A stretch of DNA of 23,191 bases, taken from positions 1 through 23,191 of IMG/VR virus record IMGVR_UViG_3300047474_000384, one strand, 5' to 3'. Numbering within the stretch: position 1 is the stretch's first letter; each line of letters begins with the position of its first letter. Below are positions 1 through 23,191 of the stretch, one piece after another. The notes beneath the pieces were generated by a model. That model was not told the origin of the DNA. It saw nothing but the letters and a program-made list of their open reading frames with translations, and ran no database searches. This DNA is from a virus. A program made the translations under genes and the position numbers.

Positions 1-842
1 CGATTATACGATTGCGCCCAAGACCCAGTCGTTGTGTCGGTGTAAAATTCCCATCCTGCGCCGGTCGTAGGAAATCCATTTCCTTGGATAGCCGCGCCTC
101 CCCCGCTTACGACGAGCCTTGCGGTCGGTGCCGTTGAGCCCACGCCGACGTTGCCGGCACTTGTTACAGTCAAATATCGAGTCCCACCAGCCATCAAATG
201 AGTTGCGTGGCTGGTGGTTGTTCCGAAATCTAAATGTGCATCTGAGCCGCAACGCAATGCAGCGGTGACGCCGGAAAAAATGTTCCACTGCTGATTGATC
301 GTGTTAACCGTTTGTGCACCCGTAATTTCTAACGGAACCGATGGTGCGATTAGGCCAATGCCGACGTTGCCGGTAGCCGTAAGAGTCGTAAACGCACCCG
401 TGCTTGGCGTCGTTGCTCCAATCGCTGTGGCGTCAATCGTGCCGCCATTGATGTCAGCCGTATCTGCAACCAACGAGTCGATGTTGGCCGTGCCGTCGAG
501 GTAGAGGTCGCGCCATTCGTGACCCGTGCGACCAAGGTCGTAGGTGTTGTCGGTTGCTGGCGTAAACTCAGACGCAATCCGAGCGTTGAACGTCACCGTG
601 TCCGTGTTGCTGCTACCAAGCGTCGTGTTGTCCACTACGCCAAGAGACGTAAGCCCTGTCGCGCTGCCGCCGGTGATAACAACAGCGTTTGCATCCTGAG
701 TAGCTATTGTGCCAAGACCAAGGTTGTCTCGGGCATCAGAAGCATTGTCGGCCCCCGTCCCACCGTTAACAACGGGCAATACTCCAGAAATATTGTTCAG
801 GGAATCTGGTGTATCCAGAATAAGGGTCTTAAAAACGTCCAT
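1..842 (-). CDS. Tail fibre / appendage protein, N-terminal part (runs off the left edge)
   Basis: An open frame starts at ATG 842 and runs without a stop to the window edge, giving about 280 visible residues. The visible part holds sequence types typical of phage tail fibres. There is a GGTGADNASDARDNLGLGT segment near residues 27-45 and a YDLGRTGHEWRDLYLDG segment near 101-117. Two NVG(I/V)G...AP repeats with a following PLE or ARL strand lie near residues 160 and 240. In related fibres such repeats often precede an S74 intramolecular chaperone domain, which would lie beyond this window. The protein would be a trimeric, Gly/Thr/Asp-rich receptor-binding or fibre shaft component. The start lies one base after the stop of the upstream gene, with no SD sequence, so translation may be coupled. 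Fibre identity is well supported by composition and motifs; receptor and full length are unknown. Confidence 0.85.
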   Translation of the reverse strand, partial: MDVFKTLILDTPDSLNNISGVLPVVNGGTGADNASDARDNLGLGTIATQDANAVVITGGSATGLTSLGVVDNTTLGSSNTDTVTFNARIASEFTPATDNTYDLGRTGHEWRDLYLDGTANIDSLVADTADINGGTIDATAIGATTPSTGAFTTLTATGNVGIGLIAPSVPLEITGAQTVNTINQQWNIFSGVTAALRCGSDAHLDFGTTTSHATHLMAGGTRYLTVTSAGNVGVGSTAPTARLVVSGGGAAIQGNGFPTTGAGWEFYTDTTTGSWAQSYN

Positions 843-843
843 T

Positions 844-1170
844 TTACAAATAGTTCAACTCTTGCATTTCAAGCACAGCATCCGTGCTTGCTTCGCGAAT
901 AGCCTTAACCTTGGAAACCATTTCCCGCGTCCAATAAACAGAACTTCCTGCGGGCATACGATAGCCAAGTGAAGCGGTAGGATCAGTGGTGCCATCCATC
1001 GTTACACGAATTGCAGCATCATTAACCTGAACAAGCACATGCGTCGTGCCAGAGTTTAGGGTCCAATCCAACACCTGCTCAGCCGTAGAACTAATTGTGT
1101 TCTGCCGGTGGGTGGTAGTGTTCTGGGGGATTGCCTGAGAAGGCGTATTAACAATTCTTGCGTTAGGCAT
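844..1170 (-). CDS. Small virion-associated protein, paralogue of its neighbour (function unknown)
   Basis: This encodes 108 residues. I chose ATG 1170 (MPNARIV...) over a longer frame reaching 1224 because 1170 lies just after the upstream stop and gives the same MPN start as the neighbouring gene. The C-terminal two thirds (HVLVQVNDAAIRVTMDG ... GYRMPAGSSVYWTRE) can be aligned by eye with the next protein (FVYVDVQGADIMVTFD ... GHKFESGWKGFWSAR). The two therefore look like tandem copies of one beta-rich fold. Position between the neck adaptor and the tail fibre suggests a head-tail joining, tail-tip or decoration protein, but no family was recognised. No SD sequence is visible before the start. 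Confidence 0.8.
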   Translation of the reverse strand: MPNARIVNTPSQAIPQNTTTHRQNTISSTAEQVLDWTLNSGTTHVLVQVNDAAIRVTMDGTTDPTASLGYRMPAGSSVYWTREMVSKVKAIREASTDAVLEMQELNYL

Positions 1171-1174
1171 GAGA

Positions 1175-1489
1175 TTAAACAGTAAAGGGTGATGCCTGCA
1201 CGGCTGCGTCCGTTCCGCCAGCACGAATCATAATTGCGCTATCTGCCTGTCGGGCCGACCAGAAGCCTTTCCATCCAGACTCAAACTTGTGTCCGTTTGA
1301 CGCAGAGGGAACAGAGCGATCAAAGGTAACCATAATATCGGCACCTTGCACATCAACATAAACAAACTTGGTGTCTTCGTCATACCAAGTTGACGCAAAC
1401 TCAACAGGAACCGTAGAAACCGTCAAACGCTCATCTGTGCCGCCTTCGGTGGGAACAGGATAAAGATTAACTGAAAAAGTATTAGGCAT
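1175..1489 (-). CDS. Small virion-associated protein, paralogue of its neighbour (function unknown)
   Basis: This encodes 104 residues starting MPNTFSVNLYPVP. It is mostly predicted beta strand with no membrane segment. Its second half aligns by eye with the protein encoded immediately downstream (844-1170), suggesting an old tandem duplication. Shared features are a VxV-x3-A-D/A-I-x-VT(M/F)D stretch, a glycine-containing turn and an aromatic followed by R or W near residue 79. It starts a few bases after the stop of the 283-residue adaptor candidate and ends four bases before the next start, so it belongs to the virion operon. The leader CTCGTTAATACT has no SD sequence. A tail or neck accessory role is inferred from position only. 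Confidence 0.8.
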   Translation of the reverse strand: MPNTFSVNLYPVPTEGGTDERLTVSTVPVEFASTWYDEDTKFVYVDVQGADIMVTFDRSVPSASNGHKFESGWKGFWSARQADSAIMIRAGGTDAAVQASPFTV

Positions 1490-1493
1490 AGTA

Positions 1494-2345
1494 TTAACGA
1501 GATTGGCGAGAAACGTAAGTTGAAATTCGACGATATAAAGCGTTATTGTTCCTCTGAGTTTCTGCTTTATCCAATTCTATCAAAAGGTATTGCTGCGCCA
1601 CATTCTCTTCTGCAATGGCCTTGTCGATTTGACCGTCCATACGCAAGAAGTCTGCATACGTTGCGTGCGCTATATATTCAAAAAACTCCGAAGGAATGTT
1701 AGTGGATGAATCTGTATATGGGCCTTCCCACTTTTTCAAATAACCCACCCAAAATCCGCTAAGTTCTGTGTTGTTGTGTATTACATTAGCACCGTCGCTA
1801 TCAACCCAAAACTCATACTCAATAGCAGAGTTGATGTTTAAGGGGTTGCTGCTCCAAATACGGTTAAAGCTATCAATGTCTGGAACACTATTAGCAATCA
1901 CTGTTCCAGATGGAGTATAGGTTTGGGAACCACTTCCGCTGGAAAGCTCATAGGTAAACGTGTCGTTGTCCACCGATCCGGTGCTAATTGACAAAACTTG
2001 ATGACTGCCATTTGCAGATGCATTTAGATCGGCAACAGTAACATACATGCCCTCGGCAAAATTAACAGTCGTATTGCACCTAATTGTAACTATCGTGCCA
2101 GAGCGAGACGCCGCTTGAATAGTATATTGCGTAGGCGTAAAAGTAGTTGCAATAACATTGTTAACCGCTGGTCGGGCCTGTGCACCCACAATGTAGCGCG
2201 GCCAAACTTTGTTTTGTCGATAGGCTTGATACCCCCTACGATTAACAAAGTTAAGGATGCTTCCTTTTTCGCTAGGGTTAAAGTTGCTTACCCCAGAAAG
2301 CGAGCTAATTAAGGAGTAGAGATCACTATACGTCCGATTGGTCAT
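1494..2345 (-). CDS. Probable neck / head-tail adaptor (tail tube A-like) protein
   Basis: This encodes 283 residues. The N-terminal 60 residues are helical (LYSLISSLSG..., FVNRRGYQAYRQNKVWPRYI). Residues about 80-150 are a Thr/Ser/Gly-rich beta segment resembling an inserted Ig-like or beta-sandwich domain. The C-terminal 60 residues are again helical and acidic (FFEYIAHATYADFLRMDG, then AIAEENVAQQYLLIELDKAE). This helix-rich frame with a C-terminal helix pair resembles podoviral adaptor or tail tube A proteins, which form a ring beneath the portal. Gene order (capsid, small protein, this gene, tail proteins) agrees. The start codon overlaps the upstream stop as ATGA. The adaptor call is inference from architecture and order, not from a diagnostic motif. 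Confidence 0.55.
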   Translation of the reverse strand: MTNRTYSDLYSLISSLSGVSNFNPSEKGSILNFVNRRGYQAYRQNKVWPRYIVGAQARPAVNNVIATTFTPTQYTIQAASRSGTIVTIRCNTTVNFAEGMYVTVADLNASANGSHQVLSISTGSVDNDTFTYELSSGSGSQTYTPSGTVIANSVPDIDSFNRIWSSNPLNINSAIEYEFWVDSDGANVIHNNTELSGFWVGYLKKWEGPYTDSSTNIPSEFFEYIAHATYADFLRMDGQIDKAIAEENVAQQYLLIELDKAETQRNNNALYRRISTYVSRQSR

Positions 2346-2650
2346 ATCTTGTTAGGAGAAAGATGTGGGAACTTCTTTTGATAATACTTCATAAACTCCT
2401 TAGAATGAACCTCTTTGGCTCCGTATTTTTGCTGCATACGGAAAAACTCCCACTCAGGAATTACTCCAATGCAACGACCCAAGCCCGGCACCTCTCTTTG
2501 ATTTATTAGCTCCTTTGCTTGTTCCGCGGCCTGCGCCTCCTTAGAGCGTTCAATTTCTTTTTTAAACTCTAGTCCTGTAGTAAGCTCACGCATTAAGGCG
2601 CGATTAATTTCTCCGTCGTGATACTTAGGGAATGACGTAATTAAGTGCAT
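2342..2650 (-). CDS. Small conserved-looking protein downstream of capsid (function unknown)
   Basis: This encodes 102 residues, charged and mostly helical. A Lys/Glu/Ala-rich helix spans about residues 27-52, followed by a more ordered segment, VPGLGRCIGVIPEWEFFRMQ and a basic tail. No signal peptide or membrane segment is present. The gene overlaps the next start by ATGA and lies between capsid and adaptor, where phages often keep a small head-completion or chaperone-like gene. A hairpin (2658-2679) ends eight bases before its ATG and an extended -10 box lies just upstream of that. Its expression may therefore be set apart from that of capsid. Confidence 0.8.
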   Translation of the reverse strand: MHLITSFPKYHDGEINRALMRELTTGLEFKKEIERSKEAQAAEQAKELINQREVPGLGRCIGVIPEWEFFRMQQKYGAKEVHSKEFMKYYQKKFPHLSPNKI

Positions 2651-2657
2651 AATAATA

Positions 2658-2679
2658 GGGCTACCCCGAAGGATAGCCC
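2658..2679 (-). terminator. UUCG-capped hairpin between capsid and the 102-residue gene
   Basis: On the minus strand, GGGCTATCC-TTCG-GGGTAGCCC forms a 9-bp stem (one G-U pair) with a UUCG tetraloop. It is followed by TATTATT, a short and imperfect T tract. It could partially terminate capsid transcripts. Because an extended -10 motif lies immediately upstream (2680-2689), it could instead be the stabilising 5' stem-loop of a shorter transcript. The structure is clear; which role it plays is not. Confidence 0.6.
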
Positions 2680-2689
2680 CATTATAACA
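2680..2689 (-). promoter_or_regulatory. Extended -10 promoter motif upstream of the post-capsid genes
   Basis: The minus strand reads TGTTATAATG, i.e. TG-N-TATAAT. The identical ten bases occur before scaffold (4892-4901) and in the promoter at 14613-14622. No good -35 hexamer is visible at 17 bp upstream (ATCTAA), but extended -10 promoters can do without one. Transcription from here would start at the base of the 2658-2679 hairpin and feed the 102-residue gene and the tail genes. Confidence 0.5.
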
Positions 2690-2709
2690 TGTAAGTCTAG
2701 TAGTTAGAT

Positions 2710-3699
2710 TTACGCAATAGCGGTAATCTTACCGTGAGCACCAGGGTGCTTCATCAACAGAGACAGGGTGGTGTCAACGTAACCACGCTCACCGCCACCT
2801 TGATTCGGAAGGCGGGTCGAGCCAAGACCGATCAACTCGGCAACGCCGTAGTAGTCAGGATTGATGAGGTAACCCGTGTCCTTGTTCGACCCCACAGGTG
2901 CACAGTCGGGGTTCATGTTAACAATGCTCACCATACCGTGATCAGACTCATACATCTCAACAGAGAGTTTGATGGTCTTGGAATCAGCAGCCTGGGTAAC
3001 CTGACGGTAAACCGAGTTGGTCGATCCAGAGGTGCGAGCATAGTCAGCAATAACCCGACGAAGAGCAGTGTCAGCAACCAAGGTGAGGTTGTTGGTGCTG
3101 CCAGTCACCCGGTAGATGGACGTGATGAGGTCGTTAAAGCCGCTTTCGGTCAGAGAGCCGGTGCTGTGGATGGAATCCGCAGGGGTGCGGTAAGCAGCAG
3201 GAACGTCAGTCGGACCAGCCGAATCAATCCAGTCACCAAGACCGCGCAGTCCATAAACGGTGCCAGCACCATCTTCAGCCGAGCGATCATTGGTGGAGCA
3301 GAGGGTAGCCTCCACGTCACGCTTCAGTTCGCGGGCAGACTTAGCTTCGGCCTCAGCAATCTTAGCCGGTCCAACGGACTCAACGGCATCCTGCAGGTCC
3401 GAAACCATGAAGTCACGGCGGAACTTTTGCACGTAGTTGCCGAGACGGGCGCGGCCACTAAACTTGTCGGTAAACGCGGAAACGTCAGAACCCTCGGCAA
3501 CACCCGTGGTAACGGGAGCAGCCAGCGAATCAACCGTCCATTCAACGAAGGTGGCGGTTGCCTTGCTTTTGGGAGCGGACGAGAGAACAGGAGTCTCCTC
3601 GGGAGCGAGGATCGTCAGGATGTCGGTGAGGTCTTCACGATTGGAGACCCCAGAACTGGGATTAGTGTTAGTAGTGTCGTAGGTATTAGAAAAAGCCAT
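2710..3699 (-). CDS. Major capsid protein, SU10 family
   Basis: This encodes 329 residues. Features recognised as the SU10-type major capsid family (HK97 fold) include an N-terminal NREDLTDILTILAPEETPVLSS segment (written by parts: NREDLTDIL, PEETPVLSS). A KATATFVEWTVDSLAAP strand follows, then RLGNYVQKFRRDFMVSD and an A/E/K/R-rich long helix AEAEAKSARELKRDVEATL near residues 115-135. The length is usual for the family. It builds the icosahedral shell with scaffold help. The gene follows scaffold by 15 bp and ends about 60 bp before the next gene, with a promoter motif and a hairpin in between, as expected for a gene needing high expression. The start leader TTTTACTTTATAATC has no SD sequence. 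Confidence 0.93.
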   Translation of the reverse strand: MAFSNTYDTTNTNPSSGVSNREDLTDILTILAPEETPVLSSAPKSKATATFVEWTVDSLAAPVTTGVAEGSDVSAFTDKFSGRARLGNYVQKFRRDFMVSDLQDAVESVGPAKIAEAEAKSARELKRDVEATLCSTNDRSAEDGAGTVYGLRGLGDWIDSAGPTDVPAAYRTPADSIHSTGSLTESGFNDLITSIYRVTGSTNNLTLVADTALRRVIADYARTSGSTNSVYRQVTQAADSKTIKLSVEMYESDHGMVSIVNMNPDCAPVGSNKDTGYLINPDYYGVAELIGLGSTRLPNQGGGERGYVDTTLSLLMKHPGAHGKITAIA

Positions 3700-3714
3700 G
3701 ATTATAAAGTAAAA

Positions 3715-4845
3715 TTATTTACGCTTAGAGTGTTGAAGAGTGCGGAGAGCTATAAAGTCCTGTGTAGCACCTGAAGTTGAGAATCGTTGTTGGACGTCTT
3801 TCACTGCCTTAGCAGCGCGAGGTTCTGGCTGCTCGCTTTGAGCAGTGGAACTAATCGAGATGGACGGAGGAGTGATTCTTGCGCTAGGCTTTGGCTGATT
3901 AACTGGCTTCCGGTTATAAATGGAATTAGCAGCGTGAGCTATCATATATTCCATATACGGTTCCAGATCAGGCACCTTCTCTACGGCCTCTTTAATCAAG
4001 GGGCTTTCGCGAAGGGATTCAAACTGCTTTCGCACATCATTATCCTCTCCATCAATCCAAGAAAGCTCGGACTTAATAGCTTCAGAAAACTGCGCCTTCA
4101 TATTAAGACGTTGCTCTTTAGCCTGTAAATCCTGCAATCGTGCAGGCAAAAACGTCTTACGGGATTTTTGGGAATCTCGCAAAACCTTTCGCACCTGAGC
4201 CTTTGTAATCTCTTGGTCGCCATTTTGTGCAACAACATCATCTGCTGCCAGATGGTCATTATTCCACAAAACATCTTCTGCCCATTCAATAGCTTCGTCA
4301 ATTTCGCGGGCTTTTGCCTGCAAATCTTCAATGGTATTGATGTCAGAAAAGGGGTTGTTTTCAACCTTCTTAACTTCCAAGGGATCTTTTTGGCTTTCAC
4401 GACTTTGCATTTCCTGCTTCAAGGCATTAAGCTGTTCCTCGGCTTGCTTACGCTTTGCGGTAAGCTCACCAAATCTAGCTACTGCTCGGCTCCCTAGCTT
4501 TTCGGCTAGTTCACGAAGCTCGGCCTCTGACATGGATTCTAGGTCGATCTCGCTCTTAGAAAGAACTTCTTCTTCGTCTTGGCTTTCAAGCTGATCCTCG
4601 TTGACAATTTCCGCGTTAGATTCGTCTTGAGGCTCTGGAGCAGTTTCCTCCTCCACCTGTTCTGCCTTAACTTCCGATTCTTGGGGTTCTGTATTAATCT
4701 CCTTAGTAAACACTTTAGGTTCACCAGAAGGTTTTCCATCACCACCTTTGCGATGGAGTGCATACATTCCAAACGCAAGATTATCTGACTGTTCCGCTGG
4801 ACTTGGTTCACCCGCAGCGTTGGGTGTTAGGACTTCATTAGACAT
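3715..4845 (-). CDS. Scaffolding protein
   Basis: This encodes 376 residues from ATG 4845; an in-frame TTG nine bases upstream is less likely. It is very rich in Glu, Gln, Lys and Ser. An acidic disordered N-terminal third is followed by heptad-like coiled coil near residues 100-150 (ELREL, AKRKQAEEQLNALKQE). A helical middle and a basic C-terminus ending in LQHSKRK complete it. This composition, size and position directly upstream of capsid are those of phage internal scaffolds, which direct shell assembly and then exit. A sigma-70-like promoter lies 48 bp upstream, so scaffold and capsid can be transcribed from their own start. No protease domain was seen. Confidence 0.85.
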   Translation of the reverse strand: MSNEVLTPNAAGEPSPAEQSDNLAFGMYALHRKGGDGKPSGEPKVFTKEINTEPQESEVKAEQVEEETAPEPQDESNAEIVNEDQLESQDEEEVLSKSEIDLESMSEAELRELAEKLGSRAVARFGELTAKRKQAEEQLNALKQEMQSRESQKDPLEVKKVENNPFSDINTIEDLQAKAREIDEAIEWAEDVLWNNDHLAADDVVAQNGDQEITKAQVRKVLRDSQKSRKTFLPARLQDLQAKEQRLNMKAQFSEAIKSELSWIDGEDNDVRKQFESLRESPLIKEAVEKVPDLEPYMEYMIAHAANSIYNRKPVNQPKPSARITPPSISISSTAQSEQPEPRAAKAVKDVQQRFSTSGATQDFIALRTLQHSKRK

Positions 4846-4892
4846 AGTTATCAACGCTCTCTTTATACGCCTGAGCGATTTGCGATAGTGAC

Positions 4893-4922
4893 ATTATAAC
4901 AGTCATTTTTATTGCTTTACAA
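4893..4922 (-). promoter_or_regulatory. Sigma-70-like promoter for scaffold and capsid
   Basis: On the minus strand TTGTAA (4922-4917) is followed after 18 bp by TATAAT (4898-4893), with TG one base upstream making an extended -10. The ten bases TGTTATAATG recur at 2680-2689 and 14613-14622. A/T-rich tracts lie just upstream (T8 and T7 on this strand), a plausible UP-like element. The start of scaffold is 48 bp downstream of the -10 box. Confidence 0.7.
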
Positions 4923-4950
4923 AAAAACAAAAAAAATAATACTTTTATTT

Positions 4951-5157
4951 ATGAGTTCTAATACCCCTAAGCAATCAGCGCACGATTGGACCGCTCCAGA
5001 ACATTGGAACGTAGCCAAAACAATGGATCGCGTTAAAATTAAAAACAACGAGCACCACGCAAAGCTATACCCTTTTGGGGAGCTAGTGATTAAAGAGCAT
5101 CCTATTTTTCAATACTCACGCAGAAATCCTCCAGCGCATGTATTAAAAAGTATTTAG
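4951..5157 (+). CDS. Small antisense-oriented protein inside the virion operon (function unknown)
   Basis: This encodes 68 residues (MSSNTPKQSAHDW...) from ATG 4951, on the strand opposite to all its neighbours. It fills a 300-bp stretch that has no credible minus-strand frame. It is rich in His, Lys, Asn and Pro, with segments HDWTAPEHWNVAK and YPFGELVIKEHP that look like a folded protein rather than noise. Its TAG stop overlaps the stop of the converging 73-residue gene by three bases. A weak promoter could lie in the A-rich stretch upstream (TTGCTT at 4913, TAATAC at 4937). No family was recognised. It may be an early gene or moron inserted into the late operon. Confidence 0.6.
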   Translation: MSSNTPKQSAHDWTAPEHWNVAKTMDRVKIKNNEHHAKLYPFGELVIKEHPIFQYSRRNPPAHVLKSI

Positions 5158-5375
5158 TGCGTCTTTTCTGCGTGCCGAAACAGTATACTTTCGGCGTTAG
5201 ACATTTTAAGGATCTGGTCGTATGCCAGAATCTGCCCAGAGATTTGCTGAATCTTGTCAGTTTCTGCATCAAACAATGCTGCAATGCAGGACTCGCGCTC
5301 GTCTTTAATTGATTGCAGAAAGTCTGCAAACTGAGAAACGTGGGAAAGATGATCTAATGATTGTTCTAGTGACAT
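5154..5375 (-). CDS. Small helical protein between portal and scaffold (function unknown)
   Basis: This encodes 73 residues (MSLEQSLDHLSHVSQF...), almost entirely amphipathic helix with repeated Leu/Ile spacing and acidic character. No Cys motif or membrane segment is present. Its start overlaps the portal stop as TAATG, so it is probably translated by coupling. Small helical proteins between portal and scaffold occur in many podoviruses and may assist assembly, but no family is recognised here. Confidence 0.8.
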   Translation of the reverse strand: MSLEQSLDHLSHVSQFADFLQSIKDERESCIAALFDAETDKIQQISGQILAYDQILKMSNAESILFRHAEKTH

Positions 5376-7465
5376 TAACCCCCCATGCTTTGAGTGTTAA
5401 CATCGCCCATAGCGGCAGGAGTAGTCCCAACGCGACCAATTTGCGCGTTTTGAGCCTGCTGCTGCTGGAAGGTGTATTGGGCAGCATACTTCTCAATCCG
5501 CGCCGCAAAGGTTTCATCACTCTGCAAGCGTTGAGCAACGTCGGGCTGCTGGGCGTATTGCTGAATAACTTGCAATGCAATTTGAGCACCATTTGGTCTA
5601 GCGGGCATTTCAATGCCTGCAAAGATTTTAGTTAGGTCATCGGTAACAAACTTCACAATTTGCTGCTGGGCCTCTTCTACGGGCTGCAATACGGCGTCTG
5701 CTGCAATAGGATCAATAGCATTTGCCGCAATATCAATAAGCGCGTCTGGGTTAATCCGACCATTCCGGTCAAGCTGAATCAAGCTAACAAGCTGATTAAG
5801 TTTTGACTCTTGAGTTTCGGGGTCAGCATTAAGCACATCGTAACCAATCACAATGTCGTAGTTTTCATCAGGATCACCTTTATCAAACTCCATGGGGTCA
5901 ACAACTCCGGTGACACGGAAAAACACTTGGTCTGGCCCAAACCGTTGGTAGCACTTAAAGGACATTTTAATCACCTCTTGGACGTGGGCCAAGAACTTGT
6001 CCAAAATAAACTGCCGCTTAGTGGCAGATGCTGGGTCGGCCTGACCAAGACCAACCAACTCATCAGCAACCTTTAGAAGCGTTTGCTCCATTTCCATAGA
6101 GCCTGGGTTGTATTGTGGCTGTGGACCAAACTGAAACTCTCCACCACGGCGATATGGAACAAACCGGCCAGGCCCCCAGTCGCTAGGAGCATTGCCAACG
6201 GGGTGCATAATTGGCGGCATCGTAGCCATTGAGTTGCGATCAATGCGGCTGTCCCGCTCAATCTTTACCTGCCACTGAATGCCACGCAGAACGTCGGCCA
6301 TGCTCTGGACGTCATAAAGACGCTTAGACGCTTCGCTAATACGAGTGACTACCACGGGATAATCCTCGTAGCCATTCATCAACTCAAACTTAGCGTAGGG
6401 TTTTGTTTCTTCAATTTTAGAAGAAAGCTCACGATGGAACACCGTGCAGTAAATACCTTCAGAGTTATCAATTGGGTCAATCAACCGCTGATAGCCATAA
6501 ATAACTTCAATCAGCTCCTCAGCGTTGTAGCCCATGTCGTCCCACAGCGCAGAGCTGCGATGGGTGTTGTCATTCCCAATAGTGTCAACATTTACGCCGC
6601 GGTAGTGCTCAATGACATAATCCACCCAGTCGGCATCCCAGTCTTCCGTAGACACTTTGTTCTTTAGCTCCTGTGGCGTAAAATAAGTGCGCCAAAAACA
6701 ATAAGGAGCCCGTTGCGGGTCAGTGGTGTAGGAAGGGAAGAAAAAGTCACCATCGGGCGTCAAAGACTGAACAAGAGGGCAATCAACCTGTCTACGGCTA
6801 ACCGGAATCTCGGCCACTCCTTTTTTCCGCAAGTCCTTCAATGCTTTCTTGGCGCGAGCGTCAGTTACCGAAGGATAGACGGAACGCATCATTGCAATAA
6901 GCTCGTCGTCCCCAGATCCATCCATAACCATTTCAGCAAGCTGTGGGTCAACCTGAGCTAACTGCTGAAGGTCAAGCTGTTGCAAGTAGGTGCGATCTTC
7001 TCGCTGCCATCCAACATAAGTGATAGCCATTCCGCGCTCCAGAAGGTGGTTGGCCGAGGCTTCCATCTCCTTCTTAAACCGTGGAATGTAGCTACTCACC
7101 ATCCACTTCAGGAACGAGCTAACCACTCGGGCGCGTGACATGTCCCCAAACTCTACGGGATAAGCACGAATGTTGGCCCTCACCATAGAAGAAATAAGCA
7201 ACGCTACATAGCTATTAATACGGGAATCAATAACGTGCGCCTCGGAGTCCGAAGCACCATCCCAAGGAAACGCATCAGAGCCATGCTTGCGAAGGTCTCG
7301 GTTCTTCCCGGGCCAGATGTTGTTGCGGTCGTCATAACTCTGACGGCATTGCTGAAAGTATGCTTCTAGGTCTACAAGCGTATCATCGCACGCTTTTTGC
7401 AAGACCATAACATTTGGCTCCTTAGAGGCAAACGTAAGAGACTTTTCTTGGCTCTTAGTGTTCAT
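5375..7465 (-). CDS. Portal protein
   Basis: This encodes 696 residues, in the size range of podoviral portals of the P22/SU10 type. The N-terminal part contains WPGKNRDLRKHGSDAFPWDG and a membrane-free helical core (RINSYVALLISSMVRANI). The middle carries DGDFFFPSYTTDPQRAPY, followed by portal-like RTYFTPQELK. The C-terminal part ends in a long Gln/Ala-rich helix (FQQQQAQNAQ) consistent with the barrel or crown. It would form the twelve-subunit ring at one vertex through which DNA is packaged. It lies between terminase and scaffold, the usual order. ATGA overlap couples it to the upstream small gene, and its leader is A/T-rich without an SD sequence. Identification rests on size, order and remembered family features; no single catalytic motif exists for portals. 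Confidence 0.88.
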   Translation of the reverse strand: MNTKSQEKSLTFASKEPNVMVLQKACDDTLVDLEAYFQQCRQSYDDRNNIWPGKNRDLRKHGSDAFPWDGASDSEAHVIDSRINSYVALLISSMVRANIRAYPVEFGDMSRARVVSSFLKWMVSSYIPRFKKEMEASANHLLERGMAITYVGWQREDRTYLQQLDLQQLAQVDPQLAEMVMDGSGDDELIAMMRSVYPSVTDARAKKALKDLRKKGVAEIPVSRRQVDCPLVQSLTPDGDFFFPSYTTDPQRAPYCFWRTYFTPQELKNKVSTEDWDADWVDYVIEHYRGVNVDTIGNDNTHRSSALWDDMGYNAEELIEVIYGYQRLIDPIDNSEGIYCTVFHRELSSKIEETKPYAKFELMNGYEDYPVVVTRISEASKRLYDVQSMADVLRGIQWQVKIERDSRIDRNSMATMPPIMHPVGNAPSDWGPGRFVPYRRGGEFQFGPQPQYNPGSMEMEQTLLKVADELVGLGQADPASATKRQFILDKFLAHVQEVIKMSFKCYQRFGPDQVFFRVTGVVDPMEFDKGDPDENYDIVIGYDVLNADPETQESKLNQLVSLIQLDRNGRINPDALIDIAANAIDPIAADAVLQPVEEAQQQIVKFVTDDLTKIFAGIEMPARPNGAQIALQVIQQYAQQPDVAQRLQSDETFAARIEKYAAQYTFQQQQAQNAQIGRVGTTPAAMGDVNTQSMGG

Positions 7466-7674
7466 AAAGTTTTACTATTAAATTTTTTAGAAAAAGACAA
7501 AATTGCAGTGTGGGTAAATGTGGGATGCGCCCCAATCTTTTCACAAATTACAGAAGGGGCAATTGGATCAGGATACCCAGTAAGCTCTTGATAAAGAACC
7601 TCAAACCCAAGAAGCCTGTCTATTTGTTGGTTAACCCACTTGCTATTACAAGTTATATCCGGTAAGTGCTGCAT
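7462..7674 (-). CDS. Small protein overlapping portal start (function unknown)
   Basis: This encodes 70 residues from ATG 7674, the only Met available. The stop overlaps the portal start as ATGA, which supports it being translated. It overlaps the upstream gene by 29 bases, somewhat more than usual here. The sequence contains KWVNQQIDRLLGFEVLYQE and a Pro/Thr/Ile segment, with no Cys pair and no membrane helix. No function can be assigned. Confidence 0.65.
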   Translation of the reverse strand: MQHLPDITCNSKWVNQQIDRLLGFEVLYQELTGYPDPIAPSVICEKIGAHPTFTHTAILSFSKKFNSKTL

Positions 7675-8032
7675 GCCTGTAGGTTGTGTCCTTATTGTCG
7701 GTAATAGCGTTAATAGGAAATTTCTTACCTTTTAGCTTACCACGAAGTTTATTTGGAATGAGAACCGGACGCTTTCCATCCACCCCGTCAATCTTTGCAT
7801 AAACCCAACGCGGGTTAGGAGCTTCGTGAACATAAGTTCCATATATTATGCTTGGAGAAAATTCTGGCAATTCAAGGGCTAAAAAGATTTTTTTAACAGC
7901 GTCTTGCGTAAACCAAGTATTCTTTCCCCTTCCGCTCCAGTCCTCATCTATAAGTTTTGTTTCTTTAATATGAAGCAGGTCGTTTACGCTGACATCAAGG
8001 TCTTTAGCTAAATTAGTAATTTTGGTTTTCAT
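7646..8032 (-). CDS. HTH-containing small protein between terminase and portal
   Basis: This encodes 128 residues. The first 50 (KITNLAKDLDVSVNDLLHI...WFTQDAVKKIF) look like a small helix-turn-helix of the kind found in MerR-like or IF2 N-terminal domains. The second half is basic and beta-rich (IPNKLRGKLKGKKFP). A strong SD (AAAGGAGG, six bases before ATG) sits inside the terminase 3' end, and the start overlaps the terminase stop as TAATG. It is therefore probably well expressed. Position suggests a packaging accessory or late regulator, which is inference only. Confidence 0.75.
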   Translation of the reverse strand: MKTKITNLAKDLDVSVNDLLHIKETKLIDEDWSGRGKNTWFTQDAVKKIFLALELPEFSPSIIYGTYVHEAPNPRWVYAKIDGVDGKRPVLIPNKLRGKLKGKKFPINAITDNKDTTYRHAALTGYNL

Positions 8033-9645
8033 TAATATCCTCCTTTATTAGGTCTTGTGGCTTGCAGTCCGGTTTTAGAAACATAATCAATTCCATAGAC
8101 AGCCGCGTAACGTAGGCAGTCAATTGGGTCTTTCCACGGATGGTCCCGTGTTTTTCCATCATAATGTTGCATAGATGATATGGTGTTCTCTAGCTCGTCA
8201 GAGATGTAAAAGTGTGGGCGATTCTGGGCATCAATCGGCTTCTGCGGATTGTAGGACAGCTTGTCTTGAATGGCTTGAAGACCAGGCTCCTCGTCGATGC
8301 CTGGAGCCGGAATCATAATTAGCCCTTGGTCTTCTAGATCGCTAATGTAATCGCTTTGACCGCCGTGCTCTGCGCTGTATTTGTTGGCTCCCATGCGAGG
8401 GTCAATCAGGCGCGTCATTATCTTCTCTTGCCCCTCAAGCTCGCGTATAACCTCCGCGTAGTCACGAACCCCATAGCCTAGCCGCTGGCGACACGCTTCT
8501 CCTGCTGCCCACTTGCCGTTCTTTTCCTCTGCCCACTTGCCATACAGGATTCCCGGCCACTCACGATACACATACCAAGTGTCTGTAGCATCCACCCCAA
8601 TCCACGTAATGAACCAAGGCTTGCTGCCAGCAGGGTCAACCACCATGTATAGGGTGCAGTCCTCCAGCTTCTCCTCTACCTCTGCATGTGGTATAACATT
8701 TACGTCTGGGTTAAAGCGAGGGAACTTGCTAGCCATTGCCGACGTAGGCACCCCATAAAGGGCTGTGAGCGCGTAATCATCGTCTCCCTTAGCCACACAC
8801 TGCTCTAGGAGGCTTTCGTAGCCACTCCAAGGGTTGTCCTTGCTGTGGAAGTAGCTAATGCCTGTGTTCATCCGCTCGTTGTGCTGGACGTATGGCACCG
8901 TGCGCGGCGTTGTTAGCCCCTCCTCTACGTGCTTGCTCTCTACGGTGCTAGCGGCGTTGCGGTAGTAGCGCACCGTCTCCGTCTCCCCATCCTTGGGTGT
9001 AAAGGAAATGAGTAGCTTGGCATTGTGCGTAGCGTTACGCAGCATGATGCGGTCAATCATCTCCATGCCCAGTAGGTATTCGTCTAGCCAACAACCAATG
9101 TTGTCTACCGTGGGCTCTGGGCTTCCCAACTCCATACCCTCAAGAATCGTGTCGTCCTGTTGGTATTGCGTGTAGGTTTTGAAAACAATCTGCGTCTTGT
9201 TAGGAAATATAGCCTTCTTGTCGCTAAACCCGTTCTTATAGGTGTAGCTAATACTGCCATCGTTCACCTTCTTAACTCTGTATTCCGCCGGAAGCCATTC
9301 CCATACAGCGCGTTGCTGCACCAACACAGAAATCTCATGCGTCTGCGCGAAGCAGAATATCAACCCGTTGGGGTTTTCTATTGCTGCTTCCACAATCTTG
9401 CGTGCCGAGTAAGATGTCTTGCCAGAACGATTAGCCCCAAGAAGCAGGGTGGTGCGGAAGGTGCTTAGTAGCTCGTCAGCGTATTTCCAATGGGGCAAGC
9501 TGAAGCCATACCTATAGGGATCACGCGCCGCATTCTCAATAGCCTCATGGTAGATGCGATGAAGCTCCACAAGCTGTGCAGGCTCCATCCTAGCCATCTC
9601 TTCGTCACTAGGGGGCTTTAATAGCTTATGGTCCTGCCACTTCAT
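8032..9645 (-). CDS. terL: Large terminase subunit (packaging ATPase and nuclease)
   Basis: This encodes 537 residues. The ATPase domain shows Walker A GANRSGKT at 70-77, Walker B IGCWLDEY with D188 and E189, and a motif III-like LLISFTPKDG at 211-220. The nuclease domain has the expected acidic triad: D337 in VVDPAG, D415 in LIDPR, and the D506/D509 pair in KDPIDC near the C-terminus. The enzyme powers DNA translocation into the prohead at the portal and cuts the concatemer. Length is normal for the family. Its start overlaps the stop of the upstream zincin gene (ATGA), and its stop overlaps the next start. The mode of end formation (headful or cos) cannot be judged from sequence alone. Confidence 0.97.
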   Translation of the reverse strand: MKWQDHKLLKPPSDEEMARMEPAQLVELHRIYHEAIENAARDPYRYGFSLPHWKYADELLSTFRTTLLLGANRSGKTSYSARKIVEAAIENPNGLIFCFAQTHEISVLVQQRAVWEWLPAEYRVKKVNDGSISYTYKNGFSDKKAIFPNKTQIVFKTYTQYQQDDTILEGMELGSPEPTVDNIGCWLDEYLLGMEMIDRIMLRNATHNAKLLISFTPKDGETETVRYYRNAASTVESKHVEEGLTTPRTVPYVQHNERMNTGISYFHSKDNPWSGYESLLEQCVAKGDDDYALTALYGVPTSAMASKFPRFNPDVNVIPHAEVEEKLEDCTLYMVVDPAGSKPWFITWIGVDATDTWYVYREWPGILYGKWAEEKNGKWAAGEACRQRLGYGVRDYAEVIRELEGQEKIMTRLIDPRMGANKYSAEHGGQSDYISDLEDQGLIMIPAPGIDEEPGLQAIQDKLSYNPQKPIDAQNRPHFYISDELENTISSMQHYDGKTRDHPWKDPIDCLRYAAVYGIDYVSKTGLQATRPNKGGY

Positions 9646-9971
9646 TCTTTAACCATTTGATACCACCGTGCTATCAGCCACCCCATCAAATACGCCTGTA
9701 GCTCGTCATTGCACGCATCCACCTGCATCCCGCACAAATCAATAACATAATTGGCTGCGTGTAGACATTCATGCGCCACAGTCTCCTCGTCATGCTCCCC
9801 CTCAAATATAAACACATACACGTCCCCGTCCTTCAACACTGTCATGCCTGAGTCATTAACAACGTCCATCTCCTCTCCCGTAGCCCTAAGGCACGCCGCA
9901 TCGGCATCATCAGACAGATGGAAATGCACCGTGCGCTGGAATATAGGAATGTCTATGGACTTAACCCTCAT
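9642..9971 (-). CDS. Small zincin-like metallopeptidase (HEXXH)
   Basis: This encodes 109 residues. HECLH at 67-71 gives two zinc-binding His and a catalytic Glu. The downstream DELQAYLMGW with E90 is a likely third zinc ligand, which fits a minimal gluzincin fold. The N-terminal 60 residues are beta-rich. Phages encode such tiny zincins in packaging regions, but the substrate is unknown; prohead maturation or host protein cleavage are both possible. The gene is in an overlapping chain with the 30-residue ORF and terL (ATGA at both ends). It is clearly different from the much larger ArdC protein in this window, which has its own HEXXH. Confidence 0.75.
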   Translation of the reverse strand: MRVKSIDIPIFQRTVHFHLSDDADAACLRATGEEMDVVNDSGMTVLKDGDVYVFIFEGEHDEETVAHECLHAANYVIDLCGMQVDACNDELQAYLMGWLIARWYQMVKE

Positions 9972-10060
9972 TTCTTAGGACCAAAGATGCGCTTCCAATT
10001 CTGCTCAAGCTCTTCCTCTGTAATCTGCTTAGGGCGTTGTGTGTCTCCTTTACCATTCAT
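9968..10060 (-). CDS. Thirty-residue ORF linking small terminase and zincin genes
   Basis: ATG 10060 overlaps the small-terminase stop (ATGA) and its own TGA overlaps the next ATG. Such precise overlaps at both ends suggest a translated mini-gene. The product is highly charged (MNGKGDTQRPKQ..., EEELEQNWKRIFGPKK), helical and basic at the end. It may only serve to couple translation, or it may be a small packaging cofactor. A purine-rich AGGGAGAGG lies upstream at a long spacing. Confidence 0.6.
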   Translation of the reverse strand: MNGKGDTQRPKQITEEELEQNWKRIFGPKK

Positions 10061-10545
10061 ACGTCAATAGCCTCTCCCTTTACACGCTTCTGCGCCTCCT
10101 GAATGGCCGTCATAGCATCTTCTAGGCTTGGCCCTTCCTTCCTATGCACCACCGTTACCTTATTGCCTTCTACAGCCTGTAACGCCTTATCCTGCAAAAT
10201 AGCATACCCCGTATGCAAATCCTTCAATCCCTCCTTCTTTAATAGGTCGGAATCCTCAGCAAGCCCTTCCAGCTTCATGTTCAACAGCAGCCTGTATTTC
10301 TCCAATAGCTCAAACCCATCCTTAGCCAACTCCTCTCGCCGAACCTCTAACGCATCCTTATGCCGCCCCTTCAACGAAGCAATAGCATTAAAACTAAGCC
10401 CCGTCTCCTTCTTCACCTTCCTATACCCAACCCCATCAGCCAACATCTCTAAACACCTCACAGCCAAATCAGGCTTGCGCTTCTCCAGCATACGCTCAGA
10501 TGCCTCGCTCTCTACAACACTTTGCTTAATAGAATCTTTTGGCAC
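10057..10545 (-). CDS. terS: Probable small terminase subunit
   Basis: This encodes 162 residues from GTG 10545; ATG 10491 is an alternative start. A helix-turn-helix lies at about residues 28-62 (CLEMLADGVGYRKVKKETG, FNAIASLKGRH). It is followed by a long charged coiled-coil segment (ELLEKYRLLLNMKLEGL) and a C-terminal tail, the usual order for TerS proteins that ring around pac or cos DNA. It is the first gene of the leftward operon and lies just upstream of terL apart from two small genes. This position supports the call. AGAGGAA directly before GTG is a poorly spaced SD. The C-rich and dyad-containing region immediately upstream could contain the recognition site, but nothing proves it. 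Confidence 0.75.
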   Translation of the reverse strand: MPKDSIKQSVVESEASERMLEKRKPDLAVRCLEMLADGVGYRKVKKETGLSFNAIASLKGRHKDALEVRREELAKDGFELLEKYRLLLNMKLEGLAEDSDLLKKEGLKDLHTGYAILQDKALQAVEGNKVTVVHRKEGPSLEDAMTAIQEAQKRVKGEAIDV

Positions 10546-10575
10546 TTCCTCTACACTATACTACCTGTCAAGCGT

Positions 10576-10596
10576 ATAGCATACTCCTTATGCTAT
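10576..10596. repeat. Perfect 8-bp inverted repeat (possible operator)
   Basis: ATAGCATA and TATGCTAT flank CTCCT on the plus strand. It begins 31 bp upstream of the small-terminase GTG. The arm and spacer size suit a dimeric repressor site or a short RNA hairpin. Read leftward, the loop is AGGAG. Confidence 0.55.
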
Positions 10597-10656
10597 TCCC
10601 AATGCGCCCTTTTGTATTTTTGGTGTATACCCCTAGGTGATGAATCATAACACACA

Positions 10657-10689
10657 CCCCCCCGTCGAGCCTGACCCCCGCCCCCCCCC
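10657..10689 (-). other. Clustered C tracts (G-quadruplex-capable on the minus strand)
   Basis: The plus strand carries runs of 7, 5 and 9 C (10657-10663, 10675-10679, 10681-10689). The minus strand therefore has G9, C, G5, an 11-base linker and G7. The long runs can supply four G tracts. Long homopolymers are otherwise absent from this window apart from the A tracts near 4921-4936. Confidence 0.45.
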
Positions 10690-10717
10690 TGCTGGGTTAA
10701 CGTTCAGCAGTTAACGT
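10689..10717. repeat. Hairpin and duplicated GTTAACGT boxes
   Basis: CTGCTG (10689-10694) and CAGCAG (10705-10710) can pair around a 10-base loop that contains GTTAACGT (10696-10703). A second GTTAACGT lies at 10710-10717, 14 bp downstream. The GTTAAC core is itself palindromic. This looks like tandem protein-binding sites in the divergent control region. Confidence 0.45.
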
Positions 10718-10892
10718 CTAACAAGATGTTACAGCATCCCATGGCGAGTTGGCATGGTTTCGCACTCTTGCAAGCCACTCTCTTTTAGCACGGAGGGGGA
10801 GAGGGGGAGGTGAATCATTTGCCAGCCCTCCACTAAATTGAGGTATTCACCCTATTGTATTGCTTGACGCTTTGGTGTAGGGTGTAGGGGTT

Positions 10893-11723
10893 ATGAATAA
10901 AAAAACACTATCTCTTATAAACTCCACCGTCCTCGAAGCCTTAGAATCCGGGGTGAATCCATGGCGTAAGACTTGGAGGAACATTCACGATCACGGGATG
11001 CCCCATAATCTAAAGAGTAAACGCAATTACTCCGGCGCAAACGTAGTTATCTTGGGGTTACAGGAGGCCCCGTGTAACGCTTGGGTGACTTATAAACAGG
11101 CTGTTGAGCTAGGCGGAAACGTGCGCAAAGGGGCGAAAAGCTCTGTTGTGTATTTCTGGCAATTTTTAGAGAAAGAGGAGGATGGGGTGAAACGGAAAAT
11201 CCCCATGGTGCGCACTTATAGGGTCTTTAATGCATCGCGTGACTGCGATGGATTAGAGCACCTGATTGAGAAGGCGAAAGGCGAAGTAGGGGAATCCCGC
11301 CCCGTTAACGCTCTTGCGGATTATATTGAAAGGGAAGGCATCGGACTGTCCCATGGCACGAATCAACCCTGCTACGTGCCCATCGTTGACCAAATACAGA
11401 TGCCGCACGAATCGGCCTTTGATAATCCCGACCACTATCAGGGTGTCTTGGCCCATGAGGCGATCCATTCCACGGGGCACGAGTCGCGGCTAGGGCGATT
11501 AAAAGAAAGGGCAGCGTTCGGCGGGGAGAATTACGCATTCGAGGAACTAGTTGCGGAACTTGGATCGTGCTATGTTTGCGCCCAAGTTGGAGTTGAGCCG
11601 GACTTTGATAATTCTGCTTCCTACCTTAAGTCATGGTTGACCGCACTGAAAGACAATGACTCTTGGCTAGTATCGGCTGGCGGGAAAGCCCAAAAGGCAG
11701 CGGATTTCATCTTTTCCGCCTAG
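10893..11723 (+). CDS. ardC: ArdC-type antirestriction protein
   Basis: This encodes 276 residues. Residues 1-130 match the ArdC N-terminal ssDNA-binding domain (NPWRKTW at 22-28, RNYSGAN at 44-50, AWVTYKQAVELGG near 63-75, GAKSSVVYFWQF at 80-91). Residues 140-276 form a zincin-like domain with HEAIHSTGH at 188-196 and a downstream YAFEELVAELG carrying E217, E218 and E222. On plasmids ArdC protects incoming single-stranded DNA from restriction. In a phage it may act early against host defence, which fits its place as first gene of the rightward side. AGGGG sits very close to the ATG. An intrinsic terminator follows 28 bp after the stop, so it may be a separate transcription unit. Confidence 0.88.
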   Translation: MNKKTLSLINSTVLEALESGVNPWRKTWRNIHDHGMPHNLKSKRNYSGANVVILGLQEAPCNAWVTYKQAVELGGNVRKGAKSSVVYFWQFLEKEEDGVKRKIPMVRTYRVFNASRDCDGLEHLIEKAKGEVGESRPVNALADYIEREGIGLSHGTNQPCYVPIVDQIQMPHESAFDNPDHYQGVLAHEAIHSTGHESRLGRLKERAAFGGENYAFEELVAELGSCYVCAQVGVEPDFDNSASYLKSWLTALKDNDSWLVSAGGKAQKAADFIFSA

Positions 11724-11751
11724 GTTGCGCCGATTCTATCCCCTCACAAGG

Positions 11752-11780
11752 GCCAGTCCTTCGGGGCTGGCTCTTTTTTT
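11752..11780 (+). terminator. Intrinsic terminator after ardC
   Basis: GCCAGTCC (11752-11759), TTCG loop, GGGCTGGC (11764-11771) form an 8-bp stem with one G-U pair, followed by TC and seven Ts. This is a textbook Rho-independent terminator. Confidence 0.9.
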
Positions 11781-11784
11781 GTGC

Positions 11785-11802
11785 CTCTCTCTCTCTCTCT
11801 CT
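11785..11802. repeat. (CT)9 microsatellite
   Basis: Nine CT units lie directly after the ardC terminator in non-coding DNA. They could vary in length between isolates; no function is visible. Confidence 0.8.
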
Positions 11803-11884
11803 CCCTTATGGAGGGGGTGATGTTGCGGCGGCCCGTGGTTTGCGCTCCCATCTGATAGCCTTTTGGGGGCAAATCGGCGCAAAA

Positions 11885-11977
11885 ATGGGTAATGGACCCT
11901 ATTCACAGGACGGGTCGATTACTGTACTCTGGGGCCATCAACAGACCGTCAAATCCGGTCCAATCATAAAAGGATAA
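11885..11977 (+). CDS. Possible 30-residue ORF before the glycosylase-like gene
   Basis: ATG 11885 opens a frame encoding MGNGPYSQDGSITVLWGHQQ and ten more residues, ending seven bases before the next ATG. The composition is protein-like, but no SD sequence precedes it. The same DNA also contains a GACCG/CGGTC hairpin near 11945-11961 that might be a leader element. The remaining 11803-11884 bases show nothing else. The call is weak. Confidence 0.25.
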   Translation: MGNGPYSQDGSITVLWGHQQTVKSGPIIKG

Positions 11978-11983
11978 TAAATC

Positions 11984-12613
11984 ATGAGAAAACCAAACCC
12001 AAACCGCGCCCTTACGAAAAACATTTCCGCTATGCTCCAACTTGCCAGCGTTGCCGATATTCAAGACGGAATCGAGTGGTACGATCGAGCCGGTCGGCTT
12101 GGCCAACGTCTCGCCGAAACTTACGGGTGCACGATAGAACAATCGGTAGGAGTGATTGCGGCCCTGAGCCCGAATAACAAGTGGCAGCGCAATTGCCAAG
12201 ACGCGGAATCCTGCATTAAGGCGTGGTCACTCGGACGGGACGTAATGGACATCGTCTGCTGCACGTATCCCGCCATGAAGGAAAAGGCCAAACGGATTCT
12301 TGAGCTTAACGCACCCTCACGGGAGGATGTTGCGGCGATACTCAACGGACGTAAAATCTCCGCGTTTGCTCTGTCGATCCTGGGCGAAGCTTCCGCCGTC
12401 TGCGTCGATGGCCACGCATTTGCCATATGGCTGGGCGAGCGAGTTCCGACCACCAAAACGCCAAGCCTCGGCAAAAAGCTTTACTCCCGAATATCAGCCG
12501 ATTATTGCACCGTCGCAAAGCGTTCGAAGGCGATTTGCGGCCACGATTTAACCGCCGCGCAAGTTCAAGCCGTGACCTGGGTAACTTACCGCCGTATTTC
12601 CGGCATTAAATAA
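11984..12613 (+). CDS. HhH-GPD-like (endonuclease III-like) DNA glycosylase candidate
   Basis: This encodes 209 residues. VIAALSPNNKWQRNCQDAE (57-75) parallels the LLSAQATD...VNKA segment of endonuclease III. MKEKAKRIL (98-106) parallels its yntKA-I motif. NGRKISAFALSILGE (121-135) followed by VCVDGHAF (139-146) parallels GVGRKTANVVLN...VDTH. K124 and D142 would occupy the positions of the catalytic Lys and Asp. If so, it could excise a base and possibly cut the abasic site. The C-terminal iron-sulphur cluster of endonuclease III is absent. The family is also seen in phages as an uncharacterised protein. The alignment is by eye, so the fold is inferred, not proven. AAGGA lies nine bases before ATG. 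Confidence 0.55.
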   Translation: MRKPNPNRALTKNISAMLQLASVADIQDGIEWYDRAGRLGQRLAETYGCTIEQSVGVIAALSPNNKWQRNCQDAESCIKAWSLGRDVMDIVCCTYPAMKEKAKRILELNAPSREDVAAILNGRKISAFALSILGEASAVCVDGHAFAIWLGERVPTTKTPSLGKKLYSRISADYCTVAKRSKAICGHDLTAAQVQAVTWVTYRRISGIK

Positions 12614-12623
12614 CACGATTGGA
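12593..12623 (+). repeat. 31-bp imperfect direct repeat, copy 1
   Basis: This copy (CGTATTTCCGGCATT...) matches 12853-12883 at 26 of 31 positions. It spans the stop codon of the glycosylase-like gene. Confidence 0.7.
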
Positions 12624-12646
12624 AACACACACACTATATACCTAAA

Positions 12647-12883
12647 ATGTTAACTAGGATTGACACGATACACAGACAGCCAAACGGCACCTACAGGGAC
12701 CAAGGCGGCAGAGCGTTAGACATAAAGCAGGTTTTTAACGCCGGGAGGCTTTATTGTTTTTCTGGCAAAAACCACCCGCTGATTGTCACAGAATGGAATG
12801 TTGCCCGTGCAATGTTCTTTGTAATAGGAGAATTTTACCCGACTCGTATCCCCGTATTTTCGGAATCAAATAACACAATTTGA
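12647..12883 (+). CDS. Small protein of unknown function
   Basis: This encodes 78 residues (MLTRIDTIHRQPNGTYRD...). It is beta-rich with a Tyr/Phe-containing core (AGRLYCFSGKNHP, WNVARAMFFVIGEFYP). It resembles a small soluble domain, with no membrane segment or clear motif. No SD sequence is present; a TATATA lies 12 bp upstream. Its last 31 bases repeat the end of the upstream gene, so this gene may have been inserted by or arisen from a duplication. Confidence 0.65.
   Translation: MLTRIDTIHRQPNGTYRDQGGRALDIKQVFNAGRLYCFSGKNHPLIVTEWNVARAMFFVIGEFYPTRIPVFSESNNTI
12853..12883 (+). repeat. 31-bp imperfect direct repeat, copy 2
   Basis: This second copy (CGTATTTTCGGAATC...) lies 260 bp after the first and ends exactly at the TGA stop of the 78-residue gene. 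The two copies are read in different frames, so the similarity is at DNA level. Confidence 0.7.
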
Positions 12884-12892
12884 CCAAACCCG

Positions 12893-12979
12893 ATGAAAAA
12901 GAATCTTGAAGAAATCGCCGGATCAATCACCTTTTTGCTCATGCTTGCGGCCCTTGTTTGGCTCATGCTGGCAATGTGA
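12893..12979 (+). CDS. Small single-span membrane protein
   Basis: This encodes 28 residues. A charged start (MKKNLEEIAGS) is followed by a hydrophobic helix ITFLLMLAALVWLMLAM that reaches the C-terminus. It could be a small inner-membrane effector, a lysis accessory or a coding fossil. It sits ten bases after the previous stop in the same direction. No SD sequence is present. Confidence 0.5.
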   Translation: MKKNLEEIAGSITFLLMLAALVWLMLAM

Positions 12980-13008
12980 ATGCAACCAAAACCATAAAGA
13001 GAAACAAG

Positions 13009-13230
13009 ATGAAGCCACCCATACCAACCCCCGAGCCACCGCAAGCCCCGTTTAAGCGGCCACAATGGACAAAACAAGAGCAAGACGAGGCAATGGCCGA
13101 ACATGCCGCCAAATGGCGCGAGAACGTGCTTGAACAGGAAGCAGAGCGCAACGCAGAGCGCGAGCGCGTTTCCGCCCTTGGCCAAGTGTTCGCGGAGATG
13201 CGCGACATTTACGGGAAGGGAGGGCTCTGA
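13009..13230 (+). CDS. Pro-rich and coiled-coil small protein
   Basis: This encodes 73 residues from ATG 13009. An upstream TTG frame would overlap the membrane gene and is disfavoured. The start is Pro-rich (MKPPIPTPEPPQAPFKRP), followed by a long Glu/Ala/Arg-rich helix (EQDEAMAEHAAKWRENVLEQ) and a short tail. No family is recognised. It ends six bases before the stop of a converging minus-strand gene. Confidence 0.65.
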   Translation: MKPPIPTPEPPQAPFKRPQWTKQEQDEAMAEHAAKWRENVLEQEAERNAERERVSALGQVFAEMRDIYGKGGL

Positions 13231-13236
13231 AGCGCA

Positions 13237-13416
13237 TCAATGCCAGAGGGTGACGATATTGCCCTGCTTCACGATGCCCTTAATGGCCCTGCCCTCGCTC
13301 CCGTAGTCGTAGCCCGTAACAGGGGGACGCTTGGGGGTGGGGCTAGGCTTAGGCTGGGGCTTTTTAGGGGCGGCCTTAGCGGGTCGTTCTACATTTCCGA
13401 ATAAATCAACAGACAT
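13237..13416 (-). CDS. Antisense-oriented small basic protein (function unknown)
   Basis: This encodes 59 residues from ATG 13416 on the minus strand, inside an otherwise rightward block. The plus strand has no credible gene here. The sequence is MSVDLFGNVERPAK, then a Pro/Lys linker (PKKPQPKPSPTPKRPP), then a compact segment GYDYGSEGRAIKGIVKQGN ending TLWH. An ordered start, flexible linker and ordered end are what a real small protein shows. It is strongly basic and might bind nucleic acid. No SD sequence is present. Confidence 0.6.
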   Translation of the reverse strand: MSVDLFGNVERPAKAAPKKPQPKPSPTPKRPPVTGYDYGSEGRAIKGIVKQGNIVTLWH

Positions 13417-13421
13417 AAATC

Positions 13422-13460
13422 ATGAATACAGACACAGACACAGACGAGCAAGGGCAAAAC
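13422..13460 (+). repeat. Duplicated gene start, copy 1 (39 bp)
   Basis: It begins ATGAATACAGACACAGACAC and equals 13577-13609 apart from one additional 6-bp CAGACA unit. Confidence 0.85.
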
Positions 13461-13580
13461 GCCACCCGCCAAGAGCTCGAGCAGCTTGCAAATCAACTAA
13501 AAGCAACGGTGCTGGAGCTCATGGAAGCCCGCGCCACCATTGAAAACCTAAAATATCACCTGAACGGATACAAAAAATGA
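13422..13580 (+). CDS. Small coiled-coil protein, first of a duplicated-start pair
   Basis: This encodes 52 residues. It starts with a Thr/Asp repeat (MNTDTDTDEQGQN), followed by a heptad-like helix (RQELEQLANQLKATVLELME, then ARATIENLKYHL). The start is nearly identical in DNA to that of the next gene. The stop overlaps the next start (ATGA). It is likely a small oligomerising protein of unknown role. Confidence 0.6.
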   Translation: MNTDTDTDEQGQNATRQELEQLANQLKATVLELMEARATIENLKYHLNGYKK

Positions 13581-13609
13581 ATACAGACACAGACGAGCAA
13601 GGGCAAAAC
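13577..13609 (+). repeat. Duplicated gene start, copy 2 (33 bp)
   Basis: It matches copy 1 at 13422-13460 except for one missing 6-bp unit. Downstream sequences of the two genes are not alike. Confidence 0.85.
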
Positions 13610-13750
13610 ACGCCCCCTACTGCCGAGGCACGCCAGTGCCTTTACCTCAGCGGCAAGTTGCATGAGGCCAGACAGCAAATCAAGGCACTAGAAGCCGATC
13701 TTGCCCTAATGGGTGAGGGGCTGAGGTATCTAAAGGAGGGGAAACGATGA
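13577..13750 (+). CDS. Small coiled-coil protein, second of a duplicated-start pair
   Basis: This encodes 57 residues. MNTDTDEQGQN is shared with the preceding gene, then the sequence diverges (TPPTAEARQCLYLSGKLHEA) into a helix with heptad spacing and a basic end. ATGA overlaps join it to both neighbours. The DNA for its last residues contains the strong SD (AAGGAGG) of the next gene. Function unknown. Confidence 0.6.
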   Translation: MNTDTDEQGQNTPPTAEARQCLYLSGKLHEARQQIKALEADLALMGEGLRYLKEGKR

Positions 13751-14070
13751 GCGCGACTATTCACGCAAACAGCCTCGAGGCGTATCATGACGGCGAAATG
13801 AGCCTATTCACAAAGCGAGAAAGCGAAATTCTTTCCGCTTTTGATCGATTCGGCGTGCTAACGGATCGCGAATGCCTCGCCGTTCTTAACTATCCCGACA
13901 TGAACGCCGTCCGGCCTCGTATAACGGAGCTAATCCAAAAGGGCGTTTTGTCGGAAGAGGGTGAAACGAAATGCCCAGTAACCCAGAAGACCGTGCGCCT
14001 TTGCAAGATCGCGCCTCTCGACAACGGCGACTACCTGCCGGGCTTTAATGCGGGAGGCATCGCGATATGA
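13747..14070 (+). CDS. Winged-helix DNA-binding protein
   Basis: This encodes 107 residues. Residues 20-90 show a winged-helix layout: FTKRESEILSAFDRFG, LTDRECLAVLNYPDMNAVRPR as helix-turn-recognition helix, then ITELIQKGVLSEEGE leading into a beta wing. It has the strongest SD of the rightward block (AAGGAGGGG before ATG) and overlaps the previous stop. It is probably a phage regulator or replication accessory. The GTTAACGT boxes or the dyad near 10580 could be its targets, but nothing links them directly. Confidence 0.65.
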   Translation: MSATIHANSLEAYHDGEMSLFTKRESEILSAFDRFGVLTDRECLAVLNYPDMNAVRPRITELIQKGVLSEEGETKCPVTQKTVRLCKIAPLDNGDYLPGFNAGGIAI

Positions 14071-14396
14071 GCTTTGCAAGTATCAATCACGAATCGGCGG
14101 AGCGAAGCTTTATTAAGTTGTTCGACTTAGTATTGCCCCGGGAGCTTGCCCGTATAGAGCGGGAAGAACAGGCCATGCGGGAAATGAAGCAGGCTATTGC
14201 TGACACGCAAGAGCTTTACAAGGAGAAGCCTCCGCGCCCTGTCTTCGTCCCGCATGAGTGGACACAAGAGGAGGTCGATTTGTGTGTTTCCATGAGGGAC
14301 GACGGAAATCCTTGGGGATGCGTTTCGCAGACGCTTGGCATAAGCATCCCAGCGTGCAAGGCCCGTTACTGGCGGCTGAAGAAGAAGGGGAAATAA
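14067..14396 (+). CDS. Myb/SANT-like DNA-binding protein with N-terminal helix
   Basis: This encodes 109 residues. The N-terminal half is a charged helix (ELARIEREEQAMREMKQAI). The C-terminal 45 residues read EWTQEEVDLCVSMRDDG, then NPWGCVSQTLGISIPACKAR and YWRLKKKG. These are three helices with spaced aromatic residues like a Myb/SANT or GcrA-like DNA-binding domain. GGGAGG lies nine bases upstream. It overlaps the winged-helix gene by ATGA, so the two DNA-binding proteins are probably co-produced. Confidence 0.6.
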   Translation: MSFASINHESAERSFIKLFDLVLPRELARIEREEQAMREMKQAIADTQELYKEKPPRPVFVPHEWTQEEVDLCVSMRDDGNPWGCVSQTLGISIPACKARYWRLKKKGK

Positions 14397-14620
14397 TGTG
14401 TGCCGTGAGCTACAAGGACATGACCTTCTGCCAGGAATCCACTTGCGCCAGGTTCGGCAAGAACTGCTCTCGCTCCCTCACCCCAGAAGTGAAGGATGCG
14501 GCGAAGCGGTGGTGGGGATCGGATGAAGCACCGATAAGCGTGTTCACTGGTCGCCCAGATTGCTACGAGGAGGGCGAGATATGCAGAAAGCCTCTTGACA
14601 ACCGAAAGTCTGTGTTATAA
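14396..14620 (+). CDS. Cys-rich small protein (probable zinc-binding)
   Basis: This encodes 74 residues from ATG 14396, which overlaps the previous stop (TAATG). A longer in-frame start at 14258 would overlap the Myb-like gene almost fully and is rejected. Cys lie at 2, 12, 17, 24, 56 and 63 (FCQESTCARFGKNC, PDCYEEGEIC), suggesting one zinc site. AAGGGG serves as SD. The TAA stop lies inside the -10 box of the following promoter. Confidence 0.7.
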   Translation: MCAVSYKDMTFCQESTCARFGKNCSRSLTPEVKDAAKRWWGSDEAPISVFTGRPDCYEEGEICRKPLDNRKSVL

Positions 14621-14622
14621 TG
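14595..14622 (+). promoter_or_regulatory. Sigma-70-like promoter with extended -10
   Basis: TTGACA (14595-14600) and TATAAT (14616-14621) are separated by 15 bp, with TG one base before the -10 box. The perfect boxes compensate for the short spacer. The ten bases TGTTATAATG also occur at 2680-2689 and 4892-4901 on the other strand. It directly precedes the structured leader. Confidence 0.7.
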
Positions 14623-14629
14623 ATTGCAA

Positions 14630-14719
14630 CAGTGGATCAATCACTCAATATCTGACTTTCCCTTTCCCTAGGGGTAGACGGCCATTCAATGATTGATCCA
14701 TTGGTGGCCGTCTTTTTTT
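14630..14719 (+). ncRNA. Putative attenuator leader RNA with competing stems
   Basis: Segment A (TGGATCAATCA, 14633-14643) pairs perfectly with A' (TGATTGATCCA, 14690-14700); outward extension to 14630/14703 gives about 14 bp. Segment B (AGACGGCCA, 14676-14684) pairs perfectly with B' (TGGCCGTCT, 14705-14713), which is followed by a T tract. The order is A-B-A'-B', so the two stems interleave. With only four bases between A' and B' they are unlikely to coexist. A-A' would therefore act as antiterminator to the B-B' terminator. Alternatively the whole is a short independent RNA of about 90 nt. Confidence 0.55.
14676..14719 (+). terminator. Intrinsic terminator of the leader
   Basis: The 9-bp B-B' stem has a loop of about 20 bases that holds A', and B' runs into seven Ts (14713-14719). 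The GC-rich stem plus T tract is convincing. The large loop is unusual and is explained if the loop is meant to pair elsewhere. Confidence 0.75.
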
Positions 14720-14789
14720 CGGCCATCCGCACAGCCCGCACAGCGTTAACGGGTAGTAGGGCTTCGATAGACAGGCGAAGACAAGGTTA

Positions 14790-14816
14790 CTAGGAGCGGC
14801 GCAATTCCGTGCCTAG
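14790..14816 (+). promoter_or_regulatory. Hairpin occluding an SD and GTG start
   Basis: CTAGG (14790-14794) pairs with CCTAG (14812-14816), and GCGG with CCGT inside, around CGCAATT. The stem contains the SD AGGAG (14792-14796) and the GTG at 14809 of the next ORF. An upstream TAGTA (14754-14758) can pair with TACTA (14788-14792) and would compete with it. Other hairpins lie at 14762-14780 and 14826-14845. Confidence 0.4.
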
Positions 14817-15144
14817 CGTAAATGGCGTTGGTTTGGGAACCAACGGGTCAGTGATTGTTGACGACGGCCAAACTTGGACTTACCAGCCCGAGACGATCAC
14901 AAACGCACAACCAGCAACTCATCCGCAAATGAGCTGGAAGCGACTCTCTCTCCTACTCTGGGGTAGGGGGGAGGTCTGTCCGCTTCCCAACAATCTAAGC
15001 CGAAATGAGCATGAGCGACCAACGGGAGCGGCGAACAAAAGAGTGTTTTCTTCTTGGGCGTTTACGCCCCCTAGTGAAACAAATAAATTAACTAAAAGAA
15101 TAGACTTATTGAGACAAGTTTCTCAATTAAACATAGCAAAATAG
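14809..15144 (+). CDS. Possible leader-controlled ORF (function unknown)
   Basis: This encodes 111 residues from GTG 14809 with AGGAG twelve bases upstream. The first 45 residues (SVNGVGLGTNGSVIVDDGQT, WTYQPETITNAQ) look like real protein. The part after LSLLLWGRG is less convincing and the DNA there forms hairpins (CCTAC/GTAGG near 14953-14968, GGGCG/CGCCC at 15056-15069). The alternative is that 14720-15193 is mostly structured non-coding DNA. Apart from the features listed, nothing else was seen in this stretch. Confidence 0.35.
   Translation: MPSVNGVGLGTNGSVIVDDGQTWTYQPETITNAQPATHPQMSWKRLSLLLWGRGEVCPLPNNLSRNEHERPTGAANKRVFSSWAFTPPSETNKLTKRIDLLRQVSQLNIAK
15108..15127. repeat. Inverted repeat upstream of the 113-residue gene
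   Basis: ATTGAGA and TCTCAAT are perfect 7-bp arms around CAAGTT. It lies in A/T-rich DNA 67 bp before ATG 15194, so it could be an operator or an mRNA hairpin. Confidence 0.4.
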
Positions 15145-15193
15145 GGTAAACACCCCATTTACACGGGAGGAGAAATAGTCCATAATAGGCGCG

Positions 15194-15535
15194 ATGAAAA
15201 ACACAACATACTACGAGTGGGTTTTAGAACCTATAGACAAATACGGCGACATCATTGACCCGCTTTTCGAGGAGAAGCTGTCTAGCCACTGCAACTGCCC
15301 CCACGGCCTCCCCCACGACGACGAGGCGGTCAGCTACGATTTGGCACTCGTCCGGCGCGAGGGTAATGAATACGAGGGGGAAACCTACCGCGAATACGCC
15401 TACATCCGCCAAGACGGCACCCTGCCTGAGCGATTCATCGTAGAGAACCCCATGTCGTATCGGGTTCCGAAGAGGTTTCACGCAGAGCTTAAACGCCACC
15501 GCGAAGCCGTTCAAAAAATTCTATCAGCACTGTAA
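15194..15535 (+). CDS. Small acidic protein of unknown function
   Basis: This encodes 113 residues. It starts MKNTTYYEWVLEPIDKYGDI and continues with a CNCPHGLPHDDE stretch that could bind metal. A beta-rich middle (YDLALVRREGNEYEGETYREY) and a C-terminal basic helix follow. Proteins with this beginning occur in other phages near replication genes, without known function. GGAGGAG lies 22 bases upstream, too far to be an ordinary SD. It precedes the exonuclease gene by 13 bp. Confidence 0.75.
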   Translation: MKNTTYYEWVLEPIDKYGDIIDPLFEEKLSSHCNCPHGLPHDDEAVSYDLALVRREGNEYEGETYREYAYIRQDGTLPERFIVENPMSYRVPKRFHAELKRHREAVQKILSAL

Positions 15536-15548
15536 CCACAAACACACA

Positions 15549-16316
15549 ATGAGCCAACACTTCTACGACCTTAACGGCAAACCATGCCACACACAGACGA
15601 TTAAGAGCGGCCCCAACAAGGGGAAGTCTCGCAACACTACCAAAGGCGACGCCAAGCGCAAGGGGCTATTCCCCTCTGTCTCAGCCTATACGGGCATGAT
15701 GGCAAAGGAATGGCTCATCCCTTGGAGCATTAAGGGTGTGCTGGACATTGCCTACGACCAACCCGCTATTGCCGGAGAGGATCAGGACGGATGGCGCAAA
15801 TCCATCACCCAGAAATGGGACAAGCTCAAAATGGAGCCAGCCGAGCGAGGCACAGCCCTCCATGCGGCCATTGAGGACTATTACACGGCGGAATCATGGA
15901 CTGTCTCCGAGGATGATTACCATTTCTGTATGCCTGTCATTCACAAGCTGGAGGGCTTAGGGGTGGAAGTGGAGCACGCCGAGAAGGTGGTGGTGAATGC
16001 GGCGATGGGATACGCTGGCACCGCCGACATCATCGAGAAGACGGGGCAGATTGATGACTTCAAGAGCAAGGATTTCAAGGGGAAGGACACGGTTATTCCC
16101 TCGTTCGATCATTGCATGCAGCTTGCGGCCTATTTTGTTGCGGCGAATGGACACAACGACTTCCTCCCTTGCCGCAACATCTATTTTTGCCGCAACGAGC
16201 CGGACAAGGTGATGGTGAAGGAATGGACACCGGACGATTTGACAAAAGGATGGGAAGCCTTTCAGGCTTGCCTCACGCTCTACCGCCTCACAACAGGATT
16301 TGACGCAAGACAATGA
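15549..16316 (+). CDS. PD-(D/E)XK exonuclease (RecB/Cas4-like)
   Basis: This encodes 255 residues. Nuclease motifs run in order: RGTALHAAIEDYY (100-112) with G101 and H105, GYAGTADII with D160, QIDDFKSKD with D170 and K172 as the D-x-K core, and QLAAYFVAA (191-199) with Q191 and Y195. This is the usual set of phage PD-(D/E)XK exonucleases acting in recombination or end resection. The N-terminal 50 residues are Lys/Gly-rich. The leader is CA-rich without an SD. Its stop overlaps the next small gene by ATGA, and the helicase gene follows, placing it in the replication/recombination operon. Confidence 0.82.
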   Translation: MSQHFYDLNGKPCHTQTIKSGPNKGKSRNTTKGDAKRKGLFPSVSAYTGMMAKEWLIPWSIKGVLDIAYDQPAIAGEDQDGWRKSITQKWDKLKMEPAERGTALHAAIEDYYTAESWTVSEDDYHFCMPVIHKLEGLGVEVEHAEKVVVNAAMGYAGTADIIEKTGQIDDFKSKDFKGKDTVIPSFDHCMQLAAYFVAANGHNDFLPCRNIYFCRNEPDKVMVKEWTPDDLTKGWEAFQACLTLYRLTTGFDARQ

Positions 16317-16492
16317 AAGACATCGGAACAAACATACAATTCGGCCAGCACGTTCGCATTCCAGACGGGGACGTTGAGGGTGTTGTCATCGGCATCAACC
16401 TAGACGAGCACGGGGAGCCTGTGTTCACGATTGATTGCGGCACGGACGGCATCTATGACCCCATGCACGAGCATGAAATAACACACGCATGA
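16313..16492 (+). CDS. Small beta-rich protein between exonuclease and helicase
   Basis: This encodes 59 residues with ATGA overlaps at both ends, strong evidence for translation. The sequence (IQFGQHVRIPDGDVEGVVIG, INLDEHGEPVFTIDCG) suggests a small SH3-like or KOW-like beta barrel. The end is His-rich (PMHEHEITHA). It could assist the helicase or nuclease; that is inference from position. Confidence 0.75.
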   Translation: MKDIGTNIQFGQHVRIPDGDVEGVVIGINLDEHGEPVFTIDCGTDGIYDPMHEHEITHA

Positions 16493-17844
16493 AGGAACAG
16501 GAACCACCACACAGTGCCGAAGCGGAGAGATATTTACTCTCCATGATATTCCAAGACGGGGACTATCTCAATGAGGCCATTAGCCTTGGCCTAAGCCCTA
16601 AGCATTTCTATGCGCCAGAGCACGCCACGTTATTTGATGCGGCGAAAGAATCATTTGCCATCAACGGGGACATTGTGATTGAGGAATTTATTTCCGACAT
16701 CACGAAGAGCGGGAAGCTGGAGGCGATTGGCGGCTTGTCCAATTACGTTGACATCACCAAGGAGCTTTTCTCCTCGCGATCCGTTAAGTATTGGGCGGGA
16801 GAGATTAAGGACAGATTCTACCGCCGCAGGGCATTGGAAATGTGTCAGAATGCTTCCGTTGCGGCAGCAGACTTAGAGACGGACATTCACACCGCCCTAG
16901 CCAGCATCAGCAATCGCTCCCTAGACATCATTAATGAGCAGGAGAAGCCCGTGACGCTGGCTAATGCGGCAGATGATGCCCTTGCCCTCATTGAGCGCAT
17001 TGAGTCGGGAGACATTATTCAGGGCGAGCTAGGAGTGCCCACTCCCATTGAGTCCATCAACAAGTTCCTTGGATCTCCCAGACCAGGCGAGCTGATTACG
17101 ATTGCTGCCCGTCCTGGTGGGGGCAAAAGTTCGCTTATGCGTGGGCTGGTGCGGCACATTGCCGAACACTTTGGCCGGACGCTGTTGTTCTCACGGGAGA
17201 TGCCAATGACGGAGCTTGTGACGATATTTGCACAAGAAGCCTCAGCCGTGTCTTGGCGTGAAGTGCGGGACGGCACCTGCCTGCATGAACAAGTGGCAAA
17301 ATTCAAGAAAGGGTTGGCCCGTGTTAAGGGACTAGGACCGCGCCTAATGATTAACGACAGGGACAGGACGGTGGACCAGCTAATTGCCCGTATTGCCGCC
17401 GCATCACGCTCTGAGAACCCCCTGAAGGCCGTAGCCGTTGACTACCTCCAACGCTATGACCCGCAGCAAGAGCGAGGAGAGACAAGGGACATGGCTATTG
17501 GACGCTTCACAATGTCCCTCAAGGATGCGGCGATGCAGCACAATGTCCCTGTGTTCCTTGGGGCGCAGATTGGACGAGGATCAGAAAGAGAGACACGCGC
17601 CCCACGCTTGTCCGACCTACGGGAGAGCGGCAACATTGAGCAAGACTCGGATCGCGTTTGGTTCATGCACATCCCAGAGCAGACGCCAGAAGGTGCGCCA
17701 CAGGATGCTAACGACCAAGGGCTTCCCGTCATTTACGTTCAACTCCTACAAGCCAAGGGGCGAGGGGATGGACTGGGAAAGATTGACCTAGCGTTCCACC
17801 GCCGCATCACGACGTTCGGCGAATGGCGGGACTGGATTAAATAA
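16489..17844 (+). CDS. Replicative DNA helicase, DnaB family
   Basis: This encodes 451 residues. A DnaB N-terminal domain spans 1-110 (SAEAERYLLSMIF, FYAPEHATLFDA). The RecA-type motor follows, with Walker A ARPGGGKSS at 207-215, Walker B VAVDYLQRY with D318, FLGAQIGRG (356-364) and LSDLRESGNIEQDSD (374-388), the DnaB-type arginine and Q region. It unwinds the fork as a hexameric ring. The length is normal. No primase domain is fused, so priming is by another protein. The start overlaps the preceding gene (ATGA) and has no SD of its own. A new promoter follows the stop. Confidence 0.95.
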   Translation: MKEQEPPHSAEAERYLLSMIFQDGDYLNEAISLGLSPKHFYAPEHATLFDAAKESFAINGDIVIEEFISDITKSGKLEAIGGLSNYVDITKELFSSRSVKYWAGEIKDRFYRRRALEMCQNASVAAADLETDIHTALASISNRSLDIINEQEKPVTLANAADDALALIERIESGDIIQGELGVPTPIESINKFLGSPRPGELITIAARPGGGKSSLMRGLVRHIAEHFGRTLLFSREMPMTELVTIFAQEASAVSWREVRDGTCLHEQVAKFKKGLARVKGLGPRLMINDRDRTVDQLIARIAAASRSENPLKAVAVDYLQRYDPQQERGETRDMAIGRFTMSLKDAAMQHNVPVFLGAQIGRGSERETRAPRLSDLRESGNIEQDSDRVWFMHIPEQTPEGAPQDANDQGLPVIYVQLLQAKGRGDGLGKIDLAFHRRITTFGEWRDWIK

Positions 17845-17856
17845 TCCACCAAGCAC

Positions 17857-17884
17857 TTGACAACCATCACCAACCCCCTATAAA
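17857..17884 (+). promoter_or_regulatory. Sigma-70-like promoter upstream of the 84-residue gene and SSB
   Basis: TTGACA (17857-17862), 16-bp spacer, TATAAA (17879-17884). It lies in the 63-bp gap after the helicase gene, and the next ATG is 23 bp beyond the -10 box. Confidence 0.7.
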
Positions 17885-17907
17885 CCATCATCAGCAACAC
17901 ACAACCA

Positions 17908-18162
17908 ATGACATACCAACAAGCATTACGGGAGGACACCTGCACGTTCCCCTCTTATTCCATTGCCCTGAACAAGAATTGTGCGGCACACATGGACAAG
18001 CTGGAGGCAGACGTAAACGACCTCGCGGAGGTTGTGGCGGTATTGCAGGCTGAAAACCAGCAGGCACATGACATCATTCAATCTCTCCTAAGGCTGATTC
18101 CGAATAACGCTGAAGCCTTGGAAATCATCAAAGACACATTCCACTCAATAGAAGGAAATTAA
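17908..18162 (+). CDS. Small coiled-coil protein (function unknown)
   Basis: This encodes 84 residues. The N-terminus MTYQQALREDTCTF is followed by a clear heptad helix (MDKLEADVNDLAEVVAVLQA) and a helical tail. It lies two bases before the SSB-like gene under the same promoter, so it may be a partner of that protein. The leader is CA-rich (AACACACAACCA) without an SD. Confidence 0.7.
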   Translation: MTYQQALREDTCTFPSYSIALNKNCAAHMDKLEADVNDLAEVVAVLQAENQQAHDIIQSLLRLIPNNAEALEIIKDTFHSIEGN

Positions 18163-18163
18163 T

Positions 18164-18895
18164 ATGAGCCGCACACTGCAAGAAGACGACCGCCCCATCA
18201 ATCCCTGTAAGAAGTTCCTACGCTGGGCTTCTGGTGACAAATGCTGGCGTTACTGGGACAAGGAATCCGAGAAGATGGAGCTTGTTCCCCACAAGACCCC
18301 TTTCATTGTCTTGGATCAGCTTTCCACCTGCTCTGGCTTTAATGACCGTAAGAACTGCGGCGTCTGGTCTAACGAGGTTCGCAACCTGAAGCTCCCCATG
18401 CGGGTGCAGGACAAGGACGGCGAGGTGTTCTCTGGCCCTTGGCGCGAAGTGAAAGAGAAGGTGCATTACGCCAAGTTCTGTGCCTCTGTTTACGCCGTTG
18501 CCAAGCTGGGAGACGACTACGAGATTGTGAACTTCCAATTGTCCGGTGCCGCATTGAGCGGATGGATTGACTTCGTTAAGGAACTGGGAGGTTCCAAGGC
18601 CGTCTATGGTGACGTTGTTGTTAGCGTTCCGTCCGTTGGCGAAGGCCGGAAGGGATCGGTGAACTACTCATTCCCAGAATTTAAGGTGGTGAGTAACACC
18701 CTCTCGGACGATGCCAAGGCTAAGGCAGACGAGGCCGATAGCACCCTACAGTCCTACCTCACAGCATATTTCGCCGCATCCCCTGAAGGCAAGGCCGCAA
18801 AGGTGCACAGCGAGGAGATGGAAGCATACCAGCCTCCCGCTCCTAGCCCAGAGCCCACGCTGCCAGACGAAGAAGACGACGAAATGCCCTTTTAA
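18164..18895 (+). CDS. Single-stranded DNA-binding protein (SSB-like, acidic tail)
   Basis: This encodes 243 residues. The first 160 are beta-rich with many aromatics (FLRWASGDKCWRYWDKE, GPWREVKEKVHYAKFCASVY), compatible with an OB-like DNA-binding core. A Pro/Ala/Glu-rich linker then leads to the extreme C-terminus EEDDEMPF, closely like the DDDIPF tail of bacterial SSB that recruits replication proteins. The core does not match the E. coli SSB sequence, so the tail is the main evidence. AAGGA eight bases upstream is a good SD. Its position after the helicase supports a role in replication. Confidence 0.75.
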   Translation: MSRTLQEDDRPINPCKKFLRWASGDKCWRYWDKESEKMELVPHKTPFIVLDQLSTCSGFNDRKNCGVWSNEVRNLKLPMRVQDKDGEVFSGPWREVKEKVHYAKFCASVYAVAKLGDDYEIVNFQLSGAALSGWIDFVKELGGSKAVYGDVVVSVPSVGEGRKGSVNYSFPEFKVVSNTLSDDAKAKADEADSTLQSYLTAYFAASPEGKAAKVHSEEMEAYQPPAPSPEPTLPDEEDDEMPF

Positions 18896-18928
18896 TTTTC
18901 GGTTAGTGTGTTCGTTCATAACAGCCCT

Positions 18929-18954
18929 TGCTCCGTGGGGTTAATCACGGAGCA
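18929..18954 (+). other. Perfect 9-bp hairpin after the SSB gene
   Basis: TGCTCCGTG and CACGGAGCA pair around GGGTTAAT. There is no T tract downstream, so it is not a classic terminator. It ends ten bases before the HNH start and provides GGAG as a possible SD within the 3' arm, so it might control that start. Confidence 0.5.
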
Positions 18955-18963
18955 CCAATTTGA

Positions 18964-19344
18964 ATGGCAAGAGTAGCCAGAACACGCAACGGAGGCAAAT
19001 GGACGGAAAGCCAATACTGGTCAGCCATTCGTTCCGCCCTCCGTTCTAAGTTCCGCTACTGGACCCCCGCCACACAAGCCCTGAAAGCCGCCGAACGGCC
19101 CTCTAAATCCAAGAACAAACGTCTCAAATACGAATATCAATGCGCTAAATGCAAGAAGTGGTTCAAGCGTGCCGATGTGCAAATTGATCACATCATCCCA
19201 TGCGGGAGCTTGAAATGCGCAGACGATATTCCAGCTTTCTTAGAGAGACTAACCCCAGAGGATTCGGCGACTTTTCAGGTTTTGTGCAAGAAGGATCACC
19301 AGAAAAAATCTGACAAAGAAAAACAACAGAGAGCGACAAAATGA
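18964..19344 (+). CDS. HNH endonuclease
   Basis: This encodes 126 residues. A basic N-terminal 55 residues precede CAKC (60-63). The HNH core is VQIDHIIPCGS with D75 and H76, a helical insert, and VLCKKDHQKKS with C108 and H112. The CxxC and C-x3-H sites hold structural zinc. Free-standing HNH genes of this type in phages are often homing endonucleases, though some assist packaging. It begins the block leading to the glycosyltransferase and overlaps the next gene by ATGA. Confidence 0.88.
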   Translation: MARVARTRNGGKWTESQYWSAIRSALRSKFRYWTPATQALKAAERPSKSKNKRLKYEYQCAKCKKWFKRADVQIDHIIPCGSLKCADDIPAFLERLTPEDSATFQVLCKKDHQKKSDKEKQQRATK

Positions 19345-19604
19345 GCCACCAACACCCAGATTGCGATATGCTCTTGCTGGACGATAGGCCAACGCAGCAA
19401 GAATACCTGTGGGCCGGTATGCCTGAATTTCAACAAGAGGAGCAGGAACCATACGCAAAAATAATTTTCCGATTTGAAAACGAAAAAGACTTGCAAGATT
19501 TTGCCAACAAGATAGGTCAAAGCCTTACGCCTCGCACAAAAAGCTCTTGGCATCCGTTCAAGCCGCACCGAAGGGACACCAAAGAAGTTTGGGTTGCTGA
19601 ATGA
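19341..19604 (+). CDS. Small conserved-type protein paired with the glycosyltransferase
   Basis: This encodes 87 residues. The segment EYLWAGMPEFQQEEQEPYAK, then IIFRFENEKDLQDFANKIGQ and LTPRTKSSWHPF, is a pattern I recall from many phages next to glycosyltransferase or ParB-like genes. It has no assigned activity. It has an alpha/beta layout without catalytic motif. Its TGA overlaps the glycosyltransferase ATG, so the two are probably made together. Confidence 0.75.
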   Translation: MSHQHPDCDMLLLDDRPTQQEYLWAGMPEFQQEEQEPYAKIIFRFENEKDLQDFANKIGQSLTPRTKSSWHPFKPHRRDTKEVWVAE

Positions 19605-20443
19605 AATATCCCGTGTATATCATTTCAAAAGGCAGGTCGCAATGCTGCATTACTGCGAGAGCACTTGATCGAATGGGTGTGCGATACACTGTTGTTGTTG
19701 AGCCGCAGGAAATATCTGACTACGCAAAAACAATCGACGAGCGTTGCTTAGTTTCCCTTCCATTTTCTAATTTGGGGCAGGGCTCCATACCTGCTAGAAA
19801 TTGGGTGTGGAGCGATAGCCTAAAAAAAGGATTCCGTAGGCATTGGATACTAGACGACAATATAGAAGCGTTCAACCGGCTTCACATGAATGACAAGCTG
19901 GAAGTTAGGTGCGATGCGACATTCAGGGCGTGCGAAGACTTCACAGACAGGTTTGATAATGTCGGCCTATCTGGAATGAACTATTATTCGTTCTGCAAGT
20001 CAACTGACGCTGTGCCCCCATATTACCTAAACACGCGCATTTACTCTTGCATCTTGATTCGGAATGACCTGCCTTTCCGTTGGCGCGGAAAGTATAACGA
20101 GGACACCGATCTGTCTATTAGGGTTCTAAAGTCAGGAGAATGCACCATACTTTTCAATGCGTTCCTTTGCGGTAAAGTTACATCAATGAGGATGCGAGGG
20201 GGTAATACTGATTCTATATATTCGGAAACGAATAATAGGCTGGAGTTTGCAGAATCCTTAGTGCGCCAACACCCCGACGTTGCGCGAGTAACGAAGAAGT
20301 TTGGGCGGTGGCACCACCACGTAAACTACAAGCCATTTAAGCGAAACCGTCTAAAACTTGTTCGCGGGTTCAAAATGCCAAATGGCTACGATAACTACGG
20401 CATGGTGAAGGCCGTAATTCCGCCAACGCACGCAGCGGCTTGA
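19601..20443 (+). CDS. TET-associated-type glycosyltransferase (TAGT), probable DNA base modifier
   Basis: This encodes 280 residues. Recognised segments are YPVYIISKGR at 3-12, YTVVVEPQE at 29-37, LGQGSIPARNWVW at 58-70, HWILDDNIEAF at 81-91 with a DD metal/nucleotide-sugar motif (D85, D86), LNTRIYSCILIRN at 143-155, and RGKYNEDTDLSIRVLK at 162-177. GRWHHHVNYKPF (236-247) ends the core. This is the GT-A-type TAGT family, whose phage members are thought to attach sugars to hydroxylated bases in DNA. No TET/JBP dioxygenase or hydroxymethylase is visible here, so the acceptor is unknown. HNH genes flank the pair it forms with the 87-residue gene. Confidence 0.85.
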   Translation: MKYPVYIISKGRSQCCITARALDRMGVRYTVVVEPQEISDYAKTIDERCLVSLPFSNLGQGSIPARNWVWSDSLKKGFRRHWILDDNIEAFNRLHMNDKLEVRCDATFRACEDFTDRFDNVGLSGMNYYSFCKSTDAVPPYYLNTRIYSCILIRNDLPFRWRGKYNEDTDLSIRVLKSGECTILFNAFLCGKVTSMRMRGGNTDSIYSETNNRLEFAESLVRQHPDVARVTKKFGRWHHHVNYKPFKRNRLKLVRGFKMPNGYDNYGMVKAVIPPTHAAA

Positions 20444-20460
20444 CATTTGCAGGAAATAAT

Positions 20461-20727
20461 GTGAAAAAGACTCCCTTACGCCGCATCAGCAAGAAGCAAC
20501 AGGAACGACTACGCACCTACTACCCCCTCCGCAAGCAATACCTCAAAGACCACCCCACCTGCGACCTGTGCGACAACGCCGCCACCGACATTCACCACAC
20601 TAAGAAACCAAGAGCCACCTACCTAAACGCCGTAGAGACATGGATGGGACTGTGCCGCATTTGCCATTCGCGAATAGAGAATGACAAGGCATGGGCCAGG
20701 GAGAACGGCTACCTAGAAAGCATTTAA
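20461..20727 (+). CDS. HNH endonuclease, small
   Basis: This encodes 88 residues from GTG 20461, preceded by AGGA at six bases. A TTG at 20440 would overlap the glycosyltransferase and lacks an SD. The core is CDLC (34-37), ATDIHHTKKP with H45 and H46, and MGLCRICHSRIE with C65, C68 and H69. It is a compact zinc-stabilised HNH fold like those of phage and mobile-element nucleases. Its position directly behind the glycosyltransferase makes it a candidate for moving that module. Confidence 0.85.
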   Translation: MKKTPLRRISKKQQERLRTYYPLRKQYLKDHPTCDLCDNAATDIHHTKKPRATYLNAVETWMGLCRICHSRIENDKAWARENGYLESI

Positions 20728-20728
20728 C

Positions 20729-20938
20729 ATGACACAAGAAAGCATCACACAGCTAAAGAAGGTTCAGGAATATCTCATTGAGGATATGTATTCCTGCTAC
20801 TGCGACATCATCAACGGCGAGCCACAGGCGGAAGTGGACCTGTTCCAATCCCTGCAACGCCTCAAGACATTTGCAGACGCCGTGCAAGGACTGGAGGCCG
20901 TAGATGGGTTGCAATACACCTGTGAGTCCCCCGCCTAA
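20729..20938 (+). CDS. Small helical protein (function unknown)
   Basis: This encodes 69 residues, acidic and helical (ITQLKKVQEYLIEDMYSCY, FQSLQRLKTFADAV). It starts one base after the previous stop and overlaps the SWIM-finger gene by 35 bases, or 17 if that gene begins at GTG 20922. No family is recognised. Confidence 0.65.
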   Translation: MTQESITQLKKVQEYLIEDMYSCYCDIINGEPQAEVDLFQSLQRLKTFADAVQGLEAVDGLQYTCESPA

Positions 20939-21185
20939 GTGCTACCAACGACAGGGCGGCAATGGCTACGAATACATTTGCGAGTCCTATGGTAGCTCCA
21001 GAGACTCAGACGAGGAATACGTCATTGACATACACCCCGATCATTTCGGATGCTCCTGTAAGCGTGACGACTACGTTTTGCGGCCCAAACGCAAGCAAGG
21101 GATTGACATTTCCAACATCTGCAAGCATACAGCCTTGGCAATGCAGCAGTTCTACATAGACCACATCATTAACAGAAAGAAATAG
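20904..21185 (+). CDS. Small SWIM-type zinc-finger protein
   Basis: This encodes 93 residues (87 if GTG 20922 is used). After GNGYEYICESYGSS comes an acidic stretch. HFGCSCKRDDY with C50 and C52, then NICKHTALAM with C73 and H75, complete the CxC...CxH signature of SWIM fingers. SWIM domains bind DNA or proteins and are usually part of larger ATPases or transposases; here the domain is nearly the whole protein. It may be an adaptor in DNA metabolism. Confidence 0.65.
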   Translation: MGCNTPVSPPPKCYQRQGGNGYEYICESYGSSRDSDEEYVIDIHPDHFGCSCKRDDYVLRPKRKQGIDISNICKHTALAMQQFYIDHIINRKK

Positions 21186-21186
21186 A

Positions 21187-21915
21187 ATGACAATGACGGA
21201 CGAACAAATTGCGGCGAAAATACCCGTTGGGCATTACCGAGTGGATGAAGGCGAATACAAGGAGGGAGATCTGGCAGTATTCACCACGGCATCTAAATTG
21301 GGGTTCAGCCCTGTTTCCTACACCCATGTGGGTTGCAAGATTTGTGCCCCGTATGTAGTAGCCCGTCCCATGAAGGGCTACAAGCCAGACCCCACCACCG
21401 TTAAGGGGTGGCTAGAAACACTCCCTGACGGCTATCGAGAGCGCGCGATCAGTCAGGGTGATAAAAATTGGCTGGACGATATGTGCGGGAATCTTTCGGA
21501 CGCCATTCATGATTTCCAAGAATGGGACACCACGGAGGAGGGTGCAGATTTCTGGGAGAAGATGGCTCAGTGGTCTATTGATCGCGAAGGACTGCCCCCG
21601 CTACCGGAACAAGAACCGCTGAACCCCGCAAGCGACACTCCCTCCCTGTTCCCCACAGGCGCAGAAGCACGCAAGGAATACCCCGTAGGCACGTTCATTC
21701 GTGACTATTTCCCCCACGCTATTGCGGCCCTAGCCCACCACAGCTACAAGGCGCAGCAACAGCATGGACCGGCCACCAATGGAGCCCCTATGGAATGGCT
21801 GAAGGACAAGAGCGTTGGCGACGGCAATCAAATGATGCGTCATTTCATGGAGCGCGACAACGTAGCTACGGCTTGGCGAGCATTAGAAATCCTTGAACGG
21901 GAGCTGACGAAATGA
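21187..21915 (+). CDS. Protein with C-terminal dATP/dGTP diphosphohydrolase-like domain
   Basis: This encodes 242 residues. Residues 1-150 are unassigned, with acidic and Trp-rich segments (GDKNWLDDMCGNLSDAIHDF). Residues 165-242 read YFPHAIAALAHHSYKAQQQH, then GAPMEWLKDKSVGDGNQMMR, HFMERDN and ATAWRALEILERELTK. This resembles the all-alpha phage dATP/dGTP diphosphohydrolase-like (MazG-related) domain with its W-x-K-S, M-R-H and A-W-R-L-E-E pattern. Such enzymes trim specific dNTPs, sometimes in phages with altered bases. The activity is inferred from partial pattern memory. Confidence 0.55.
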   Translation: MTMTDEQIAAKIPVGHYRVDEGEYKEGDLAVFTTASKLGFSPVSYTHVGCKICAPYVVARPMKGYKPDPTTVKGWLETLPDGYRERAISQGDKNWLDDMCGNLSDAIHDFQEWDTTEEGADFWEKMAQWSIDREGLPPLPEQEPLNPASDTPSLFPTGAEARKEYPVGTFIRDYFPHAIAALAHHSYKAQQQHGPATNGAPMEWLKDKSVGDGNQMMRHFMERDNVATAWRALEILERELTK

Positions 21916-22097
21916 AAATCACTATTGAGTCAACCACGCGGCACACGGTTTCCAGCAGAACCGCCTCTGTTTCTACTGACTACGACGACGTATTAGCAGA
22001 GGATCTAGTTGTGCTTCTCCGACAAGTGTGCCTTGGTTATGGGTATGAGCCTTTCACCGTAAACGAAATGTTCTTTGATGAAACCAACAACGAGTAA
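21912..22097 (+). CDS. Small protein of unknown function
   Basis: This encodes 61 residues, Thr/Ser-rich at the start (MKITIESTTRHTVSSRTASV) and acidic later (DDVLAEDLVVLLRQ). ATGA overlap with the previous gene and GGGAG nine bases upstream support it. It overlaps the next ORF by 20 bases. Confidence 0.65.
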   Translation: MKITIESTTRHTVSSRTASVSTDYDDVLAEDLVVLLRQVCLGYGYEPFTVNEMFFDETNNE

Positions 22098-22236
22098 TAC
22101 ATTCTCCGTAGCAACGGCCATCCTCCTACTGCTGTCCATCGTTCTCATAATGGTGCAGCGTTCCGAAGAGGGGCTAGTGATGCTTGGGGCTGGCATTCTG
22201 TGTTCTGCGTTTGCGGCCATCACCCACCACCAATGA
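22078..22236 (+). CDS. Small two-span membrane protein (holin-like candidate)
   Basis: This encodes 52 residues. Two hydrophobic segments (VATAILLLLSIVLIMV and VMLGAGILCSAFAAI) are joined by a charged turn QRSEEGL. Length and topology would suit a tiny holin or a membrane anchor, but no lysis enzyme is present in this window. ATGA overlap with the next gene supports translation. Confidence 0.6.
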   Translation: MKPTTSNTFSVATAILLLLSIVLIMVQRSEEGLVMLGAGILCSAFAAITHHQ

Positions 22237-22439
22237 CACATAACGTTCCACGAACATACGAAGCCCTTGAGCAACTGGCTAAGACCAAGAGCATGCAAGG
22301 CATGAGGATTCGTATGTTTGAAGAGGGAGGATACTGGCACTGGCAATGGTGCGTAAGCGGCATTCCTGGCATTATTGATTCTGGCAGCGTAAATGCGCCC
22401 AAGCCTATAGCCTTCGCTATGGCTGTGCGCTTCATCTAA
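22233..22439 (+). CDS. Small protein of unknown function
   Basis: This encodes 68 residues from ATG 22233, which overlaps the membrane-protein stop; a longer in-frame start at 22200 is disfavoured. It has a helical start (YEALEQLAKTKSMQG) and Trp/Gly-rich strands (MFEEGGYWHWQWCVSG, IPGIIDSGS). No family is recognised. Confidence 0.65.
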   Translation: MTHNVPRTYEALEQLAKTKSMQGMRIRMFEEGGYWHWQWCVSGIPGIIDSGSVNAPKPIAFAMAVRFI

Positions 22440-22451
22440 ACAGCAAGCAAC

Positions 22452-23191
22452 ATGAACAGATTATTCGCAGACATTGAAACCAGCCCCAACATTGGATTGT
22501 TCTGGAGGTCGGGCTACAAACAGAACATTTCCTACGACAACATCATCCAAGAGCGAGGCATCATTTGCATTGGCTACAAATGGGAGAACGCCAAGCGTCC
22601 CGAATGTCTTACGTGGGACGAGAACCAAGACGACCGTGAGATGCTGGAAAAGTTCACTAACATCTTGGCTGAAGCCGACGAGGTGGTGTTCCACAACGGG
22701 GACCGCTTTGATCTTCCTTGGATTAGGTCTCGCGCCCTCATGCACGAGATTCCTGCATGGCCTGAGCCCAAGAGCCTTGACACGCTTCAGTGGGCTCGCC
22801 GTCGCTTCTATTTCAACTCCAACCGCCTCGACTATCTGGGAGAGATCCTAACGGGGACAGGCAAGCTAAAAACGGAATACGGGATGTGGAAAGACATCCT
22901 CCTTAATAAGTGCCCAAGTGCTATGGCAAAGATGGTGCGGTATTGCAAACGCGACGTTGTGAAGCTCCAAGAAGTTTATGAACGCCTCGCCGCATACTCT
23001 CCCGCAAAAACCCACGCTTCCGTCCTCAACGGTGGAGAAAAGTGGATGAGCCCACACGTTGCCGGATCAACGGACGTCCAGCACAACAAGACTTATGTCA
23101 CGGCGGCTGGCACGCCCAAGCACTATATGCGCTGCAACGTCTCCAACCGCACCTACACCATCTCTGACACTGCATACAAGTACTACTGCGA
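22452..23191 (+). CDS. DnaQ-like 3'-5' exonuclease, cut by the right edge
   Basis: 246 residues are visible from ATG 22452 and the frame is still open at the edge. The RNase H-like exonuclease motifs are present: ADIET with D7 and E9 (Exo I), VVFHNGDRFDLPWI with N82 and D87 (Exo II), and MVRYCKRDVVKLQEVY with D168 (Exo III). A C-terminal extension after residue 185 contains KWMSPHVAG and Cys residues (C228, C246) that could start a zinc ribbon. It may be a proofreading-type exonuclease, either alone or leading into a DNA polymerase further right. No SD sequence is visible. Confidence 0.85.
   Translation, partial: MNRLFADIETSPNIGLFWRSGYKQNISYDNIIQERGIICIGYKWENAKRPECLTWDENQDDREMLEKFTNILAEADEVVFHNGDRFDLPWIRSRALMHEIPAWPEPKSLDTLQWARRRFYFNSNRLDYLGEILTGTGKLKTEYGMWKDILLNKCPSAMAKMVRYCKRDVVKLQEVYERLAAYSPAKTHASVLNGGEKWMSPHVAGSTDVQHNKTYVTAAGTPKHYMRCNVSNRTYTISDTAYKYYC

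Follow-up and report, generated by a model that had tools for sequence, protein, structure and literature searches.

In the HK022 put and lambda nut sites, as in the element described here, a structured RNA immediately follows the early phage promoter. The put RNA of HK022 suppresses distant terminators by contacting polymerase, whereas the present structure is in competition with the terminator of its own leader. To our knowledge, phage leaders that carry their own antiterminator have rarely been described beyond the temperate model phages. Two of the closest described systems, the CI RNA of satellite phage P4 and IsrK, couple a short RNA with termination or read-through from a single promoter (PMC4825925).

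The locus analysed here resembles the P4 CI RNA/seqA-seqC immunity system in combining a phage promoter, an untranslated leader and complementary segments that, here putatively, govern premature termination, and in having a short RNA of the same leader as a possible effector (PMC4825925). It differs in that its complementary segments lie inside one 90-nt unit, whereas those of P4 flank a processed RNA (PMC4825925). An RNA of the P4 CI type acts in trans on the nascent leader; here, the complementarity is seen within one transcript. Unlike P4, the phage has no recognised lysogeny genes, and we found no Rfam or sequence link to either P4 CI or IsrK. As with IsrK of prophage Gifsy-1, one promoter could give both a short terminated and a longer read-through RNA, but IsrK opens translation of its long isoform, whereas 475 nt without a gene follow here, and the two share no sequence similarity (PMC4825925). 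Classical attenuators such as the B. subtilis trp leader also combine an intrinsic terminator with a second helix that excludes it (PMC3913778); this locus departs from them in that we identified neither a ligand or protein site nor a leader peptide or controlled structural gene. In its logic, the element is best called an orphan terminator/antiterminator attenuator of putative function.

Results

The window, by which we mean the whole stretch of DNA analysed, is an IMG/VR record of a bacterial virus taken at its full 23,191 bp, possibly a genome fragment. Head genes, comprising the terminase (8032–9645) and its neighbours, occupy the minus strand; early and replication genes, including an exonuclease (15549–16316) and a DnaB-like helicase (16489–17844), occupy the plus strand. 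The nearest named phage, C75C1, has 37% terminase identity. Immediately upstream of the element on the plus strand lies a small, cysteine-containing ORF of 74 aa (14396–14620) with distant homologues in IMG/VR. Preceding it, a small protein encoded at 14067–14393 carries a weak Myb-like DNA-binding match at its C-terminus (E 1.6e-4, which falls short of the Pfam cut-off) and is a candidate regulator adjoining the element.

A −35 hexamer, TTGACA (14595–14600, plus strand), and an extended −10, TGT-TATAAT (14613–14621; hexamer TATAAT at 14616–14621), match the consensus perfectly, and no second such pair occurs in the window when both strands are searched with spacers of 14–19 nt. The perfect promoter described in an earlier note on this DNA is therefore present and unique, with one correction: its spacer of 15 nt is suboptimal relative to the optimal 17 nt and to the 16–18 nt expected of sigma-70 promoters. 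A consensus promoter scanner restricted to 16–18 nt spacers reported TTGACA/AATGAT here instead. In sigma-70 promoters, an extended −10 may compensate for poor spacing. The TAA stop codon (14618–14620) of the 74-codon ORF sits inside the −10 box, as the note had also observed. From a start placed near 14628 on the basis of the promoter, an end set by the terminator and the fold z-scores, we predict an RNA of approximately 86–92 nt (14628–14719, plus strand).

This predicted RNA contains two interleaved helices, all of whose segments lie on the plus strand. Pairing and folding together define segment A (14630–14643), the 5' strand of a putative antiterminator, and segment A' (14690–14703), its 3' strand; sequence and folding define segment B, the terminator 5' arm AGACGGCCAT (14676–14685), and segment B', the 3' arm GTGGCCGTCT (14704–14713), and a T7 tract at 14713–14719 completes the intrinsic terminator. 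The A:A' helix spans 14 bp with one G-U pair (14630–14643/14690–14703) and includes 11 bp of unbroken Watson-Crick pairing (14633–14643/14690–14700). B:B' comprises 10 bp (nine Watson-Crick and one G-U) followed by the seven Ts. Both sets of dimensions agree with the earlier description of 11 perfect base pairs extending to about 14, and of nine perfect base pairs plus seven Ts. The upper stem-loop of the terminator is A' itself with its flanks (14687–14703, CAATG-ATTGATC-CATTG), a feature that the note does not mention; this gives a 10-bp lower stem and a 5-bp upper stem with the U tract directly after, as expected of the G+C-rich hairpin of a Rho-independent terminator. Because 0 nt separate A' from B', the complete A:A' and B:B' helices are mutually exclusive, which upholds the claim that the stems cannot easily coexist. 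An ordinary pseudoknot would not accommodate both, since A' ends where B' starts and, by helix geometry, a zero-length loop would have to span 14 bp. A small central hairpin around CCCUUUCCCUAGGGG (14659–14675) fits both states in the predicted folds.

Past the T-run lies a second copy of B, CGGCCAT (14720–14726, plus strand), which forms a 7-bp hairpin with B' in the predicted fold of 14628–14760. This pairing would stabilise the read-through RNA, and we count it in favour of a leader function.

The competing structures are near-isoenergetic optima. State 1, consisting of A:A' (14 bp) and central hairpins, has a predicted free energy of −31.2 kcal/mol; state 2, consisting of the terminator (10 + 5 bp), hairpin A and the central hairpin, has −29.9 kcal/mol, a gap of approximately 1.3 kcal/mol. 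As in an attenuator, a mutually exclusive helix of similar stability would break the terminator. The 100-nt segment starting at 14626 (plus strand) has a fold z of −6.26, the lowest among 1,848 segments on both strands. When the 48 nt upstream were dinucleotide-shuffled with the terminator held constant, the minimum free energy structure disrupted the terminator in 2 of 3,000 shuffles, and a complement to the terminator of at least 11 nt arose in 4 of 3,000. We examined 10 strong terminators from the window and from fetched phage DNA; an upstream complement of at least 7 nt occurs in this one, where it measures 11 nt, and in none of the other nine.

As the RNA is grown stepwise, A:A' becomes the optimum at 14695, ahead of the emergence of B'. 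We also ran a simple stochastic folding simulation in which one base is added per T units of arbitrary time, and in which pseudoknots and kissing interactions are ignored. The terminator and A:A', respectively, were reached in 27 and 7 of 48 simulations at T = 150, in 13 and 18 of 36 at T = 700, and in 5 and 14 of 20 at T = 2,500, such that the share of A:A' grows with the time allowed per nucleotide. Because these time units are uncalibrated, the simulation shows only that the sequence is poised, and says nothing of the state that prevails in a cell. A control simulation with A reversed was discarded because new pairings confounded it.

Each of the two copies is itself palindromic: hairpin A (14631–14645) reads AGTG-GATCAAT-CACT and hairpin A' reads AATG-ATTGATC-CATT, and their 7-nt centres are exact complements. 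There are 97 hairpins of this 4-bp/7-nt shape in the window, and A and A' are the sole pair within 150 nt with fully complementary loops. Between the two copies, the arms show a symmetric G-C to A-T change that keeps both palindromes and weakens A:A' (one G-U, one C.A mismatch). The change amounts to one event between two copies, and is thus a hint, not proof, that the palindromes matter in themselves, be it in RNA as hairpins or in DNA as operators. One RNA-binding protein is unlikely to read both loops in the same sense, since they are complementary and not identical. A third operator-like palindrome, AATGATTGCAACAGT (14619–14633, plus strand), is possible but weak; it fits ANTGATTGNNNCANT and overlaps the −10 box, with a chance of ~0.05 within the element at the window-wide rate. 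The element has two good palindromic sites of this type and one weak one, and no other 0-mismatch site occurs in the window.

The next gene on the same strand starts at 15194, 475 nt beyond the T-run. It is the first convincing downstream gene (15194–15535, plus strand; 113 aa, function unassigned), supported by its coding score and by weak phage homologues. Only a weak promoter match lies directly before it, and it could therefore depend on read-through. The intervening stretch (14720–15190, plus strand) is apparently non-coding, with no coding signal in any frame. This gap of ~470 nt lies amid an otherwise dense early region and contains B-like copies, CGGCCAT at 14720–14726 and GACGGCCA at 14863–14870; it may be an origin or encode a longer RNA. 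A conserved larger RNA there was rejected on its fold z of −1.7.

Within the element, we found no plausible leader peptide, the sole frame being a 7-codon GUG frame (14632–14655) without a Shine-Dalgarno sequence, and no visible ligand pocket or aptamer-like domain except one small central hairpin. The earlier note's proposal of a regulated attenuator or riboswitch is supported in part: the design is that of a two-state attenuator-type leader (−31.2 versus −29.9 kcal/mol), whereas a riboswitch finds no support. The Rfam 15 covariance models likewise gave no match in the whole window at gathering scores, consistent with the absence of a known riboswitch class; local E-value matches below the cut-off were judged chance (for example mir-1288, far under its own cut-off).

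DNA similarity searches of 50,697 phage records returned nothing notable, and exact-pattern searches (with A..A', the terminator loop, and promoter plus A) were used in looking for homologues of the element, of which none was found in phage records, IMG/VR viral contigs or GTDB genome contigs. Contigs L010 and L030 show the A..A' spacing in unrelated sequence without a comparable promoter or terminator, and L035 and L036, which are near-identical and apparently one phage type, match the promoter plus GGATCAATCA without A' or such a terminator; all were judged chance matches. Relatives of the phage itself were recognised by helicase (97–99%) and terminase (79–99%) identity, and all of their fetched contigs end outside ~10.68–16.14 kb. 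In relatives ~96% identical across most of the window, the contigs end near 10.65 kb or begin near 16.14 kb, and the element, lying within the stretch that they leave uncovered, therefore falls in a strain-variable or poorly assembling part of the genome. This pattern suggests that 10650–16144 is a hypervariable early region. In homologues of the upstream ORF (L004–L007), the sequence 3' of the gene differs; a motif common to L004 and L005, TTGACAAC, proved to be Leu-Asp-Asn codons of the ORF. Elsewhere in the contig, no complement exceeds 14 nt; that length is reached, with perfect pairing, between 14697–14710 and 21770–21783, the latter inside a coding gene (shuffle p ~0.012). As a trans target this site was rejected, because relatives L002 and L003 do not keep it intact.

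Discussion

The reading that we favour, and to which we give a little less than an even chance, is that the element is a phage terminator/antiterminator leader that yields a short RNA, a conditional intrinsic terminator. A sigma-70-type promoter would produce an RNA whose 5' segment A can capture the upper portion of the terminator hairpin, A', and so block closure of B:B'. From a start at ~14628, some rounds of transcription would give a terminated RNA of ~90 nt and others would read through, depending on whether A:A' pairs before B' emerges. This choice would shift with the speed of polymerase and with whatever occupies A or A', be it a protein, an RNA or the same RNA in a second copy acting via the 7-nt loops: sequestering A would favour termination, and stabilising A:A' would favour transcription onwards to the operon at 15194. 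The simplest candidate regulator is the short RNA itself, by self-pairing, because no extra component is needed. The terminated 90-nt RNA would, through its A/A' loop, pair with a nascent copy, withhold A and force termination, a scheme we consider quite unlikely; if true, a single short transcript would sense its own read-through, regulate it and be its target. Against the leader reading stand the lack of a homologue, the 475 nt without a gene, the 15-nt spacer, and A/A' palindromes that would be equally expected of operators.

A promoter and terminator of its own, with no gene behind for 475 nt, could also mark, in line with the short trans-acting RNA that the note offered as an alternative, a stand-alone phage regulatory RNA of ~90 nt with an ordinary terminator, whose mature fold would be A:A' and which would act in trans on messages of host or phage or on a protein. 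Such an RNA would be a long, very stable hairpin once released, and its strain-variable location is usual for host-takeover genes. It would not need a self-disrupting terminator, however, and its best complement, at 21770–21783, is the one not intact in L002 and L003; we therefore regard this explanation as possible but somewhat unlikely. The palindromes raise a different prospect, which the note did not consider: A and A' would be DNA operators, a 15-bp palindrome, A(A/G)TG-N7-CA(C/T)T, present twice in inverted orientation. A dimeric repressor would bind them, and possibly a third copy over the −10, to control the promoter, the RNA complementarity being a by-product. Consistent with this, both copies are palindromic, the symmetric arm change spares the palindromes at the expense of A:A' pairing, the third site overlaps the −10 box, and the gene at 14067–14393 just upstream has its weak Myb-like match. 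By contrast, that match is under the Pfam cut-off, and a third site as weak as this one has a chance of ~0.05 at the window-wide rate. The 7 nt at the centre of the palindrome are perfectly conserved where operator centres usually vary, and one copy is concentric with the terminator hairpin and better suited to an RNA role, so that we hold operators to be unlikely.

The complementary loops would also permit hairpins A and A' to coexist and kiss, with A aiding the terminator, or the RNA to dimerise. Their status as the sole such pair within 150 nt in the window and a permissive linker of ~30 nt speak for this, but hairpin A on its own is weak (−2.0 kcal/mol) and the geometry is automatic for complementary palindromes once A:A' exists, making kissing very unlikely. 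Finally, the promoter and the terminator might each be ordinary and lie side by side by coincidence, with A:A' matching by chance. Conservation was seen in none of the databases searched, as this would predict, but the frequency of a competing helix (~0.001 by shuffles) and the extreme fold z-score render coincidence highly improbable.

If the favoured leader works as proposed, it would give an uncultured phage a bistable switch of very small size, set in its variable early region. Because its two states and its terminated product are exactly predicted, it is open to testing in vitro with purified polymerase alone.

Two minor features of the plus-strand region deserve mention. A putative anti-restriction protein (phrog_7245) is encoded at its head (10893–11723). 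Further along, a 27-bp exact direct repeat (13434–13460 and 13583–13609) occurs at the starts of two adjacent small frames, each beginning MNTDTD, and is probably a gene-start duplication.

Follow-up and report, generated by a model that had tools for sequence, protein, structure and literature searches.

Glycosyltransferases of the TAGT family are already known, and its solitary members have been flagged in the literature. The TAGT of phage T6, the beta-glucosyl-HMC-alpha-glucosyltransferase of T2/T6, is a DNA-glucose glucosyltransferase (PMC13216743, PMC13390438), and the TAGT of Nonlabens/Persicivirga phage P12024L adjoins genes for a TET/JBP oxygenase and a methyltransferase. Among 753 GT-encoding phage genomes, 288 had a solitary TAGT, accompanied by neither T4-type glucosyltransferase, for which no explanation was given (PMC13216743), and the glucosyl transferase of Aeromonas phage Aeh1 has been listed as a presumed DNA modifier whose base is unknown (PMC8056088). 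Here, we analyzed a TAGT locus in the full IMG/VR virus record IMGVR_UViG_3300047474_000384, a phage contig of 23,191 bp that is itself a genome fragment and is referred to below as the window. The locus contains the following features:

18964..19344, plus strand, HNH1, an HNH endonuclease-like protein of 126 aa (PHROG 1985, E = 1e-21)
~19304..20460 (or to ~20472), no strand, inserted or replaced segment, delimited by blastn and sequence comparison with the sister contigs L088-L094
19341..19604, plus strand, small partner protein of 87 aa, conserved beside or fused to TAGT
19601..20443, plus strand, TAGT GT-A glycosyltransferase of 280 aa (Pfam PF20691, E = 4.6e-46)
20461..20727, plus strand, HNH2, an HNH-like protein of 88 aa counted from GTG 20461 (PHROG 740, E = 1.4e-7)

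HNH1 and the small ORF, as well as the small ORF and TAGT, are joined by ATGA overlaps. In Pfam, HNH1 and HNH2 were below threshold or had no match. The true start of HNH2 is probably GTG 20461 rather than TTG 20440 of the mechanical ORF, since the ATG of the sister gene aligns there and an AGGA is located upstream. Elsewhere in the window, 10893-11723 encodes an ArdC-type anti-restriction protein (PF08401 and PF18818), a second likely anti-restriction gene of this phage, and 11984-12613 encodes a DUF7178 protein (E = 1e-44) that is conserved in phages (PHROG 3842).

A reading made from the sequence alone (the sequence-only reading) had described a TAGT protein with all recognized family segments, and this was borne out by the Pfam search, in which ORF 19601-20443 covered positions 1-205 of the 205 positions of the PF20691 profile with a score of 157.8 bits (cut-off 27.5). 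The PHROG match was PHROG 842, beta-glucosyl-HMC-alpha-glucosyltransferase. Comparison with four relatives gave pS values of 0.83-0.95 and pN values of 0.11-0.20, indicating strong purifying selection, and an alignment of 60 sequences showed that DDN (85-87) and NEDTD (166-170) are invariant. DDN is the probable metal-binding motif and NEDTD holds the probable catalytic Glu/Asp; from the structural model, the catalytic machinery looks intact. This AlphaFold2 model (pLDDT 89.5) has a GT-A fold, and the nearest predicted structures are viral TAGTs. A search of 84,980 bacterial species genomes for close TAGT homologues returned only 4 loci, on short MAG contigs.

When the TAGT model was compared with solved chains using VIA-align, Z-scores of ~12-14.2 were obtained with rmsd values of 3.0-4.3 over 189-222 aligned residues. 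The nearest chains included polypeptide GalNAc-transferases (Z 14.2, rmsd 4.1, 218 residues aligned for one of these), GnT-I, and chondroitin polymerase, and DNA glycosyltransferases were absent from the VIA-align list. In a separate comparison, collagen galactosyltransferases were among the best structural matches. Glycosyltransferases of proteins and polysaccharides thus make up the nearest solved folds, which does not favor DNA as the substrate, although the GT-A similarity is generic to the superfamily and uninformative on the acceptor. An enzyme acting on a host or phage protein, a tRNA or a surface component, in host takeover or superinfection exclusion, would agree with the polypeptide GalNAc-transferases and collagen galactosyltransferases among the best structural matches, with TAGT contigs that carry no known hydroxylase, and with the nucleotide-sugar epimerase found near TAGT in some loci. 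However, TAGT shares a Pfam family with the T6 DNA enzyme, and two unrelated groups of phages, described below, have a Mom or an ABC-GNAT gene as its alternative. Both points speak against such a target, and we regard it as unlikely, though not far-fetched. The epimerases are NAD-dependent nucleotide-sugar epimerase/dehydratase genes present near TAGT in 10 loci (for example L025:11196, L038:11117, L051:11199, and L059:11083), all assigned to the general family only, with none reaching an equivalog cut-off, and they may supply an unusual donor sugar.

The 87-aa protein encoded directly upstream of TAGT shows the pattern W-x-G-MPEF-x-QE ... TKS-x-W-x-P and is a conserved protein, likewise under purifying selection. 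At threshold, it could be assigned to no family in Pfam, PHROG or NCBIfam, a PHROG scan of 43 small proteins gave scattered weak matches only, and its structural model, of moderate confidence (pLDDT 75.8), had no Foldseek match in the PDB. Most of 80 viral loci contain a homologue, either beside TAGT or as part of the same protein. With the small protein as query, a search biased to close versions so that distant ones without TAGT are possible, TAGT was present in 78 of the 79 loci retrieved, and the remaining contig ends directly after the small protein. Fusions of the two occur in the cultured phages Aeh1, 65, phiAS5, avDM6, PTm1, Kuja, POP12, 1.076.O, and 1.124.O, and the pairwise distances of partner and TAGT are correlated (Mantel r = 0.53, 0/2000 permutations). 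The partner protein is thus a near-obligate companion of TAGT. Vibrio phage Kuja (L120, 3581-6269) contains two tandem TAGT genes, each with an N-terminal domain of the small type. Several loci also encode a related protein of ~250-276 aa directly before TAGT, between TAGT and the small gene (L004:1957-2712, L014:9249-10004, L030:6379-7209, and L070:9196-9996). The L030 member has methyltransferase-family matches, below cut-offs only, and these proteins possibly add an extra modification step.

Four sister contigs (3300044512_000484, 3300044723_008366, 3300044724_001301, and 3300023109_000118) lack TAGT and the 87-aa ORF at this locus, with flanks that are mostly 95-98% identical to the window (blastn). 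In place of the window segment from 19304 they carry ~44 bp, and HNH1 (90-92% identical) and HNH2 (94-95% identical) abut with an ATGA overlap. The last ~20 codons of HNH1 differ between the window and the sisters, which fits the expected recombination junction, and no TAGT was found elsewhere in the contig in the three sisters searched. The empty site in four near-identical sisters therefore indicates that the pair is a ~1.1-kb insertion, and that the HNH genes are resident rather than cargo. In L002, L003, and L005, phages otherwise unrelated to the window at the DNA level, the small ORF and TAGT are the only stretch detectable by blastn (~73% identical), which, together with the empty sites, argues that both genes move as one unit. 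Judged from these comparisons, the small ORF and TAGT are a two-gene cassette that entered a phage already holding the HNH genes.

The sequence-only reading had proposed that the pair could move as a cassette, as suggested by the HNH genes on both sides, and had named a comparison of related phages as a check. That comparison yielded the four empty sites and upholds the mobility of the pair, but the HNH genes do not serve as its markers, and including them in the cassette was rejected, since they stand side by side in TAGT-free sisters. A single mobile element that unites the TAGT pair with HNH1 and HNH2, spread by HNH homing, would be in keeping with the landing of TAGT and Mom at the two ends of HNH2, and with the direct repeat of the HNH2 end that flanks Mom. 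Yet the HNH pair is intact without any cargo in sister L093, the genes that follow HNH1 relatives elsewhere are unrelated and include no TAGT, and in the other phage records searched no PF01844 HNH gene neighbored TAGT, so this explanation is very improbable and already largely refuted. Further indels relative to the sisters are present in the window at 21187-22450, where 21393-21643 is missing in L088 and 21936-22221 in L093.

Three sisters carry an inserted gene for Mom (223 aa; PF25680, E = 2.8e-41) immediately downstream of HNH2, bordered by a direct repeat, 34 bp long and 82% identical, of the HNH2 3' end, and the fourth sister contains neither Mom nor TAGT. At L094:1498-2278, the 34-bp imperfect direct repeats around the Mom gene form an insertion footprint. 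A comparable exchange is seen in Aeromonas phages, where the flanks of the Aeh1 TAGT are 73-87% identical to PX29 genes, and in PX29 (L218:5854-7029) the exact position of the Aeh1 TAGT is taken by an ABC-ATPase/GNAT fusion. The literature assigns DNA modification to both Mom and ABC-GNAT, in the case of ABC-GNAT as a prediction (PMC7824862, PMC8056088). Iyer et al. 2013 is reportedly the source of these DNA-modification predictions. Thus, in two independent lineages, TAGT is exchanged for genes of DNA modification, and this exchange is the main new argument for DNA as the target. It is weakened by the fact that ABC-GNAT is itself a predicted DNA modifier, and that Mom and TAGT are on opposite sides of HNH2, so that their slots are not exactly the same.

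An anti-restriction DNA-glycosylation cassette is, on balance, the best and a fairly probable reading of the pair. Aside from the exchanges, it draws on the PF20691 family that the window TAGT shares with the T6 DNA enzyme, on the linkage or fusion of the partner and its correlated divergence, on the ArdC-type anti-restriction protein that this phage encodes elsewhere, and on the nameable neighbors of TAGT, which in a sampled census included DNA polymerase, DnaB, ERF, SSB-type, and nuclease genes, most neighbors being unnamed. We infer from this the DNA target, the anti-restriction role, and the role of the partner. In the proposed scheme, the partner and TAGT would have been acquired as a cassette at a variable site beside the resident HNH genes of the phage. 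The GT-A enzyme would move a sugar from a nucleotide-sugar donor onto replicated phage DNA, the partner might assist by positioning, folding or substrate recognition, and the glycosylated DNA would be hidden from host restriction enzymes. Related phages would use Mom (the sisters) or ABC-ATPase/GNAT (PX29) as interchangeable alternatives.

A difficulty for this DNA-glycosylation reading is that a hydroxylated acceptor is unaccounted for. The sequence-only reading had found no hydroxylating enzyme in the window and left the acceptor base open, and both statements were upheld. A Pfam scan of the 20 window ORFs detected neither a TET/JBP gene nor a thymidylate-synthase-like one. PF00303 (thymidylate synthase/hydroxymethylase) was absent from all 35 TAGT viral contigs and from the sisters, and PF12851 (TET/JBP) was absent from the same contigs and sisters as well as from 10 cultured clade relatives, and was found only in P12024L. 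The 35 contigs range from 18.8 to 334 kb and many are fragments, so the longer ones, several of them >70 kb, carry the weight. Among 50 records, T6 was the only match both for T6 gp42 (dCMP hydroxymethylase) as query and for PF11440 (T4-type alpha-glucosyltransferase), and the controls were positive, with TET recovered from P12024L, and gp42 and AGT from T6. Eight large cultured TAGT phages had PF00303 matches, at the family level only, and none matched gp42, and two cultured Vibrio phages of 47 kb also lacked PF00303. In the gene lists of Petrov et al. (PMC2993671), gene 42 is recorded solely for phages other than Aeh1 and 65, which are also noted to lack gene 56. A TET route via 5-methylcytosine was rejected, as a C5-methylase (PF00145) is present in just 1 of the 35 TAGT contigs, with a weak match in phage 1.124.O. 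Sister 3300044512_000484 spans ~13.2 kb from the right end of the window round to its left end, from which a genome of ~36.4 kb can be estimated, and the part beyond the window contained no gene of the PF00303 or PF12851 type. By these searches, which for the phage itself cover the 23,191 bp of the window, lacking a known hydroxylase characterizes the TAGT clade and is not a gap of the window.

How the acceptor arises can be explained in two ways. In the first, which narrows the DNA reading, the base that receives the sugar from TAGT is hydroxylated, and the hydroxyl is supplied by an unrecognized enzyme family of the phage or the host, or by a gene outside the window. In the literature found, characterized DNA glycosyltransferases act on hydroxylated bases or on sugars that the base already carries (PMC13390438, PMC13216743), the TET-type relative in P12024L adjoins a TET/JBP gene, and some of the thymidylate-synthase-family genes in the large cultured TAGT phages could be hydroxymethylases. 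The absence of PF00303 and PF12851 from the 35 contigs, the near absence of C5-methylase, and the two Vibrio phages without PF00303 speak against it, and since the two-gene unit occurs in unrelated phages, any required enzyme would have to be a host function or very diverse. We consider this explanation quite possible, if somewhat short of probable. In the second, partner and TAGT are self-sufficient, either placing the sugar onto the nucleobase without prior hydroxylation, or with the partner making or presenting the acceptor. This is rather improbable, but if true, hydroxylation-independent DNA glycosylation would be a chemistry not described in the literature found, and spread across very diverse phages.

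Relative to what has been described, this analysis adds an unnamed partner protein specific to the TAGT clade, the lack of known hydroxylase families across many TAGT contigs, empty sites that demonstrate an insertion, and the replacement of the module by other DNA-modification genes in each of two unrelated groups of phages. Of these, the partner and the swapping of the cassette are new as far as searched. The T6 enzyme is, like the window TAGT, a phage-encoded GT-A protein (PMC13216743) of family PF20691 (E = 1e-8 for T6) that adjoins replication genes, whereas their pairwise sequence similarity is not significant, its 261 aa are too short for a fused partner domain, and T6 has a dCMP hydroxymethylase next door and an alpha-glucosyltransferase, both of which the window clade lacks. 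The TET-associated TAGT of P12024L belongs to the same family with detectable homology (hhalign 98.7%), but it has no small partner, and the window TAGT has no TET/JBP neighbor. Genes for Mu Mom and ABC-ATPase-GNAT are found, in related phages, at the variable locus that corresponds to that of the TAGT pair, although these acyl-transfer-type enzymes are proteins unrelated to TAGT. The same clade also contains TAGTs of cultured phages that are 44-54% identical to that of the window, from Aeromonas phages Aeh1, 65, and phiAS5, Tenacibaculum phage PTm1, Pectobacterium phage POP12, and Vibrio phages henriette 12B8, 1.076.O, 1.124.O, and Kuja. The module is carried by phages in culture (Aeh1, 65, phiAS5, and Vibrio phages), with the small domain adjacent or, in most, fused at the N-terminus of one protein, whereas the window encodes it as two ATGA-coupled genes.
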